A stretch of 64,000 nucleotides of DNA from Demequina sp. NBRC 110053. Its GTDB lineage: Bacteria; Actinomycetota; Actinomycetes; Actinomycetales; Demequinaceae. Each line of letters begins with the position of its first letter. Positions within the stretch are counted from its first letter, which is position 1. The notes under the pieces are model-generated. The model made no database searches. It was given only the letters and a program-made list of their open reading frames with translations, and was not told the origin of the DNA. Where the stretch lies: contig NZ_BBRJ01000002.1 in NCBI RefSeq assembly GCF_002090095.1, forward strand, positions 1,798,817 through 1,862,816, in the 5' to 3' direction. This document shows, piece by piece, positions 1-64,000 of this stretch. The position numbers and the translations under genes are program-made.

Positions 1-659
1 CACACCGCGATCGCGACCTGCAGTGATCGTGTCAGGTGGGTCTCGTGACGCGAGGAGAGATCCCGTGCCCAGGCGGTCACCTCGGGGCTTGCGCTGAACT
101 CGTCGTCCACGATCCGCTGCGGCGCGCCCGACATGCGCCCACTGGAGATGATGATGAGGACCCCGACGGCGACCAAAGTCAGCAGGATGAGCAGCCCGAT
201 GAGCGAGGCAGTCTCCTCGTTCCACGGCCCCACGCCGGCCTGGGCTGCCCCGGACCCGACGATGAGGGCGATAGGCGACAGCACGAACAGCGCGACCGCC
301 AGCCCGATGCGCCGGCTGCTCACGCGCTGGGCGTCGGCGAACGACTGGGCCTCGTCGAGTGTGATGGCCGCATACGACGGCGCGGCGGGGCCACTCGGGC
401 CTGCCGACCCGGCCACCGCATTGGCCCCGGTGCCGGAAGAGATGTCCGCTGAGATGCCGAGGACTGGGGCGACCTCCTCGAGGTTGCCGAAGTCGCGGAT
501 CACCTGCCCGACGGCCTCGTTCTCGGTGCGCCCCTCGGCGATCAGCGACGTGTACGCGTCCTCCATCATGCCCCTCAGCTCGGTCTTCGCCTCGAGCATG
601 CGCGGAGTCTGCGGGTAGGTGCTGAACATGGTGTCCAGGTAGGCGAAGATGACGTTCAC
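1..659 (-). CDS. HAAS-domain membrane protein, 3' end cut by window
   Basis: This is a probable integral membrane partner of the PadR regulator upstream; its function is not known. The GTG start at 659 overlaps the padR stop (GTGA) and follows a strong AAGGAGG site 6 nt upstream, which decides the start. No stop codon occurs before base 1, so the gene runs off the window. Residues 1-70 form an alpha-helical cytoplasmic region (AYLDTMF..., then IRDFGNLEEVAPVLGI) typical of the HAAS/DUF1700 or permease-prefix family that pairs with PadR regulators. Two hydrophobic segments follow (about residues 110-133 and 143-164), and a third begins at the window edge. The pairing suggests the PadR protein controls expression of this membrane protein. 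The family call comes from pattern recognition only. Confidence 0.8.
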   Translation of the reverse strand, partial: MNVIFAYLDTMFSTYPQTPRMLEAKTELRGMMEDAYTSLIAEGRTENEAVGQVIRDFGNLEEVAPVLGISADISSGTGANAVAGSAGPSGPAAPSYAAITLDEAQSFADAQRVSSRRIGLAVALFVLSPIALIVGSGAAQAGVGPWNEETASLIGLLILLTLVAVGVLIIISSGRMSGAPQRIVDDEFSASPEVTAWARDLSSRHETHLTRSLQVAIAV

Positions 660-1000
660 GGGGTGCCTCCTTGAGCGGTTCCGGTGACGAACCGGTCCAC
701 GACGGTCTTGGTGTGGTGCCACTCCTCGGTCTTGAGCGCGACATGCGCGACTCCAGCCTCGGTGATCCGGTAGTAGGTGCGCGGCTTGCCCGTCGGGGAG
801 ACGCCGGCCGACGCGCTCACGAGCCCTCCGGCCTCGAGGCGCTTGACGGCCGAGTACAGCGTGGTCTGCTTGATCGAGTAGTCGTCGCCGCCGATCGCGG
901 TGATGCGCTGGGCGAGCTCGTAGGCATACGACGGACCCTCGCGCAGCAGGGACAGGACCATGAGGTCCACATAGCCCCTGATGGCGTCTGCACTGATCAC
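656..1000 (-). CDS. PadR family transcriptional regulator
   Basis: A 114-aa DNA-binding protein. The N-terminal winged helix reads LMVLSLLREGPSYAYELAQRI, then QTTLYSAVKRLEAGGLV and a wing with PRTYYRITEAG, the standard PadR signature. The protein is short, with only a brief C-terminal dimerisation helix, as in the subgroup-2 type. It is translationally coupled to the downstream HAAS-type membrane protein. A perfect inverted repeat, TACTAC-N4-GTAGTA, lies about 45 bp upstream of its start and is the likely autoregulatory operator. Family membership is clear; the inducer is unknown. Confidence 0.92.
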   Translation of the reverse strand: MISADAIRGYVDLMVLSLLREGPSYAYELAQRITAIGGDDYSIKQTTLYSAVKRLEAGGLVSASAGVSPTGKPRTYYRITEAGVAHVALKTEEWHHTKTVVDRFVTGTAQGGTP

Positions 1001-1043
1001 GAGCGCGCCTCTCGTTCCTCGCCGGCGGATGCTGGCTCTCGCA

Positions 1044-1059
1044 TACTACGACTGTAGTA
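1044..1059. promoter_or_regulatory. Candidate PadR operator (TACTAC-N4-GTAGTA)
   Basis: A perfect 6+6 inverted repeat with a GACT spacer lies 43-59 bp upstream of the padR-like start, followed by a further GTA. Position and symmetry fit an autoregulatory operator for the adjacent PadR gene. The same half-site style is also used by BlaI/MecI-type repressors, but no such gene is present here. The assignment is inferred. Confidence 0.55.
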
Positions 1060-1158
1060 GTACGCGTGTCCAGCCATCGACGTGGGGCCGGCGCCGGCAG
1101 ACGCCGACGGCCCCCGATCGCGAGCGTTCTGCTCGCCGTCAGGGGCCGTGCGAAGACG

Positions 1159-1240
<82 letters not shown>

Positions 1241-1352
1241 GCGGGACTCAGGATACGGCGTGCATCAAACGCCCACGTCACGGCCGACGCGCTCGCTGGG
1301 GCCGGAGAAAGTACCAACCGTGGAGCGTGGGGTGGTGTAGGGGCGGGAGCCG

Positions 1353-1823
1353 TCAGTCGATGCCGAGCTCGCGGCGTAGGCGCGCGACGTGGCCCGTCGC
1401 CTTGACGTTGTACTGCGCGAGCTCGACGGAGCCGTCGGGGTCGACGACGACGGTCGAGCGGATCGAGCCCTCGACCACCTTGCCGTAGTTCATCTTCTCG
1501 CCCCAGGCGCCGTACGCCCGCTGTACCTCAAGGTCGGGGTCGGACACGAGCGTGAAGGTGAGGCCCTCGGCCTCGCGGAACTCCGCCAGCTTCTCGGGGG
1601 AGTCCTTCGAGATGCCGACCACCTCGTAGCCGGCTGCCTGCAGGGCGCTCAGCGAGTCGCGGAAGTCGCAGGCCTCGGTCGTGCAGCCGGGCGTCATGGC
1701 GGCGGGGTAGAAGTACAGGATCACGTGCTTGCCGCGCTGGTCGGACAGGGTGAATGATCCCTGGTCGGTGGTCGCGGTGAAGTCGGGTGCGGCGTCGCCC
1801 TGGGCGAGTCGGGTGTCAGTCAT
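1353..1823 (-). CDS. bcp: Thioredoxin-dependent thiol peroxidase (Bcp-type peroxiredoxin)
   Basis: A cytosolic peroxiredoxin that reduces hydrogen peroxide and organic hydroperoxides using thioredoxin. It is 156 aa, the usual Bcp/PrxQ length. The active-site loop YFYPAAMTPGCTTEA carries the peroxidatic Cys47, and Cys52 five residues later is the resolving cysteine of the atypical two-Cys Bcp group. The thioredoxin fold continues with VVGISKDSPEKLAEF and the C-terminal RSTVVVDPDG strand. It stands alone between two tRNA genes; no regulatory element was recognised. Confidence 0.95.
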   Translation of the reverse strand: MTDTRLAQGDAAPDFTATTDQGSFTLSDQRGKHVILYFYPAAMTPGCTTEACDFRDSLSALQAAGYEVVGISKDSPEKLAEFREAEGLTFTLVSDPDLEVQRAYGAWGEKMNYGKVVEGSIRSTVVVDPDGSVELAQYNVKATGHVARLRRELGID

Positions 1824-1945
1824 GGTGACAACCTAACGTCCGTATGGGAGCCGGCTCTTCCCGGGGGCTGTCGATTTCACAAGCCACGTCCCCGCCTGCT
1901 AAAGTTGTTCTTCGCACCGCGCCGCCACGGCTGCTCGGAACGCGA

Positions 1946-2018
<73 letters not shown>

Positions 2019-2100
2019 CCGATATCGACCTGAGGTCGCCGGGGACGGCGACCGCGCCCCTCGCGACAGGGCGCCGCCTGACACCGATTACGGTGGAGCG

Positions 2101-3147
2101 ATGTCATCCTTGCGCAGCGCTCTCGGCCGACTGAACTCGGCCGCCATCGCGACCGCGTACCGCGCCGAGACGGGCCTGCGCGACTGGTGGGCGAGCCGCG
2201 CGGCCCGCAGCGGATGGAAGCCCGCCGTGCTCCCGTACTCCGGCTACTCGTGCGGGACCTCCGCGCGCGTGCTGGGTCGCGTGGTGCTGGCACCGCCGTC
2301 CTTCGACATCGACGCGCGCCGAGGGATGCGAGGGTGGCGCCACCTGCTGACGCTCGAGCACCCCCGCGCAGACGTGCAGATCGCAGTGGGAGGCGTCACG
2401 GTCGCCGTGAAGGCCGACGACTCGGGCATCGTGGATGCACGGATCGAGCTGGAGCGCGCTCTCCCCGGCGGAGCGGCGAGCGCGACCCTCAAGGTTTCCG
2501 GGCGCGATGCCGTGCGCGCGCCCATCCACGCCGTCAGCGATCGACCGGTCCGCGGCGTGGTGTGCGACATCGACGACACGGCGTGGGTCACCGGCCTCGC
2601 GCATCCCTTCCGCGCCGCATGGCGGACGTTGAGAGGAACCAGCGGATCTCGCCGATCCGTGCCGGGCATGGCGGACCTCGTCGCCCAGACGCTGAGAGAC
2701 GAGCATCACCCTGCGGTGGTGTACGTGAGCAACGGCCCGTGGAACTTCGTCGGCACCATCACGCACTTCCTGGAGCTGCAGGGGTTCCCCGCAGGCGCGC
2801 TGCTGCTGACGGACTGGGGCATCAGCCGGACCCGATGGTTCCGCGACGGGAGACTGCACAAGCGCTCGTCGATCGCGCGACTCATGGAGGACATGCCGCA
2901 TGTCACGTGGGTGCTCGTGGGCGACGACGGCGAGCACGATCCCGAGATCTACATGGCGGCCGCCGCCGACCATCCTGGTCGTGTCGCGGCCATCGTGCTG
3001 AGGCGGGCAGGTCTCTCGCGCGAGGGAGAGGACGTCGGCAGTGCGCACGGCGTGCCGGTCGTGCGGGGAGACGATGGCGACGCGCTCATGCCCTTGCTGC
3101 GAGCTGCGCTGGTGAGGACGGACAGGCCGGCGGGCGGCGTGAGCTGA
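2101..3147 (+). CDS. App1-like (DUF2183) phosphatase domain protein
   Basis: A 348-aa protein of the App1/DUF2183 family, HAD-like phosphatases whose yeast member is a phosphatidate phosphatase. The start is the ATG at 2101, about 80 nt after the tRNA-Lys gene; the open frame extends upstream but only through the tRNA. An N-terminal beta-rich region (to about residue 150) precedes the HAD motif GVVCDIDDTAWVTG, whose first Asp would be the nucleophile. Conserved features that follow are PAVVYVSNGPWNF and WVLVGDDGEHDPEIY. No signal peptide is seen. The bacterial substrate is unknown. A strong hairpin terminator follows the gene. Confidence 0.88.
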   Translation: MSSLRSALGRLNSAAIATAYRAETGLRDWWASRAARSGWKPAVLPYSGYSCGTSARVLGRVVLAPPSFDIDARRGMRGWRHLLTLEHPRADVQIAVGGVTVAVKADDSGIVDARIELERALPGGAASATLKVSGRDAVRAPIHAVSDRPVRGVVCDIDDTAWVTGLAHPFRAAWRTLRGTSGSRRSVPGMADLVAQTLRDEHHPAVVYVSNGPWNFVGTITHFLELQGFPAGALLLTDWGISRTRWFRDGRLHKRSSIARLMEDMPHVTWVLVGDDGEHDPEIYMAAAADHPGRVAAIVLRRAGLSREGEDVGSAHGVPVVRGDDGDALMPLLRAALVRTDRPAGGVS

Positions 3148-3174
3148 CCATCGCACCCACCCGGCGCAGAGCGA

Positions 3175-3206
3175 AGGCCCGGCCCCGCCTGAGCGGGACC
3201 GGGCCT
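3175..3206. terminator. Hairpin terminator between convergent genes
   Basis: A 14-bp stem with one mismatch (AGGCCCGGCCCCGC / GCGGGACCGGGCCT) and a CTGA loop lies in the 73-nt gap between the convergent App1-like gene and the compatible-solute binding-protein gene. It can serve both strands; no U-run is present, as is usual at this GC content. Confidence 0.75.
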
Positions 3207-3220
3207 CTCGCGTGGTGCGG

Positions 3221-4231
3221 CTAGCTGGTGGCCAGCGCGCCGTCGGAGGAGAACACGAGGCCGACGGCCACCTCGCCCGAGGTGATCGCAGTCTTGGTCA
3301 GCGGGCCGCCGGCGTCGAGCGAGCGGAACTCCGCGACCTCGATGCCGTAGGTCTCCTCGAGGCCGGGCTGGCAGAACGGACGCTCGGGGCATTCCGGGGG
3401 GCCGCCGAGGACGATGCCACCGCAGGCCTCGGCGAGCTCGCTCAGGGTGGTCACGCCGTACTGGTCGATGAAGCCCTGCGTCACGGCGAAGGCGTTCTGG
3501 TCCTGTGCGTCGGCGGGGCTGCCGACGGCGAGACCGTTCTCCTCGGCGAGCGGCTCGAGCGCGGCCACCGTCTCGGAGATGTCGCCCGACGCGACGGCGG
3601 TCTCGACGTCGCCGTCGAGGAACTCCGCGAACGTCGCGGCGTACTCGGGGACGATGTCGATCTCCCCACTCGTGAGCGCGGGCAGGTACGTCTCGCGGTT
3701 GCCGATCTCGCGAACCTCGGTGTCGTAGCCTGCCTCGTCGAGCACCTCCGCGTAGATCTCCGCGAGCGTGATGTTCTCGGAGAAGTTCGCCGCGCCGATG
3801 GTCAGCGAACCTGCGCCGTCGGCGCCGTCGATGGTGAGCCCCGCCTGGTCGACCCAGGCCTCGGCGACCTCCTCTGAGGTCTGACGGTCGATGTCGACCG
3901 ACTTGTTGAGCTCGATGAGCGTCTCGGTGTCGAGCGCTGCCGACACCGCGTCGAGGGCCGCGATCACGTCCTCGCTCGCGGCGTCAGCGTTGAGAGCGGG
4001 GATGATGTTGTCCGAGGCCTGGAGCTGCTGGTCGTCCTCGAGGACCACGAGCTGCTCGCCGGGCACTGGCAGGCACTCCTGAGCCATGGCGGACTCGCCT
4101 CCCGTGGCGCCGCCGGTGGCGCCCATGGTCGGCTCGTCCGATCCGTCGGTGCCGGGATCGGAGCTGGAACAGCCTGCCAGCGTCAGGGCGGCGATCGAGA
4201 ATGCCGCCAGGGTCAGGTTGCGAGTGCGCAT
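3221..4231 (-). CDS. Compatible-solute (glycine betaine/choline type) binding lipoprotein, apparently circularly permuted
   Basis: A 336-aa lipoprotein that should capture a quaternary-amine osmoprotectant for the neighbouring permeases. The lipobox LTLAGC places the lipidated Cys at residue 21. In OpuBC/OsmF-type proteins the mature chain starts with an IGS-x-NFTE-type strand and ends with LVVLEDD..., a helix ELN and a VD-rich tail. Here that usual C-terminal segment comes first (LVVLEDDQQLQASDNIIPAL at 61-80, then LIELNKSVDIDRQT and EAWVDQAGL to about 132). The usual N-terminal lobe follows (SLTIGAANFSENITLAEIY from 142), and the protein ends at GLVFSSDGALATS. The two lobes are complete but in permuted order. 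A six-residue GGPPEC/PERPFC stretch carries cysteines. Permease genes lie upstream on the same strand. The permutation is inferred from remembered family order, not from an alignment. Confidence 0.87.
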   Translation of the reverse strand: MRTRNLTLAAFSIAALTLAGCSSSDPGTDGSDEPTMGATGGATGGESAMAQECLPVPGEQLVVLEDDQQLQASDNIIPALNADAASEDVIAALDAVSAALDTETLIELNKSVDIDRQTSEEVAEAWVDQAGLTIDGADGAGSLTIGAANFSENITLAEIYAEVLDEAGYDTEVREIGNRETYLPALTSGEIDIVPEYAATFAEFLDGDVETAVASGDISETVAALEPLAEENGLAVGSPADAQDQNAFAVTQGFIDQYGVTTLSELAEACGGIVLGGPPECPERPFCQPGLEETYGIEVAEFRSLDAGGPLTKTAITSGEVAVGLVFSSDGALATS

Positions 4232-4384
4232 GGGTGCTCCTCGAGTAGGGGACTGTCAGCGTCGCCAACCACCAGCCTGCCTGGTTTCTTCCCAGCGCGC
4301 TGCCCGACGAGGCGTGCCCGACTCGTCGTTCTCGGCGCGAAGAGCACCGAGCGTGGCCCGCGCCGCATGCAGGGGAGTGGTCGG

Positions 4385-5116
4385 TCAGGCCGACGCGGCG
4401 GCCGCGTCGCGCAGCGGAGCGGCGGTCACCGCCTTCTGGAGCCTGGCCATGATCGCATCCGTCGTGAGCGCGAGCGCGGCGACCAGGATCGCTCCCGCGA
4501 GCACCTCGCCGTAGCGCTGCGTCGCGAGCCCCGTGTTGATGATCACGCCCAGTCCACCGCCGGCGACGAGCGCGGCGAGCGGCACCGTCGCGACCGTCTG
4601 GACGGTCGCGGTGCGCAGGCCGGCCGCGATGAGCGGCACGGCGAGCGGGAGCTCGACCCGCGTCGCCACCTGGAACCGCGTGAGTCCCTGTCCGAGCGCG
4701 GCCTCGCGCACGTCCTGGTCGACCTCGGCCATGCCCGTGAAGGTGTTCGACAGGATGGGCGGGAAGGCGAAGATGGCCGCGGCGAGGATCACGGCCTGGT
4801 TGCCGAACCCGATCGCCGATGCGGCGAACAGGGTGAGGAGCGCGAGCGTAGGCACCGCACGGGTCAGGTTGGAGGTCACGACGGTGACGCCACCCCCGCG
4901 CCGCCGATGCCCGAGCCAGACGCCCAGGGGCAGCGCCACGAGCACCGCGAGCGACACGGCGGCGAAGCTCATCCACAGATGCTCGAGGGTGAGGCCGATG
5001 ATCGAGTCCTGCGCGAATCGCCAACCGCCGTCATACGTCGGCGTCGTGATGCCGTTCGCGCCGGTCCAGCTCTCGGGGTCGGTGAGATAGTCCCAGGCCT
5101 CGGAGATGGTGCTCAT
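4385..5116 (-). CDS. Osmoprotectant ABC transporter permease (OpuB/OsmW-like)
   Basis: A 243-aa inner-membrane permease. The ATG at 5116 overlaps the stop of the upstream permease (ATGA) and is preferred over a longer in-frame extension that would run inside that gene. Several hydrophobic helices surround the MetI-type EAA loop (VREAALGQGLTRFQVATRVELPLAVPLIAAG). The N-terminal segment with WRFAQDSIIGLTLEHL matches permeases of glycine-betaine/choline importers. It is the second of two dissimilar permeases and presumably forms a heterodimer with the upstream product. The binding protein follows 153 nt downstream. Confidence 0.92.
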   Translation of the reverse strand: MSTISEAWDYLTDPESWTGANGITTPTYDGGWRFAQDSIIGLTLEHLWMSFAAVSLAVLVALPLGVWLGHRRRGGGVTVVTSNLTRAVPTLALLTLFAASAIGFGNQAVILAAAIFAFPPILSNTFTGMAEVDQDVREAALGQGLTRFQVATRVELPLAVPLIAAGLRTATVQTVATVPLAALVAGGGLGVIINTGLATQRYGEVLAGAILVAALALTTDAIMARLQKAVTAAPLRDAAAASA

Positions 5117-5778
5117 GCGGCGGCCCTCCCGCGCGTCCACGGCGTCGCGAGGCGGCCCGCGAGGACCAGGATGAGGTCGAGGACCAGCGCGAGCGCGAGG
5201 CACAGCAGAGTCGCGGTCATGATCTGCGCGCGGTAGTCGGACTGCAGGCCGCGGAACATCAGCTGGCCCAGTCCGCCGTAGCCCACGACCACGCCCACGG
5301 TGACGAGCGCCACCGTGCTGACGGCGGCGATCCGCAGGCCAGCGATGATCGAGGGGAGCGCATTCGGGAGCTCGACCTGCAGCAGCAGCCGAGTGGGCTC
5401 GTACCCCAGGCCTCGCGCCGCATCGGTCACGTCGCGGTCGACCGACTGGAGACCCACGACGATGTTGCGCACGAGCACCAGCAGCGCATACGCGACCAGC
5501 CCGATGAGCACGGTGGTGCGGCCGATGCCGGTGAACGGGGCCAGCAGTCCGAACAGCGCGAACGACGGGATCGTGTACAGCACGCCGCTGACGCCGAGGA
5601 CCGGCCCCGACAGGGCGGGGACGCGCCGCGCGAGCACGGCGAGAGGGAAGGCGATGGCGATCGCGATCGCGAGCGCCTGCAGCGTGAGCGTGGTGTGGAT
5701 GACCAGCTGCTCGGAGACTTCATCCCAGTTGCGCTGGAGGTAGTCCAGCGAGAACCAGGGGTTGGCGGGCTCATCCAC
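5113..5778 (-). CDS. Osmoprotectant ABC transporter permease
   Basis: A 221-aa inner-membrane protein with about six hydrophobic helices and the EAA loop DVTDAARGLGYEPTRLLLQ, followed by VELPNALPSIIAGLRIAAV. It is the first gene of the minus-strand permease-permease-binding protein operon and starts 121 bp from the divergently transcribed ATPase gene, so one bidirectional promoter region can supply all four parts of the importer. Confidence 0.93.
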   Translation of the reverse strand: MDEPANPWFSLDYLQRNWDEVSEQLVIHTTLTLQALAIAIAIAFPLAVLARRVPALSGPVLGVSGVLYTIPSFALFGLLAPFTGIGRTTVLIGLVAYALLVLVRNIVVGLQSVDRDVTDAARGLGYEPTRLLLQVELPNALPSIIAGLRIAAVSTVALVTVGVVVGYGGLGQLMFRGLQSDYRAQIMTATLLCLALALVLDLILVLAGRLATPWTRGRAAA

Positions 5779-5862
5779 CTCACTGACGCTAGCAGGCCCG
5801 ATGCGACACGCCGGGACGGTGCGCCTCTCGCGCGTTCCTCGACACCTCCCTCAGGGCTCGGC

Positions 5863-5888
5863 TCGGCGGCACGGTTCGGCGGCACGGT
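5863..5888. repeat. 13-bp perfect tandem direct repeat in the divergent promoter region
   Basis: TCGGCGGCACGGT occurs twice in immediate succession, ending 12 bp before the ATPase start codon at 5900. Most of a third partial unit (ACGGTGGCGG) follows and includes the ribosome-binding region. It may be a repeated regulator half-site or a recent duplication; the sequence does not decide. Confidence 0.7.
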
Positions 5889-5899
5889 ACGGTGGCGGA

Positions 5900-6652
5900 A
5901 TGGACCACGCTGGCATCGCCTTCGACCACGTGCGCAAGGAGTACCCCGACGGCACCGTCGCCGTGGAGGACCTCAGCCTTGAGGTCGTGCCCGGCGAGAT
6001 CCTGTGCCTGGTGGGCCCGTCCGGTTGCGGCAAGTCGACGACGTTGCGCATGGTCAATCGCCTGGTCGAACCCACCTCCGGCACCATCACCGTCGACGGG
6101 GCGGACGTGATGAGCCAGGACGCCGTGCAGCTGCGCCGGTCCATCGGCTACGTCATTCAGCACGTGGGCCTGTTCCCGCACCGCACCGTCGCCCAGAACG
6201 TCGCGACGGTGCCTGGCCTGCTCAAGTGGGACAAGCAGCGCACGCGAGCGCGCGGCGAGGAGCTGCTCGACCTCGTGGGGCTTCCTCACGACAAGTACGG
6301 GAGCCGGTACCCGCACGAGCTGTCGGGCGGCGAGCGTCAACGCGTCGGCGTGGCGCGGGCGCTCGCGGTCGAGCCGCCCGTGCTGCTCATGGACGAGCCG
6401 TTCGGCGCGGTCGACCCCCAGCGGCGCCGGAGCCTCCAGCAGGAGTTCAGGGACCTGCAGCGCAGCCTGGGGACCACGGTGATGATGGTGACCCACGACA
6501 TCCGCGAGGCGGTGATCCTCGCTGATCGCATCGCGGTGTTCTCGCAGGGCGGCGTGCTCGAGCAGCTCGGCACGTCGGAGGACGTGAGCGAGAACCCTGC
6601 CAACGCGTTCGTCGAGGATTTCCTGGCGGACTTCGGCGCGCTCCGAGACTAG
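5900..6652 (+). CDS. Osmoprotectant ABC transporter ATP-binding protein
   Basis: A 250-aa cytosolic ATPase that should power the two permeases encoded divergently. Walker A is GPSGCGKST, the Q-loop is [15 protein letters not shown], the signature is [15 protein letters not shown], and Walker B is [12 protein letters not shown], followed by the H-loop THD. It is of the OpuBA/ProV family but has no C-terminal CBS domains, unlike the second system's ATPase in this window. The ATG at 5900 is chosen because domain homology starts there; the longer open frame upstream crosses the divergent promoter. Confidence 0.93.
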
Positions 6653-6667
6653 GCCGGTGGCGAACGA

Positions 6668-7480
6668 TCAGCGCGCCGGCGAGCCTGGCGTCGCTGAGCC
6701 GTCGTCGGCGATGCCAGTGATCGGCGAGGCGGAGTCGCCTGCGCGCGGTGCCGCCGCGTCGCCCGCGCTCGGCGCCGACGGTTCGCCGTTGCGGGAGCGG
6801 CCCAGACGCCCGGGCTCGCGCCACTTGGATCGCCACCATGCGACCATCCCGCCCTCGGCCTCCTGCGCTTCCCGTTCGAGCCTCTCCTCGGCCTGACGCA
6901 GCTCGCGGTGGCGCCTGCGCCTGCGGCCGGTGGTGACGATCCGGTACACCGAGATGCCGATGAAGATGAAGAGCACGATGACGAGGATCGGCACGAAGAT
7001 CGCGACCAGGCACAGCGCGACGGCGATCGCGTCCTCGGCGAACGAGGCGAGCGGCGCGCCCGTGCCGCCGGTCGTCGCGTTGACCGCGGGGCGGGAGGCC
7101 GCCTTCGAGATGTGCATGGTGAGGGCGACGACGGCGCCCACCAGACCCGCGATGAGCGGGTTGTCCTGCCAGAAGTTCGACTCGTCCACCACGGTCGCGG
7201 CTGCGGTGGCGGCGAAGATGACTCCGCCCACGAGCGGGCGCACCGCCGTCTGGATCAGGTCATTGACGTGATCGACCCCGGGGATCTTGTCGAGGATGAG
7301 CTCTGCGGTCAGGAGCACCAGCGAGATGATGATCGCGGGCCATGACTGCAGCCACTCGAGGTGCGGCGGCAGGTCGATGAACTCGGTGAAGCGGGCGAAG
7401 ACGCCGACGATCACCAGGGGGATGAACGCATTGAGCCCAGCGGCCGCCGCGAGCCCTGCGCCGGTGAGCGCTGCGAGCAT
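6668..7480 (-). CDS. DUF4126 family membrane protein
   Basis: A 270-aa predicted multi-spanning membrane protein of unknown function. The start at 7480 is chosen because GGAGGA lies at the correct distance in front of it; an ATG 12 nt further up is possible. The conserved start LAALTGAGLAAAAGLNAFIPL and the later DKIPGVDHVNDLIQTAVRPLVG match the DUF4126 pattern as I recall it. About four hydrophobic segments follow, then a basic stretch (GRRRRRHRE), a predicted coiled coil rich in Glu/Arg and a low-complexity Ala/Pro/Gly/Ser tail. It is convergent with the ATPase gene (15-bp gap). Confidence 0.83.
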   Translation of the reverse strand: MLAALTGAGLAAAAGLNAFIPLVIVGVFARFTEFIDLPPHLEWLQSWPAIIISLVLLTAELILDKIPGVDHVNDLIQTAVRPLVGGVIFAATAAATVVDESNFWQDNPLIAGLVGAVVALTMHISKAASRPAVNATTGGTGAPLASFAEDAIAVALCLVAIFVPILVIVLFIFIGISVYRIVTTGRRRRRHRELRQAEERLEREAQEAEGGMVAWWRSKWREPGRLGRSRNGEPSAPSAGDAAAPRAGDSASPITGIADDGSATPGSPAR

Positions 7481-7642
7481 CGATTCCTCCATCCCGGACG
7501 TGGCCGGCGGCACGCGCCGCAGGCATGACGCTCCACGATAGCCCGTCGTGGCCGCCGGCCCTGTCGTCGCGCGGATCGGGAGGCCCTGCGGCCATGCCGT
7601 CACGCTGAAGAAGATCAGGGGATCACCCCATGGAAACCAGGG

Positions 7643-7659
7643 TATACACAGAGCGTATA
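7643..7659. promoter_or_regulatory. Candidate PadR operator (TATAC-N7-GTATA)
   Basis: A perfect 5+5 inverted repeat lies 8 to 24 bp upstream of the padR-like ATG at 7668. It sits where the -10 region or leader of this operon should be, so binding would block transcription of the regulator and the downstream ABC genes. This is inferred from position only. Confidence 0.5.
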
Positions 7660-7667
7660 GTCGCGGC

Positions 7668-8195
7668 ATGGACAAGTTGCCGGCCCTCCTGGGCCTCATG
7701 AGCGATCGGCCCACGCACGGCTATGACCTCAAGCATCGGTACGACGAGGTCTTCGCCGCCGGACGGCCCCTCGCGTTCGGCCAGCTCTACGCGACCATCG
7801 CGCGAATGCTGCGCGACGGGCTGATCGTCACCGCCGGAGCAGAGGTCGCCGAGGGTCCCGAGCGCAAGCGCTACGAGGTCACTGACCGGGGACGCGAGCA
7901 CCTGCGTGCCTGGCTGCGCACCCCTGACGACCCGACCCCCGCCCTGCAGACCAACCTGTTCGCGAAGACCGTGCTCGCCCTCATGCTTCACGACGACGCC
8001 GAGGAGCTGCTCGACGTGCAGCGCGCTTCGCATCTGGCCCACATGCGCGCGCTCACGTCGGCGAAGGCAGCGGCCCCGCTGCTCGAGCGGCTCGCCATCG
8101 ATCATGCGCTCTTCCAGATCGAGGCAGACCTGCGCTGGATCGACCTGACCGGCGCTCGCCTCACCGACATCCGCAAGGAGATCCACCATGGCTGA
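7668..8195 (+). CDS. PadR family transcriptional regulator
   Basis: A 175-aa regulator of the long PadR class. The winged helix occupies residues 1-85 (LLGLMSDRPTHGYDLKHRYDE, QLYATIARMLRDGLI, ERKRYEVTDRGREHL). A C-terminal helical domain of the Vir_act_alpha_C type follows (EELLDVQRASHLAHMRAL). The ATG at 7668 fits the start of the family. Its last 8 bp overlap the ATPase gene of an FtsX-type ABC system, so it is the first gene of that operon and probably its repressor, as in many Gram-positive MacB-like units. Confidence 0.94.
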   Translation: MDKLPALLGLMSDRPTHGYDLKHRYDEVFAAGRPLAFGQLYATIARMLRDGLIVTAGAEVAEGPERKRYEVTDRGREHLRAWLRTPDDPTPALQTNLFAKTVLALMLHDDAEELLDVQRASHLAHMRALTSAKAAAPLLERLAIDHALFQIEADLRWIDLTGARLTDIRKEIHHG

Positions 8196-8871
8196 CGCAC
8201 TCATCAGCGCCTCGGGACTGCGCAAGTCCTTCGGTCCCACCGCGGCCCTCCGCGGCATCGACCTCGACGTCGCGCGTGGCGAGGTGCTCGCCGTGATGGG
8301 ACCCTCGGGCTCGGGCAAGTCGACGCTCATCCACTGCCTCGCCGGGGTGCTCGCGCCCGATGAGGGCACGGTGACGATCGACGGCACCGATCTCACGTCC
8401 TTGAGCGCCGATGCGCGTGCCAGGTTCCGGTTGGAGCGCATCGGCTTCGTCTTCCAGTTCGGGCAGCTCCTGCCTGACCTGAGCGCGCGCGACAACGTCG
8501 CGCTGCCCCTGCTCATGGGAGGCGCGCGGCGGCGCGCCGCCGTAGCGACGGCCGACCACTGGCTCGGCAGGCTCGGTCTCGCCGACCAGGCCGGCAAGTC
8601 GCCTGGCGACATGTCGGGAGGCCAGGCGCAGCGAGTCGCGATCGCTCGCGCCCTCGCGACCGAGCCCTCGGTGGTCTTCGCGGACGAGCCCACGGGATCG
8701 CTGGACTCGCTGTCGGCGGAGACGGTGCTCGAGGCGATGCTCGAGGCGGCGCGCGAGTCGGCGACCACGGTCGTGCTCATCACGCACGACGCCCGCACAG
8801 CTGCGCACGCCGACCGCGAGGTCATCGTGCGCGACGGCCGGCTCAGTGGCGCCGCCGCGGTGGCGCGGTGA
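8188..8871 (+). CDS. ABC transporter ATP-binding protein (MacB/LolD type)
   Basis: A 227-aa ATPase. Walker A is GPSGSGKST, the Q-loop region is FVFQFGQLLPDLSARDN, the signature is MSGGQAQRVAIARAL, and Walker B is VVFADEPTGSLDS, with the H-loop THD. The leading residues of the signature and the PTGSLDS box are typical of LolD/MacB/FtsE-like ATPases that drive FtsX-type permeases. It overlaps padR by 8 bp and the permease gene by 4 bp (GTGA), so the three proteins are translationally coupled. Such units extrude antibiotics or peptides, or act on the envelope by mechanotransmission; the substrate is unknown. Confidence 0.94.
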   Translation: MADALISASGLRKSFGPTAALRGIDLDVARGEVLAVMGPSGSGKSTLIHCLAGVLAPDEGTVTIDGTDLTSLSADARARFRLERIGFVFQFGQLLPDLSARDNVALPLLMGGARRRAAVATADHWLGRLGLADQAGKSPGDMSGGQAQRVAIARALATEPSVVFADEPTGSLDSLSAETVLEAMLEAARESATTVVLITHDARTAAHADREVIVRDGRLSGAAAVAR

Positions 8872-11057
8872 CGGCCGCATCGGCTCGCCTGCTGCTGCTC
8901 GGCACCGCAGGCGCCGCGCGCCGGCTGGCGGGCATCGTCGCTGGCGTCGCAGTCGCGGTCGCGATGCTGATCGTGCTGCTGGGGACGTACCTGCACATGC
9001 CTGACCGCGACGAGCGGACCGCGTGGCAGGTGCTGGTGGGCGAGCGCCTCGAGACGTCGGCCGACGGCACCACGACCGCGCCGGATCCCACCACTGACCA
9101 GATGCTGATCGCCAGTCGCCAGGACTACGTGCACGGCCAGCTGGTGACGGTCACGGCCGCGGCGGTCTCACCCGCGACCGACGTCGCCTTCCCCCACGGG
9201 CTGGAACCGCTCGTGCCGGGACAGTTCTACGCGTCGCCTGCGGTCGCCGACATGATCGACCACCTGCCCGCCGACCAGTTCGCCGATCGCTATGGCGAGC
9301 TCGTCGGAACGCTGCCCGACGCGATGCTGCGAGGACCGGACGAGCGCTCGGTGCTGGTGGGCGCACCGTGGGAGACCGTGGCGTCCAACCCCAACGCGCG
9401 CGTGCAGCCGGGGTTCGACACGGTGGGTCAGCGCTACGACGTCACCACCTACCGCGTCATCCTCGCGATCGGGTCGATCGCGATGCTCGTGCCCATCGTG
9501 CTGCTGATCTCGATCGTGTCTCAGCTGGGAGCCGCCCAGCGGCGTGAGCGGCTCGCGACCGTGCGCCTCATCGGCGCCGGCCGGAGGGCTGTCGCGGGCC
9601 TGTCCGCGCTTGAGATGGGAGCCGCGACGGCAGCTGGCGCGGTGCTCGGCGTGCTGGCTGCGCTCCCGTTGCGCGCGGTCGCATCCACGCTGTCCATCAA
9701 TGGCGCCCAGTCATTCCCGGCGGATCTCACCCCATCGCCGGCATGGGTGATCGCGACGATCGCGGGCGTCACGGTCCTGGGCGCCGCAGTGGCATGGTGG
9801 CAGGCCTACCGCGACGACGTCGGCGCCCCAGGGGCGAGCCGCGAGCGTGCGGAGAAGCGCGTGACCGGATGGCGAGTGACCACGCTCGGCGTCGGCCTGA
9901 CCCTCTTCGCGGGCTCGGCCTGGGTCGCGAACACCTCTCCCGCGGCCTCTGCAGCGGCGGCAGTGGTGCTCATCGCGTCCTTCGCGGTCCTGACCTTCGG
10001 CATCATCATCGCCGGGCCGTGGCTCACGCGCGCCGTGAGCAGCGCGTACGGCAGGGTCGCCGCCCGCGCGTCGGCCGTGGTCGCGGCCGGCCGCCTCACC
10101 CGTCATCCGCGCTCGACCTTCCGCTCGGTCGCCGGGCTCGTCGCCGCAGTGTTCATCGTGAGCGTGTTCGCGGGCGTGGTGAGCTCGGTGCGGGCCATCA
10201 CCGTGCCCTCGGAGGAGCCGGGCATGCTCTCGCTCGACGTGGTGCTTGCCCACGCCGACGCCGCGCACGCGGACGCGATGGTGGCTGCCGCACGCGACGC
10301 CGATGGCGTCGAGCGCGTCGTGGTCGGGTACCGGCCGGGCGATCCCGATGCCGCCGGCGTGGTCATGGACGCGCAGGATGCCCGCGCGATCGGCGCGACC
10401 GCCGTGCCGGACGCCGCCGCGGTCATGGTCGACACGTTCGCGATGCTGTGGGGCACGTCGCTCGACGTCGATGCGCAGGCACCGGTCCCCGAGCCCGCCG
10501 ACGGCACCGAGGGGCTCGAGCCGGCGGTGGTGATGGCCGTGACGGACGGCTCGCCAGCGGCGATCGAACGTGCTCGCACGGCGCTCGACATCGCGGGCGA
10601 CCGGTCGCTCGCGCCCACCTCCCGCACGGACGCGGCCGCTGGCGGCGCAGCGGACATCACCCAGGAGCTCGCGGTTCTCGCGTACATCGGCATGGCCATC
10701 GCGATCGGCATCTCAGCGCTCGCGCTCGCGGTCGCGACCATCGCCGCCGCCCTCGAGCGACGCCGGACGTTCGGCCTGCTCCGGCTCGCCGGCATGCCGG
10801 TGGCGCAGCTGCGCGGCGTGGTGGCGACCGAGGCTGCAGTGCCCCTCGCGTCGACCCTGGTCGCATCGGCAGGTCTGGGGTTCCTGGTGGCCTGGATTCT
10901 GGTCATCACGTTGGGCAACGGGCTCGAGTTCACGTGGCCGGATGGCCGCTACTGGGTGGCTCTCGTGGGCTCGACGGCCTTGGCCGCGCTCGCGGTCGCA
11001 GCATCGTTCGGAACCGTGAGGCGCTCGACGGAGATCGACTCGACGCGGTTCGAGTGA
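8868..11057 (+). CDS. FtsX-like ABC transporter permease
   Basis: A 729-aa membrane protein starting at GTG. The N-terminal helix (residues about 15-38) is followed by a large extracytoplasmic domain to about residue 190. An FtsX core of three helices follows (RRERLATVRLIGAGRRAV between helices). After a central pair of helices and a second extracytoplasmic domain (about 435-600), a second FtsX repeat begins with ERRRTFGLLRLAGMPVAQLRGVV. The duplicated FtsX arrangement in one chain is the standard form for actinobacterial permeases of this class. It is the last gene of the PadR operon and a strong terminator follows. Confidence 0.93.
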   Translation: MTAASARLLLLGTAGAARRLAGIVAGVAVAVAMLIVLLGTYLHMPDRDERTAWQVLVGERLETSADGTTTAPDPTTDQMLIASRQDYVHGQLVTVTAAAVSPATDVAFPHGLEPLVPGQFYASPAVADMIDHLPADQFADRYGELVGTLPDAMLRGPDERSVLVGAPWETVASNPNARVQPGFDTVGQRYDVTTYRVILAIGSIAMLVPIVLLISIVSQLGAAQRRERLATVRLIGAGRRAVAGLSALEMGAATAAGAVLGVLAALPLRAVASTLSINGAQSFPADLTPSPAWVIATIAGVTVLGAAVAWWQAYRDDVGAPGASRERAEKRVTGWRVTTLGVGLTLFAGSAWVANTSPAASAAAAVVLIASFAVLTFGIIIAGPWLTRAVSSAYGRVAARASAVVAAGRLTRHPRSTFRSVAGLVAAVFIVSVFAGVVSSVRAITVPSEEPGMLSLDVVLAHADAAHADAMVAAARDADGVERVVVGYRPGDPDAAGVVMDAQDARAIGATAVPDAAAVMVDTFAMLWGTSLDVDAQAPVPEPADGTEGLEPAVVMAVTDGSPAAIERARTALDIAGDRSLAPTSRTDAAAGGAADITQELAVLAYIGMAIAIGISALALAVATIAAALERRRTFGLLRLAGMPVAQLRGVVATEAAVPLASTLVASAGLGFLVAWILVITLGNGLEFTWPDGRYWVALVGSTALAALAVAASFGTVRRSTEIDSTRFE

Positions 11058-11065
11058 CGCGCTGC

Positions 11066-11097
11066 GCTCGGCGAGGGATCGCCGGCCCTCGCCGAGC
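11066..11097 (+). terminator. Terminator of the PadR-ABC operon
   Basis: A perfect 12-bp stem (GCTCGGCGAGGG / CCCTCGCCGAGC) with an 8-nt loop starts 9 nt after the permease stop codon. Confidence 0.8.
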
Positions 11098-11168
11098 ACC
11101 AGCGAGCCCCCGGCGATAGCCTTCGAGGGACGGCGACCACTCCGACCCGGCGCCGGGAGGGGAAGGCC

Positions 11169-11444
11169 ATGGGATTCTGGGACATCATCGGGCTCATCTT
11201 CGCGGGACTCGTCGTGGGCGCGCTCGCTCGGCTGTTCCTCAGGGGCCGGCAGGACATCAGCATGATCGTCACGATCCTGCTGGGAATCGCCGGTTCGCTC
11301 GCGGGCGCGTGGCTGTGGCGATGGCTCGGCGGGTCGGACACCTTCGGCATCGACTGGATCGCGTTCTTCATCGGCATCGCGGTCGCGGCTCTCCTGATCA
11401 CCATCTACGTGGCGATCCGCGCCAAGGCGCGCGGCCGAGACTGA
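11169..11444 (+). CDS. GlsB/YeaQ/YmgE family stress-response membrane protein
   Basis: A 91-aa protein with three hydrophobic helices: about residues 4-22, 31-50 with the Gly-rich LLGIAGSLAGAWLW, and 60-82. This is the transglycosylase-associated (GlsB/YeaQ) layout. A GGGAGGGGAAGG site precedes the ATG. Family members are induced by general stress; their biochemical role is not established. It is a monocistronic gene between two hairpin terminators. Confidence 0.9.
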   Translation: MGFWDIIGLIFAGLVVGALARLFLRGRQDISMIVTILLGIAGSLAGAWLWRWLGGSDTFGIDWIAFFIGIAVAALLITIYVAIRAKARGRD

Positions 11445-11475
11445 GCGCGGCGCCGCGGTGGCGCCCGCAAAGAGA

Positions 11476-11507
11476 GGAAGGGCCCTCCCTGACGGGAGAG
11501 CCCTTCC
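11476..11507. terminator. Hairpin terminator
   Basis: A 14-bp stem with one mismatch (GGAAGGGCCCTCCC / GGGAGAGCCCTTCC) and a TGAC loop lies between the GlsB-like gene and the tRNA-His gene on the opposite strand; it can stop transcription from both sides. Confidence 0.75.
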
Positions 11508-11534
11508 GAGTCCGTCGTCGACGGACAGCACACG

Positions 11535-11607
11535 GGTGGCTAACGGGACTTGAACCCGCGACCCTCGCGACCACAACGCGATGCTCTACCACCTGAGCTA
11601 TAGCCAC
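11535..11607 (-). tRNA. tRNA-His (anticodon GTG)
   Basis: On the minus strand the acceptor is GTGGCTA/TAGCCAC with discriminator C. The genome also encodes a G at position -1 (base 11608), the tRNA-His identity element. The anticodon loop reads TTGTGGT (GTG) and the T loop TTCAAGT. It lies 70 bp downstream of orn on the same strand. CCA is not encoded. Confidence 0.96.
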
Positions 11608-11677
11608 CATCGGCCCACTCGCGAGGGCCGACGACGATCATACCGTGTCCACTCGACTCACCGAAACTCTGGAGAAC

Positions 11678-12280
11678 CTACGCGGGCGCGGCGACCTTCG
11701 CAGCGGCCTGCTTGGCTGCGTCCGAGTCCGGGCCGGGCAGGGGGGCGAGAATCGTCTCGCGGTAGTAGCGGAGCTCGCGGATGGAGTCGTGGATGTCGCC
11801 GAGCGCGCGGTGGCCGCCGGTCTTGGCGGGGGCGTTGAAGAACACCCGCGGGTACCAGCGCCGGACGAGCTCCTTGATGGAGCTGACGTCGACCACGCGG
11901 TAGTGGAGGTGGCCCATGAGGTCGGGCATGTCGCGCTCGAGGAAGCGGCGGTCCATGCCAACCGTGTTGCCGGCGAGCGGGACCTTGCCGGCGACGGGCA
12001 CGTGCTCCTTGACATAGGCGAGCACCTGGGCCTGCGCATCGGCCATCGTCACGCCACCCTCGAGCTCAGGGAGCAGCCCGGACTGGACGTGCATGGACCG
12101 TACGAAGTCGCTCATCTGATCGAGCGCTCCCGCGGGCGGCCGGATCACCACCTGGACGCCCTCTCCCAGGATGGTGAGTTCCGCGTCAGTGACGAGGCAG
12201 GCGACCTCGATCAGCGCGTCCGCCTCCGTGTCGAGGCCCGTCATCTCGCAGTCGATCCAGACCAGGGGAGTGTCAGACAT
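11678..12280 (-). CDS. orn: Oligoribonuclease
   Basis: A 200-aa DEDDh 3'-5' exoribonuclease that degrades two- to five-nucleotide RNAs, including the pGpG product of c-di-GMP breakdown. The catalytic DxE is in LVWIDCEMTGLD, the second Asp lies in GNTVGMDRRFLERDMP, and the HxxxxD pair is in HRALGDIHDSIREL. It is slightly longer than the E. coli protein owing to an Ala-rich tail. It shares its strand with tRNA-His and diverges from the YtrA-type regulator operon. Confidence 0.96.
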   Translation of the reverse strand: MSDTPLVWIDCEMTGLDTEADALIEVACLVTDAELTILGEGVQVVIRPPAGALDQMSDFVRSMHVQSGLLPELEGGVTMADAQAQVLAYVKEHVPVAGKVPLAGNTVGMDRRFLERDMPDLMGHLHYRVVDVSSIKELVRRWYPRVFFNAPAKTGGHRALGDIHDSIRELRYYRETILAPLPGPDSDAAKQAAAKVAAPA

Positions 12281-12349
12281 GCCCCCACTCTATTGCGGGG
12301 CGCAGACGCCGTCCGTCGGCCCCCTCCCCCGAGGTCCTTTCCCGCGGGG

Positions 12350-12397
12350 TTGACATCCTCCGGTCGGACATGGTTACTTAGTTACTGGACTAACTAA
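12350..12397 (+). promoter_or_regulatory. Promoter and GntR operator of the ytrA-like operon
   Basis: TTGACA (12350-12355) is followed after 18 bp by TTACTT as a -10 candidate. An inverted repeat TTAGTTA-N6-TAACTAA (12378-12397) covers the -10 end and start point, and a further GGTTA half-site lies at 12372. AT-rich sequence is rare in this window, which makes the element stand out. A YtrA-type repressor bound here would block its own operon. Confidence 0.72.
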
Positions 12398-12437
12398 CCA
12401 ATGAACATCACGACGAACCGAACTGGAGCGCGACCCC

Positions 12438-12791
12438 ATGGACGAAGGCCGGCCCCTCTTCCTCCAGATCGCCGATGCGCTGGAGGGGCAGATCCTCGAC
12501 GGCACCCTGCCGGAGGAGTCCCAGGTGCCGTCCATCAACGAGCTGGCCGCGTTCCATCGCATCAATCCCGCCACGGCACTCAAGGGGGTGAACCTTCTGG
12601 TGGACTCGACCATCCTCTACAAGCGGCGAGGCATCGGGATGTTCGTCTCGCCGGGGGCGAGGGACCGACTCCTCGCCGACCGGCGCGCCGACTTCGCCGA
12701 GGGCCACGTCCGGCCGCTCATCGAGCGGGCCAAGGCGCTCGGCCTCACCGCACAGCAACTGCACGACCTCATCGACAAGGAGATGACATGA
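12438..12791 (+). CDS. GntR family regulator, YtrA subfamily
   Basis: A 117-aa regulator with an N-terminal winged helix (LFLQIADALEGQILDGTLPEESQVPSI, then NPATALKGVNLLVDSTILYKRRGIGMFV) and a short C-terminal helical tail of about 40 residues, the hallmark of the YtrA subgroup, which lacks a large ligand domain. The stop overlaps the ATPase start (ATGA). YtrA regulators typically repress their own ABC operon and respond to cell-wall-active compounds; that role is inferred here. Confidence 0.93.
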   Translation: MDEGRPLFLQIADALEGQILDGTLPEESQVPSINELAAFHRINPATALKGVNLLVDSTILYKRRGIGMFVSPGARDRLLADRRADFAEGHVRPLIERAKALGLTAQQLHDLIDKEMT

Positions 12792-13684
12792 CCGCGATCG
12801 TCGAGGTCGAGGACCTCACCAAGCGCTTTGGCCGCGTGACGGCCGTCGACCACGCCACCTTCTCGCTGGAGGAGGGCGGCATCCATGGGCTGCTGGGCCG
12901 CAACGGCGCCGGCAAGACCACCCTGATGGGTCTGCTCACGGGCCAGGAGTTCGCCACGTCGGGCGAGGCCCGCATCTTCGGCGAGGGTCCCGTCGAGAAC
13001 GCGCGGGCCCTGCGCCGCGTGTGCTTCATCAAGGAGTCGCAGGTCTACCCGGACGACTTCCAGGGCAAGCACGTGCTGCGGGCCGCGCCGTGGTTCTTCG
13101 ACAACTGGGACCAGCAGTTCGCCGAGCGCCTCGTGGACGTGTTCAAGGTGCCGCTCGACCGCAAGATGAAGAAGCTCTCGCGCGGCCAGCGCAGCGCCAT
13201 CGGCGTCATCGTGGGACTCGCCTCGCGCGCGGAGCTGACGTTCCTCGACGAGCCCTACGCTGGCCTCGACGCCGTCGCGCGGCACCGCTTCTATGACGTG
13301 CTGCTCGAGGACTACACGGCTCACCCTCGCACGGTCGTGCTGTCGACGCACCTCATCGATGAGGCGGCCGACCTGCTCCAGCGGGTGGTCGTCATCGACG
13401 AGGGCCGCATCGTCATCGATGCGGACGCCGACGAGCTGCGGGGGTCGGCGACCACGCTCGTGGGCAAGGCGAGCGCGGTGGACTCCTTCGCGGCCGGCCG
13501 CACGGTCGTGGACCGGACCACGCTCGGCGGCATCGCCTCGGTGACCGTGGCGGGCCTCAGCAGCGATGACCGCCGTGCCGCCGCATCGGCCGGGCTCGAG
13601 GCCACTGCGGTGTCGCTGCAGGAGCTGATCGTGAGCCGCACCGGCGGCACCGACACCGACGACCAGGAGAGGGGGGCGGCATGA
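12788..13684 (+). CDS. ABC transporter ATP-binding protein (YtrB-like)
   Basis: A 298-aa ATPase. Walker A is GRNGAGKTT, the signature-region motif is LSRGQRSAIGVIVGLA, and Walker B is LTFLDEPYAGLDA, followed by LSTHLIDEA. The C-terminal 70 residues form an accessory domain seen in antibiotic-efflux type ATPases. The signature has Arg in place of the usual third-position Gly (LSRGQ for LSGGQ), which is common in this subgroup. The start at 12788 overlaps the gntR stop, and the stop overlaps the permease start (ATGA), giving a three-gene coupled operon. Confidence 0.92.
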   Translation: MTAIVEVEDLTKRFGRVTAVDHATFSLEEGGIHGLLGRNGAGKTTLMGLLTGQEFATSGEARIFGEGPVENARALRRVCFIKESQVYPDDFQGKHVLRAAPWFFDNWDQQFAERLVDVFKVPLDRKMKKLSRGQRSAIGVIVGLASRAELTFLDEPYAGLDAVARHRFYDVLLEDYTAHPRTVVLSTHLIDEAADLLQRVVVIDEGRIVIDADADELRGSATTLVGKASAVDSFAAGRTVVDRTTLGGIASVTVAGLSSDDRRAAASAGLEATAVSLQELIVSRTGGTDTDDQERGAA

Positions 13685-14442
13685 CCGCCATCGACCACAC
13701 ACCGACCATCGCGCCCGCGCCGCGCCGCGTGCTCAACGTGATGCGACTGCACGTCGCGAATCCGTTTCCCACCCTCGCCCTGCCGTGGCTCATCACCGCG
13801 GCGATCTTCGCCGTCAACCTCGCGATCTGGCTCATGATCGCCAATGCCGCCGGGGGCGTCGACAACCTCGAGTCCGATGCCTTCCAGTACAACGGGGGCA
13901 TCTCGTGGATCGTCTTCTTCATGACCGTGGTCGCGGTGCAGGCGATGAACCTGACGTTCCGATTCGCGCTGGGCTTCTCCGTCACCCGCCGCGTCTACTA
14001 CGTGGGGACGGCGCTGTACTTCGTCGCGCTGTCGCTGCTGTACTCGCTGGGCATCACGGTGCTCGCCGCCATCGAGCGGGCGACCGACGGCTGGGGCCTG
14101 GGGGCGGCGTTCTTCGCGCCGTGGGGCCTGAGCAGCGAGCCGCTCCTGCTCGTGTGGTTCCTCTATCTCATGGCGATGCTGCTGTTCTTCTTCCTGGGCG
14201 CCGCGGTCGCGACCGTGTGGGTGCGGTGGGGGGCATACGGCCTCTATGCGTTCTTCATCGGGCTGGCGTTCCTGGTGGTGGGCGGAGCATGGCTGGTCAC
14301 CGCGACCGACAGCTGGGGGGACGTCGGCGCGTTCTTCGCCACCACCCCGCTCGCGCAGATCGCGGCGTGGACCCTTCCGGTCACTCTGCTGTGCGGGCTG
14401 CTCGGCTACGTCTTCCTCCGCAAGGCGACGCCTCAAGGCTGA
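13681..14442 (+). CDS. ABC transporter membrane subunit
   Basis: A 253-aa protein with about six hydrophobic helices and no extracellular domain of note. An amphipathic N-terminus (RRVLNVMRLHVANPF) leads into the first helix, and the last helix ends in RKATPQG. It is the third gene of the YtrA-type operon and presumably the channel for the preceding ATPase. The substrate is unknown; related units confer resistance to wall-active peptides. Confidence 0.85.
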   Translation: MTAIDHTPTIAPAPRRVLNVMRLHVANPFPTLALPWLITAAIFAVNLAIWLMIANAAGGVDNLESDAFQYNGGISWIVFFMTVVAVQAMNLTFRFALGFSVTRRVYYVGTALYFVALSLLYSLGITVLAAIERATDGWGLGAAFFAPWGLSSEPLLLVWFLYLMAMLLFFFLGAAVATVWVRWGAYGLYAFFIGLAFLVVGGAWLVTATDSWGDVGAFFATTPLAQIAAWTLPVTLLCGLLGYVFLRKATPQG

Positions 14443-14473
14443 GGAGCGCTGAGGCTGCTCCTCCAGCCGCGGC

Positions 14474-14517
14474 CAGGGCCGATGCGCACGCACCCGGGTG
14501 CGTGCGCATCGGCCCTG
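14474..14517. terminator. 44-bp perfect palindrome between convergent genes
   Basis: The sequence 14474-14517 equals its own reverse complement: two 22-nt arms meeting at CACCC|GGGTG, each arm containing GCCGATGCG. It lies between the YtrA-type permease gene (+) and the lipoprotein gene (-), 31 and 24 bp from their stops, so it should act as a bidirectional terminator. The lack of a spacer and perfect symmetry are unusual. Confidence 0.8.
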
Positions 14518-14541
14518 TCGTCTGTCCCGGGAGTCCGGGGG

Positions 14542-15024
14542 TCAGGACGAGGGGGCAGCACCGCCTTCCGGCATGACGATGACCGTCAGCAGGCCGGCGT
14601 CGGATCCTGGCTGGGCCGCCCACGCCACATCCACCACATGCGCCCCGTCGCTCAGTCGCTGGGCGGTGACGGACCCCGCCACGGCGACGTCCTGATCGAT
14701 CGCGAAGCCTGCCTCCTCGAGCGCGGCGACGTAGTCGGTCATCTCGAGCGAGGGTCCGGTCGCCGCGACGGTCCAGCCCGCACCCGTCGCCGCCGCGGCC
14801 GCGAGCTCGCCTGCGGGAGCGGGAAGGCCGGCGGGCCAGTCCTCAGGGAGAGTCGCGCCATCGCCGAGATCGACGGAGACGCCGCCGCCGGTGACCTCGT
14901 CCAACGCCTGCTGCGCGGCGTCCCCGGCGAACTCGCTCGCGGCTCCCTCGAGCCCCTCGGCCGAGCAGCCGGCGAGGAGAGCGACGGACAGGGTGGTGGC
15001 GGCTGCGGTGGCGGCCAGGCGCAT
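14542..15024 (-). CDS. Small lipoprotein of unknown function
   Basis: A 160-aa protein starting at the ATG at 15024 with a clear lipoprotein signal (SVALLAGC, lipidated Cys20). The mature part has an Ala/Gly-rich region followed by a beta-rich domain (GWTVAATGPSLEMTDYVAAL, then EEAGFAIDQDVAVAG and VVDVAWAAQPG). Similar small lipoproteins are frequent in actinobacteria without assigned function. It is downstream of two OatA-like genes on the same strand, 85 nt after the nearer one. Confidence 0.82.
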   Translation of the reverse strand: MRLAATAAATTLSVALLAGCSAEGLEGAASEFAGDAAQQALDEVTGGGVSVDLGDGATLPEDWPAGLPAPAGELAAAAATGAGWTVAATGPSLEMTDYVAALEEAGFAIDQDVAVAGSVTAQRLSDGAHVVDVAWAAQPGSDAGLLTVIVMPEGGAAPSS

Positions 15025-15109
15025 GAGCGACTCCTTCGTGCTGCGGGTTACCGCTCTCAACGATCCTGGGACGCAAGGCGTTCCGCGCCGGCCGCGAGCG
15101 CGACGGGCC

Positions 15110-17164
15110 TCACGAGGAGCCGACCACGCAGGACGGCGCAGGTGTCCCGGAGCTGGGGTACGCGACTGCCAGCGCGTTCGCGATGCGCGCGCCACGCTCC
15201 ACGTAGCCCGCGGTCGTGTAGTGGATGCGGTCCGACCCGAACCACGCGTCCTGCACCTCCGCGCGCCAGTCGTAGACACGGAGATTCGGGTAGCGGTCGC
15301 AGGCGTCGCGCAGGGCGTCGTTCATCTCGATCATGCCCGAGTCCTGGTACGGCCCTGCGTCCCGCAGCGTCTTGACGGTGGGCCACATCACCGGGTCGTC
15401 GCCCACCTTCTCCATGATCAGGTCGATGCGCTCGGGCAGGGGGTAGGCGCCCCCGACGGCCTGGTTCGCGACCTCGTTGATGCCCATCGCGATGACCCAG
15501 CAGCCCTCATACCCGGCATCGACACGCTGCTGCACGGCCTCCTGAGCGTTGGGCTGCCCCTTCCACCTCTCGACGATGGAGCGCGCACCGAGCACGTCGG
15601 TGTCGACGTCCTGGACGCCCACGCGGTGGTACTGGGCTGGGATCTGGTCCTCCTCCGGCGTGCCCTCGCCCACGAGCCCGAGGGAGGTGGAGTCGCCGAC
15701 GTGGACCACGGAGGTGCACGAGGTCAAGCCGTCGGGCGCGGCGGTGGGCTCGGGAGTGGGCTCCGCAGAAGGTCCCGGGTCGGGCTCTGCGGTGGCTCCG
15801 GGCGTCGGCGACGGTGCGGAAGTGGGCGTCGGCGCGCTCGACGTCGACGTCACCGACGTGGCCTCGGTGAGCGGCAGATCGGCGGCGCGACCGGGGTGGG
15901 GAACGAGCGCCACCGCGAGCACGCCGATCGCGAGGCCGAAGGCTCCGGTCACCACCACGGCGCGTCCGCGCTCAGCGGAGGCGACGTCGCCCTCGCTGCG
16001 GTGGTGCGCGGTGCTGATGCCGCGCGTGCGGGGACGGGTCGCCGCACGCGAGAATGCGCCCGTCAGTCCGTAGCGGCGGATCGGGTCCTCGAGCCAGCGC
16101 CAGCTGCCTTCCGCGATCGCGATGGTGATGGCCAGCGCGACCAGCAGGCGCAGCCACGCACGACCGCCGAACAGGTCGATAGGCAGGATCACGAGGATGG
16201 GCAGGTGCCACAGGTAGATCCCATAGGAGCGCTCGCCGAGCCACCGCAGCGGCTCCCAGCCCAGCAGGGTCCCCAGCCAGGAGCGAGCGTACGACGCGGC
16301 CGCGACGACGGCCACGGACGCGAACGACAGCGCGAGCAGCCCCCACGAGTACAGGCTCAAGTCGTACTCGTCGACGGTCACCATCAGCCACACGATGGCG
16401 GCCAGGCCGAGGGCGCCCGCGATCTCAAGGAGCCATGGCGCGCGTTCGCGCCGGGGTGCGCTCATGAGCGTGCCGTCGCCGCCCGCGCGCGCCCGCATGG
16501 CGATCGCGACCATCGCGCCGATGAGCAAACCGCCCGCGCGAGTGTCCGTGCCCTCGTAGGCGCGGGTGTTGTCGAAGCCAGGCTCGGCGATCGCCCACAG
16601 CAGGACGAAGGAGCCGACGGCCAGGGCAGCCGTCGCGGCAGCGGTGCGGCGGTAGCCGCCCTTGAACAGCGTGAGCAGCCCCAGCAGGATCAGCGGCCAT
16701 ACGATGTAGAACTGCTCCTCGACGGCCAGTGACCACAGGTGGTCGAAGGGGGTCGGGTCAGAGAAGCGGTCGAAGTAGCTCTGGTCCGAGGTGATCGTGT
16801 CCCAGTTGGACATGTACAGCAGTCCAGCGATGGCCTCGTGGATGGCGGCGTGGAGGTGCTCCGGCCGCGTCAGCGCCGTCGCGATCACCACGACCACGAG
16901 CATGACGACGAGAGCCGGCAGAAGCCGGCGCGCGCGTCTCAGCCAGAAGTGCGCGAGGCCAAGGTTGCCGCGCCGCTCCCATGAGGACAGCAGGATCGAG
17001 GTGATGAGGAAGCCGCTGAGCGTGAAGAACACGCCCACGCCCATGAGCCCGCCTGGCATCCAGGTCATGCCGACGTGGAAGGCGATCACGCCGAGCACTG
17101 CGATGGCACGAATGCCGTCCAGACCTGGACGGTAGGCGGAGCTGTCTCCTACGGGGCGAGGCAT
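15110..17164 (-). CDS. OatA-like membrane acyltransferase with extracellular SGNH domain (copy 1)
   Basis: A 684-aa fusion protein that should move acyl (acetyl) groups across the membrane and onto an extracellular glycan such as peptidoglycan or a wall polysaccharide. Residues 1-380 form the acyltransferase-3 domain of about ten helices, opening with YRPGLDGIRAIAVLGVIAFHVG and containing GVFFTLSGFLI and LWSLAVEEQFYIVWPL. A Pro/Thr/Ser-rich linker follows an eleventh helix. The SGNH esterase domain has block I HVGDSTSLG near residue 490, block III AMGINE and block V SDRIHYT near residue 650, so Ser, Asp and His are all present. It is paralogous to the gene immediately upstream. Confidence 0.92.
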   Translation of the reverse strand: MPRPVGDSSAYRPGLDGIRAIAVLGVIAFHVGMTWMPGGLMGVGVFFTLSGFLITSILLSSWERRGNLGLAHFWLRRARRLLPALVVMLVVVVIATALTRPEHLHAAIHEAIAGLLYMSNWDTITSDQSYFDRFSDPTPFDHLWSLAVEEQFYIVWPLILLGLLTLFKGGYRRTAAATAALAVGSFVLLWAIAEPGFDNTRAYEGTDTRAGGLLIGAMVAIAMRARAGGDGTLMSAPRRERAPWLLEIAGALGLAAIVWLMVTVDEYDLSLYSWGLLALSFASVAVVAAASYARSWLGTLLGWEPLRWLGERSYGIYLWHLPILVILPIDLFGGRAWLRLLVALAITIAIAEGSWRWLEDPIRRYGLTGAFSRAATRPRTRGISTAHHRSEGDVASAERGRAVVVTGAFGLAIGVLAVALVPHPGRAADLPLTEATSVTSTSSAPTPTSAPSPTPGATAEPDPGPSAEPTPEPTAAPDGLTSCTSVVHVGDSTSLGLVGEGTPEEDQIPAQYHRVGVQDVDTDVLGARSIVERWKGQPNAQEAVQQRVDAGYEGCWVIAMGINEVANQAVGGAYPLPERIDLIMEKVGDDPVMWPTVKTLRDAGPYQDSGMIEMNDALRDACDRYPNLRVYDWRAEVQDAWFGSDRIHYTTAGYVERGARIANALAVAYPSSGTPAPSCVVGSS
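15168..15228. repeat. 61-bp block identical to 17309-17369 (copy 1)
   Basis: This stretch inside the SGNH domain codes for the block V region, from IHYTTAGYVERGARIANALA. It is identical base for base to 17309-17369 in the tandem paralogue, although flanking codons differ. This points to gene conversion or selection after a tandem duplication. Confidence 0.9.
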
Positions 17165-17250
17165 GGAACCTCCGTGGTGAGGCGGGACGGTGTCGTCGCC
17201 TCATTGTGGCGACAGAAGACACGCATCGGCACCGCGCCGCGCCGCGCGCG

Positions 17251-19272
17251 TCAGCCGGAACCGACCGTGCAGCCTGCCGCGGGACCGGCTCCCTTGGGGA
17301 ACGCGACGGCCAGCGCGTTCGCGATGCGCGCGCCACGCTCCACGTAGCCCGCGGTCGTGTAGTGGATGCCGTCCGACTGGAACCAGTCTTTGCTCACCTC
17401 GGAACGCCAGTCGTAGATCCGTAGCGACGGGCGTGCCTCGCACGCCTGCGCGAGCGCGGCGTTGAACTCCTTCATCCCCGCATCGGCATAGGCGCCGGCG
17501 TCGAGGGTGGTCACCGCGTTGACCCACAGGACGGGGTCATCGCCCGTCAGCGACAGGATGCGTTGGATGCGCTCGCCGACGGGATGCGCGCCGCCGACCG
17601 CCTGGTTGGCGGCCTCATTGATGCCCATCGCAATGACCCAGCAGCCCTCGAAGCCCGCCCTGACCCGTTCCCGGACGGCATCCTCGGCATTCGGCTCGCC
17701 CTTGAAGCGCTCGACGATCGAGCGGGCCCCACGCACGTCCGTGTCGACCGAGCCGACTCCCACACGCGCGTACTGCGCGGCGATCTGCTTGTCGTGCGGC
17801 GTTCCCTCGCCCACGAGTCCGAGGGATGTCGAGTCGCCGACATGGACCACCGACGCGCAGCTCGTGCGCGGCCCCGAGAACGTCACCTCGACGCGCGCGG
17901 CATCGTCGCGCGGCTGGGCGCTCGGCGCCGCCGCGACCGGCGGCAGCACGGGCGGGGCGGTGGCCGCTGCGGGCGTCGGCTCGATGACGTGGGGAGCGGC
18001 CGATGCGGTGGTCACCGCTCGCTCGACGCGCACGGTCAGTGCCACCGCGGCACCCGTGGAAGCGACCACGACGGTCGCGGCGATCGCGGTCGACGCGAGC
18101 ACGCGGCGGGCCAGCGTCGCCTCGGGCGCGACCCGCGCTCCGGCGGACTCGCCCCAAGCACGCAGGCGCCGTGCGACGGCGGCGAGCCACCACCGCAGTC
18201 CGCGCACGCGTATCGGGTCCTCGAGCCATCGCCAGCTCGCCCATGCCAGGACCAGGGTGAGCGGCACAGCCACGGCGGCCGTCCACGCGCCGAGCGCGGC
18301 GGGCAGGAACGCGATGACGGGCATGTGCCAGAGGTAGATGCCGTACGAGCGCTCGCCCAGCCAGCGCATCGGCGTGGCAGAGAGCAGCCAGCCCACGGCG
18401 CCGCGACGGTAGGACGCCGCGGCGACCACCACGGCCGTCGCGAGCGACAGGGCCGCGAGCCCGCCGCCATACAGCGACATCGCATAGGCGTCGGTGGTCG
18501 CGAACTTCCACACCACGACGCCGAGCGAGACGAGTCCCAGGGCGTCGAGCCACCACGGCGCGCGCTCTCGCACCGGAGCGTCGCTCTCGGATCGGGAGGC
18601 GGCCATCGCGACCGCGAGCGCGGCCCCCACCAGCAGCCCGCCCGCGCGGGTGTCCGTGCCCTGGTAGACGCGCGTGTGGTCGAAGCCTGGCTCGGCGAGC
18701 AGCCACATCGCGAGGAACGACGCCGCGGCGAGGCCCATCGTCGCACCCGCCACCCGCCACAGGCGCCGTCGCGTGAGGGCGATGAGGCCGAGCAGGAGGA
18801 GCGGCCACAGCAGGTAGAACTGCTCCTCGATCGCGAGCGACCACAGGTGGTCGAGGGGGCCGGGGCCGGAGAAGCGATCGAAGTAGGACTCGCCCGCCGC
18901 GATGGTGGTCCAGTTCGACACGTAGAGCAGTCCGGCGACCGCCTCCCGCAGACGGGTCATGCCGTCCGCGGGCGCGACGATCGCCGTCACGCCGAGCGTG
19001 ACGGCGACGACCGCCACGAGAGCTGGGACGAGGCGTCGCGCGCGGCGCAGCCAGAAAGAGCCGAGGTCGACGGCGCCGCGCTCGCGCCACGCGCGCACCA
19101 GGATCGAGGTGATGAGGAAACCGCTGAGCGTGAAGAACACTCCCACGCCCATGAGACCTCCTGGAGCCCACGGGGCGCCCAGGTGGTACGCTACGACGCC
19201 GGCGACGGCGAGCGCTCTGAGCCCGTCGAGGCCGGCGCGATAGGTGGCTTGCGAGCCCACCGGTCGCGGCAT
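17251..19272 (-). CDS. OatA-like membrane acyltransferase with extracellular SGNH domain (copy 2)
   Basis: A 673-aa paralogue of the next gene downstream, with the same order: acyltransferase-3 membrane domain (TYRAGLDGLRALAVAGVVAYH, GVFFTLSGFLITSILV, LWSLAIEEQFYLLWPL), a Pro/Ala-rich linker, and an SGNH domain with HVGDSTSLG, AMGINEAAN and SDGIHYT. The start at 19272 (MPRPVGSQATY) aligns with MPRPVGDSSAY of copy 1; the open frame extends about 300 nt further without any likeness to the family. The two copies probably modify different acceptors or work in tandem, but nothing in the sequence separates their roles. A gap of 86 nt lies between the copies. Confidence 0.92.
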   Translation of the reverse strand: MPRPVGSQATYRAGLDGLRALAVAGVVAYHLGAPWAPGGLMGVGVFFTLSGFLITSILVRAWRERGAVDLGSFWLRRARRLVPALVAVVAVTLGVTAIVAPADGMTRLREAVAGLLYVSNWTTIAAGESYFDRFSGPGPLDHLWSLAIEEQFYLLWPLLLLGLIALTRRRLWRVAGATMGLAAASFLAMWLLAEPGFDHTRVYQGTDTRAGGLLVGAALAVAMAASRSESDAPVRERAPWWLDALGLVSLGVVVWKFATTDAYAMSLYGGGLAALSLATAVVVAAASYRRGAVGWLLSATPMRWLGERSYGIYLWHMPVIAFLPAALGAWTAAVAVPLTLVLAWASWRWLEDPIRVRGLRWWLAAVARRLRAWGESAGARVAPEATLARRVLASTAIAATVVVASTGAAVALTVRVERAVTTASAAPHVIEPTPAAATAPPVLPPVAAAPSAQPRDDAARVEVTFSGPRTSCASVVHVGDSTSLGLVGEGTPHDKQIAAQYARVGVGSVDTDVRGARSIVERFKGEPNAEDAVRERVRAGFEGCWVIAMGINEAANQAVGGAHPVGERIQRILSLTGDDPVLWVNAVTTLDAGAYADAGMKEFNAALAQACEARPSLRIYDWRSEVSKDWFQSDGIHYTTAGYVERGARIANALAVAFPKGAGPAAGCTVGSG
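17309..17369. repeat. 61-bp block identical to 15168-15228 (copy 2)
   Basis: This is the partner of the block at 15168-15228, in direct orientation and 2141 bp away. Recombination between the two would delete one acyltransferase gene and leave an intact hybrid. Confidence 0.9.
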
Positions 19273-19468
19273 GCGGTGTTCCTTCTCGTGCGAGCGCCCG
19301 GACAGGGCGCGGGCACAAGTATCGCCGCTCGGAGGCCGCGAGCGTGACGCGCCGCGCGTGCGCGCGCGGAATGTCACACGGGCCGGCCGGGGCTGCGCGC
19401 GTCCTGCTCGCGATGGCGCGCAGTCCGGTTCGACGAGGGGGTGGCCGGCGCCGCCGTCGATGTGCCTG

Positions 19469-20560
19469 CTAGGGGCGCGCAGCGAAGGTGCCGCGCGCGT
19501 ATTGGAACGGCCAGTAGTCGATCTCGTGGCCGAGCTCGTGGGCGGCGCGGAGCGCGAAGTGCGGGTCACGGAGGAACTCCCGGCCGGCCATCACGGCGTC
19601 CGCCTGGCCGGAGGCGACGATGTGCTCGGCCAGGTGCGGCTCGGTGACGAGCCCGACGGCGCACGTGGGGATCTCCGCCTGCTCTCGCACGGTGGCCGCG
19701 AAGGGCACCTGGTAGCCGGGACCGACCGGGATCGCGGCGTCCGCAACGTTGCCGCCGGTGGAGACGTCGACGAGGTCAGCGCCAGCCGCCTTCGCCCAGC
19801 CGGAGACCTCGACGGTCTGCTCGAGGGTCCAGCCCTCGGGCTCCTTCCAGTCGGTCGCTGACAGCCTCACGAAGACCGGCACGTCAGCGCCCGCCGCGCT
19901 GCGCACCTCGCGGATCACCTCAAGCAGCAGCCGCGCGCGGCCTGCGAGGTCGCCGCCGTAGTCGTCCGTGCGATCGTTGCTGAGCGGGGAGAGGAACTCG
20001 TGTATGAGGTAGCCGTGCGCGCCGTGGACCTCGAGCATCTCGAAGCCGGCGTCGACCGCCCGACGAGCGGCCGCGCCGAAGGCGGCAACGGCATCGGCTA
20101 TCTGCTGCTGGCTCATCGCCACCGGCGCCGCCAGGCCAGGAAAGCCCAGCGTCGACGGTCCCAGCGGATCCCAGCCGCCCTCGTGGCGGGCGACGGCGCC
20201 GCGGCCCTCGAGGCCGCGATGAGTCGACGCCTTCCGGCCCGCGTGGGCGAGCTGGATGCCGGGCACCGAGCCCTGGCCGCGAATGAATGCTGCGATGCGG
20301 CTCCAGGCGTCGCGCTGGTCATCGTTCCAGATGCCGGTGTCCCACGGGCTGATGCGGCCCTCGGGGAGCACGGCGGTCGCCTCGGTCATCACGAGCCCGG
20401 CCCCGCCCCGCGCCATGCCGCCCAGGTTGACCAGGTGCCAGTCGGTGGGCACGCCGTCCTTGTCCTCGACGGAGTACTGGCACATGGGGGCGACCCACAG
20501 GCGGTTGCGGAAGGTGGTGGCGCGCACGCTCAGCGGCTGGAAGAGGGCGGGGGTGGTCAT
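19469..20560 (-). CDS. NADH:flavin oxidoreductase, YqjM-type old yellow enzyme
   Basis: A 363-aa FMN-dependent ene-reductase that reduces activated C=C bonds using NAD(P)H. PMCQYS near the N-terminus holds Cys27, the redox-tuning cysteine of the YqjM class. VHGAHGYLIHEFLSPLSN has the substrate-binding His pair, followed by RTDDYGG. The C-terminal phosphate-binding region reads ADAVMAGREFLRDPHFALRAA. The ATG at 20560 starts the conserved domain. It lies 49 bp downstream of the TetR gene on the same strand, so the two are probably co-transcribed and controlled by the operators at 21339-21390. Confidence 0.95.
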   Translation of the reverse strand: MTTPALFQPLSVRATTFRNRLWVAPMCQYSVEDKDGVPTDWHLVNLGGMARGGAGLVMTEATAVLPEGRISPWDTGIWNDDQRDAWSRIAAFIRGQGSVPGIQLAHAGRKASTHRGLEGRGAVARHEGGWDPLGPSTLGFPGLAAPVAMSQQQIADAVAAFGAAARRAVDAGFEMLEVHGAHGYLIHEFLSPLSNDRTDDYGGDLAGRARLLLEVIREVRSAAGADVPVFVRLSATDWKEPEGWTLEQTVEVSGWAKAAGADLVDVSTGGNVADAAIPVGPGYQVPFAATVREQAEIPTCAVGLVTEPHLAEHIVASGQADAVMAGREFLRDPHFALRAAHELGHEIDYWPFQYARGTFAARP

Positions 20561-20609
20561 GGCAGGCGAACGTACCCGATGCACCCCGGATTCCCGCAGG
20601 TGGTCCACG

Positions 20610-21299
20610 TCACGGGGGCGACGTCCCGGCCGTCCAGCCTGCGCGGTGGAGGCGCTCGGCGCCATCGAGCAGCAGGTCAACGGCGAATGCGAACTCTGCC
20701 GCGTCGTCGCAGCCCGGGCCGACGGTGGTGCCGTCGTCGTGCCGGGCCGAGGCGGCGGACTCGAGGACGCCCGGCCAGCGCTCGGCCATGAGCGCTAGCG
20801 TCTCAGGGTCCGGGCCCGCTGCGGGCGGCGAAGGGGAGGCGAACACCTCCTGGCTGAAGCCCCACAGGCGCGAGCCGAGCGTGTGCATCATGTGGTGGGT
20901 GAGGTCCACCGACACGCCTCCATCGCGCAGCACCCGAATCATCCGTTCCATGTGGTCGAGCACCGCCGGGCTCGGGAGGGTGCGCGTCTCGAGGGCTCTC
21001 CACGCCCACGGGTGGGCGAGCATGACCGCGCGCGCCTGCAGGATCAGGGCGCGAGCGCGCTCCGGCCACGGACCCGCTGCCGGGGGCGGCCCGATCTCGG
21101 CGACGACGGCGTCGACCATCGCGTCGAGCAGCTCGTCCTTCCCGCGGACGTGCTTGTACAGCGCCATCGGGACCACGCCGAGGCGGTCCGCCAGCGCGCG
21201 CATGCTGAGGGCCTCGAGTCCGTCGTCGTCAGCCGCCTGCAGAGCCTCGCGCAGCACGCGTTCGCGGCTGAGGGGGGCTCGTCGTGCGTGATCCGCCAT
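20610..21299 (-). CDS. TetR family transcriptional regulator
   Basis: A 229-aa repressor. The N-terminal TetR domain (residues 10-55) reads LSRERVLREALQAADDDGLEALSMRALADRLGVVPMALYKHVRGKDELLDAMVD, with the helix-turn-helix at ALADRLGVVPMALYKHV. The C-terminal TetR_C region has WAWRALETRTLPSPAVL. It sits between an old yellow enzyme gene (same strand) and a divergent DUF4386 membrane protein gene; two long inverted repeats in the intergenic region are the probable operators. The ligand is unknown, possibly an electrophile handled by the oxidoreductase. Confidence 0.94.
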   Translation of the reverse strand: MADHARRAPLSRERVLREALQAADDDGLEALSMRALADRLGVVPMALYKHVRGKDELLDAMVDAVVAEIGPPPAAGPWPERARALILQARAVMLAHPWAWRALETRTLPSPAVLDHMERMIRVLRDGGVSVDLTHHMMHTLGSRLWGFSQEVFASPSPPAAGPDPETLALMAERWPGVLESAASARHDDGTTVGPGCDDAAEFAFAVDLLLDGAERLHRAGWTAGTSPP

Positions 21300-21333
21300 G
21301 TCCTTCCGCCCCCTCTGTTCATTGCACGTCCGC

Positions 21334-21390
21334 TTGACGGTGTACGCCCTACACCTTACGCTTCAGTCGTCGAGGTGTACGCCGTACACC
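21334..21390. promoter_or_regulatory. Divergent promoter with two TetR operators
   Basis: Operator 1 (21339-21355, GGTGTACGCCCTACACC) has 6-bp arms. Operator 2 (21374-21390, GGTGTACGCCGTACACC) has perfect 7-bp arms. Their centres are 35 bp apart. A plus-strand promoter TTGACG-N17-TACGCT (21334-21362) has operator 1 exactly in its spacer and operator 2 just downstream. Repression of the DUF4386 gene and of tetR itself by the adjacent TetR protein is the obvious reading. Confidence 0.82.
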
Positions 21391-21413
21391 ATGCCGAGTC
21401 TCGAGGAGCCTTC

Positions 21414-22112
21414 ATGACCACCGACCGTCGCCTCAGCGTCCTCGCGGGCGCGAGCTACCTGCTGACCCACTTCACCTCCGTGGGTGCCGTCGTCCTGTAC
21501 GGGCCGATGCTGACCGTCCCTGGGTGGGCCGCCCAGGCTGGCTCCGGCCCCCTTCAGCTGCTCGGCGCCCTGCTCGACGTGGTGCTCGCCGTCGGCATCG
21601 TCGGCACCGCCGTGTTCCTGCTGCCGCTTGTGCGACGCCGCACGCTCGTCGGAGCCGCGGGCTATCTCAGCCTGCGGGGCGTGGAGGCGGCGGTGGTGCT
21701 CATGGGTGCCGCCGCGGTGATGGCCGCCGTGTCGATGCGCGCGGCCGGCGCGGACCCCGCGGGAGCCGGGGCCATGGTCGCGCTCTACGACATGGCGTTC
21801 CTGGTGGGTCCCGGCTTGATCGTGCCCGTGCACACGGTGCTGCTGGCGACCGTGCTGTGGCGCTACCGGCTCACGCCGCGCCTGATTCCCCTGCTGGGGT
21901 TCGTGGGCGGCCCGCTGGTGCTGGCGTCGAACCTGACGGTGCTGTTCGGGGTGCAGGACCAGGTCTCCGCGCTCGTGGCGCTCGCGGCGGTGCCGGTCTT
22001 CGCGTGGGAGATCTCCCTGGCGTCCTTCCTCATCGCGCGAGGCCTGCGCGGCGACGTGGCCGCGCGCGGTGATGGGGCGAATGTGAGTGCTCTCGCGGCG
22101 CGAACCACGTGA
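21414..22112 (+). CDS. DUF4386-like membrane protein
   Basis: A 232-aa protein with about six hydrophobic helices. The start at 21414 follows GAGGAGCC by 5 nt and opens TTDRRLSVLAGASYLLTHFTSVG, the usual start of DUF4386 proteins. The final helix pair ends in a short hydrophilic tail. The function is unknown. It is transcribed from the TetR-controlled promoter, so it should respond to the same signal as the old yellow enzyme gene. Confidence 0.84.
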   Translation: MTTDRRLSVLAGASYLLTHFTSVGAVVLYGPMLTVPGWAAQAGSGPLQLLGALLDVVLAVGIVGTAVFLLPLVRRRTLVGAAGYLSLRGVEAAVVLMGAAAVMAAVSMRAAGADPAGAGAMVALYDMAFLVGPGLIVPVHTVLLATVLWRYRLTPRLIPLLGFVGGPLVLASNLTVLFGVQDQVSALVALAAVPVFAWEISLASFLIARGLRGDVAARGDGANVSALAARTT

Positions 22113-22195
22113 GGATGCGACCGCGTGATTCCGCGCGGTTGAAGGTTCACATCCGTTATGGAAACGTGATGCACGAGGCTTGCGCGCCCCCCAAA

Positions 22196-22210
22196 TGTGA
22201 GCGCTAATAT
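22196..22210 (+). promoter_or_regulatory. LacI-type operator overlapping a -10 box
   Basis: TGTGAGCGCTAATA (22196-22209) is a near-palindrome centred on AGCGCT, the core of LacI/GalR operators in actinobacteria. It overlaps TAATAT (22205-22210), a strong -10 candidate; TTGCGC at 22180-22185 is a weaker -35 at a long 19-bp spacing. The site lies 85 bp before the sugar-binding protein gene of an operon that ends in a LacI gene, so autoregulation is likely. Confidence 0.7.
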
Positions 22211-22294
22211 GACGAACGCGGGCCGCAGCGCGGCTCCGAGGGAAACCCAAGCACCCGGCAGAGGCGCCGGGGCAGAACGAGGAGGTTCTGAAGC

Positions 22295-23293
22295 ATGAAG
22301 AAGAGTTTTCTTTCCACGATCGCGTTCGCCGGAGCGGCCGCCTTCGCACTGACGGCGTGCTCGTCCGACTCGGGAGAGACCGCCGAGGGCTCGGAGGACC
22401 CGGGCAGTGCAGGCGACGAGCTGATTACGGTGGGCTTTGCCCAGACCGGCTCTGAGTCGGGCTGGCGCAGCGCGAACACCGAGTCCATGCAGACTGCGTT
22501 CTCCGAGGAGAACGGATTCGAGCTGATCTTCAACGCGGCCGACAACGACCCGGCCGCGCAGATCAGCGCGGTGCGCAACTTCATCAACCAGGGTGTCGAC
22601 GCCATCGTGCTGGCGCCCATCGTCGAGGACGGTTGGGATGATGTCCTGCAGGAGGCCGCGGACGCGGACATCCCTGTGATCCTCGAGGACCGCACCGTCT
22701 CCGCTTCGGAGGACCTCTACGAGGCCTGGGTGGGACTGGACTTCTACAAGGAAGGCGTGATGGCAGGCGAGTGGGCGGCCGAGCAGTTCGGCGACACGCC
22801 CACCAGGATGGTCGTCCTGGAGGGCACCACTGGCTCGGCTCCCGCGAACGACCGAGCCGCCGGCTTCAACGAGGCTATCGCCGGCACCGCGATCGAGACC
22901 ATCGATTCGCAGACCGGTGACTTCACTCGCGACGGCGGCAAGGCGGTCATGGAGGGTTACATCGCCAACTACGGGATCGACAACATCGATCTTCTCTACG
23001 CGCACAACGACGACATGGGCCTAGGCGCCATCGAGGCGATCGAGGCCGCGGGCGGCGTCCCCGGCGAGGACATCACGATCATCACGATCGACGCTGTCAA
23101 GGATGGCATGCAGGCGCTCGTCGACGGCAAGATCAACTTCATCGTCGAGTGCAACCCACTGCTGGGCGACCTCGCTGCGCAGCTCGTCAAGGACGTGCTC
23201 GCTGGCGAGGAGGTCGAGAAGACGGTTTACGTCGAGGACCAGACCTTCACCCAGGAGCAGGCTGCGGAGGTCATCGACTCCCGCCTCTACTGA
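22295..23293 (+). CDS. ytfQ: Sugar-binding lipoprotein, YtfQ-like
   Basis: A 332-aa periplasmic-binding-protein-like lipoprotein (lipobox FALTAC) of the ribose/galactose type-1 fold. Conserved stretches are TVGFAQTGSESGWRSANTES, NAADNDPAAQISAVRNFINQ, DAIVLAPIVEDGWDDVL, DGGKAVMEGYIANYG and LYAHNDDMGLGAIEAIEAAG. These fit YtfQ, which binds galactofuranose in E. coli; the ligand here is inferred only by likeness. GAGGTTCTGAAGC precedes the ATG. It is the first gene of a transporter operon in the ytfQRT-yjfF order, followed by a hairpin that may hold down expression of the membrane genes relative to the binding protein. Confidence 0.9.
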   Translation: MKKSFLSTIAFAGAAAFALTACSSDSGETAEGSEDPGSAGDELITVGFAQTGSESGWRSANTESMQTAFSEENGFELIFNAADNDPAAQISAVRNFINQGVDAIVLAPIVEDGWDDVLQEAADADIPVILEDRTVSASEDLYEAWVGLDFYKEGVMAGEWAAEQFGDTPTRMVVLEGTTGSAPANDRAAGFNEAIAGTAIETIDSQTGDFTRDGGKAVMEGYIANYGIDNIDLLYAHNDDMGLGAIEAIEAAGGVPGEDITIITIDAVKDGMQALVDGKINFIVECNPLLGDLAAQLVKDVLAGEEVEKTVYVEDQTFTQEQAAEVIDSRLY

Positions 23294-23331
23294 GTCCGGG
23301 CACTAGCCTGGCACTCAGCGGATCACCCGTT

Positions 23332-23367
23332 CGCCGAGGGTGCGGTCTCGCGATCGCGCCCTCGGCG
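23332..23367 (+). terminator. Intercistronic hairpin (attenuator) after the binding-protein gene
   Basis: A 9-bp perfect stem (CGCCGAGGG / CCCTCGGCG) with an 18-nt loop sits in the 109-nt gap between ytfQ-like and ytfR-like genes. Such hairpins commonly give the binding protein a higher transcript level. Confidence 0.55.
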
Positions 23368-23402
23368 GACGGTCCACCTCGAACCGAAAGACGGCTCCAC
23401 GA

Positions 23403-24941
23403 ATGACCACGGACACTGATGTCCCAGCCCTCGTCGAGATGCGAGGGATCACCATCGCCTTCCCTGGCGTGCTCGCGCTCGACGGCGTCGACTTCTTCCT
23501 GCGACCGGGCGAGGTGCACTCGCTCATGGGTGAGAATGGCGCGGGCAAGTCCACGCTCATCAAGGCGCTGACGGGCGTCTACACGATCGACTCCGGCACC
23601 ATCTCCATCGCCGGCGAGCGCCGCAGCTTCGAGAGCACCGCCGATGCACAGCAGGCCGGGATCTCCACGGTCTACCAGGAGGTCAACCTCTGCACCAACC
23701 TGTCGGTGGGCGAGAACGTCATGCTCGGCCACGAGCCGAGCGGCACCTTCGGCATCGATTGGAAGGGCGTCCATGAGGCCGCCAGAGGTCACCTCACGAG
23801 CCTGGGACTCGACCTCGACACGCGCTCCTCGCTCCAGAGCCACTCGATCGCGATCCAGCAGTTGGTGGCCATCGCCCGCGCCATGGTGCTGGACGCCAAG
23901 GTCCTGATCCTCGACGAGCCCACGTCGAGCCTCGACCGCGGCGAGGTCGAGCAGCTGTTCGCCGTGATCCGCGACCTCAAGGACAAGGGCGTCGCCATCC
24001 TGTTCGTCAGCCACTTCCTCGACCAGGTCTACGAGATCTCCGATCGCATCACGGTGCTGCGCAACGGCGCGCTCGTGGGTGAGCACCTGGTGGAGGACCT
24101 TCCGCGAGACGCGCTCGTCACCGAGATGATCGGCCGTGAGCTGAGCGACCTGGCCGCTCTGTCGAGCGTTGCCGACCGCGAGATCGACCGGTCGGGCGAC
24201 CCCGTGCTGCGCGCGCGCGGCCTCGGGCGCAAGGGCGTGCTGGATCCTGCGGACATCGACGCGTTCGAGGGCGAGGTCGTGGGCATCGCCGGACTCCTCG
24301 GCTCCGGACGCACCGAGCTGGTCCGCCTGCTCTACGGTGCAGACCGCGCGGACAGCGGGACCATCGAGATCGACGGCCAGGCCGCCAAGATCCACTCTCC
24401 CCGCCAGGCCATGGCCCACCGGATGGCGCTGTCCTCCGAGAACCGTCGTGCCGAGGGCGTGGTGGCCGACCTGACCGTCGCCGAGAACATGATCCTCGGC
24501 CTCCAAGCTCAGCGCGGATGGCTGAAGCCCGTCCCGAAGGCCGAACGCGACCAGATCGTCGGCGAGTACATGGACGCGCTCGGGGTCCGGCCCGCCGATC
24601 CCGACGTGCCCATCGGCAACCTGTCGGGCGGCAACCAGCAGAAGGTCCTGATCGCACGCTGGCTCGCGACGCAGCCCGAGCTGCTGATCCTGGACGAGCC
24701 CACCCGCGGCATCGACGTCGGCGCCAAGGCGGACATCCAGCGCAAGGTGGCCGAGCTGTCCGCGAAGGGGCTGTCCGTGATCTTCATCTCATCCGAGCTC
24801 GAAGAGGTGCTGCGCATCGCTCAGCGCGTGGTCGTCATGCGCGACCGCCGGCGCGTGGGCGAGCTCGACTCCAGCGCCGTCGACCTCGACGGCCTCATCG
24901 ATTACATCGCCCACGCTGAGGAAGGGAGCGTGTCCCGATGA
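23403..24941 (+). CDS. ytfR: Sugar ABC transporter ATP-binding protein, YtfR-like
   Basis: A 512-aa double-domain ATPase of the RbsA/MglA class. Domain 1 has GENGAGKST, IQQLVAIARAM and LILDEPTSSLD. Domain 2 has GLLGSGRTEL, in which the Walker A is degenerate as usual for the class, then LSGGNQQKVLIARWLA and LILDEPTRGIDVGAK. The start at 23403 (MTTDTDVPALVEM) is chosen because domain homology follows at once. Its 3' end overlaps the permease start by 4 bp. A second complete ATPase of the same type is encoded later in the operon. Confidence 0.94.
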   Translation: MTTDTDVPALVEMRGITIAFPGVLALDGVDFFLRPGEVHSLMGENGAGKSTLIKALTGVYTIDSGTISIAGERRSFESTADAQQAGISTVYQEVNLCTNLSVGENVMLGHEPSGTFGIDWKGVHEAARGHLTSLGLDLDTRSSLQSHSIAIQQLVAIARAMVLDAKVLILDEPTSSLDRGEVEQLFAVIRDLKDKGVAILFVSHFLDQVYEISDRITVLRNGALVGEHLVEDLPRDALVTEMIGRELSDLAALSSVADREIDRSGDPVLRARGLGRKGVLDPADIDAFEGEVVGIAGLLGSGRTELVRLLYGADRADSGTIEIDGQAAKIHSPRQAMAHRMALSSENRRAEGVVADLTVAENMILGLQAQRGWLKPVPKAERDQIVGEYMDALGVRPADPDVPIGNLSGGNQQKVLIARWLATQPELLILDEPTRGIDVGAKADIQRKVAELSAKGLSVIFISSELEEVLRIAQRVVVMRDRRRVGELDSSAVDLDGLIDYIAHAEEGSVSR

Positions 24942-26005
24942 CGCTGCTCAAGCATCGGCTCTTCTGGCCGGCGGCCGCCCTGGTGACGCTCCTGGCCGTC
25001 AACATGATCGCCAATCCGAGCTTCGCGCGCATCTCGCTGCGTGATGGACAGCTGTACGGAGCCTTGATCGACATCCTGCGACAGAGCGCTCCCCTCATGC
25101 TGGTCGCGCTCGGCATGACCATCGTCATCGCAACGCGCGGCATCGACCTGTCGGTGGGCGCGATCATGGCCGTCTCCGGCGCCGTCGCGCTCACCATCAT
25201 CGACGGTGCGGGCGACGCGAACAGCTGGGGTACCGTCATGCTGGCGATTGGCATCGCCGTCCTCGTGGCCCTCGTGCTCGGCGCCTGGAACGGGCTCCTC
25301 GTCTCGGTGCTCGGCATCCAACCGATCATCGCGACGCTCGTACTCATGCTTGCGGGCAGGGGAGCGGCGCTGCTGATCACGGACGGCTTTATCACCACCG
25401 TGAACTCGTCGCCGCTGTCGTACATCGCCTCGGGATACCTGCTGATCCTGCCGTTCGCGTTCTTCGTGTGGTTGGCCGCCGTCGTCGTCGTCGGGCTCGT
25501 CGAGCGGCGCACCGCGCTCGGCATGCTCACGGAGGCCGTCGGCATCAACCCCGAGGCCTCGCGTCTGGCCGGAGTGCGCTCGCGCGGCATCATCTGGACG
25601 GCGTACATTCTGTCCGGCGTCCTCGCGGGCATCGCCGGCGTGATCTACGCGGCGAACATCAAGGCGGCCGACGCCAATGCCGCCGGCTACCTCATCGAGT
25701 TGTACGCGATCCTCGCGGTCGTCCTGGGTGGAACATCGCTCATGGGCGGCAAGTTCTCGATCGCCGGCACGGTGATCGGCGTGCTCACCGTGCAGGCGCT
25801 CGAGTCGACCATCCTTTTCCTCGGCGTGCCTCCCGCGCAGTCGCCGGTGTTCTTCGCCGTGGTCGTCGTGATCGTGGTCCTCGTCCAGTCCCCGCGAGTG
25901 CACCGGTGGGGTCGGTTGCTCGGTAGCCGGTTCGGCTCTTCCGGGGGTGACGGCAAGATGCCGCCCGTCGCGACGCCCGAGAAGCAGAAGGAGGTCGTTC
26001 GATGA
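24938..26005 (+). CDS. ytfT: Sugar ABC transporter permease, YtfT-like
   Basis: A 355-aa inner-membrane permease of the RbsC/BPD_transp_2 family with eight to ten hydrophobic helices. Family hallmarks are LMLVALGMTIVIATRGIDLSVGA and VVLGGTSLMGGKFSIAGTVIG. It overlaps the ATPase upstream and the second permease downstream, so it is translated as part of a tightly coupled unit. Confidence 0.94.
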   Translation: MTLLKHRLFWPAAALVTLLAVNMIANPSFARISLRDGQLYGALIDILRQSAPLMLVALGMTIVIATRGIDLSVGAIMAVSGAVALTIIDGAGDANSWGTVMLAIGIAVLVALVLGAWNGLLVSVLGIQPIIATLVLMLAGRGAALLITDGFITTVNSSPLSYIASGYLLILPFAFFVWLAAVVVVGLVERRTALGMLTEAVGINPEASRLAGVRSRGIIWTAYILSGVLAGIAGVIYAANIKAADANAAGYLIELYAILAVVLGGTSLMGGKFSIAGTVIGVLTVQALESTILFLGVPPAQSPVFFAVVVVIVVLVQSPRVHRWGRLLGSRFGSSGGDGKMPPVATPEKQKEVVR

Positions 26006-27021
26006 CCGCCGTGGAATCCCGTCCCGACACCACCCCTGGAGTGGTCGCGAAGATCTCGACCTTCACGTCTAGGCACGCGTCCGTCCTGCCGACGTTCGCG
26101 GCCGTCGCGATCCTGATCTGCCTGCTGGTGGGAGCCGAGCTGTACTTCGGCAACTTCCTGACCCCGCGGAACATGTCCGCGCTGCTGCTCGACAACGCGT
26201 ACCTGATGATCCTCGCCGTCGGCATGACCTTCGTGATCGTGACGGCCGGCATCGACCTGTCCGTCGGCTCTGTCATGGCGTTCACGGGAATCTTCGGGGC
26301 GAGCCTCCTCGCGAGCGGAGTCCCGGCATGGATCGTCGTCCCCGCGATGCTCGTCGCAGGCGCCTTGATCGGCCTGCTGATCGGCGTGCTCGTGCAGCAC
26401 TTCGACGTGCAGCCGTTCATCGCCTCGCTCGCGGGCCTGTTCCTCGCCCGCGGCCTCGCGTTCGTGGTGTCGCTCGCGTCGATCCGTGTTGAGGACACGT
26501 CCCTCCTGTGGCTGCAGTCGACGCGCATCAGACTCGGTGACTGGTACGTGACGCCCACGGGCATCATCGCGATCCTCACCGTCGTCGTCGGCGCCGTCGT
26601 CATGCACAAGACCAGGTTCGGACGCACGGTTTACGCGGTGGGCGGCTCGGAGCAGTCGGCGCGGCTCATGGGCCTCAAGGTGGCTCGCGCCAAGGTGATG
26701 GTCTACGTCATCTCGGGACTGTGCGGCGGCCTCGCCGGACTAGTGCTGACCGCCTACTCCGGCGCCGGCTACCCCCGCAACGGCATCGGCACGGAGCTCG
26801 ATGTGATCGCGGCCGTCGTGATCGGCGGTACCCTCCTCACGGGTGGCCGCGGGTACGTGCTGGGATCGATGATCGGCGTGTTCGTGTACGGCACCATCAA
26901 GACGATCATCTCGTTCATGGGAGCCGAGCAGTCGTGGACCCACATCATCGTGGGCGCGCTGCTGCTGCTGTTCATCGTCGTCCAGAGGGCCATCGTCGCG
27001 CGGTCGGAACGCGGGAGCTGA
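26002..27021 (+). CDS. yjfF: Sugar ABC transporter permease, YjfF-like
   Basis: A 339-aa permease with the same family features (LMILAVGMTFVIVTAGIDLS, VVIGGTLLTGGRGYVLGSM). It is the second, non-identical permease, as in E. coli ytfQRT-yjfF, and forms the heterodimeric channel. It is followed after 58 nt by a second ATPase gene. Confidence 0.94.
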   Translation: MTAVESRPDTTPGVVAKISTFTSRHASVLPTFAAVAILICLLVGAELYFGNFLTPRNMSALLLDNAYLMILAVGMTFVIVTAGIDLSVGSVMAFTGIFGASLLASGVPAWIVVPAMLVAGALIGLLIGVLVQHFDVQPFIASLAGLFLARGLAFVVSLASIRVEDTSLLWLQSTRIRLGDWYVTPTGIIAILTVVVGAVVMHKTRFGRTVYAVGGSEQSARLMGLKVARAKVMVYVISGLCGGLAGLVLTAYSGAGYPRNGIGTELDVIAAVVIGGTLLTGGRGYVLGSMIGVFVYGTIKTIISFMGAEQSWTHIIVGALLLLFIVVQRAIVARSERGS

Positions 27022-27079
27022 TCTGACCTCCCCGGGCCGGGGGAATCACGACGCGCCTCGTCCGTGCCATCATGGCGGC

Positions 27080-28594
27080 GTGGACGAGGCGCGGCCGCTC
27101 GTGGAGCTCACCGACGCGACCGTGCGTTTTGGCGCCACGGTCGCGCTCGACGGCGTTGACTTCCGGATGTTCGCCGGCGAGGTGCACTCGCTCATGGGCG
27201 AGAACGGCGCGGGAAAGTCCACGCTCATCAAGGCGATCACCGGAGTCCTGGCGCCGGACGCCGGCACTCTCACCATAGCCGGCGATCGAGTGACCTTCGC
27301 CTCGCCTCACGACGCGCAGGACGCCGGCGTCTCGACGGTGTATCAGGAGATCGACCTTCTTCCCAACCTGTCGGTCGCGGAGAACGTCCTGCTCGGTCGC
27401 GAGCCGCGCCGGCTCGGACTCATCGCTCACCGCACCATGCGCGAGCGGGCCGCCGAGATCCTCGCCGACCTCGGGCTCGCGATCGACCCTGCGTCCCCGC
27501 TGGGCATCCACTCCCTCGCGATTCAGCAACTGGTCGCGATCGCGCGCGCGATCTCGACGGATGTCAAGGTCCTCGTGCTCGACGAGCCCACGTCGAGCCT
27601 CGATCTCGACGAGGTCGCCGAGCTGTTCCGCGTCATCCGCGAGCTCAAGCAGCGCGGCGTCGCGATCCTGTTCGTCAGCCACTTCCTCGATCAGGTCTAC
27701 GAGATCTGCGACCGCATCACCGTCCTGCGCGACGGCCGGCTCGTGGGCGAGTACCTCACCACGGAGCTGCTGCGGATCGACCTCGTCCAGAAGATGCTCG
27801 GACGAGAGGTGTCCTTCTTCAAGGCGCGCGAGCGGATCGAGGCCGCACCCGAGGAGCAGGAGGCCTTCCTCAGCGCGCGGGGCGTCAGCTCAGCCGGGAT
27901 CGCAGGCGCGGACGTGGACATCGCGGAGGGCGAGGTGCTGGGCATCGCCGGGCTCCTGGGATCGGGTCGCACTGCTCTCGCGCGCGCCCTGACGGGCGTG
28001 GACCGGCCCACGTCCGGAATCATCCGCCTCGAGCAGCGGGACACTCGCTTCGACAGCCCCCGCAAAGCCCTGTCGCTCGGCGTCGTCTACTCCTCGGAGA
28101 ATCGGCGCACCGAGGGCCTCGTGGGCGAGATGTCGATCGTCCAGAACATCGCCCTCGCGCTGCAGGCGCAGAAGGGCGCGCTGCGCCGCATCGCCCCCGC
28201 GCGGGCTCGCGAGCTCGCGCTCAGCTGGGTCGAGGCGCTGGACATCAGGCCGGCGGACATCGACACTCCGGTGAGGCACCTCTCGGGTGGTAACCAGCAG
28301 AAGGTCATGCTGGCCCGCCTGCTCGCCATCTCGCCACGACTGCTCGTGCTCGACGAGCCCACCCGCGGCATCGACGTCGGCGCCAAGGTCGAGATCCAGA
28401 ACCTGGTGGGGGAGATGGCCGACAACGGGCTGTCCGTCGTGTTCATCTCCGCCGAGCTCGAGGAGGTGCTCCGCGTGGGCGACCGCGTCGCCATCCTGCG
28501 CGACGGCCGCATCGTCGAGACCGCAGCATCCGCCGACCTCGACGTGGACTCGCTCATGGCGCTCGTCGCCCGACCCGATCTTCCGGAAGCCTGA
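27080..28594 (+). CDS. Second sugar ABC transporter ATP-binding protein (RbsA/YtfR class)
   Basis: A 504-aa tandem ATPase starting at GTG 27080. Domain 1 has GENGAGKSTLIKAITG, IQQLVAIARAI and LVLDEPTSSLD. Domain 2 has GLLGSGRTALARALTG, LSGGNQQKVMLARLLA and LVLDEPTRGIDVGAK. All functional boxes are intact, so it is not decaying. It resembles the ATPase encoded upstream but is clearly diverged. It lies between the permease gene and the lacI gene, so the operon has two ATPases for one permease pair. It may serve a different permease set elsewhere or be an alternative motor. Confidence 0.92.
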   Translation: MDEARPLVELTDATVRFGATVALDGVDFRMFAGEVHSLMGENGAGKSTLIKAITGVLAPDAGTLTIAGDRVTFASPHDAQDAGVSTVYQEIDLLPNLSVAENVLLGREPRRLGLIAHRTMRERAAEILADLGLAIDPASPLGIHSLAIQQLVAIARAISTDVKVLVLDEPTSSLDLDEVAELFRVIRELKQRGVAILFVSHFLDQVYEICDRITVLRDGRLVGEYLTTELLRIDLVQKMLGREVSFFKARERIEAAPEEQEAFLSARGVSSAGIAGADVDIAEGEVLGIAGLLGSGRTALARALTGVDRPTSGIIRLEQRDTRFDSPRKALSLGVVYSSENRRTEGLVGEMSIVQNIALALQAQKGALRRIAPARARELALSWVEALDIRPADIDTPVRHLSGGNQQKVMLARLLAISPRLLVLDEPTRGIDVGAKVEIQNLVGEMADNGLSVVFISAELEEVLRVGDRVAILRDGRIVETAASADLDVDSLMALVARPDLPEA

Positions 28595-28603
28595 GGCGGC
28601 ACC

Positions 28604-29635
28604 GTGGCGGACGACAGGCAGCGCGGCGACACCCCCCCGAAGGCGGCGAACATCTTCGATGTCGCCAGGCTCGCCGGCGTGAGCCATCAGACCGTCTCGC
28701 GCGTCATCAACGGCATGCCGAACGTCCGGCCCGCCACCAAGGAGCGGGTCGAGAAGGCGATCGCGCAGCTGCGGTACAGCCCGTCGCCGGCAGCGCGCGC
28801 CCTGGTGACGCGCCGCACGCGCACGATCGGCCTCATCACGCCGTCCGTCTCCGCCCACGGCCCCACGTCCATCACCATGCACTTCACCATCGCCGCACGT
28901 GCGGCGCGCTACTCCGTGGACTCCGTGAGCACGGCTCCCGACGATCCGGCGGCCGTGCGCGCCGCCGTCGAGGCGCTGCTGCGCCAGCGCGTGGACGCGA
29001 TCGTCCTGGTCGTCGCCGACTCGACCGTTCTCGAGTTCGTCCGCGGACTCGACCTCGGCGTCCCGCTCGTGGCCGCGGCCGCCTCCGCGCGCCGCAGCCC
29101 CCACCTGGTGTCGATCGACCAGTACCGCGGCGCGCGTGCCGCTGTGCGCCATCTCGTCGAGCTCGGCCACGACCGCATCGTCCACCTCGCCGGACCGGCC
29201 ACCGCGCCCGACGCGACGGAACGGCTGCGCGGCTGGAAGGACGAGCTGTCGGCGCATCGGCTCGAAGCCGCCGAGCCGCGCCACGGCGACTGGTCCGCGG
29301 CCTCCGGCTACCGGATCGGTCTCGACCTCGACCTCGGCGCGGGAGGGGCCGTGTTCGTGGCCAACGACCAGATGGCCATCGGCGTGCTGTCCGCCCTGCG
29401 CGAGCGTGAGCTGAGCGTCCCCGAGGACGTCTCGATCGTGGGCTTCGACGACATCCCCGAGGCCGGGTACCTGTTCCCGCCGCTCACCACCGTCCGGCAG
29501 GACTTCGAGGCGCTGGGCCGGATGATGCTGCAGAAGGTGCTGGTCGCGCTCGAGGAGCACCAGGACCTGAGCGAGGACACGCCGCTGCCGACGGAGCTGG
29601 TGGTGCGGCGGTCGACCAGGGCGAACGACGTGTGA
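28604..29635 (+). CDS. LacI family transcriptional regulator
   Basis: A 343-aa repressor. The N-terminal helix-turn-helix reads NIFDVARLAGVSHQTVSRVI, and the hinge region LRYSPSPAARALVTRRT leads into a sugar-binding core (TIGLITPSV, DAIVLVVADSTVLEFV, DRIVHLAGPATAPDATERL, AVFVANDQMAIGVL, VSIVGFDDIPEAGYL). The GTG at 28604 lies 9 nt after the second ATPase, so it is the last gene of the sugar operon and probably binds the operator at 22196. A sugar imported by the system is the expected inducer. Confidence 0.94.
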   Translation: MADDRQRGDTPPKAANIFDVARLAGVSHQTVSRVINGMPNVRPATKERVEKAIAQLRYSPSPAARALVTRRTRTIGLITPSVSAHGPTSITMHFTIAARAARYSVDSVSTAPDDPAAVRAAVEALLRQRVDAIVLVVADSTVLEFVRGLDLGVPLVAAAASARRSPHLVSIDQYRGARAAVRHLVELGHDRIVHLAGPATAPDATERLRGWKDELSAHRLEAAEPRHGDWSAASGYRIGLDLDLGAGGAVFVANDQMAIGVLSALRERELSVPEDVSIVGFDDIPEAGYLFPPLTTVRQDFEALGRMMLQKVLVALEEHQDLSEDTPLPTELVVRRSTRANDV

Positions 29636-29657
29636 CCTGCGAGCGGCAGGCGGACGG

Positions 29658-29730
<73 letters not shown>

Positions 29731-29912
29731 CGGGCGCCAGGGCGCTCGACACCAGGGTAGTGCGGCGCCGTCGGCCGGCGTGCCGACGCAGGCGTCCTCC
29801 CTCGCAGAAGCCGGGGATGGCGCGGCCGGTGGCGGCGGCGGAGGGCGCGCTCACGGTAGCCTGAGCGGGGCGAAGGAGGTCTTCGCGCGCGCTGACGGGA
29901 GGACTGCTCGGG

Positions 29913-31502
29913 ATGACCATCCGGCCGATCAAGACGTGGTCGCATCCCGGCGCGCTCCTCGACGCGCTCGTGGAGACGCGCGCGGTGGTCGCGGACCTCG
30001 AGTTCCCCATCCCGTTGGGCGACGCCGACGACACCGAGCGGATGCGCTCCCACATGGTCGAGCAGCTCGACCACCATCTGATCCCACGCGTGCGCGAGGA
30101 GGCCTCGCCCGCCATCGTCGTGGTGGCCGGCTCCACGGGCGCCGGCAAGTCCACGGTGGTGAACGCCCTGCTGGGGGAGCAGCTGACCGCCTCCGGCGTG
30201 CTGCGGCCCACCACCAGGATCCCTCACGTCTTCCATCACCCGCTCGACGCTGAGGTGCTGAGCACGATCGCGCGCGAGGCGACCGTGATCTCCACCGAGG
30301 CCGTGCCACGGGGCCTCGCGATCATCGACTCGCCTGACCTCGACTCGGTGCGCGGCGAGAACCGCGACATCGCCGAGCGACTGCTCGAGGCGGCCGACCT
30401 GTGGATCTTCGTGACCACGGCGGCGCGGTATGGGGACGCGGTGCCGTGGGACGCGCTGCGGCGCGGCTCCGAGCGCGGCGCCTCGATCGCGATGGTCCTC
30501 AATCGCGTCACCGTGGACGTCGCCGCCCAGGTGCGTCGGGAGCTGGTCGAGCGTCTCACCACCGAGGACCTCGAGACGCTGCCGCTGTTCGTGATCCCCG
30601 AGGACACCGAGGGCGGAGCACATCTTCCCCAGGACGTCGTCGGCGGGCTCGGCCGGTGGCTCGACGGCGTCGCGGCCGCCTCCGCATCGACCATCGTCGA
30701 GCGCACCATGCATGGTGCGACCGAGTCGCTCAAGGAGTGGCTCGAGACGCTCGCCGAACGCATGGACGATCAGGCCGTCGCAGCCAAGGAGGTGCGAGCT
30801 GAGGTGCGCCGATGCGCGGCGCAGGCCGAGCATGCTGGCGGCGACGAGTGGTACAGGGAGATCGCGACAGGGACGCTGCAGGGGCGCTGGCGCGCCGCGC
30901 GCGCCGAGGGCGGGCCGATGCACAAGCTCCGTCACTCGCACTGGGCCCGTCGACGCAGCGCACGAGAGCTTCGCGACGCCTTCGTGTCCGAGGTCCGTGC
31001 CGACCTCCTCGAGGCCGTCGAGGCGTCGCTGTCCGCGGCCGCCGCACGCGCATCGGACGCCATGGTCGCCGCCCTCACGCACGGCGACGCCTCGCCCGGC
31101 GCATGGCTCGCGGCGCAGCGCGACCCGCGCGAGGCCCGCGTGGTGCGCGAGCGGCGGGCGGCGGACGCGACCCGCGCGTGGCTGGCGAAGGTGTCCGAGC
31201 ATGCGATGAGCCTGCCTGGCGCGGCCCGCGGCGCTGAGATGATCGGTGAGGAGGGCGTCGCCGTGGCGCTCGCGTGCGCCGCGCTCGGTGTCGACGAGGC
31301 TCGCGGGGTGCTCGGGGTGCTGGTGAACCCGACGCTGGGCGACGCCGTCCACCTCGCGCAGGCCGAGCTGACGGCTGCCAGGCGCTACTGCATCAATCGC
31401 GAGGCGCTCGACCTCATGAAGCCCACGGACGTCCCCAGCCTGCTGCCCGATGCCTCGTCGAAGGTGCGCCTGCGCCGCGCGGAGCTGCGGGGGCTGCTGT
31501 GA
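29913..31502 (+). CDS. Dynamin-like/YfjP-like GTPase, first of a pair
   Basis: A 529-aa P-loop GTPase. G1 is GSTGAGKST (residues about 73-81), a Thr-rich switch I (RPTTRIP) follows, G3 is DSPDLDS, and a candidate G4 is LNRVT, which departs from the standard NKxD. The C-terminal 300 residues are mostly helical (ELRDAFVSEVRADLLEAVEA, ARVVRERRAADATRAWLAKV), suggesting a coiled-coil stalk; no convincing membrane helix is seen. It is followed 10 nt later by a second GTPase gene. Such pairs recur in actinobacteria and resemble bacterial dynamin-like proteins that act at membranes; that role is inferred. Confidence 0.8.
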   Translation: MTIRPIKTWSHPGALLDALVETRAVVADLEFPIPLGDADDTERMRSHMVEQLDHHLIPRVREEASPAIVVVAGSTGAGKSTVVNALLGEQLTASGVLRPTTRIPHVFHHPLDAEVLSTIAREATVISTEAVPRGLAIIDSPDLDSVRGENRDIAERLLEAADLWIFVTTAARYGDAVPWDALRRGSERGASIAMVLNRVTVDVAAQVRRELVERLTTEDLETLPLFVIPEDTEGGAHLPQDVVGGLGRWLDGVAAASASTIVERTMHGATESLKEWLETLAERMDDQAVAAKEVRAEVRRCAAQAEHAGGDEWYREIATGTLQGRWRAARAEGGPMHKLRHSHWARRRSARELRDAFVSEVRADLLEAVEASLSAAAARASDAMVAALTHGDASPGAWLAAQRDPREARVVRERRAADATRAWLAKVSEHAMSLPGAARGAEMIGEEGVAVALACAALGVDEARGVLGVLVNPTLGDAVHLAQAELTAARRYCINREALDLMKPTDVPSLLPDASSKVRLRRAELRGLL

Positions 31503-31512
31503 GGGGGCAGAC

Positions 31513-32844
31513 GTGAGCGTCCAGTTCGAGCACCTCGCGCCGCGCGACGAGACCACGGCGCTGCGAGAGCGAGTGGAGCGCCTGCGAGCTTCGATGGAGT
31601 GGGCGTCAGACGCGATCCCTGCATCGGTGCGCGACCTGGTCGAGGTCACGATCGGCCGCTGCCAGGAACGTCTCGCATTGGGCGTCGACCTCACGGTGGT
31701 CGCCCTCGCCGGAGGGACGGGATCGGGCAAGTCGAGCCTGTTCAACGCCATCGTCGGTCGCGAGTTCGCGGTTCCTGGCGTCGCCCGACCCACCACATCC
31801 GAGGTCAGTGCCGCGGTGTGGGGCGGCGGGGCCGACGCGCTGCTCGACTGGCTCGAGATCGGCGCCGACAGGCGCCTGGCCAGGGAGTTCGATCCGCTGG
31901 ACGGTGACGACGAGGCGGACCTGTCAGGCATGGTGCTGCTGGACCTGCCCGACCACGACTCCATCAACGCCGGCAACCGCGCCGTGGTCGACAGGGTCGT
32001 GCCGATGGCGGACCTGCTGCTGTGGGTGGTCGACCCGCAGAAGTACGCGGACCACGCTCTGCACGAGTTCTACCTGCGCGTCGCCTCGCAGCGCGACCGT
32101 CCATCGCTCGTGGTGCTCAACCATGTGGACCGGCTGTCGACCGAGGACGCCTGGGCGGTGGCGCGAGACCTCCAACGCCTGCTCGCCGTCGACGGGATGA
32201 CGCAGGTGCCCGTCATGCCGGTGAGCGCCAAGACGGGCCACGGCCTCGACATCCTGCGCGCCGAGCTCGCGGGCGCCGTGTCCGCGCAGACGGTCGCCGC
32301 CGAGGCCGTGCGTGCCGACCTCGTGAGCGCCGGCCGTGCGCTTGCCGGCGCTCTCGCCAAGGACGCCGATCCGTCCCTTCCGAGCCCTGACGAGCTGGTG
32401 GCCGCGCTCGCGCGCGCCGCCGGCGTGGACGCGAGGGCAGAGGCCGCCGCCGCGTGGGCGCGCGGCGCTCGAGCGGACGAGCCGGGGGAGTGGACGGTGG
32501 CCGTGGCGACCGTGGAGCGCGAGCGGCTCGACTGGATCGATGCCGCCACCTCGGGCCTCCCGCCCACGTGGCGTCAAGTGGTCGCGGACGCCGTGGAGCC
32601 CGCGCCCGAGCTCGCGCGACGCATCGTCGAGGCGCTCGAGGACGCGCACTGGCCGACCGTGGCGCCCCCCCAGGGGTGGCGGGCGGTCCTCGCCCGCGGA
32701 CGGGCCTCGAACGCGGCGCGCAAACGCACGCTCGAGGTGGGGCGCACGGCGGTTGCGGCCGAGCTCCGACCGGCGGTCATCGAGCCCACGGAGACCATCC
32801 ACGAGGCCTACCGCGCGCTCGACGAGCTCACGGAGCTCGACTAG
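31513..32844 (+). CDS. YfjP-like GTPase, second of a pair
   Basis: A 443-aa GTPase starting at GTG 31513, which follows GAGGGGG at good spacing, 10 nt after the first GTPase. G1 is GGTGSGKSS (residues 67-75), G3 DLPDHDS, G4 NHVD and G5 SAKTG, so all nucleotide motifs are present. The C-terminal third is helical with Ala/Arg-rich stretches and ends in a region close to PQGWRAVLARGRASNAARKR. The adjacent gene order suggests that the two proteins work as a heteromer. ProC follows in the same direction. Confidence 0.83.
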   Translation: MSVQFEHLAPRDETTALRERVERLRASMEWASDAIPASVRDLVEVTIGRCQERLALGVDLTVVALAGGTGSGKSSLFNAIVGREFAVPGVARPTTSEVSAAVWGGGADALLDWLEIGADRRLAREFDPLDGDDEADLSGMVLLDLPDHDSINAGNRAVVDRVVPMADLLLWVVDPQKYADHALHEFYLRVASQRDRPSLVVLNHVDRLSTEDAWAVARDLQRLLAVDGMTQVPVMPVSAKTGHGLDILRAELAGAVSAQTVAAEAVRADLVSAGRALAGALAKDADPSLPSPDELVAALARAAGVDARAEAAAAWARGARADEPGEWTVAVATVERERLDWIDAATSGLPPTWRQVVADAVEPAPELARRIVEALEDAHWPTVAPPQGWRAVLARGRASNAARKRTLEVGRTAVAAELRPAVIEPTETIHEAYRALDELTELD

Positions 32845-32880
32845 CGCATCGGCCGTGCCTCACGTTCGTCAGGAGACCTC

Positions 32881-33708
32881 ATGCATGGACCGTTCAGGAC
32901 CCTGGCCATCCTCGGTGCCGGCAACATGGCCGGCGCTCTGGGACGAGCGCTCGCGGCGAGCGACGTCGTTGAGGAGATCCGGCTCACCACCGGTGCATCG
33001 CTGCCCGCGTGGGCCGATGACTTCGATCACGTGTCGCACCGCTCGATCGCGCAAGACGCCCACGCGAACCTTGCGGCGGTCGCCGGGTCGGACGCGGTGA
33101 TCCTGGGGGTGAAGCCCCACGCGATCGCGGGGCTCGCGGGTGAGGTCGCTCCCGCGCTCGCGCCGGGTACGCTCGTGCTGAGCGTCGCCGGCGGCGTCAC
33201 GCTCGAGACGCTCACGCAGGCGCTGCCTGATCACGCCGTCGCGGTGCGCACCATGCCCAACACCCCGGTGTCGGTGGGGCGCGGCATCACGGCCGTCGCC
33301 GTGGCGGACGGCGCCCCCGAAGGTGCGTCCGAGCGCGTGCACGCGCTCCTGAGGCCCACCGGCATCGTGGAGCCGATGCGCGAGGAGCTGATCGACGGCT
33401 TCTCCGCGATCGTGGGGTCCGGTCCGGCGTACGTGTACTACGTGATCGAGGCGCTGATCGCCGCGGCCACGGAGCAGGGCATGAGTGCGGAGAGCGCGGC
33501 ACGGCTGGTGCCCGAGATGGTCGCGGGTTCCGTCGAGTACCTGCAGGCCACGGGCCGCGACGCTGGCGATCTGCGCGAGGAGGTCACCAGCCCCGGCGGG
33601 TCCACCGCCGCGGCGCTGGCGGTGCTCGAGCACGGTGGCGTGACCGATGCGCTGCGTGAGGGAGCCGCCGTCGCTGCGGCGCGCGCGGCTGAGCTGGGAC
33701 GCCGCTGA
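32881..33708 (+). CDS. proC: Pyrroline-5-carboxylate reductase
   Basis: A 275-aa cytosolic enzyme that reduces 1-pyrroline-5-carboxylate to proline with NAD(P)H. The dinucleotide-binding motif is LAILGAGNMAGAL, followed by SDAVILGVKPHAI, RTMPNTPVSVGRG and the C-terminal catalytic region REEVTSPGGSTAAALAVLE. An AGGAGA site precedes the ATG. It completes proline synthesis, which also serves as a compatible-solute route in a window with two betaine-type importers. Confidence 0.96.
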   Translation: MHGPFRTLAILGAGNMAGALGRALAASDVVEEIRLTTGASLPAWADDFDHVSHRSIAQDAHANLAAVAGSDAVILGVKPHAIAGLAGEVAPALAPGTLVLSVAGGVTLETLTQALPDHAVAVRTMPNTPVSVGRGITAVAVADGAPEGASERVHALLRPTGIVEPMREELIDGFSAIVGSGPAYVYYVIEALIAAATEQGMSAESAARLVPEMVAGSVEYLQATGRDAGDLREEVTSPGGSTAAALAVLEHGGVTDALREGAAVAAARAAELGRR

Positions 33709-34017
33709 CCCGCGTACGCGCGTGAGAGCGGGTGAACGGCTCGACAACCTTTGGTAACCGCGTTCATCGACGTGTCATCGGAGCCGCCGTGATGGCCTCT
33801 TTCATAGCACCTATCAGGCTGTTCACCTTCCACGTGGCGCGTTCACCCGTCCGTTCCCCGAGCCGTTGCCCACCCTTGGCGAAGCGCTTAGTGTTCCTCA
33901 CGGTCGGGCCCACCGGAGCCCCCGGATCGAAGGACCGACCAGCTTGTGATGGCGCGAGCGCTCCGGCGTCGGCGCCAGCCTCGCCGGACTCTCGCACGAG
34001 ACTGGACGAGGTATCCC
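33709..34017 (+). other. Intergenic region before the secreted-protein genes
   Basis: No gene of 30 codons or more looks real in this 309-bp gap. Base 33882-33889 is AAGCGCTT, a palindrome that forms the core of many LacI-family operators (context GCGAAGCGCTTAGT), so catabolite-type control of the following genes is possible. No clear terminator after proC was seen. Confidence 0.4.
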
Positions 34018-35553
34018 ATGCAGATCAGCAAGGCCCTGGCGAGCACCACGGGTGTCGCCGCCGCCGCTCTCACCCTCACCGGGTGGGGCATCACCGCAGC
34101 CGTAGGGTCTGCGGACACTCCGGCGCCCGCCCCGGCGCAGGTGTCGAGCATCGACCAGATCGACGGCCCCGCCCCGGTGCTGCTCGAGAGCGTGCACGCG
34201 CCGGGCAAGGCGATCACGATCGTGGGGCGCGATGCCGAGACGGGCGCCTGGCCCGCCGAGAATCGCAGCATCCCTTCTGACGCCGAGGAGATCCTGGACC
34301 AGGCCGTCCAGATGCACCCCGTGGCCGGCGTCGAGAACGCATACGTCCTCACGAGCATCGAGGGCGACGTGCTCGCCCGCGTCGACGGCTCCCGCGACCT
34401 TGAGGTGCGCGATCAGGATGTGGCGACCGCGTCCGCGGATCCCTTGGCTACCTGGACCGTGACCTCGAACGGCACCGCGAGCAAGATCGTCAACGCGGCT
34501 CCGTTCGACGGCGTGGAGCAGGCACTCGACCTCTACGACTGGAGCACCGTCGACGGAGCGCGCGTGGGCGTGTGGGACGACAACGACTTCGGCACCAATC
34601 AGTCGTGGCGCATCCATCCGCTCACCGCGAGCGTCGAACGCATCGGCTCTGTGGTCGCCCCAGGGGATGCTCCGGAGCTTCCAGGCACCGTGGCCGGCTC
34701 GTACGGGTGGGGCGCGAGCGTCGAGGTGAGCGACATCGCCTGGGACGCGCCCGAGTCCGAGGCCTGGCAGGCCGACGGTGAGGTCACGTTCACCGGGGCG
34801 GGGACGGGGATGTTCGGTGAGGACGTAGTGGTCGAGGCCACCTTCACGGTCGGCACCGTCGGCGACGCTGCCCCCGTCTCGCTCAATACCTACGCGGGCG
34901 TGCTGCTGCACCAGCTGCGAGGTCAGGCGCCCACGACCGTCGAACGCTCCGTGAGCGGCTCCGCCGCGACTGTGACCGCTGATGTCGAGTGGGACTGGTC
35001 TGGCGTGACCCAGCAGGACCTGGACTCGGTGGGCTCGCTCGAGGTGGCTGCAGCCGAGGGCACGGGCTTCGCCGCCACCCTCATCGTGACGATCTCCGAG
35101 CCGGCGCGCGTGGCCGTGCTTGCTGGCGCGGCCGCAGATGCTGAGGTGCGCGGCTGGAGCCTGTCCGGCACCGATCCCGTCGCGCTCACGGACGGCGACA
35201 CCGAGGCCGAGGGCTGGGGCAACTGGCGCAGCGGCGGCGCCGCGAACCGCGTCAGCCCCGACTGGGTGGCGTTCTACCTCCCCACCCCCACCCAGATCGA
35301 CCGCGTCGAGCTGGTCGAGCCCGCGGGCGCGGACAACATCGGCGCAGTGACCGTCCAGTACCGGGACGTGCATGGCGGGTGGGTCGACGTGTCGACCGGC
35401 ACCGTCGACAACTCGGGCGGACGGCTCGCGCTCGACACGACCTTCGACCCGGTCCTCGCGACCGGCGTGCGGGCCCTCATCGAGCACAAGAGCGACGCCA
35501 CGTGGATGCAGCTGTCCGAGCTGCGCGCGTGGGGTCCCGGGCTCGCCGGCTGA
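34018..35553 (+). CDS. Secreted carbohydrate-binding protein without a catalytic domain
   Basis: A 511-aa exported protein starting at ATG 34018 with a signal peptide (VAAAALTLTGWGITAAVG, then an Ala/Pro-rich spacer). Residues about 90-200 look like a ricin-type beta-trefoil (ASKIVNAAPFDG, QALDLYDWSTVDGARVGVW, NQSWRIHPL). About 205-370 hold two Ig-like group-4 modules (WDAPESEAWQADGEVTFTG; ATVTADVEWDWSGV). The last 140 residues form an F5/8 type C (discoidin) domain ending WMQLSELRAWGPG. This is the accessory array usually attached to a glycoside hydrolase, but no hydrolase domain is present. It is followed 40 nt later by a secreted phosphoesterase gene and may act with it on surface glycans. 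Confidence 0.78.
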   Translation: MQISKALASTTGVAAAALTLTGWGITAAVGSADTPAPAPAQVSSIDQIDGPAPVLLESVHAPGKAITIVGRDAETGAWPAENRSIPSDAEEILDQAVQMHPVAGVENAYVLTSIEGDVLARVDGSRDLEVRDQDVATASADPLATWTVTSNGTASKIVNAAPFDGVEQALDLYDWSTVDGARVGVWDDNDFGTNQSWRIHPLTASVERIGSVVAPGDAPELPGTVAGSYGWGASVEVSDIAWDAPESEAWQADGEVTFTGAGTGMFGEDVVVEATFTVGTVGDAAPVSLNTYAGVLLHQLRGQAPTTVERSVSGSAATVTADVEWDWSGVTQQDLDSVGSLEVAAAEGTGFAATLIVTISEPARVAVLAGAAADAEVRGWSLSGTDPVALTDGDTEAEGWGNWRSGGAANRVSPDWVAFYLPTPTQIDRVELVEPAGADNIGAVTVQYRDVHGGWVDVSTGTVDNSGGRLALDTTFDPVLATGVRALIEHKSDATWMQLSELRAWGPGLAG

Positions 35554-35593
35554 CCCGTTCACCCTCGCTGACACACTCTTGAGGAGCACCGAC

Positions 35594-38476
35594 ATGACCA
35601 GCTTCACCTCCACCCGCGCTCAGCGGGTCTGGGCCGCCAGCATCACCGGCGCGCTCATGACCGGGGTCGCCGCGGCGACGCCCGCCGTCACCCAAGCCGT
35701 GCCTGAGATCGAGCCCGCTGCGGCGACCGTCGAGGACGGATCGTCCCGGTTCACCGTGGCCGTGCTGCCGGACACGCAGTTCTACTCCCGCTACTCGGCC
35801 GCCCAGTTCGAGCCGAAGTACGGCACCGACCCCTTCGAGGTGCAGACGCGATGGATCGTCGAGCACGACGAGGAGCTGAATACGGCGTTCACGCTCCACC
35901 TCGGGGACGTCGTCGACCAGGAATGGGTGGCTGGAGAGTGGGCCGCGGCCAACCGCGCGATCTCGGCGCTCGAGGAAGGTGACGCACCGTTCTCGATCCT
36001 GCCCGGCAACCACGACGTCGCCAATCCGGGCCAGCGGGGGTCCGAGCAGAACGCCTCGAACTACCTGACGCACTTCCCGTCGAGCCGTGCCGAGGCCGGC
36101 GCGACCTGGGTCGCATCCCACCAGAACGGGTACTCCACGGCGCACGTCTTCGAGGCGGAGGGTCAGGAGTTCCTGGTGCTCGCGCTCGGATGGAACGCAC
36201 CCGCGAGCACCTGGGCGTGGGCGCAGGAGGTGCTCGACGCTCATCCGACCCTTCCCACGATCCTCACGTCGCACGCGATCGTGGACGTCGACAAGTCCAC
36301 GGGCGAGGCGACGGACACCGAGTTCGGCCAGGAGTTGTGGGACCAGCTGATCCGGTCCAACGACCAGATCTTCGTGACGCTCAACGGACACTTCCATGGC
36401 CAGACGCGCCGCACGGTGATCAACGACGCCGGCCACGAGGTGTACCAGCTCCTGCTCGACAGCCAGATGGCGGCCGACGGCGGCAACGGCATCATGGGCA
36501 TGATGGAGTTCGACCTCGATGAGGGCGTCATCGACTTCGCGACCATCTCGCCCTGGGTCACCGTCAAGGACGAGGGCGCGATCACCCCCTCGGACACGCC
36601 CGTCCTCACGGGCGAGCAGTCGGACTTCACGCTCGCCGTGAACTTCGAGGACCGCTTCGCGGACTTCGCGCCGGACTTCGGTCCCGGCGACGGATCCTTT
36701 GGCGAGCTCAACGAGCGTGCGAAGGAGATCGTGTCCGACGGCTGGGAGGGCGGAGACGGCGCGGGCTCGCTTCAGGCTCCCGGCGACCGCACAGACTATG
36801 TCGAGGTCGACGGCACGCTCGCGCACTGGCGCTTCGGCGCGGTGGACACCGGCATCCTTCCCGAGGGCGGCGTGATCCCCGACGAGACCGGCGACAACCC
36901 GATGCACCGGCTCCCGCTCGACCAGACCAACGCGCCGGACGAGCTCGACCAGGTGACGATCTCGAGGGACAACGTCTCCGCGTTCTCCTCGGACCAGGGC
37001 GCGGTCTGCTTCGCGGATGCCTCCCGGAACACCGGGGTGACCAACTACATCACCACCGACTACGAGGTGCCGGTCACGAAGGCCGCGTTCGAGGATGGCT
37101 ACACCATCGAGTCGTTCGTGTACCTCGCGGATGAGTGGAACGTCGAGGACAACCAGTGGGGCGGATGGCTCACGCGCACGGGGCGCCGCTCGACCCTGCC
37201 CATCTCGTGGGAGCGCTACGACTACGAGATGGGGCCGGCCTTCTTCTCCGTCTCCAACCTCCGCGAGTTCCAGTGGGCGACCTCCCAGGGCACGCCCTGG
37301 AGGGGAACCACGTCGCTCTGGTCAGGCGAGATCATGACGGGCAACTGGTACCACGTGGCGGCGGTCAACGACCCGCAGGCGCACACCACGATCATGTACG
37401 TCGACGGCGTGCCGGTGCTGCGCAACGCGGTGAACCACGACGGCATGACCTTCAATGACGGGTACCCGTGGGCCCTCGGCACGGTGTTCAACCACGACGA
37501 GGCGAGCAACGGGTGGAACGGCTGCGTGGGCGAGACCCGCATCGTCGATCATGCCCTCGACCCGAGCGAGTTCCTGATTCAGCGGCCTGACATCGATGCT
37601 GGCGGCGCGAACCTCAGCCTGACCGATGCGCCGGCAGGGGAGCTGGCGCCGGGATCGAAGGTCTCGTCGCTCCACGGCACCGGCTACGCAGGCGCGCAGG
37701 TGCGGGTCTCGAATGGTGACGTCGTGGTCGCGACGACCACGGTCGACGAGGGAGGCACGTGGTCCGCCGACTTCGACGAGGCCATCGCTGCGCCCGGGTC
37801 GCACCGCCTGTCGGTGGTGCAGTCGATCGGCACCCGTGACGGAGCGCCCGCCGCGGTGGAGTTCTCCATCCAGGCCAGCCCGAGCAGCGAGTTCGTCGAC
37901 GTCTCCGGCGACGAGTCGTCCCCGCTGTTCAACGAGCACCACGCGGCGATCGCGTGGATGGCCGAGCGCGGCATCTCGACCGGGTGGGAGGACGGCACGT
38001 TCCGGCCCTACTCGCACGCCACGCGTGACGCCATCGCTGCGTTTCTCTACCGTGCGGCGGGCGAGCCATCGGTCGAGGACGAGGATGCCGCACTCGCGGC
38101 GTTCGCCGATGTCTCCGCGGATCCGCGTGATGGATCCTTCAACGAGCACCACACCGCAATCGCGTGGATGGCCGAGGCCGGCATCACGACGGGTTGGGAG
38201 GACGGCACGTTCCGGCCCTTCCAGCCGGTCACCCGCGACGCGATCGCGGCCTTCCTCCACCGTGCGGCGGGCGAGCCGTCGATTGAGGACGAGGACGCTG
38301 CGCTCGCGGCGTTCACGGATGTCCCCGCCACGGTCGAGCACCGCTCGGCGGTCGCGTGGATGGTCGAGGCCGGCATCACGACGGGTTGGGAGGACGGCAC
38401 GTTCCGGCCGTTCCAGCCCGTGACCCGCGACGCGATCGCGGCGTTCCTGCGGCGCGCCAGCACCGACGGCGCTTGA
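35594..38476 (+). CDS. Secreted metallophosphoesterase with LamG and SLH-like repeats
   Basis: A 960-aa exported protein. The signal peptide covers about residues 1-36 (WAASITGALMTGVAAATPA). Residues about 52-330 are a calcineurin-like phosphoesterase with VAVLPDTQFY, LHLGDVVDQEW, LPGNHDVAN, TSHAIVD and NGHFHGQ, all the metal-binding boxes. Residues about 495-660 form a LamG/concanavalin-like domain (YTIESFVYLADEW, GNWYHVAAVND, GWNGCVGETRI). A short Ig-like strand region follows. Residues 780-960 carry three SLH-like repeats with TGWEDGTFRPF. The order suggests a wall-associated enzyme; the phosphoester substrate is unknown. Confidence 0.87.
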   Translation: MTSFTSTRAQRVWAASITGALMTGVAAATPAVTQAVPEIEPAAATVEDGSSRFTVAVLPDTQFYSRYSAAQFEPKYGTDPFEVQTRWIVEHDEELNTAFTLHLGDVVDQEWVAGEWAAANRAISALEEGDAPFSILPGNHDVANPGQRGSEQNASNYLTHFPSSRAEAGATWVASHQNGYSTAHVFEAEGQEFLVLALGWNAPASTWAWAQEVLDAHPTLPTILTSHAIVDVDKSTGEATDTEFGQELWDQLIRSNDQIFVTLNGHFHGQTRRTVINDAGHEVYQLLLDSQMAADGGNGIMGMMEFDLDEGVIDFATISPWVTVKDEGAITPSDTPVLTGEQSDFTLAVNFEDRFADFAPDFGPGDGSFGELNERAKEIVSDGWEGGDGAGSLQAPGDRTDYVEVDGTLAHWRFGAVDTGILPEGGVIPDETGDNPMHRLPLDQTNAPDELDQVTISRDNVSAFSSDQGAVCFADASRNTGVTNYITTDYEVPVTKAAFEDGYTIESFVYLADEWNVEDNQWGGWLTRTGRRSTLPISWERYDYEMGPAFFSVSNLREFQWATSQGTPWRGTTSLWSGEIMTGNWYHVAAVNDPQAHTTIMYVDGVPVLRNAVNHDGMTFNDGYPWALGTVFNHDEASNGWNGCVGETRIVDHALDPSEFLIQRPDIDAGGANLSLTDAPAGELAPGSKVSSLHGTGYAGAQVRVSNGDVVVATTTVDEGGTWSADFDEAIAAPGSHRLSVVQSIGTRDGAPAAVEFSIQASPSSEFVDVSGDESSPLFNEHHAAIAWMAERGISTGWEDGTFRPYSHATRDAIAAFLYRAAGEPSVEDEDAALAAFADVSADPRDGSFNEHHTAIAWMAEAGITTGWEDGTFRPFQPVTRDAIAAFLHRAAGEPSIEDEDAALAAFTDVPATVEHRSAVAWMVEAGITTGWEDGTFRPFQPVTRDAIAAFLRRASTDGA
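37931..38473 (+). repeat. Three SLH-like repeats at the C-terminus of the phosphoesterase
   Basis: The units begin near 37931, 38141 and 38337. Each encodes IAWM or VAWM, a GI(S/T)TGWEDGTFRP stretch and a TRDAIAAFL helix, followed in the first two units by RAAGEPS(V/I)EDEDAALAAF. The second and third are nearly identical at DNA level over GGCATCACGACGGGTTGGGA and the following bases. They probably bind the cell wall. Confidence 0.85.
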
Positions 38477-38496
38477 CGCCCGGCTCTCCCCATCAC

Positions 38497-38534
38497 CGGC
38501 GGCGCCGGTCCCGTCCGCGGGGCCGGCGCCGCCG
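38497..38534 (+). terminator. Terminator of the secreted-protein pair
   Basis: A perfect 12-bp stem (CGGCGGCGCCGG / CCGGCGCCGCCG) with a 14-nt loop lies 20 nt after the phosphoesterase stop codon. Confidence 0.8.
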
Positions 38535-38658
38535 TCGTCCCCAGCACGCGCGCGGCTCGAGCGTGTCCCCAGATCGCGCGACGGCGAGCCCGTGCGGTCC
38601 GTGCACGGCTCGATGCTGAGTGGCAGTCGCAGACAGCGGCGGTAGTCGAGGAGGAGAC

Positions 38659-39165
38659 ATGAACGACCTGACAGTGACCGTGACCGGGTGGGTCGCGACC
38701 GATCCCGTGCTGCACAGCCTGGGCGAGAACAAGGGCAAGGTATGCGCCTTCCGCATGGGCCACACTCCCCGGTACCGCGACGGCGACGGGATCTGGAGGG
38801 ACGGCGACACCGAGTGGCTGGCGATACGCGTCTTCCGTGCCGGCTCCCAGAACGTGGGGGAGTCGATCCACAAGGGACAGCCCGTGGTGGTCCACGGCCG
38901 GCTGCGCAGCAACATCTGGACCACGAACGACGGCGTGGAGCGCACCGAGCTTCAGCTGGATGCGAGCGCGGTGGGCCACGACCTGACGAAGGGCACGGCG
39001 CGGTTCACGCGCCAGGTCGAATCCGCGAGCGCCACGAGCCGCGGCGAGGACGAGGATCCGGCAGTCGTGGAGGCGGACGAGGACCAGGACGCGGTGGACG
39101 GTGCTGACGCCGAGCCCCGAGCCGAGGACGCGGAGGACGGCGACCGCGCCGCCGTCCTCGCCTGA
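38659..39165 (+). CDS. ssb: Single-stranded DNA-binding protein (secondary paralogue)
   Basis: A 168-aa OB-fold protein. GAGGAGGAGAC precedes the ATG at 38659. The OB fold covers residues 1-110 (LTVTVTGWVATDPVLH, FRMGHTPRYRDGDGIW, WLAIRVFRAGSQNVGESIHKG, VVVHGRLRS). The tail is acidic, but the standard C-terminal tip (DDDxPF) that recruits partner proteins is missing; the chain ends in DRAAVLA. That suggests a second SSB rather than the replicative one. A terminator follows and ettA starts 140 nt downstream. Confidence 0.9.
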   Translation: MNDLTVTVTGWVATDPVLHSLGENKGKVCAFRMGHTPRYRDGDGIWRDGDTEWLAIRVFRAGSQNVGESIHKGQPVVVHGRLRSNIWTTNDGVERTELQLDASAVGHDLTKGTARFTRQVESASATSRGEDEDPAVVEADEDQDAVDGADAEPRAEDAEDGDRAAVLA

Positions 39166-39170
39166 GACCC

Positions 39171-39207
39171 GTCCCGCGCGCCGCACCCCCTCTGCGGCGT
39201 GCGGGAC
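39171..39207 (+). terminator. Terminator after ssb
   Basis: A 15-bp stem with one mismatch (GTCCCGCGCGCCGCA / TGCGGCGTGCGGGAC) and a 7-nt loop starts 6 nt after the ssb stop. Confidence 0.8.
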
Positions 39208-39305
39208 GCTCGGGGCGCGCCGCGCCGGGCTCCTGCGACCGCGTAGGCTTGAGGACAACTGTTCAGGCGCATCGGCGCCGCACCCCTCGACCTCACGGAG
39301 CAGCA

Positions 39306-40988
39306 GTGGCTGAGTTCATCTACACGATGCAGAAGGCGCGCAAGGCGCACGGCGACAAGGTCATCCTCGATGACGTGACGATGGCGTTCTACCCCGGCGC
39401 GAAGATCGGTGTGGTGGGACCCAACGGCGCGGGAAAGTCGACCATCCTGAAGATCATGGCGGGTCTCGAGGAGCCCTCGAACGGCGAGGCGCGCCTGAGC
39501 CCCGGCTACACCGTCGGCATCCTGCTGCAGGAGCCTCCGCTCAACGAGGACAAGACGGTGCTCGGCAACGTCGAGGAGGGCGTGGCGGAGATCAAGGGCA
39601 AGCTCGACCGCTTCAACGCGATCTCCGAGGAGATGGCCAACCCCGACGCGGACTACGACGCGCTGCTCGCGGAGATGGGCCAGCTCCAGGAGGAGCTCGA
39701 CCACGCGGATGCCTGGGACCTCGACAGCCAGTTGGAGCAGGCGATGGACGCTCTGCGCTGCCCGCCGGCCGACGCCGACGTCTCGGTCCTGTCGGGCGGC
39801 GAGCGCCGCCGCGTGGCGCTGTGCAAGCTGCTGCTCGAGAAGCCCGACCTGCTGCTGCTGGACGAGCCCACCAACCACCTCGATGCCGAGTCGGTGCTGT
39901 GGCTCGAGCAGCACCTCGCCAAGTACCCCGGCGCCGTCATGGCGGTCACCCACGACCGCTACTTCCTCGACCACGTGGCGCAGTGGATCTGCGAGGTCGA
40001 CCGCGGACGCCTCTACCCCTACGAGGGCAACTACTCGACCTATCTCGAGAAGAAGCAGGAGCGCCTGCAGGTCCAGGGCAAGAAGGACGCGAAGCTCTCC
40101 AAGCGTCTCAAGGAGGAGCTCGAGTGGGTGCGCTCCAACGCCAAGGGCCGTCAGACCAAGTCGAAGGCCCGCCTCGCGCGCTACGAGGAGATGGCGGCCG
40201 AGGCGGAGAAGACCAGGAAGCTCGACTTCGAGGAGATCCAGATCCCGCCGGGCCCGCGCCTGGGCAACGTCGTGATCGAGGCGAAGGACCTGAAGAAGGG
40301 GTTCGGCGACCGCACGCTCATCGACGGGCTGTCCTTCTCCCTGCCGCGCAACGGCATCGTCGGCGTCATCGGCCCCAACGGCGTGGGCAAGACCACGCTG
40401 TTCAAGACCATCGTGGGCCTCGAGCCGCTCGACGGTGGCGACCTCAAGGTGGGCGAGACCGTCTCGATCTCGTACGTCGACCAGTCGCGCGGCGGGATCG
40501 ACCCCAAGAAGTCGCTGTGGGAGGTCGTCTCTGACGGCCTGGACTACATCAATGTCGGCAAGGTCGAGATGCCCTCGCGCGCGTACATCTCGGCGTTCGG
40601 GTTCAAGGGACCCGATCAGCAGAAGCCCGCCGGCGTGCTGTCGGGAGGCGAGCGCAACCGTCTCAACCTCGCGCTCACGCTCAAGGAGGGCGGCAACGTG
40701 CTGCTGCTGGACGAGCCCACCAACGACCTCGACGTCGAGACGCTGGGCTCGCTCGAGAACGCGCTGCTCGAGTTCCCGGGGTGCGCCGTGGTGGTGAGCC
40801 ACGATCGGTGGTTCCTCGACCGTGTCGCCACGCACATCCTCGCCTACGAGGGCACCGAGGAGAATCCTGCGAACTGGTACTGGTTCGAGGGCAACTTCGA
40901 GGCCTACGAGCAGAACAAGGTCGAGCGCCTGGGCGCGGACGCCGCGCGGCCGCACCGCGTGACGTACCGCAAGCTCACCCGGGACTGA
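39306..40988 (+). CDS. ettA: Energy-dependent translational throttle EttA (ABC-F ATPase)
   Basis: A 560-aa soluble ABC-F protein that binds the ribosomal E site and gates elongation according to the ATP/ADP state. The GTG start at 39306 (VAEFIYTMQKARKAHGDK) matches the family N-terminus and follows GGAGCA. Domain 1 has GPNGAGKST, LSGGERRRVALCKLLL and LLLLDEPTNHLD. The linker carries the P-site tRNA-interaction helices (YEGNYSTYLEKKQERL, ELEWVRSNAKGRQTKSKAR). Domain 2 has GPNGVGKTT, LSGGERNRLNLAL and LLLLDEPTNDLD. The length equals that of E. coli EttA within a few residues. Confidence 0.97.
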   Translation: MAEFIYTMQKARKAHGDKVILDDVTMAFYPGAKIGVVGPNGAGKSTILKIMAGLEEPSNGEARLSPGYTVGILLQEPPLNEDKTVLGNVEEGVAEIKGKLDRFNAISEEMANPDADYDALLAEMGQLQEELDHADAWDLDSQLEQAMDALRCPPADADVSVLSGGERRRVALCKLLLEKPDLLLLDEPTNHLDAESVLWLEQHLAKYPGAVMAVTHDRYFLDHVAQWICEVDRGRLYPYEGNYSTYLEKKQERLQVQGKKDAKLSKRLKEELEWVRSNAKGRQTKSKARLARYEEMAAEAEKTRKLDFEEIQIPPGPRLGNVVIEAKDLKKGFGDRTLIDGLSFSLPRNGIVGVIGPNGVGKTTLFKTIVGLEPLDGGDLKVGETVSISYVDQSRGGIDPKKSLWEVVSDGLDYINVGKVEMPSRAYISAFGFKGPDQQKPAGVLSGGERNRLNLALTLKEGGNVLLLDEPTNDLDVETLGSLENALLEFPGCAVVVSHDRWFLDRVATHILAYEGTEENPANWYWFEGNFEAYEQNKVERLGADAARPHRVTYRKLTRD

Positions 40989-41062
40989 CTCTCGCGTGCC
41001 GCGGGTGCTGAGGAGGCGTCCCGCGGAGGTGGTCTGCACCGCACGCGCGCTAGCGTGACGCC

Positions 41063-41530
41063 ATGAGCCGCATCCACGTCCCCGTCACCGTCCGCTGGTC
41101 CGACCTCGACGCTTACGGCCACGTCAACAACGTCCAGCTGCTGCGCCTGCTCGAGGAGGCGCGCATCCGGGTGTTCTGGGCGAGCTCCAGTCCCGACGCC
41201 CCGAGCACGGCAGTGGTCGAGGCGGGACCGGACGCGGCGACGACGACCCTGATCGCATCGCAGCGCATAGACTACCTCGCGCCCGTCCCGTTCCACCGGG
41301 AGCCGCTCGACGTGCAGCTGTGGATCGGCTCGATGGGCGGCGCGAGCCTCGACATCTGCTACGAGATCCGCTCGCCGGCGGGCGAGGAGCCTCCGTCCGT
41401 CTATGCGCGCGCCGCGACGACTCTCGTCCTGATCGACACCGCGACCCAGCGTCCGCGGCGCCTGACCGAGGCGGAGCGCGCCGCGTGGCGCCCCCACCTC
41501 GACGACCCGGTCGACTTCCGCAGGCGATGA
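41063..41530 (+). CDS. Acyl-CoA thioesterase, 4HBT hot-dog fold
   Basis: A 155-aa single hot-dog domain. The N-terminal VRWSDLDAYGHVNNVQLLRLLEEAR has the catalytic Asp and the GHVNN loop of the 4-hydroxybenzoyl-CoA/YbgC-like thioesterases. The second half has PFHREPLDVQLWIGSMGGAS. It probably cleaves acyl-CoA thioesters; chain length preference cannot be read. It follows ettA by 74 nt in the same direction. Confidence 0.9.
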   Translation: MSRIHVPVTVRWSDLDAYGHVNNVQLLRLLEEARIRVFWASSSPDAPSTAVVEAGPDAATTTLIASQRIDYLAPVPFHREPLDVQLWIGSMGGASLDICYEIRSPAGEEPPSVYARAATTLVLIDTATQRPRRLTEAERAAWRPHLDDPVDFRRR

Positions 41531-41579
41531 AGCGAGACCACGCACGGTCGCCCCAGGTTCGGGCTCTACGTGTGGGCGG

Positions 41580-41927
41580 TCAGCCGGACGCTCTGCCGAG
41601 CAGGTGCTCCCATTCCTGGACAAGGACGCCACTCTCATCGATCTTGAAGACATCGACCGAGATTCGGCCCTCTTCGTCGATGAGCTCGGTGGCCACCAGG
41701 CCTTCCGAGCCACGCCGCACGTGGCTGACGACGAAGTCGCTCGCTCCGCCGTCGCGGTATGCAGCCATGAGCCGGTCAATGTAGGCCTGTGCGCCCACAA
41801 CACGCGACTCTTCACGGTCGATGACGGTCCAGATCACATCGGGATGCAACAGCATCCGCAGTCTCTTCCAATCACGACGGCGCTCGGCGTCGAAGAGGCT
41901 CTCGAGGGTGTCGGGAAGGTGTTCCAT
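41580..41927 (-). CDS. NTF2-like (SnoaL-type) small protein
   Basis: A 115-aa cone-shaped alpha+beta-barrel family protein, recognised by the N-terminal helices (LFDAERRRDWKRLRMLLHPD), VIWTVIDREESRVVGAQAYID and the closing strand GVLVQEWEHLLG. Such proteins are isomerases, cyclases or binding partners; no catalytic residues stand out. It is convergent with the thioesterase gene and isolated from other minus-strand genes by a 237-nt gap. Confidence 0.75.
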   Translation of the reverse strand: MEHLPDTLESLFDAERRRDWKRLRMLLHPDVIWTVIDREESRVVGAQAYIDRLMAAYRDGGASDFVVSHVRRGSEGLVATELIDEEGRISVDVFKIDESGVLVQEWEHLLGRASG

Positions 41928-42112
41928 ATCGCTACTGTGCCTGACCCGGTCCTGGTGCGTCTCCCCCTGGGGTCAGGATGACTGCAGGCGCTCACCTGGT
42001 GCGCTTCGTCCTGAGACGTCCTGACAGCACGCCGCGCGGGTCCGGGACCGTCACAGGTCTCCTCATCCGAGCCCGAGGGGGGCGGGGAACTGAGTGTCGC
42101 GTGGCCGGACGC

Positions 42113-42152
42113 ACGAACGCCGGCCGGCCCCGCAGGACCGACCGGCGTTCGT
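42113..42152. terminator. Terminator after the ProVWX operon
   Basis: An 11-bp perfect stem (ACGAACGCCGG / CCGGCGTTCGT) with an 18-nt loop lies 13 nt beyond the proX stop on the minus strand. The rest of the 41928-42164 gap shows no gene. Confidence 0.78.
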
Positions 42153-42164
42153 CATGGAGAGGCG

Positions 42165-43076
42165 TTACGCGGTGAGCGAGTCCACCCACTCCTGGTTCTC
42201 CGCGGCCCAGTCGGCCACGATCTGCTCGTAGTCGCCCTGGTCGGCGTCACGCAGCTGGTTCTCGAGGTCGTACAGCGCCTCGGCCTCCATGGTGAAGCCA
42301 CCGAACCACTCGGCGACCTGGGGGAACTCCTCGGAGAGGCCGGCGCGACCGTAGGTGACGATCTCCTCGGCCTCGCCCATGATCCCCTGCGGGTCCTCGA
42401 GGTTCTTGATGTCGTACGCGCCATAGGCCCAGTGCGGCTCCCACAGCGTCACGATGATGTTCTCGCCTGCAGAGGTGGCGGAGTCGAGCTCCGACAGCAT
42501 CGCGGGCGTGGACGAGGTGATGAACTCGTAGTCCGACAGTCCGTAGGCCTCGATGGCGCGCTCGGTGGCGCCGGTGAGTCCCGCGCCGGGCTCGATGCCG
42601 ACGATGCGGCCGCCCATCTCGTCCACGTACTCGGGAAGATCCTCGAGCGAGTCCACGGGGGCATCGGCGTTCACGGCGATGGTGAGCGCGGCGTTGTCGA
42701 ACCAGGCGCCCAGCTCCTCCATGTCGTCGCCGTACTCGTTGATGTACTCCTCGTGCGTCACGGGCAGCCAGACGTCGGTGACGATGTCGTAGTCGCCGTC
42801 GGCGACGCCCTGGAACACGACCGCAGGGTCCGCGTACTCGAGGGTGACGTCGTAGCCCTCGTTCTCGAGGACGTGCTGCCACACGAGCGAGCTGGCGAGC
42901 GACTCGTCCCAGCCGTTGAAGACGGCCAGGGTGAGCTCGCCGCCTGCCTCGGTGGTCTCCTCGGAGCCACCGTCGGTGGCGCCGTCGGTGGGCTCCTCGT
43001 CGGCGGACGAGCAGCCGGCGAGCGCGAGGCCCGCGGCAGCGGTCACCGCGAAGGCGGTGGCGGAACGCTTGAACAT
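42165..43076 (-). CDS. proX: Glycine betaine-binding lipoprotein, OpuAC/ProX type
   Basis: A 303-aa lipoprotein (lipobox LALAGC) followed by an acidic Thr/Gly/Asp linker and a type-2 binding fold in the normal order, starting ELTLAVFNGWDESLASSLVW and with VFQGVADGDYDIVTDVWLP, VGIEPGAGLTGATERAIEAY and TLWEPHWAYG. The Trp residues in VFNGWDES, DVWLP and TLWEPHW are placed as in the aromatic box of betaine-binding proteins. The ATG at 43076 follows GAAAGGAAGAACC. It is the last gene of the proV-proW-proX operon. Confidence 0.93.
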   Translation of the reverse strand: MFKRSATAFAVTAAAGLALAGCSSADEEPTDGATDGGSEETTEAGGELTLAVFNGWDESLASSLVWQHVLENEGYDVTLEYADPAVVFQGVADGDYDIVTDVWLPVTHEEYINEYGDDMEELGAWFDNAALTIAVNADAPVDSLEDLPEYVDEMGGRIVGIEPGAGLTGATERAIEAYGLSDYEFITSSTPAMLSELDSATSAGENIIVTLWEPHWAYGAYDIKNLEDPQGIMGEAEEIVTYGRAGLSEEFPQVAEWFGGFTMEAEALYDLENQLRDADQGDYEQIVADWAAENQEWVDSLTA

Positions 43077-43123
43077 GGTTCTTCCTTTCTCGGCTCGAGG
43101 TGTCTCCTCGTGCCGGGGAAGCA

Positions 43124-43147
43124 CTCCGCCGTTCGGAACGGGCGGAG
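43124..43147 (-). promoter_or_regulatory. Intercistronic hairpin between proW and proX
   Basis: CTCCGCC (43124-43130) pairs with GGCGGAG (43141-43147), with an inner GTT/AAC extension. It lies in the only sizeable gap of the operon and may protect the proX mRNA, raising binding-protein output relative to ProV and ProW. Confidence 0.45.
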
Positions 43148-43198
43148 CGCCCGCAGCCCTCAGCAGGCCGCGAAGTCTGGAGTTGTGCGGGGGTGGGC

Positions 43199-44137
43199 TC
43201 AGTACGGAGCGCGGCGGGCGCCGGCGGCCGCGTACTCGTCGGCGTCGATGCGCGCCTGCTCGTCGGCCTCGCGCTGCAGCCTGCGACGCTTGGACCACCG
43301 GGCGTAGAGGCCGCTGCCCTTGCCGAAGGCCGCCGTGAAGCGGTCCAGCAGGATCGCGAGCGCCACGACCGACAGGCCGGCCTCCCAGCCGAGCTCCGCA
43401 TCCAGCGCGGAGATGGCGCGCACCACGTCGCCTCCGAGGCCGCCGGCGCCGACGAACCCGGCGATGACGACCATGGACAGCGCGAGCATGATGATCTGGT
43501 TGACGCCGGCCATGATCGACGGCATCGCGAGCGGGATCTGGATCTGGCGCAGGATGCGGCGCGGGGTGGCGCCGAAGGCCTCGCCGGCCTCCACCACCTC
43601 CTTGTCGACCCCGCGGATGCCCAGCTCCGTCAGTCGCACGCCTGGGGCGATCGCGAACACGAGTGTCGCGACCACGCCGGGAGCGATGCCGACCCCGAAC
43701 AGCGCGATGGCGGGGATGAGGTAGACGAAGGCGGGCAGCGTCTGCAGGAAGTCCATGACGGGCTTCACCGCGGCGGACACCGCATCGTTGCGCGCCGCCC
43801 AGATGCCGAGCGGCACCGCGAGCGCGACCGCGATGAACGCGGCGACGAGGACCAGCGCGAGCGAGTCGACCGCGTTGTCCCACTGGTTCACGCTCACGAT
43901 GAAGGCGAGCGCGACGACGGAACCGATCGCGAACTTCCACCCGCGAGCGAGCAGGGCCGCGGCTGCGACCACGATGATCACCGCCCAGACCGGCGGCGTG
44001 ATGAAGAGCCACACGATGGCGTCGACCATCGCGAGGAAGATGTCGCCCAGAGCCTCGAAGAACCACGAGAAGGTCGCCTCGAGCCAGTCGAAGAAGCCGG
44101 CGATCCAGTCGCCGATGGGAAGACGGAGGTCCATCAC
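43199..44137 (-). CDS. proW: Glycine betaine ABC transporter permease
   Basis: A 312-aa permease. The long N-terminal region (residues 1-60) and an added pair of helices precede the conserved core. The EAA loop reads VVEAGEAFGATPRRILRQIQ, followed by IPLAMPSIMAGVNQIIMLAL, matching OpuAB/ProW. A basic cytoplasmic tail (WSKRRRLQREADEQAR) follows. The start overlaps the proV stop (ATGA). Confidence 0.95.
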   Translation of the reverse strand: MMDLRLPIGDWIAGFFDWLEATFSWFFEALGDIFLAMVDAIVWLFITPPVWAVIIVVAAAALLARGWKFAIGSVVALAFIVSVNQWDNAVDSLALVLVAAFIAVALAVPLGIWAARNDAVSAAVKPVMDFLQTLPAFVYLIPAIALFGVGIAPGVVATLVFAIAPGVRLTELGIRGVDKEVVEAGEAFGATPRRILRQIQIPLAMPSIMAGVNQIIMLALSMVVIAGFVGAGGLGGDVVRAISALDAELGWEAGLSVVALAILLDRFTAAFGKGSGLYARWSKRRRLQREADEQARIDADEYAAAGARRAPY

Positions 44138-45408
44138 ACGCCTCCCTTCGCCGCGGCGGATCCGAGGGCCTTGTCGACCACCTCGCCTGGCAGCGGCTCG
44201 GTCACCGGCAGCGCGGACGTCGCGGCCTCGGGCTCGCCGCCCAGGGCGGCGAGCAGCGTCACCCGGGGGATCACGCCCACCAGGTGGTCGCGCTCGTCGG
44301 TCACGGCGAGCGCGAGCGCCGCCTCGAGCGACGGGATGAACAGGTCGGCCAGAGCGGAGTCCTTCGACACGGCCCCGTGGTCGGTCTTGATCGCCGAGGC
44401 GAGCGACTTCTCGCCCTTGCGCACGAGGTCGAGCACGTCGCGGTCGCGCACCCAGCCCACGATGGTCCGGTCGCGCTTGGTCACGTACAGCGCGGACAGC
44501 TCGTTGTCGCGCATGGCCTTGAGCGCGGCGTGCGGGCCCGAGTCCTCGCGGATCACGGCGCGCGGGGCGCGCATGACGGACTCCGCGGTCAGCACCTTGG
44601 AGCGGTCGACGTCCTGCACGAACTGCTCGACGTACTCGTTGGCGGGATTGGTGAGGATGTCCTCGGGGGCGCCGATCTGCACGATGCGCCCGTCGCGCAT
44701 CACCGCGATGCGGTCGCCGATGTACATGGCCTCGTTGAGGTCATGGGTGATGAAGATGATGGTCTTGCCGAGCTCGCTCTGCAGCTCGAGCAGCTGGTCC
44801 TGCATCTCGCGGCGGATCAAGGGGTCGAGCGCGGAGAAGGCCTCGTCCATGAGCAGCACCTCGGTGTCGGCCGCGAGAGCGCGAGCGAGTCCCACGCGCT
44901 GCTGCATGCCGCCCGAGAGCTCGGAGGGGTGCTTCTCCTCCCAGCCCTTGAGGCCGACGACCTCGGTCACCTTGAGGGCGCGCGCGATGCGCTCGTCGCG
45001 TCTCATGCCCTGGATCTCGAGCCCGTACGCGACGTTGTCGATCACGGTGCGGTGGGGCAGGAGCGCGAAGTGCTGGAACACCATCGACACGCGCCCCCGC
45101 CGGATCTCGCGCAGCTCGGCAGGGCTCGCATCGGTGATCGACTGGTCGCCGATGGACACGGAGCCTGCGGTCGCTGGCTGGAGCCCGTTGAGGGCGCGGA
45201 TGAGCGTGGACTTGCCCGATCCGGACAGTCCCATGACCACGAAGATCTCGCCGCGGCGCACCTCGAAGGAGGCGTCGATCACGGCGGCGGTGGCGCCGTC
45301 GAGGTCGTCTCGGGCGGCGCCCTCGCGCAGGCGCTTGACGGCGCCGGAGGGGTTCTTGCCGAACACCTTGTACAGGCCGTCAGCTCGCAGGGCGATGCTG
45401 TCGTTCAC
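44134..45408 (-). CDS. proV: Glycine betaine ABC transporter ATP-binding protein with CBS domains
   Basis: A 424-aa ATPase. Walker A is GLSGSGKST, the Q-loop is SMVFQHFALLPHRTV, the signature is LSGGMQQRVGLARAL, and Walker B is VLLMDEAFSALDPLIR, with the H-loop THD. A C-terminal pair of CBS motifs (residues about 280-395; APRAVIREDSGPHAALKAM, FIPSLEAALALAV) is present. In OpuA-type systems these domains sense ionic strength or c-di-AMP, and the same role is likely here. It is the first gene of the operon after a 365-nt upstream gap. Confidence 0.96.
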   Translation of the reverse strand: MNDSIALRADGLYKVFGKNPSGAVKRLREGAARDDLDGATAAVIDASFEVRRGEIFVVMGLSGSGKSTLIRALNGLQPATAGSVSIGDQSITDASPAELREIRRGRVSMVFQHFALLPHRTVIDNVAYGLEIQGMRRDERIARALKVTEVVGLKGWEEKHPSELSGGMQQRVGLARALAADTEVLLMDEAFSALDPLIRREMQDQLLELQSELGKTIIFITHDLNEAMYIGDRIAVMRDGRIVQIGAPEDILTNPANEYVEQFVQDVDRSKVLTAESVMRAPRAVIREDSGPHAALKAMRDNELSALYVTKRDRTIVGWVRDRDVLDLVRKGEKSLASAIKTDHGAVSKDSALADLFIPSLEAALALAVTDERDHLVGVIPRVTLLAALGGEPEAATSALPVTEPLPGEVVDKALGSAAAKGGV

Positions 45409-45773
45409 GTGAATCCTCTAGCCCCCGTGCGTCAGGCGGGGCTTGCTTCGCGGCCTCGAAGTGACGAGGGGACTCGCAGCCGTCGGACGGCAGTCACGGG
45501 CCCGCGTGACAGCGACAGGTGCCGCCGCCAGCGCTCGACATCCGGCGCACACCGGGGTGGGTGCAGCCGAGGCCTGGGCTGGTCATTGGCGCTTCGGTCG
45601 TGACTGACGCGAACCCCGAAACGGCTCGTCGACGCTATCAACGGGCGTCGCCGTGATTCAAGCCGATGCGCGCTCAGCCGAGCCTTTCACGCTCGCTTCC
45701 TCGCGCATCGGCGCTGGTAGACGGCTCAGTTGAGGGTTCGAGTAACGTTTCGGTAAAGGTCGAGCATGGGCCG
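45409..45773. other. Intergenic region upstream of proV with an inverted repeat
   Basis: This 365-bp gap separates the starts and ends of two minus-strand operons. It holds an 11-bp inverted repeat, GCCGATGCGCG / CGCGCATCGGC (45662-45672 and 45702-45712), with a 29-nt loop, about 60 bp after the tesB stop, which can act as that operon's terminator. Nearer proV is an 18-bp hairpin GTCACG-N6-CGTGAC (45493-45510). I looked for a c-di-AMP (ydaO) or other known leader RNA and could not recognise one. A 69-codon open frame inside has no convincing start or composition. Confidence 0.6.
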
Positions 45774-46652
45774 CTACTGCGGCAGGCGCACCATGCCCTC
45801 CTGCGACGCCGAGGCGACCAGGCGGCCGTCCTCGGAGAACACCCACGCGCCGCCGAGCCCTCGCCCGCCCTGGGCGGTGGGCGCATCCTGGACGTACAGC
45901 AGCCACTCGTCGGCACGCGCGGGACGATGCCACCACATGGCGTGATCGAGGCTCGCGAAGGACAGGCCCGGAGTGCGCCACGACGCGCCATGGCGTCGCA
46001 GCAGGGGCTCGAGCATCACCTGGTCGCACGCGTACGCGAGCAGCGCACGATGCACGAGGTCGGACACCTCGACGGGTCGACGGGTGCGCACCCATGTGGT
46101 CTGGTACTGCTTGGGCCGAGGGTCGGGTTCGAACAGCACCGACCCCTCGACGGGACGCAGGTCGAAGGCCGTGCGCTTGAGCCAGTAGTCGGCGTGGGGA
46201 TTGCCCTCGAGGGGAGCCAGCAGGTCGATCGGCGATGCCACGGCGTCCGGCCCCGGAACCTCCGGCATGGTCACCTGGTGCTCGGCGCCCTCCTGGTCGA
46301 GCTGGAAGGACGCGATCATCGACAGGATGGGCTTGCCGTCCTGGAACGCGTGCGTGCGCCGGGCGGAGAACGACCCGCCGTCGCGCAGCACCTCGACCTC
46401 GAACGTGATGGTCTTCGCGACATCGCCCGGCCGCAGGAAGTAGCCGTGCATCGAGTGCATGCGGCGCTCCTCGTCGACGGTCAGTCCCGCCGCGAGCAGC
46501 GACTGCGCGAGCACCTGGCCGCCGTAGACGCGGCCGTTCGGCATCGGCAGCGAGTCGCCTTCGAAGCGGGTCTCGTCCAGGCGGCGCAGATCCAGCACCG
46601 CCAGCCCCGACGCGACCGCCTGGTCCGCCCAGATGTCCTCGACATGCTCCAT
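45774..46652 (-). CDS. tesB: Acyl-CoA thioesterase II (TesB type)
   Basis: A 292-aa double hot-dog thioesterase that hydrolyses acyl-CoA. Conserved stretches are FEGDSLPMPNGRVYGGQVLAQSL, RRMHSMHGYFLRPGD, the second-domain YACDQVMLEPLL, and GLSFASLDHAMWWHRP close to ADEWLLYVQDAP. The first Asp of the family triad is expected in the YACD stretch. The ATG overlaps the stop of the globin gene by one base (TGATG). Confidence 0.94.
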   Translation of the reverse strand: MEHVEDIWADQAVASGLAVLDLRRLDETRFEGDSLPMPNGRVYGGQVLAQSLLAAGLTVDEERRMHSMHGYFLRPGDVAKTITFEVEVLRDGGSFSARRTHAFQDGKPILSMIASFQLDQEGAEHQVTMPEVPGPDAVASPIDLLAPLEGNPHADYWLKRTAFDLRPVEGSVLFEPDPRPKQYQTTWVRTRRPVEVSDLVHRALLAYACDQVMLEPLLRRHGASWRTPGLSFASLDHAMWWHRPARADEWLLYVQDAPTAQGGRGLGGAWVFSEDGRLVASASQEGMVRLPQ

Positions 46653-47083
46653 CAGCTCTCCTCGGTGCCGGGGGTGGGCTCGAAGGTGTTGACCATCGAG
46701 TGCGCGGCGCGCTCCAGGTAGTCCATGAGCGTGACGGCGTGGAGGGGCGCCAGGTCCGCGGCGGCGACGGCGTCCCTCATGTGCTCGATCCAGCGGTCGC
46801 GAGCGTCGGGATTGACGTGGAAGGCGACATGGCGCATGCGCAGGCGCGGGTGGCCGCGGTTGTCGGAGTACGTCGTCGGGCCGCCCCAGTACTGCTCGAG
46901 GAAGAGGGTGAGGCGCTCGATCGCCCCCTCCAGGTCCTCCTCGGGATACATCGGTCGCAGCACCGGGTCCTCCGCGACGCCGCTGTAGAAGCGGCGCACG
47001 ATCCGCTCGAAGGTCGCGTGTCCGCCCACAGCCTCGAAGAAGGACTGCCCGTGCTCCTGCGGAGCCTCGGAGCCGATGCTCAT
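46652..47083 (-). CDS. glbO: Truncated haemoglobin, group II (trHbO)
   Basis: A 143-aa two-over-two globin. [20 protein letters not shown] gives the B-helix Tyr, [10 protein letters not shown] the CD region, and [10 protein letters not shown] the proximal His (F8). RDRWIEHM supplies the G8 Trp typical of group II. It binds oxygen and is linked to peroxide or nitric-oxide chemistry in relatives. The ATG at 47083 is used; a GTG at 47098 would add five residues. It lies between mscS and tesB in a tight minus-strand operon. Confidence 0.94.
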
Positions 47084-47099
47084 GCCTGGCGTGGTCACG

Positions 47100-48254
47100 T
47101 CAGTCGCCATCCGCATCGTTCGGAGGCGGCAGGGGACGCCCATCGGCGCTGCGCGGCTGCTGATCCGAGTCGGGGCGGTCGGAGTCGTGCAGGGTCACGG
47201 CGTTCTTGGGCTGCTTGGTGTCGAAGACCATCGCCTCGCCCGGCACCGCGAGGGAGATGCCCCGGTCGGCGAAGATGCGGCGCATCTCGCGACGCACCTC
47301 GCGCTGCACGTCCCACTGGGCGGCCGGGTTCACCTGGCACAGCAGGCGCAGCATGATCGCGTTGTACTCCAGAGACTCGATGCCCGCGACCTCTGGCTCG
47401 CCCAGCAGAGCGGAGGCGACGTCCTCGCTGCCGTCCTTGGCCGCCTCGACGGCGTCGATCATCGCCTGGCGGGCGGCCTCCACGTCCGTGTCGTACGCGA
47501 ACCGCACCTCGACCATGACGCGGCTCCACATGCGGGTCATGTTGCCCACGCGCATGATCTGCCCATTGGGCACGTACCAGACGGTGCCATCGAGCGAGCG
47601 CAGCCGGGTGCAGCGCAGGCCCACCTCCTCGACGGAGCCGGTCGCCTCGCCCAGGTCGACCACGTCGCCCACGCCGTACTGGTCCTCCATGAGCATGAAG
47701 ATGCCGGACAGGATGTCCTTGACGAGCGACTGCGCACCGAAGCCGAGCGCGACGCCGAGGATTCCGGCGGAAGCGAGCATGGGCCCGATGGGCACGCCGA
47801 GGGTGGCGAGCAGGGTCACGATCACGATCGCGATGAGGAAGACGGCCAGGAAGGACTTGAGGACCTTGCGGAGCGTGCCGGCGCGCTGGCGGCGCCGCTC
47901 GTCCTCGAGGCGCTGGTCGATGGTGTCGACCGCGGGCAGCTTGATCTTCGCCTTCGCGAGCGCGCGACGGGTGCGCGCGTCCTTGATGGGCGCGCCGCGT
48001 TCGATGCCGCGTGTCACCGCGTTGATGATCGCCCTGCCGATGAACCACAGGATCACGACGACCACGAGCACGACCACGAACCCGATCGCGTTGGTGGAGA
48101 CGTTGTCGAACCACTCGACGATCGCGTCGGGGTCGATCTCCGGAGGGCCGGGGGAGGTGGTGGGCTCTGGCTCGGTGGTCGATGTCAGGTGCAGCACGCC
48201 TCCCAGGGTAACCATCCCGAGGGCGACATTCGACGACGAGGCGAGCGGTCGCAT
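47100..48254 (-). CDS. mscS: Small-conductance mechanosensitive channel, MscS family
   Basis: A 384-aa channel that opens under membrane tension to release solutes in hypo-osmotic shock. Helices occur at about residues 57-80, 135-158 and 160-190; the last is the pore helix, [21 protein letters not shown], followed by the MscS beta-domain entry [20 protein letters not shown] and VWYVPNGQI. The start at 48254 has GGAG 8 nt upstream; a longer frame reaches into the malQ promoter region. The tail after about residue 345 is hydrophilic ([10 protein letters not shown]). It fits the osmotic theme of the window. Confidence 0.92.
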
Positions 48255-48301
48255 CGGCCCCGCTCCTTCAAACCCGGGTAAAGACCTGGCAGGATGGGCG
48301 T

Positions 48302-50431
48302 GTGAATGAGGCCCCCGAGACACCGTCGCCCGCCCTGGCCGAACTTGCACGCGCCTGCGGCGTGTCGGTGGAGTACACGGCGTGGAACGGCGAGCGCGTC
48401 TCGAGCTCGGTGTCGGCGGTCCGCGCGGTGCTCGCGTCGCTCGGCATCGACGCCCACGACGACGATGCCTGCCGCTCTTCGCTCGAGGACGTCGCCGACC
48501 TCGAGTGGCGGCGGCTCGTGCCGCCCATCACCGTGACGGTCGAGGGCGCGGGGGGCGAGGTGCCTGTCCACGTGGCGCACGGTGCGCCTGCCGCGGCTTC
48601 CCTGACACTCGAGCACGGCGAGGTGAAGACCCTCGAGCAGCTGGACGTCTACGTCGCGCCACGGACGGTCGACGGGCGCGACGTCGGGCGCGCGACCTTC
48701 CGGCTCCCCGCCGACCTCCCGCTGGGATGGCACCTCATCGAGGCGGCGACGACCGGCCGACGCGGGCGCGGCTGGGTCGTGGTGACCCCAGCGCGCATCG
48801 ACGTGCCGGATGTCGTGCGGAGGGAGCGCCCGTGGGGACTCGCCGCGCAGCTGTACTCGGTGCGATCGGAGCGCTCGTGGGGCATCGGCGACTTCGGCGA
48901 TCTCGCGGACCTGTGCTCGCTCGCCGCGATCCGCGAGGGCGCCGACTTCCTCCTCGTCAACCCGCTGCACGCCGCCGAGCCGGTGCCGCCGCTCGAGCCG
49001 TCGCCGTACCTGCCCACCTCACGCCGGTTCCTCAACCCGCTCTACATCCGCATCGAGGACATCCCCGAGGTCGCATACGTGCCCTCCCAGCATCGCGCCG
49101 TCATCGAGTGGGAGTCCGAGAAGCCGCGCCGGGCCAACCACGACGCGGACCTGCTCGACCGCGACGCCTCCTGGCGCGCGAAGTCGGCGGCGCTCGAGAA
49201 GATCTTCGAGGTCCCCCGGTCGGCTGCCCGGCAGGCGCTGTTCGAGGCCTACTGCCTGCGCGAGGGAGACGCGCTCGAGGAGTTCGCGACGTGGTGCGCC
49301 ATCTCCGAGGCGCACCGGGGCCTGCCGTGGCCAGCGGAGTTCGCGAGCCCGCGCTCCCACGCCGTCGACGCGTGGCGCGACGAGCACGGCGACCGTGTGC
49401 TCTTCTATGCGTGGCTCCAGTGGATCGCGGACGAGCAGCTGGGTCGCGCCCAGGCCGCCGCGCGCTCGGCTGGCATGAACATCGGCGTGATGACCGACCT
49501 CGCCGTCGGCGTCCATCCCTTCGGCGCCGACGCCTGGGCGCTGGGCCGCGTGCTCGCGCCCGGGATGCAGGTGGGGGCGCCGCCGGACATGTACAACCAG
49601 CACGGCCAGAACTGGTCCCAGCCCCCATGGCAGCCGCGGGCCCTCGAGGCCGCCGCCTACCTGCCGTTCCGTGACGTGGTCCGCTCCGCCGTGCGCCACT
49701 GCGGAGCGCTGCGCGTGGACCACATCCTGGGCCTGTTCCGCCAGTGGTGGATCCCGGCAGGCCACCGTGCGGACGACGGCGTCTACGTGAACTTCGACCA
49801 CGAGGCGCTCATCGGCATCCTCGCGCTCGAGGCGCAGCGGGCGGGGACCATCGTGATCGGCGAGGACCTGGGCACCCTCGAGCCCTGGGTGTCGGACTAC
49901 CTGAACCAGCGCGGGCTCCTCGGCACGGTGGTCGCGCTGTTCGAGAAGGACCACGACGGCCGCCCCCAGGCGCCCGAGAACTACCGGGCCGATGCGCTGG
50001 TGTCCGTCACCGTCCACGACCTTCCGCCCACCGCGCCCTTCCTCGCGGGAGAGCACGTGCACCAGCGCGAGCAGATGGGCCTGCTCGTGGGCGAGCCACA
50101 GGACGCCCACGACGCCGCGATAGCCGACCGCGACGCGATGGTCGCCTACCTGCGGGAGCGTGGCTGGCTGATCGAGGACTGGGAGGAGGACGATCTCGTG
50201 GCGGGCGTCCACCGCCTGGCCATGAACTCGCCGGCCCTCCTCACCGCCGTGTCGCTCACCGACGCCGTCGGGGATCGTCGCTCGCAGAACCACCCCGGCA
50301 CGCACAACGAGTACCCCAACTGGCGCATCCCGCTCACCGACAAGGCGGGAGCGGTGGTGCTGCTGGACGACGTGTTCGACAACGAGCGCCTCCACCGGCT
50401 GCTCGAGGCAGTGCGCACGGCGCGGGGCTGA
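48302..50431 (+). CDS. malQ: 4-alpha-glucanotransferase (amylomaltase, GH77)
   Basis: A 709-aa cytosolic enzyme that transfers alpha-1,4-glucan segments in maltodextrin metabolism. The catalytic nucleophile lies in LRVDHILGLFRQWW, the acid/base in IGEDLGTLEPWV and the transition-state Asp in VHDLPPTAPF. An N-terminal domain of about 160 residues precedes the barrel, which begins at RPWGLAAQLYSVRSERSWGIGD, as in the actinobacterial long form. The GTG at 48302 is the start. It is divergent from mscS with about 47 bp between starts. Confidence 0.95.
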   Translation: MNEAPETPSPALAELARACGVSVEYTAWNGERVSSSVSAVRAVLASLGIDAHDDDACRSSLEDVADLEWRRLVPPITVTVEGAGGEVPVHVAHGAPAAASLTLEHGEVKTLEQLDVYVAPRTVDGRDVGRATFRLPADLPLGWHLIEAATTGRRGRGWVVVTPARIDVPDVVRRERPWGLAAQLYSVRSERSWGIGDFGDLADLCSLAAIREGADFLLVNPLHAAEPVPPLEPSPYLPTSRRFLNPLYIRIEDIPEVAYVPSQHRAVIEWESEKPRRANHDADLLDRDASWRAKSAALEKIFEVPRSAARQALFEAYCLREGDALEEFATWCAISEAHRGLPWPAEFASPRSHAVDAWRDEHGDRVLFYAWLQWIADEQLGRAQAAARSAGMNIGVMTDLAVGVHPFGADAWALGRVLAPGMQVGAPPDMYNQHGQNWSQPPWQPRALEAAAYLPFRDVVRSAVRHCGALRVDHILGLFRQWWIPAGHRADDGVYVNFDHEALIGILALEAQRAGTIVIGEDLGTLEPWVSDYLNQRGLLGTVVALFEKDHDGRPQAPENYRADALVSVTVHDLPPTAPFLAGEHVHQREQMGLLVGEPQDAHDAAIADRDAMVAYLRERGWLIEDWEEDDLVAGVHRLAMNSPALLTAVSLTDAVGDRRSQNHPGTHNEYPNWRIPLTDKAGAVVLLDDVFDNERLHRLLEAVRTARG

Positions 50432-50451
50432 TTCCCCTCTCGCCGCCACGG

Positions 50452-52977
50452 CTACATCGCCTGTTGCGCGCGTTCCGCGCGACGCACATCGTCGAGGCCC
50501 TCGGTGACGATCTTCGCCAGCACGGGCGGCGCGTCGGCGTTCGCCGAGAGCCACTCCTCGAGCCGCGGCGCCAGGTCAGGCACGCGACCAGCGAGCACCG
50601 TGGGGAACGCGTAGGTGGCGGTGCGCATCGCCATGAAGGCGTCCATCGACTGGAACATGGGACGCAGACCGTCGAGGATCTCGCGGGCGAGCGGAGCGAG
50701 CAGCGCCGGATCGGCCGCGCGCACCAGCCCCTGGGCGGCCTCGTAGGCGATGGCGTTGGGCGGCAGCTGTCCCGAGGCTCCCGAGATGAAGGCCCACGCT
50801 TCGCGCTTCGCCTCGACGGACGCGATCGACGCTCGCGCTCCCGCCGCCCGGCGCTCGCCGGCCGCGCCGGGGTCCGCCGCCAGACGCTCGTCGATGTCAC
50901 GGCCGTCGGCGCGCCCGCACACCGCGAGGGCCGTCACGAGGTCCCACGTCAGCTCGGAGTCGATGGGCAGCCCATCGAGCTCCACCGATCCGTTTAGCAG
51001 CGCGTCGATGCGGTCGGCATGGGCGTTGGTGCAGGCCACCCCCGCGAAGCCGCGCAGCAGCGCGAGCTGGAGATCGGAGCCAGGCTCGGCCTCGCCCAGC
51101 AGCGTCCAGAGGCGATCGGCCGCCGCGGCACCCACCTCCACCGTGGTGGCGGGATCCGCGTACAGCCGGACCGCGGTGACGACATGCGCGAGGTGGGTCC
51201 CGATCACGTTCGACACCGCGAGGGCGGGCACGGCCGCGATCACGGCGTCGACGTAGTCGGGCGCGGCGAGCGAGCCGTCCCGACACATGTGCCACAGCGC
51301 GTCGAGGGCTAGGTACTGCGCCATGGGACTGTCGAGCGCCGCGATCGACGTGCGCGCGGTCGCGAGCGAGCGGGCGTCGAGATGCGTCTTCGCGTACGTG
51401 AGGTCCTCGTCGTTGACCAGCACGAGCGCAGGTTCCTCGATCCCGACGGCCTCGGGAACGTCGGTGGGGCCACCGTCGAGGTCGACATCAGCGAACCACA
51501 CGCGTTCCAGCCTGTCGTCCACCCACGCGTAGGCTCCCACGCGCAGCCGGTGCGGGTGGGGCACGCCACCGTCGGGCACGTGCTCGGCCACCGTCAGCGA
51601 TGCGACGCGACCATCGTCACGCAGGGTGATCTCCGCCGCGAGAGTTGTCACGCCGGCCGTCTCGAGCCAGGCCTCGGTCCACGCGCCCAGGTCGCGGTCG
51701 GCCGCGGCCTCGAGCTCCGCGACCAGGTCGGCGAGCGTCGCGTTGCCATGGTGGTGGGCGCGGATGTAGGCGGCGACGCCGGCGAAGAAGCTCTCGGCGC
51801 CCAGCGTCGCGGCGAGCTGCCTCAGCGCCGATGCTCCCTTGGCGTACGTGATCATGTCGAACGTGCCAGCGACGGAGTCCACGGTGGGCACGTCGCTCAC
51901 CACCGGATGCGTCGTGGGCAGCTGATCCTCGCGGTAGGCGGTCGAGCGGCGGGAGCCGAACGTGACCCACGCATCGGCCCACTCGGTGACCTGCTCGGCG
52001 GCGTACGTCGCGATGAACTCCGCGAACGACTCGTTGAGCCACAGGTCGTCCCACCACCGCATGGTGACGAGGTTGCCGAACCACATGTGGGCGAGCTCGT
52101 GGAGCACCACCACGTCGCGGAACTGCCGCTGGGCGTCCGACGGTCGCGTGCGATAGAGCAGCCGGTCCTCCGAGATCGTCACGCAGCCGGCGTTCTCCAT
52201 CGCGCCAAAGTTGAACTGCGGCACATAGACCTGGTCGTAGGAGTCGTACGGGTACTCCGTGGCGAACAGCCGCTCGTACAGGTCGATGCCTATCTGGGCG
52301 ACCTCGAAGAGCCTGTCGGCGGCTAGCGAGTCGCGCACCTCGGAACGGCCGTAGACCCGAGCCGGGATGTCGCCTCCCGCAGAGACCAGGGTGGTCTCCT
52401 CGAAGACGAACGGCCCTGCGACGACCGCAGCCGCGTAGCAGGGGAGCAGGACCGTGGGGGCGAAGGCCCAGGTGCGCGCGCCATCGGCAGGGATCGGCTC
52501 CTCGGCGCGCGTGTTGGAGATCACCTCCCACTGCGCGGGCGCCGTCACCGTGAACTGGAACGTGCCCTTGATGTCGGGCTGGTCGAAGCACGCGAAGGCG
52601 GCTCGCGCATCGTCGGCCGCGAACTGGCTGTAGAGGAAGGTGTCCCCCGACGCCGCATCCTCGTAGCGGTGGATGCCGGCGCCCGTGGTGCGGTACTCGC
52701 ACTCGGCATCGACCACGAGCACGTTGGCCGGCTGCAGCTCGGTCAGCGGCAGCCGGCCGTCCGCGTGAGTCGCGACGTCGAGCTCGCGGCCGTTGAGCGT
52801 GGCGCTGCGCAGCTCTCCTACGAGGTCGAGCCAGGTCGCGGCGCCGTGAGGCGCGTCGAACTCGATCTCGACGCGCGACCGGAAGGTCGCGCCGCCGCGC
52901 GTGAAGTCCAGCTCGACGCGGTACTCGGCTGTCGGAATGATGAGCGCGCGAGCGTGAGCCTCTTCACGGGTGAGCAT
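50452..52977 (-). CDS. pepN: Aminopeptidase N (M1 family), copy 1
   Basis: An 841-aa zinc aminopeptidase. The start at 52977 (MLTREEAHARALII) matches the tandem paralogue. The exopeptidase motif is GAMENAG, and the zinc site is HELAH with the third ligand in NESFAEF 18 residues on. The C-terminal ERAP1-like helical domain covers the last 330 residues. It is encoded 128 bp downstream of a second pepN; the coding frames are diverged, and both active sites are intact. Confidence 0.95.
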   Translation of the reverse strand: MLTREEAHARALIIPTAEYRVELDFTRGGATFRSRVEIEFDAPHGAATWLDLVGELRSATLNGRELDVATHADGRLPLTELQPANVLVVDAECEYRTTGAGIHRYEDAASGDTFLYSQFAADDARAAFACFDQPDIKGTFQFTVTAPAQWEVISNTRAEEPIPADGARTWAFAPTVLLPCYAAAVVAGPFVFEETTLVSAGGDIPARVYGRSEVRDSLAADRLFEVAQIGIDLYERLFATEYPYDSYDQVYVPQFNFGAMENAGCVTISEDRLLYRTRPSDAQRQFRDVVVLHELAHMWFGNLVTMRWWDDLWLNESFAEFIATYAAEQVTEWADAWVTFGSRRSTAYREDQLPTTHPVVSDVPTVDSVAGTFDMITYAKGASALRQLAATLGAESFFAGVAAYIRAHHHGNATLADLVAELEAAADRDLGAWTEAWLETAGVTTLAAEITLRDDGRVASLTVAEHVPDGGVPHPHRLRVGAYAWVDDRLERVWFADVDLDGGPTDVPEAVGIEEPALVLVNDEDLTYAKTHLDARSLATARTSIAALDSPMAQYLALDALWHMCRDGSLAAPDYVDAVIAAVPALAVSNVIGTHLAHVVTAVRLYADPATTVEVGAAAADRLWTLLGEAEPGSDLQLALLRGFAGVACTNAHADRIDALLNGSVELDGLPIDSELTWDLVTALAVCGRADGRDIDERLAADPGAAGERRAAGARASIASVEAKREAWAFISGASGQLPPNAIAYEAAQGLVRAADPALLAPLAREILDGLRPMFQSMDAFMAMRTATYAFPTVLAGRVPDLAPRLEEWLSANADAPPVLAKIVTEGLDDVRRAERAQQAM

Positions 52978-52996
52978 GCGGCCAGTCTCGCACGAG

Positions 52997-53037
52997 CGCA
53001 TCGGCGCCGATCCATCCCCACCCCGAGAGCCGATGCG
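52997..53037. repeat. Inverted pair of the CGCATCGGC word
   Basis: CGCATCGGC (52997-53005) and GCCGATGCG (53029-53037) form 9-bp arms 23 nt apart in the gap between the tandem pepN genes. The left copy is part of the 12-mer GCGCATCGGCGC. It adds to a set of similar intergenic copies described under findings. Confidence 0.8.
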
Positions 53038-53054
53038 ACCCTGCGTCCCATGAC

Positions 53055-53087
53055 GACGCCCGGGCCCCTCTCGGGGACCCGGGCGTC
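53055..53087 (-). terminator. Terminator between the tandem pepN genes
   Basis: A GC-rich stem (GACGCCCGGGCCCC / GGGGACCCGGGCGTC) with one bulged A and a TCTC loop lies 18 bp after the upstream pepN stop on the minus strand, so the two pepN genes are probably separate transcription units. Confidence 0.78.
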
Positions 53088-53105
53088 GGCGCGGTCAGGA
53101 GCTGA

Positions 53106-55706
53106 TCACGACTCCTGCGCGTCGCGCTCCTGGTTCACGAGTGCGCGGCGCACGCCGTCGCGCCCTTCGATGATGAGACGCTTCAGCGCATCGTGAGCGT
53201 CCGTGTTGTCGGCGAGCCAGGCATCGGCCTTGTCCTGCAGGTCCGCGACCCGACCAGCGAGCTGCGTGGGGTACAGCCCCTCGATGAGGGTGGTCGCCAT
53301 CTCGTTGGTCTTGTCCGCGTAGATGCGGCGCACGGACGCGAAGTACTCGTCGACGAAGGGCACGAGCACGGTGGGGTCGTTCACGTGGGCGAACCCGGCG
53401 GTCGCCTCGAACTGCAGAGCGTTCGGCAGGTCCTTCTCCGCGTTCACGAGCAGGTCCCATGCGGCACGCTTGCCCTCGGCGGTGGGGATCGCGGCTCGCG
53501 CGTGGGCGGCGCGACGCTGGCCCGACGCCGTCGCGTCCCTGGTCAGCTGCAGCTCGATGCCGATCTCGTCGATGCGACCCCCGACCACCAGGCCGATGAG
53601 CAGGTCCCACGCGAGGTCGGTGTCGACCTCCAGCCCCTCGAGATGGAGCTTGTCGTCGAGCAGTCCCTGCAGGTTGTCGAGCTGGATCTCGGTGCACGCC
53701 AGCGACGCGAACGCCTTCACCAGCTGCAGCTGAGTGTCCGAGCCGGGCACGGCCTCGATCGCCAGCTTCCACAGCGCCTCCGACGCGTCCGCGCAGGCGT
53801 CTGCCGACGCGTCGGGGTGCACGTACAGCGACAGCGTGGTCGCGAGCTGGCGCAGGAGGACCAGCACCGTGGTCGACTCGGTCTCGCGGGCGATGGTGTT
53901 GAGCACGAGGTCCACGAACTGGCGCGCGGGCATCTCGCCATCCCTGGTCATGTCCCAGGCCGCCGTGAGCACCATCGAGCGAGCGAGGGGGTCGGCGAAT
54001 CCGCCCACGTGCTCGACCGCGGTGGCGAGCGACTGCTCGTCGAGGCGCACCTTCGCGTACGCGAGGTCGTTGTCGTTGACGAGGATCAGCGCGGGGCGGT
54101 GCTTGCCGAGCAGCTCAGGGATCTCCGTGCGCGCGCCATCGATGTCCGTCTCGACGTACATCGAGCGCTCGAGGCGCGCCGTGCCGGTCGAGTCGACGAC
54201 GACGTCGTAGCCGCCGATCCCGAGGCGGTGCGGTCGCTGCGTGGGCCACTCCGCTGGCACCTCCTGGACCACGGCGAAGGACACGATGTCGCCGTTCGAA
54301 TCGGCCTCGATCTCGGGTCGCAGGGTCGTGATGCCCGCCCTCTCGAGCCACAGCTCCGACCATGCTGCGAGGTCGCGGCCCGAGGTCGCCTCGAGCTCGA
54401 CCAGCAGATCCTTGAGCGTGGTGTTCGAGTGATGGTGCTTGCGGAAGTACTCGGCTACGCCCGCGAAGAACTCGTCCTGGCCCACCCATGCGGCGAGCTG
54501 CTTGAGGACGGACGCGCCCTTCGCGTAGGTGATGCCGTCGAAGTTCACCTCGACATCCTCGAGGTCCTTGATGTCGGCCATGATCGGGTGGGTGCTGGGC
54601 AGCTGGTCCTGACGCGCCGCCCAGGTCTTCTCGAGCGAGTTGAACGTGACCCAGTTGTTCTTCCACTTGGTGGTCTCGACGGTCGCGACGGTCGAGGCCC
54701 ACTCCGCGAAGGACTCGTTGAGCCACAGGTCGTTCCACCACCTCATGGTGACCAGATCGCCGAACCACATGTGCGCGAGCTCGTGCAGCACCGTGACCGT
54801 GCGGCGCTCGACTCGCGCCTGGGTGGGCTTGGAGCGGAACACGTAGTCCTCGAGGAACGTCACGCAGCCCGCGTTCTCCATCGCACCGGCGTTGAACTCC
54901 GGCACGAAGATCTGGTCGTACTTCTCGAAGGGGTAGTCCGTCTCGAACTTGTCCTCGTAGAAGGTGAACCCGGCCTGGGTGTCCGCAAGGATCACGTCAG
55001 CGTCGAGGTAGGGAGCAAGCGCGGTGCGGCAGTACACATCTGCGCCCAGGGTGCCCTTGCGCGACTCGACCGTGCCCTCGACCCGGTGGTAGGGGCCGGC
55101 GACGATGGCGGTGACGTAGCACGGAAGCCTGGTGGTCTCGCTGAAGTCCCACCGCGCGACCCCACGCTCCTTGTCGGCGATGGTGACCCGCGCATCGGCG
55201 ATCTCTGTCTTGGTGCCAGGGTTGTTGGACAGCACGTGCCAGTGCTCGGGCGCGGTGACGGTGAAGGTGAAGGCCGCCTTGAGGTCGGGCTGCTCGAACA
55301 CCGCGTACACGCGCCGGGTGTCGGCGACCTCGAACTGCGAGTACAGGTACACCTCGCCGTCCTCAGGGTCGACGAACCGGTGCAGGCCCTCGCCCGTGTT
55401 CATGTAGGCGCAGTCAGCGACGACGGTGAGCTCGTTCGTGTCCTGCAGGGCCGGCAGCGTGATGCGGCTGTCGGCGAAGTGCTCCGCTGGGTCGAGCTCG
55501 ACGCCGTTCAGGGTGATCGAGTGCACGGTGGGGGCGATGAGATCGATGAAGGTCGACTCGCCCGGTGTGGCGGAGAAACGGACGGTGGACGTCGAGCGGA
55601 AGGTCTCCTCGGAGGTGGTGAGGTCGAGCTCGACGGCGTACGTCTCGGTGGAGACGATGGCGGCGCGGGCTTGAGCCTCCGCGCGGGTGAGGTTGGTACC
55701 TGGCAT
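53106..55706 (-). CDS. pepN: Aminopeptidase N (M1 family), copy 2
   Basis: An 866-aa zinc aminopeptidase. The N-terminal LTRAEAQARAAIVSTETYAV aligns with copy 1. The active site has GAMENAG, HELAH and NESFAEW. The C-terminal helical domain ends in a short acidic tail (RDAQES). It starts 12 bp after the frameshifted MarR gene on the same strand. The two paralogues probably differ in peptide preference. Confidence 0.96.
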   Translation of the reverse strand: MPGTNLTRAEAQARAAIVSTETYAVELDLTTSEETFRSTSTVRFSATPGESTFIDLIAPTVHSITLNGVELDPAEHFADSRITLPALQDTNELTVVADCAYMNTGEGLHRFVDPEDGEVYLYSQFEVADTRRVYAVFEQPDLKAAFTFTVTAPEHWHVLSNNPGTKTEIADARVTIADKERGVARWDFSETTRLPCYVTAIVAGPYHRVEGTVESRKGTLGADVYCRTALAPYLDADVILADTQAGFTFYEDKFETDYPFEKYDQIFVPEFNAGAMENAGCVTFLEDYVFRSKPTQARVERRTVTVLHELAHMWFGDLVTMRWWNDLWLNESFAEWASTVATVETTKWKNNWVTFNSLEKTWAARQDQLPSTHPIMADIKDLEDVEVNFDGITYAKGASVLKQLAAWVGQDEFFAGVAEYFRKHHHSNTTLKDLLVELEATSGRDLAAWSELWLERAGITTLRPEIEADSNGDIVSFAVVQEVPAEWPTQRPHRLGIGGYDVVVDSTGTARLERSMYVETDIDGARTEIPELLGKHRPALILVNDNDLAYAKVRLDEQSLATAVEHVGGFADPLARSMVLTAAWDMTRDGEMPARQFVDLVLNTIARETESTTVLVLLRQLATTLSLYVHPDASADACADASEALWKLAIEAVPGSDTQLQLVKAFASLACTEIQLDNLQGLLDDKLHLEGLEVDTDLAWDLLIGLVVGGRIDEIGIELQLTRDATASGQRRAAHARAAIPTAEGKRAAWDLLVNAEKDLPNALQFEATAGFAHVNDPTVLVPFVDEYFASVRRIYADKTNEMATTLIEGLYPTQLAGRVADLQDKADAWLADNTDAHDALKRLIIEGRDGVRRALVNQERDAQES

Positions 55707-55718
55707 GCGCCGATTCTG

Positions 55719-56268
55719 TCACGGCGCGCGCGATGCCACAGCCCGCGCTCGCTGGCGCAGTCGCTCCCGGTATCTCCGCCATGGAGGCGGGAGATCCGGC
55801 ACCAGCCGGGGCGGGGCGCCCGCGATCGGTCGCAGGCGATGGTCGAGCCGGCGATCATGGCTCGTGCGCGGTGTCGGCTCGGAGGTCGTGCGGTACGCCG
55901 CCTCGACGCGGCGGAGCCGGCGCACGAGCAGCCAGAACTGGTGCCTGCCGTAGGCGGTCATGCGTGCGATGGTGACGCGACGGTCGTGGTCCGACTCGGT
56001 TCTCGTGACCAGCCCCGCGCGCTCCATGCGGGACACGATCTGGCCGACGTTGGCCATGGTGGTGCGGGTGTGCGACGCGAGGCGTGACAGGGGCATACAT
56101 ACCCCGCTTCGCCCAGACGAGGTACTGCGCGTAGTGGGCCTGGATCGCGGTCATGACGAGGTCGTGCTGGGCGGCGCGGCCACGACGCCTCGCGTCCCGG
56201 TCTCCGTGGCGCAGGGCGTCGATGATGGGTGCATGGCGGGCGAGGGGGCCCACTTCCATTCGCCTCAT
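55719..56268 (-). pseudogene. MarR family regulator broken by a 4-bp tandem duplication
   Basis: The N-terminal part is read in one frame (from MRRMEVGPLARHAPI to AHYAQYLVWAKRGM, 57 codons from 56268). The winged helix is read in another (MPLSRLASHTRTTMANVGQI, SRMERAGLV, ESDHDRRV). The break is at 56094-56101, where CATA occurs twice; removing one copy joins the frames as KRGM-PLSRLA with no other change and gives a 181-aa MarR-like protein. An internal ATG at 56096 could restart a 125-aa fragment lacking the first helices. The last 50 residues are Arg/Pro-rich and unlike MarR, so the tail may be damaged as well. It is divergent from an MFS efflux gene, its expected target. A sequencing error must be excluded. 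Confidence 0.72.
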
Positions 56269-56286
56269 GCTTCACACGTTAAGCAA
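56267..56286. promoter_or_regulatory. Possible MarR operator at the start of the broken marR gene
   Basis: A 20-bp imperfect palindrome, ATGCTTCACACGTTAAGCAA, has seven of ten symmetric positions and the outer arms TGCTT/AAGCA. It spans the marR start codon region, facing the MFS gene 199 bp away. Weak evidence. Confidence 0.35.
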
Positions 56287-56484
56287 TTCGGCGAGAGTCA
56301 TCGCATGTCCGCTACCTCGGCTGAGGAGGGCCGATGCGCGTGCCCCTCCTGGGGACGCAAGGTGCCTCACCGCGGCGGCGGCCGGGCGGTGCGGCGCCAC
56401 GGGCATACGATGGGCCGGTCCCGTGTTGCCCGGGACGTCGCTCGACGGCGAGCGCGACCCGCCACGACCTCGGAAAGCGACACC

Positions 56485-57732
56485 ATGACTGACCTCAGCC
56501 CCGCGCGCACGCGCCTCGCGTTGCTTGCACTGGCCCTCGGCGGATTCGGCATCGGCACCACGGAGTTCGTCGCGATGGGGCTGCTGCCGGACATCGCGCG
56601 TGACCTCCTTCCTGACATGTGGGGTGCGAGCCAGGAGGACGCCCTCGCCCGCGCTGGCGTCGTCATCTCCGCGTACGCCGTGGGCGTGGTCGTGGGCGCA
56701 CCCACGATCGCCGCCCTGTCCGCGCGCTTCCCGCGCAAGAAGATCCTCGGGTGGCTGTCGGTGTCGTTCGCCGTGGGTTCCGTGGCCTCCGCCCTCGCCC
56801 CGACGTTCGAGCTCGTCGTCCTCTTCAGGTTCCTCTCGGGCCTGCCGCACGGCGCGTTCTTCGGCGTGGCCGCGCTCGTCGCCGCAAGTCTCATGGGTCC
56901 CGGCAAGCGAGGTCGGGCCGTCGCGTACGTGCTCGCAGGCCTGACGATCGCCAACGTCGTGGGAGTGCCCGCGATCACCTTCCTCGGCCAGCACACCACC
57001 TGGCGCATCGCCTACCTGGCCGTCGCCGGGATCTTCGCGCTGTGCACCGTGGCGATCCTCGCGCTCGTGCCTCCCCAACCCGGTGACGCACACGCCACGA
57101 TGCGCCGTGAGCTCGGCGCCTTCACACGTCCGGCGGTGTGGTTCGCGCTCCTCACCGGAGCGCTCGGCTTCGGTGGCCTGTTCGCCGTCTACACCTACGT
57201 GTCGCCACTGGCCACCGAGATCACGGGCGTCCCCGAGCGGCTCGTGCCCATCGCCCTCATCGTCCTAGGGGTCGGCACGACGGTCGGCAACGTGATCGGC
57301 GGGCGCATGGCGGACCGGGGCGCGATGCGCGCCGTGTTCATCCTCTTCGGTGCGCTCGCGGCAGCGCTCCTCTCGCTCGCTCTCCTGGCCGGGACCTCCT
57401 GGGCTGGCCTGCTCGTGGGACTGTTCCTCGTGGGCCTCGCGGCCGCAGCGATCTCTCCCGCCATCCAGACGCGCCTCATGGACGTCGCCGGCGACGCCCA
57501 GACGATGGCGGCGGCCGTCAACCACTCGGCGCTCAACATGGGCAACTCGCTCGGCGCGTTCCTGGGCGGCGCGGTCATCGCGGCCGGGTATGGCTACCTC
57601 GCGCCCACCTGGGCGGGGCTCGCGCTCGTGGTCCCCGGCGTCGCCTGCGCGCTCGCGGGCTGGGCGGTCACGCGTAGGCCGGAGCACCGGCCGTCGAACA
57701 CGGCCGATGCGCCGGTCGCGGCCACGCGGTGA
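56485..57732 (+). CDS. MFS transporter, DHA1 drug/sugar efflux type
   Basis: A 415-aa 12-helix permease of the AraJ/Cmx/CmlR-like group. The first helix carries GTTEFVAMGLLPDIARDL, the hallmark of this group; the motif-A loop is SARFPRKKILGWL. An N-terminal GGAAAG site sits 7 nt before the ATG at 56485. Members extrude chloramphenicol, arabinose analogues or other small molecules. The divergent MarR-like gene is frameshifted, so this pump may be derepressed. Confidence 0.9.
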   Translation: MTDLSPARTRLALLALALGGFGIGTTEFVAMGLLPDIARDLLPDMWGASQEDALARAGVVISAYAVGVVVGAPTIAALSARFPRKKILGWLSVSFAVGSVASALAPTFELVVLFRFLSGLPHGAFFGVAALVAASLMGPGKRGRAVAYVLAGLTIANVVGVPAITFLGQHTTWRIAYLAVAGIFALCTVAILALVPPQPGDAHATMRRELGAFTRPAVWFALLTGALGFGGLFAVYTYVSPLATEITGVPERLVPIALIVLGVGTTVGNVIGGRMADRGAMRAVFILFGALAAALLSLALLAGTSWAGLLVGLFLVGLAAAAISPAIQTRLMDVAGDAQTMAAAVNHSALNMGNSLGAFLGGAVIAAGYGYLAPTWAGLALVVPGVACALAGWAVTRRPEHRPSNTADAPVAATR

Positions 57733-57802
57733 GCGCGGCTCGGGCGCTGCGGCGCCGTGGGCGTCGCCATGCAGTGCGCCGATGCGCGGGTAGGCTTCCG
57801 CG

Positions 57803-59161
57803 GTGACCGAGCCCGACGCTGGGGGCATGCGCCGGCGGACGCTGGTCGACCTCGCCCCCCTCAAGAGCTCGCCGGCCTTCGCGCGTCTGTGGTTCGGCGG
57901 CGCGATCGCAGGAATCGGCGCGCAGATGTCGATCGTGGCGGTCGGCCTGCAGATCTACGACATCACCGAGTCGAGCTTCGCCGTGGGGCTCGTCGGCGGC
58001 ATCGCGCTGGTGCCCATGATCATCGCGGGCCTCTGGGGAGGCATGCTCGCGGATGTGTTCGACCGGCGTCGGCTGCTGATCGCATCGAGCATCGTCGCCT
58101 GGTCCAGCACCCTCGCGCTCGTGGCCTTGGCGACCTGGGACGCGGCACTCGCGGATGACGGTTCCCGCGCGCCGGTGTGGCCGTTCTACGTCGTCACCAC
58201 CGTGAATGCGGTTGCCGCCACGATCTCGGGCGCGACGCGCACCGCGCTCGTGGGGCGCATCCTGCCTGCCGACATGATCTCGCGGGCAGCGGCGCTGAAC
58301 GGCATCGCGTTCGGCACCACGCTGACCCTCGGACCCGCGCTCGCTGGCGTCCTCGCGGCAACGGTGGGCCTCGCGTGGACCTTCGCCGTCGATGCCGTGC
58401 TGTTCACCTTCGGCTTCCTCGGCGTGTGGATGCTGCCGGCGCTGCCACGCCTGGGCGAGCGCGTCGAGGCGGGTTGGCCCGTGCTGCGCGAAGGCCTGGG
58501 CTTCCTGAGACGCGCGCCCAACATCCGCATGAGCTTCGTCGTCGACATCGTCGCGATGACGTTCGGCCGACCCATCGTGCTGCTGCCCGCCCTCGGCGCG
58601 ACCATCGTGGGCGGCGGTTCGCTGACAGTGGGAGCCCTGACCGCATCGGCCGCGGCAGGGACCATCCTCGTGAGCCTGTTCTCCGGTCCCGTCGCTCACG
58701 TCCACCGTCACGGGGTGGCGGTGGCCAGGGCGATCACGGCGTTCGGGGTCTTCGCGGCGCTGTTCGGCGTCGCCGTCGCCGTCATGGGCGCGATCGACCA
58801 CGAGGCCGGGCCCGGATGGGACGGGATCTATTGGCCGGCCCTCATCCTGTGCGGCCTCGCCATGGTCGGCATGGGGGCCTCCGACGAGGTGAGCGCGATC
58901 TTCCGGCAGACGATGCTCATCAAGGCCGTGCCCGACGAGATGCGCGGGCGGCTGCAGGGAATCTTCGTGGTGGTCGTCACGGGCGGCCCCAGGATCGGCG
59001 ACATGTACGCCGGAACCTTCGCCGTCACCACGGCACTGTGGTGCCCGCCGCTGCTCGGCGGGATCGCGATCATCGGGCTCATCGCCGCGCTGACGCGACT
59101 GCGCAGCCCGCGCATCGGCGCGTCCTTCCGCGACTACGACGATCGTCACCCGGTTCCCTAG
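57803..59161 (+). CDS. MFS transporter, MFS_3/EntS-like
   Basis: A 452-aa permease starting at GTG 57803. About 12 helices, opening with FARLWFGGAIAGIGAQMSIVAVGLQIYDIT and the loop GMLADVFDRRRLL, fit the MFS_3 group that includes the enterobactin exporter EntS. The C-terminal tail is short and charged (GASFRDYDDRHP). The substrate is unknown. It follows the other MFS gene by 70 bp in the same direction. Confidence 0.9.
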   Translation: MTEPDAGGMRRRTLVDLAPLKSSPAFARLWFGGAIAGIGAQMSIVAVGLQIYDITESSFAVGLVGGIALVPMIIAGLWGGMLADVFDRRRLLIASSIVAWSSTLALVALATWDAALADDGSRAPVWPFYVVTTVNAVAATISGATRTALVGRILPADMISRAAALNGIAFGTTLTLGPALAGVLAATVGLAWTFAVDAVLFTFGFLGVWMLPALPRLGERVEAGWPVLREGLGFLRRAPNIRMSFVVDIVAMTFGRPIVLLPALGATIVGGGSLTVGALTASAAAGTILVSLFSGPVAHVHRHGVAVARAITAFGVFAALFGVAVAVMGAIDHEAGPGWDGIYWPALILCGLAMVGMGASDEVSAIFRQTMLIKAVPDEMRGRLQGIFVVVVTGGPRIGDMYAGTFAVTTALWCPPLLGGIAIIGLIAALTRLRSPRIGASFRDYDDRHPVP

Positions 59162-59185
59162 TGGCACCGCAGCGACCGCCGAGCG

Positions 59186-59656
59186 TCAGCCGGCGGTGTC
59201 GAACCCTGACTGCCGCCACGCCTCGTAGGTGACGAGGGCCGCGGCGTTCGACAGGTTGAGCGAGCGACGCCCGGACAGCATCGGGATACGTACGCGATCC
59301 GTGACGCGGGCGTGGGTCATGGTCTCCTCCGGCAGGCCCGTGGGCTCGGGGCCGAACAGCAGCACGTCGTCCCGGCGATACTCGATGTCGGCGTAGACGG
59401 TTCGGGCATGAGCGGTGAAGGCGAAGACCCTTGAGCCGGGCAGCGCAGCGAGGAACGCCTCGAAGTCGGCGTGCACGGTCACCGTGGCGAGGTCGTGGTA
59501 GTCGAGGCCGGCGCGTCGCAGCTTGGGCTCCGACAGGTCGAAGCCGAGCGGCTCGATCAGGTGCAGGTGGGAGCCCGTGTTGGCGGACAGGCGGATCGCG
59601 GCGCCCGTGTTCTCCGGGATGCGCGGTTCGAAGAAGGCGATGTGAGGTGCGGGCAT
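59186..59656 (-). CDS. trmL: tRNA (cytidine/uridine-34-2'-O)-methyltransferase, TrmL type
   Basis: A 156-aa SPOUT-fold methyltransferase that should modify the wobble base of tRNA-Leu. PRIPENTGAAIRLSANTG is the family N-terminal signature, LLFGPEPTGLPEE and IPMLSGRRSLNLSNAAALV form the knotted SAM-binding site. The length matches E. coli TrmL. Two residues in the knot (LSGRRSLNLS) differ slightly from the typical MxxxVRSLNLS. Confidence 0.92.
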   Translation of the reverse strand: MPAPHIAFFEPRIPENTGAAIRLSANTGSHLHLIEPLGFDLSEPKLRRAGLDYHDLATVTVHADFEAFLAALPGSRVFAFTAHARTVYADIEYRRDDVLLFGPEPTGLPEETMTHARVTDRVRIPMLSGRRSLNLSNAAALVTYEAWRQSGFDTAG

Positions 59657-59708
59657 GGCGACATCCTCTCAGGAGCTGTCGAGCCTCGGCCCGCGAGGCG
59701 ACGCCTGG

Positions 59709-60602
59709 CTAAGCCGTGGGACGCAGCTTGGGTGACGCGAGGATCGCGACGAAGTGGCCCGCGAGCACGAGCGGCGTCACCGCGCACATGGCGATCAGCA
59801 GCCACCACACCACGGGGGCGCCGATCACGAGCTGCACGAGCGCGGCGAGCAGGATCAGGTGCGTCATCTCCACGGAGTGATAGATGCGGTGCAGCGGCAC
59901 CACGTTGAACGCGCGCCGGGCGAGTCCCAGCGCCGAGTGGTCGATGCGCCGCGCCTCGGTGGAGTCCTCCATCTTGCCCAGGCCCACGGAGCCCCGTGAC
60001 ACGTGGACCGCGTCGTTGAGCATCTTGTTCATGAGGACCATGCACCCCAGCAGCGCGCCGAGCGCGAGCGGCAGCACGTCACCGGTGGAGATCGCGAGCG
60101 CGGCCCCGAGCGTGACCGGGATGCCGCCCTCGGTCGTGTAGTGCGCGATCTTGTCCAGGAAGATCCCGCGGGGACCAGAGGTGCCGCGCACGCGCGCGAC
60201 CTCGCCGTCCGAGGCATCGATGAGCATCTGGAGCTGGGCGAAGACCGCAGCCAGCAGAGGACCGGCGATGGTGGGGATCAGCAGCGACAGCGCCGCCATC
60301 CAGCCGGTCAGGATGACGCCGATCGTCACGGTGTCGGCGGTCAGCCCGCGGGCGAGGAACCGCCGGGTCAGGTACGGCGAGACCTTGCGCCAGTACTTGT
60401 CCGCGCTCCAGTGCTCGGCGGTGGCGCGGCCCCGGATCGCGACAGGTTGGCCGATCTCTCGGATCTCCTCCACGGAGACGTCGAGGCGTCCGAGCCGGGG
60501 TGCTCCGGCCGACGGCAGGGGGTCGCCGCCGTGCAGCGGGCGCGCGCTGCTGGGGAGGGGACCGGGCTCAGACACGCCCGACAGGATATCAACCGCGTTC
60601 AC
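59709..60602 (-). CDS. CDP-alcohol phosphatidyltransferase family protein, variant active site
   Basis: A 297-aa membrane enzyme that joins a CDP-linked donor to an alcohol acceptor. Residues 1-75 are cytosolic; six or so helices follow. The family motif D-x2-DG-x2-AR-x8-G-x3-D-x3-D appears as D129-A-S-D132-G133-E-V-A136-R137 ... G146-x3-D150, but the last Asp, the presumed base, is His154 (LDKIAHY). I recall LDxxxHY in some actinobacterial relatives, so this is probably a subfamily feature, not decay. Donor and acceptor are unknown; phospholipid or inositol-lipid synthesis is one option. It is divergent from the ABC exporter gene. Confidence 0.82.
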   Translation of the reverse strand: MNAVDILSGVSEPGPLPSSARPLHGGDPLPSAGAPRLGRLDVSVEEIREIGQPVAIRGRATAEHWSADKYWRKVSPYLTRRFLARGLTADTVTIGVILTGWMAALSLLIPTIAGPLLAAVFAQLQMLIDASDGEVARVRGTSGPRGIFLDKIAHYTTEGGIPVTLGAALAISTGDVLPLALGALLGCMVLMNKMLNDAVHVSRGSVGLGKMEDSTEARRIDHSALGLARRAFNVVPLHRIYHSVEMTHLILLAALVQLVIGAPVVWWLLIAMCAVTPLVLAGHFVAILASPKLRPTA

Positions 60603-60666
60603 GCGGCGTTCATCTTGCTCGGTGAGCGGGCTCAGGTGGGAGCGGCGCCGGGTCTACCCTGGCGAC

Positions 60667-62571
60667 ATGTCCCTCCCCGCACCGCCCGGATCGCGGCGCG
60701 CAGCGCTCGGCGGCGGCACCCACGCGCGAGGAGTTGCCGGCAGGGATGAGAGCGCGCAGCGCGCGGCGAACGCGAGCGCACCCGACATCCCCCACCTGTG
60801 GTCCCGCGTGACCGAGCTGTTCCGGCCCTACCGCAGGCAGCTGGCCCTCACGGCCGCGCTCGTCATCGTCACGGCGGCCGCGGGCGTCATCCCGCCGCTC
60901 GTCATCGAGCGCATCTTCGACGACGCCCTGTTCCCCGAGGACCTGCCCGGGCCCGACCTCACGCTGCTGGTCGAGCTCACGGTGCTGGTCATCGTGATCT
61001 TCCTGGTCACGGCGGTGCTCGGCGTGTGGCAGACCTATGTCACGTCCTCGGTCGGCAACAAGGTGACGGGCGACCTGCGCATGCAGCTGTTCGACCGTCT
61101 GCAGGCGATGGATCTCGCGTTCTTCACGCGCACGAAGACCGGCGTGATCCAGTCGCGGCTCCAGAACGATGTCGGGGGAGTGTCGGGAGTCCTCACGACC
61201 TTCGTCTCCTCCATCGTGGGCAACTCGGTGACGGTGCTCGCATCGCTGATCGCGATGCTGATCCTCGACTGGCGGCTCACGCTGGTCGCCGTCGTCATCA
61301 CGCCGGCGCTGGTGCTGATCCAGCGTCGCGTGGGCCAGGTGCGAGCGCGGCTCGCGTCACATACCCAGGAGTCGCTGTCGGAGATGACCGCGATCACCCA
61401 GGAGACGCTCTCGGTCAGCGGCATCCTGCTGTCGAAGGTTTACAACCGTCAGCGGCTCGAGTCGGAGCGCTACGCCGCCGAGAACGCCAACCAGATCGGC
61501 CTGCAGGTGCGGCTGGCGATGTCGGGCCAGTGGTTCTTCGGCCTCGTCACGGTGATCATGAGCTCGGTGCCGGCGCTCATCTACCTGGCGGCCGGACTGC
61601 TCATCGCGCACGCCAACGACCAGGGCCTCGAGCCGTCGATCACGGCGGGAACGGTGGTCGCCTTCACGGCGATCCAGGGCCGCCTGCTGTTCCCGCTCAT
61701 GGCGCTCATGCGTGTCGCCCTCGAGGTGCAGACCTCGCGCGCGCTGTTCGCGCGCATCTTCGAGTACCTCGACCTCGAGCCGGCGATCCGCGACAGCGCC
61801 GATGCGCGGGATGCGGGCGACGCGCCCGGTCCGATGGGCAGGGTCGAGTTCCGCGACGTCACCTTCCGCTACCCCGACGCCCCTGCCCAGACGACGGCGA
61901 CGCTGGGGGGCGTGAGCTTCGTGGCGGAGCCTGGCCAGACCGTCGCGTTCGTCGGTCCGTCCGGGGCCGGGAAGACGACCATCGTGTACCTCGCCGCGCG
62001 ACTCCACGAGGCCTCGAGCGGCGCCGTGCTGTTCGCGGGCGAGGACGTCCGCGAGCTCACACACGAGTCCGTGGTGGAGAGGGTGGGGGTCGTCAGTCAG
62101 GAGACCTATCTCTTCCACGCGAGCATCGCCGAGAACCTGCGCTACGCCAAGCCAGACGCATCCGACGAGGAGCTCGTCGTAGCGTGCCGGGCCGCCAACA
62201 TCCACGACCAGATCGAGCGCTTCGAGCACGGCTACGACACCGTCGTGGGCGAGCGCGGCTACCGCCTGTCGGGTGGCGAGAAGCAGCGCATCGCCATCGC
62301 CAGGGTGCTGCTCAAGGACCCGCCGGTGCTGCTGCTCGACGAGGCCACGAGCGCGCTCGACACCGTGAGCGAGCGCGTGGTCCAGGCGGCGCTCGACCGG
62401 GCCGCGGAGGGCCGCACCACCTTGGTTGTCGCCCACCGGCTCTCGACCATCGCCGACGCTGACGTCGTCCACGTGGTCTCCGGCGGGCGCATCGTCGAGT
62501 CAGGGACGCCCGCCGAGCTCGCGGCCGCCGGCGGCCTGTATGCCGAGCTCGCGTCGCGCCAGGGCGCCTGA
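60667..62571 (+). CDS. ABC exporter, fused membrane and ATPase domains (LmrA/MsbA type)
   Basis: A 634-aa half-exporter that should dimerise. After a 45-residue basic N-terminus come six helices (about residues 58-350; TAALVIVTAAAGVIPPLVIERI, TRTKTGVIQSRLQNDVGG, VYNRQRLESERYAAEN). The nucleotide-binding domain has Walker A GPSGAGKTT, Q-loop GVVSQETYLFH, signature LSGGEKQRIAIARVL, Walker B VLLLDEATSALD and H-loop VAHRLST. The ATG at 60667 is chosen because the longer frame is within the divergent gene. The substrate is unknown; it is convergent with a short Cys-rich peptide gene. Confidence 0.94.
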   Translation: MSLPAPPGSRRAALGGGTHARGVAGRDESAQRAANASAPDIPHLWSRVTELFRPYRRQLALTAALVIVTAAAGVIPPLVIERIFDDALFPEDLPGPDLTLLVELTVLVIVIFLVTAVLGVWQTYVTSSVGNKVTGDLRMQLFDRLQAMDLAFFTRTKTGVIQSRLQNDVGGVSGVLTTFVSSIVGNSVTVLASLIAMLILDWRLTLVAVVITPALVLIQRRVGQVRARLASHTQESLSEMTAITQETLSVSGILLSKVYNRQRLESERYAAENANQIGLQVRLAMSGQWFFGLVTVIMSSVPALIYLAAGLLIAHANDQGLEPSITAGTVVAFTAIQGRLLFPLMALMRVALEVQTSRALFARIFEYLDLEPAIRDSADARDAGDAPGPMGRVEFRDVTFRYPDAPAQTTATLGGVSFVAEPGQTVAFVGPSGAGKTTIVYLAARLHEASSGAVLFAGEDVRELTHESVVERVGVVSQETYLFHASIAENLRYAKPDASDEELVVACRAANIHDQIERFEHGYDTVVGERGYRLSGGEKQRIAIARVLLKDPPVLLLDEATSALDTVSERVVQAALDRAAEGRTTLVVAHRLSTIADADVVHVVSGGRIVESGTPAELAAAGGLYAELASRQGA

Positions 62572-62601
62572 CTCCACGGCGTCGGTGCGCAGCAAAGCGA
62601 A

Positions 62602-62635
62602 AGGCGGGACCGGGCCCGAGGGCCCGATCCCGCCT
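62602..62635. terminator. Terminator between the ABC exporter and the Cys-rich peptide gene
   Basis: AGGCGGGA-C-CGGGCC pairs with GGCCCG-A-TCCCGCCT, a 14-bp stem with one C/A mismatch and a CGAG loop. It lies 30 nt after the exporter stop and 23 nt after the peptide stop, serving both convergent genes. Confidence 0.8.
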
Positions 62636-62658
62636 GACGTCTCGAAGGGTGAGGTCGA

Positions 62659-62763
62659 CTAGCTGCCGCAGGCGCAGCCGCCGCCGCAGCACCCGTCGGT
62701 GCTCTCGGGTGCGGGGGCCTGCGCGTCCTTGTCGATCAGGTCGATGCTCTGCTTGTCAGCCAT
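62659..62763 (-). CDS. 34-residue cysteine-rich peptide of unknown function
   Basis: An open frame of 34 codons with GGAAGGAG exactly 6 nt before its ATG and a good terminator after the stop; both favour a real gene. The N-terminal half is hydrophilic and charged (MADKQSIDLIDKD), a short Ala/Pro region follows, and the end is DGCCGGGCACGS with four Cys and five Gly. No signal peptide or hydrophobic helix is present. The C-terminus could bind a metal or be a modified core peptide. It follows the M13 peptidase gene by 99 nt on the same strand and faces an ABC exporter. I do not recognise a family. Confidence 0.7.
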   Translation of the reverse strand: MADKQSIDLIDKDAQAPAPESTDGCCGGGCACGS

Positions 62764-62862
62764 ATGCTGCTCCTTCCGGCGGGGGACAGCCCCGTCCGCC
62801 GCGGGGCCTGCGCCCACGATAACCCGCGCGGGCGGCCTCGCGGAACCCGCGCATCGGCGCCG

Positions 62863-64000
62863 TCACCAGATGCTGACGCGCTCCTCTGGAGCGAGCCACA
62901 GCTCGTCCTGCTCGCTCACGCCGAACGCGTCGTACCAGGCGTCCATGTTGCGCACGATGCCATTGACACGGAACTCGCTGGGGGAGTGCGGGTCGGTGGA
63001 CAGCCGGGTGATGAGCGCCTCCGACCGGGTCTTCATGCGCTCGGTGAGGGCGTAGCCGATGAAGAAGCGCTGCAGCGCGGTCAGGCCGTCGACCTCCGGG
63101 GCGTCGGCGATCGATCCGCCGAGCGCGATCTCGTAGGCCTTGAGGGAGATCTCGACGCCCGCGAGGTCGCCGATGTTCTCGCCCACTGTGAGGGCGCCGT
63201 TGACGTGGTGAGAGCCATCCAGCTGCTTCGGGGAGTAGCCGTCATACTGTGCGATCAGGGCGTTCGCGCGCTCCATGAACGCCGCTCGGTCCTCCTCGGT
63301 CCACCAGTCCTCGAGGGCGCCGGTGCCGTTGTACTTCGAGCCCTGGTCGTCGAAGCCGTGGCCGATCTCGTGGCCGATCACCGAGCCGATGCCGCCGTAG
63401 TTGACCGCAGCGTCCGCCTCGGGGTGGAAGAACGGCGGCTGCAGGATGGCCGCGGGGAACACGATCTCGTTGGCCATGGGAAGGTAGTAGGCGTTGACGG
63501 TCTGCGGCGTCATGAGCCATTCGGTGCGGTCGACCGGCTTGCCGATCTTGGACCACTCCCAGTCCTCCTCGAACGCCGAGGCGCTGCGGACGTTGCCGAG
63601 CAGATCGTCCGACGTGACCGCGAAGCCCGTGTAGTCGCGCCACTTCTCGGGGTAGCCGATCTTGGGCGTGAACTGTGCGAGCTTGTCGAGAGCGCGCTGC
63701 TGCGTGGCGGGCGTCATCCAGTCGAGGGACGTGATGGACACCCGGTACGCCTCGATGAGGTTCGCCACCAGGGCGTCCATCTGCTCCTTGTACTCCGGCG
63801 GGAAGTGCTGGTCGACGTAGACCTGGCCCACGAGCTCGCCCGCGACCGACTCGACGAACCCCACGCCGCGCTTCCAGCGCTTGCGCTGCTCGGTCGCCCC
63901 TGACAGGACCGTGCCGTAGAACTCGAAGTTCGCCTTCGAGATCTCCTCGGTCAGGTACGCCGCCCGCGAGTTGACGATGCGCCAGCGCAGGTACTCCTGC
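62863..64000 (-). CDS. pepO: M13 family metallopeptidase (PepO/neprilysin type), N-terminus outside the window
   Basis: The C-terminal 379 codons of a zinc endopeptidase; the reading frame is open to the window end, so the start lies beyond base 64000. The zinc site is GHEIGHGFDDQGS (HExxH), and the third ligand lies in ENIGDLAGVEIS. MANEIVFPAAILQPPFF and the C-terminal VNGIVRNMDAWYDAF are standard M13 features. In the family the full protein is about 650-680 aa. The gene may be co-transcribed with the 34-residue peptide downstream. Confidence 0.95.
   Translation of the reverse strand, partial: QEYLRWRIVNSRAAYLTEEISKANFEFYGTVLSGATEQRKRWKRGVGFVESVAGELVGQVYVDQHFPPEYKEQMDALVANLIEAYRVSITSLDWMTPATQQRALDKLAQFTPKIGYPEKWRDYTGFAVTSDDLLGNVRSASAFEEDWEWSKIGKPVDRTEWLMTPQTVNAYYLPMANEIVFPAAILQPPFFHPEADAAVNYGGIGSVIGHEIGHGFDDQGSKYNGTGALEDWWTEEDRAAFMERANALIAQYDGYSPKQLDGSHHVNGALTVGENIGDLAGVEISLKAYEIALGGSIADAPEVDGLTALQRFFIGYALTERMKTRSEALITRLSTDPHSPSEFRVNGIVRNMDAWYDAFGVSEQDELWLAPEERVSIW

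Follow-up and report, generated by a model that had tools for sequence, protein, structure and literature searches.

Evidence for a complete circular permutation in an OsmF/OpuBC/EgtU-like binding lipoprotein of Demequina and other actinobacteria

The gene at 3221..4231 of the window (the whole 64,000-nucleotide stretch of Demequina sp. NBRC 110053 DNA that we analyzed) codes for a binding lipoprotein in which the segment that ends related proteins appears to lie at the start. An earlier note, made from the sequence alone, had read this as a circular permutation relative to the usual Opu/Osm order. The locus thus raises the question of whether the chain is a genuine permutant or the product of truncation, fusion or error, and, if genuine, where it was cut, how widespread the arrangement is and what it might do to a membrane-tethered, two-lobed protein. 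The features of the gene, all on the reverse strand, are as follows.

3221..4231, reverse: permuted solute-binding lipoprotein, 336 aa (intact ORF; doubled profile; 151 ORFs of the same order, from redundant loci)
4169..4231, reverse: signal peptide and lipobox LAGC with lipidated Cys21, residues 1-21 (read from the sequence)
4076..4168, reverse: low-complexity tether, residues 22-52 (read from the sequence; gappy and variable in alignment A1)
4073..4075, reverse: Cys53, permuted-specific, directly ahead of segment B (65/65 permuted, 0/55 normal)
3833..4057, reverse: segment B, residues 59-133 (profile positions 201-274 at residues 59-132; ProX 201-273)
3812..3832, reverse: short junction, residues 134-140, between the two matched stretches
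3224..3811, reverse: segment A, residues 141-336 (profile positions 2-200 at residues 141-335)
3422..3424, reverse: Cys270, permuted-specific, in lobe 2 (65/65 permuted, 0/55 normal)
3371..3391, reverse: Cys281...Cys287 pair, common to most normal-order relatives (64/65 permuted, 47/55 normal)

Cys21 is invariant in the same alignment (A1). Directly downstream of the gene, on the opposite strand, lies a phosphatidate phosphatase APP1-like gene (PF09949; 2101-3147).

Segment order and completeness of the chain

Searches of the PDB with phmmer matched residues 4-190 of Archaeoglobus fulgidus ProX to query residues 139-327 and ProX residues 201-273 to query residues 61-132; OsmF and EgtUC are likewise matched in swapped order. 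The match to Pfam PF04069 is split into two stretches (140.8 bits), as is that to the NCBIfam OsmF model, and the score against the OsmF equivalog (NF049931) is 71.6 bits, below its curated cut-off of 400. Using a profile of normal order built from 55 actinobacterial relatives, we recovered two domains, profile positions 201-274 at residues 59-132 followed by positions 2-200 at residues 141-335, whereas the same profile written twice gives one continuous domain of 350.7 bits spanning positions 201-476. In a rotation scan of the mature chain, the best score (347.5 bits, against 256.3 bits for the native order) was obtained with a new start at residues 134-140; two normal-order control proteins score best unrotated. 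The unbroken domain on the doubled profile, together with the rotation optimum, establishes that the permutation is complete, with almost nothing lost between profile positions 200 and 201. Such a swap far exceeds what chance would give, and it is found again in independent genomes.

In terms of its normal relatives, segment B runs from the end of lobe 2 across hinge strand 2 and then covers the C-terminal part of lobe 1, and segment A, which terminates in SSDGALATS, begins with the start of lobe 1, continues with hinge strand 1 and takes in most of lobe 2; the junction links the old C terminus to the old N terminus. The protein shows homology to PF04069 proteins of the OsmF-OpuBC-EgtU group (cluster F-III) over the whole domain but lacks their linear order. 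With B ahead of A, it is a permuted variant of the cluster F-III binding proteins rather than an ordinary member. We assign a probability of roughly 0.85 to the reading that it is an OsmF/OpuBC/EgtU-like lipoprotein and a complete circular permutant, with the last ~74 residues placed first, which serves the adjacent ABC importer.

An assembly error, frameshift or chimera can safely be dismissed: although broken copies occur in a few fragmented draft genomes, nothing at this locus points to such a fault, the same order recurs in 65 non-redundant proteins of many independent genomes, and the gene is under purifying selection. Hardly more credible is a linear protein whose C-terminal tail was lost and to whose N terminus an unrelated domain was added. 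It is true that the best stretch in a linear search is confined to the large segment, but the 74 N-terminal residues that make up segment B align to the missing tail with complete coverage (80.9 bits), the doubled-profile alignment refutes a separate extra domain and the predicted structure (see below) is a single confident fold.

The earlier note's central claim is thus borne out, including its prediction that a single alignment would require the sequence to be shifted. Its boundaries (residues 61-132, a second part from residue 142 and an end at GLVFSSDGALA) are correct to within a few residues, and it was right that both parts are complete and that the intact ORF reflects neither truncation nor frameshift; the case that it named as fatal, with residues 50-135 forming an unrelated domain and the C terminus missing, is excluded by the alignment of the N-terminal residues to that tail. 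More generally, linear domain searches report just part of such permuted proteins.

Predicted fold, position of the cut and a co-gained cysteine pair

Structure prediction, which the earlier note had proposed as a check, agreed with the permutation. The AlphaFold2 model built with 55 permuted homologues (alignment A2) is confident over residues 47-336 (pLDDT 96.1, pTM 0.91), with segment B forming regular strands and helices, the input being permuted sequences only and such models tending to reproduce the family fold. A single-sequence model was set aside (pLDDT 37). The elements expected of a two-lobed α/β fold are present in the predicted structure, and both strands of its hinge can be placed by mapping to EgtUC (see below). 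Its best Foldseek matches are ProX, EgtUC, OpuBC and their relatives, over ~200 aligned columns, a length explained by a sequential aligner facing a permutation.

To locate the cut, we used EgtUC, in which lobe D1 consists of residues 233-331 and 445-506, lobe D2 of residues 341-432 and the hinge of two strands of ~10 residues between the lobes (PMC9732360). A constant offset of 229 between the query and EgtUC fits the phmmer alignment and was checked on the EgtUC cage residues F293, Y341, Y419 and Y443. By this mapping, the end and the new start of the permuted chain both correspond to approximately EgtUC 428/429. The permutation point, which the earlier note had placed at a boundary between the two halves, is therefore not midway between the lobes; it coincides with the end of lobe 2, a few residues ahead of hinge strand 2. 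The same mapping suggests that both hinge strands are intact. A cut at this position would shift both termini, and hence the lipid anchor, from lobe 1 to lobe 2.

The earlier reading overlooked a pair of cysteines gained with the permutation. A cysteine about eight residues ahead of segment B (C53 here) and C270 are each present in all 65 non-redundant permuted proteins; C270 occurs in none of the 55 normal-order relatives, and none of these 55 has a cysteine in the link between A and B. Apart from the cysteines, the criterion used picked out just two positions that distinguish permuted from normal chains, G237 and G58. C281 and C287, in contrast to the gained pair, are found in both groups, where one never occurs without the other. 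In the AlphaFold2 model, DSSP assigns isolated bridges at residue 270 and close to residue 51, which is consistent with C53 and C270 being neighbors. This observation, together with the conservation pattern, suggests that a C53-C270 disulfide probably pins the new N-terminal stretch to lobe 2.

A strongly divergent permuted copy (L169:2938-4017, genome G472) has lost C281/C287 and kept C53/C270. No importer genes were detected near it; this binding protein may be an orphan and may have acquired a new role.

Distribution, origin and other natural permutants

A genome scan recovered the permuted form from Demequina, Cellulomonas, Actinotalea, Geodermatophilus, Blastococcus, Sanguibacter, Myceligenerans, Catellatospora and others, with a cut common to Demequina, Cellulomonas, Geodermatophilaceae, Micromonosporaceae and further lineages. 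Among whole genomes sampled across the class, 16 of 394 carry it, each with a single match; the order-level sample gave 41 of 297 genomes, and the phylum sample held no permuted form outside the class. In one family (f50), which the tree joins to Catellatospora, 78 of 101 genomes have it. Match scores are bimodal, corresponding to either a full-length permuted protein or the large segment only, and permuted and normal orthologues are ~50% identical over that segment.

In a tree of 120 binding proteins with A and B in a common register, the permuted chains group in a single clade (SH-aLRT 100), as they do in a more careful tree of 84 (100/100) and with segment A alone (98). The neighboring permeases independently place the permuted loci in one clade (support 98). 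Since the archaeal, proteobacterial and Firmicute structures in the PDB are all of the A-B order, the permuted state is derived. The permutation arose once, long ago, and is old and clade wide in actinobacteria. Two families (f27 and f44) hold both permuted and normal forms, so the gene has been lost, replaced or transferred between families. Within Demequina, dN/dS values of 0.12-0.28 against relatives, by a simple counting estimate, show purifying selection. The genome search thus upholds the suggestion of a family-level rearrangement rather than a unique one, with the same cut across many genera; the earlier note's mention of similar chains in other Micrococcales was apt as to a family-level origin but too narrow, as the permuted form reaches well beyond that group.

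An alternative source for the N-terminal segment is the tail of another paralogue, fused to give the same architecture. Segment B alone (79 columns) does not resolve the permuted clade, with two changes needed, and the ORF scan (151 B-A and 55 A-B architectures, from redundant loci) contained no B-A-B or A-B-A duplication intermediate, both of which would suit such a fusion. However, what B shows is low resolution and not conflict, segment A and the combined alignment give the same single clade, and the permuted genomes of the class sample have one match apiece; we therefore consider this route unlikely. For the circular permutation of a single gene, no relic of segment A or B was found downstream of permuted genes either, so that, with no intermediate at hand, its path is a guess: the mature coding region was likely tandemly duplicated internally in an actinobacterial ancestor, with subsequent loss of the outer segments. 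The operon would afterwards have spread vertically and perhaps also laterally.

Several loci met in these surveys deserve separate mention. A contig labeled as a Spirochaetaceae metagenome-assembled genome (L074:4194-5198) carries a typical actinobacterial permuted operon and clusters with Sporichthyaceae-like sequences; it is probably misbinned. In a Demequina relative (G027:C1:1400824-1401815), the permuted gene is split, with overlapping matches to query residues 1-284 and 275-334, which suggests a frameshift or sequencing error. Two normal-order proteins (L121 and L122, from G151 and G403) lie close to the permuted clade in the tree and could serve as an outgroup or as natural unpermuted controls.

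Natural permutants are known among binding proteins, and the present one is a separate event, in another subfamily and with another cut. Bacillus subtilis OpuAC (PDB 2b4l, 2b4m, 3chg and 5nxx) is also a natural circular permutant of the same Pfam family. We recognized this through the OpuAC-type protein at 42165-43076 of the window, among whose closest solved relatives both orders are represented: its residues 152-275 match 2b4l chain residues 8-131 and its residues 45-147 match 164-266, whereas it matches Lactococcus lactis OpuAC (3l6g) linearly, so that the B. subtilis protein is permuted relative to that of L. lactis. The linear match also confirms that this second protein, termed betaine binding in the earlier note, has the normal order. 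Permutation relations among betaine-binding proteins have been reported with CPSARST (PMC2395249). B. subtilis OpuAC belongs to another subfamily and has another cut in lobe 2, before an IxGIxPGxG strand, which by motif would fall at about residue 270/271 here; the present permutation is an event separate from it.

The second precedent is Treponema pallidum TpMglB-2 (Tp0684; "Type Ic / cluster Bc"), a naturally permuted, tethered lipoprotein that binds its ligand and closes, whose family is spread in spirochaetes and Gram-positives; binding and conformational data are published, and its authors speculated on tethering (PMC4990184). It differs in being a Type I sugar binder with another fold class and cut, and in needing a fourth crossover, whereas the family described here keeps two hinge strands; the matches of our protein are to cluster F and not to the Type I/cluster B sugar-binding fold. 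Within the open-access literature, our searches turned up no description of a permuted member of the OsmF/OpuBC/EgtU subfamily.

Importer context, ligand and possible consequences of the new topology

The remaining genes of the putative importer lie directly upstream.

4385..5116, reverse: permease 1 (BPD_transp_1), directly upstream of the binding-protein gene (Pfam PF00528; start by inspection)
5113..5778, reverse: permease 2 (BPD_transp_1) (Pfam PF00528; synteny)
5900..6652, forward: divergent ATPase gene, ProV/OpuCA-like (TIGR01186 proV, synteny; start by inspection)

The binding protein is thus encoded with cognate permeases and an ATPase, the latter scoring 304 bits against TIGR01186, below the cut-off of 326.6. 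The order divergent ATPase, permease 2, permease 1 and binding protein is the same around the permuted genes and most normal orthologues, with permease 1 in an identical position in both kinds of operon. This unchanged order suggests that the gene was apparently permuted in place, inside a working importer. Matches to PF04069 in the host genome comprise only the permuted protein and the OpuAC-type protein; besides the former, the genome yielded no binding protein of F-III type. The permuted protein belongs to the adjacent importer. On the same evidence, we rejected the notion of a redundant copy.

Both permuted and normal relatives largely conserve Y197, T200, N246, R284 and N75, and by this conservation of pocket positions the two forms probably share a ligand. 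The four-aromatic cage of quaternary-ammonium (betaine, choline or ergothioneine) binders is mostly missing: the A. fulgidus ProX cage residues Y63, Y111, Y190 and Y214 map to Y197, N246, F327 and D74/S73, so that one Tyr and one Phe remain. With three of the four cage tyrosines replaced, betaine binding is unsupported, and the "betaine-binding" label implied by the earlier note is likewise not supported for this protein. The ProX of Mycobacterium tuberculosis, which has no such cage either, has polyphenols as ligands and does not bind betaine, choline or carnitine (PMC5894108); this is a lead and no more.

The closest comparisons frame what has changed. OsmF, OpuBC, EgtUC and A. fulgidus ProX (cluster F-III, PF04069; type II two-lobed fold) are homologous across both segments, and the normal-order actinobacterial orthologues of this cluster have the same operon partners; relative to OsmF, OpuBC, EgtUC and ProX, the permuted protein differs in its order, in its termini, predicted to lie in lobe 2, in the extra cysteine pair and in missing most of the tyrosine cage. 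Along the chain, the lipid anchor would be followed by a short lobe 2 stretch, hinge strand 2, all of lobe 1 (the old C- and N-terminal parts joined by the short linker), hinge strand 1 and the rest of lobe 2. The permuted fold would still be a Venus flytrap, binding the ligand of its normal-order orthologues. Purifying selection and the conserved pocket are indirect signs that function may have been retained. In this arrangement, a Cys53-Cys270 disulfide could stand in for the lost covalent link, and the lipid tether would consequently pull on lobe 2 rather than lobe 1.

Why the arrangement persisted is a distinct question. It could be a frozen accident of neutral topology, the cysteines being just stabilizing and the side of the tether without consequence; we give this even odds, and it is compatible with the complete permutation of an importer-associated lipoprotein set out above, as it concerns persistence only. 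Function survives in many engineered permutants of other proteins, and the pocket residues and operon are unchanged, both as expected of neutrality, whereas the strict co-conservation of the cysteine pair with the permutation tells against it, though it shows compensation and not benefit. That the permutation was adaptive, with natural permutants of lipid-anchored binding proteins relocating the tether to whichever lobe is important for docking or motion and a C53-C270 disulfide here replacing the severed link, is a more speculative proposal that we hold tentatively. If it is true, there exists a clade-wide class of "tether-swapped, disulfide-stapled" binding proteins.

As a rule, natural circular permutations can be seen only in remote structural similarities. 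In this case, the two orders occur in close orthologues in the same operon, one branch apart, with a diagnostic cysteine pair gained. The two forms offer a clean natural experiment, which bears on how a binding protein with two lobes withstands being severed beside its hinge and on whether the identity of the membrane-tied lobe matters. The features that merit experimental work are the gained cysteines and the proposed relocation of the tether to lobe 2.
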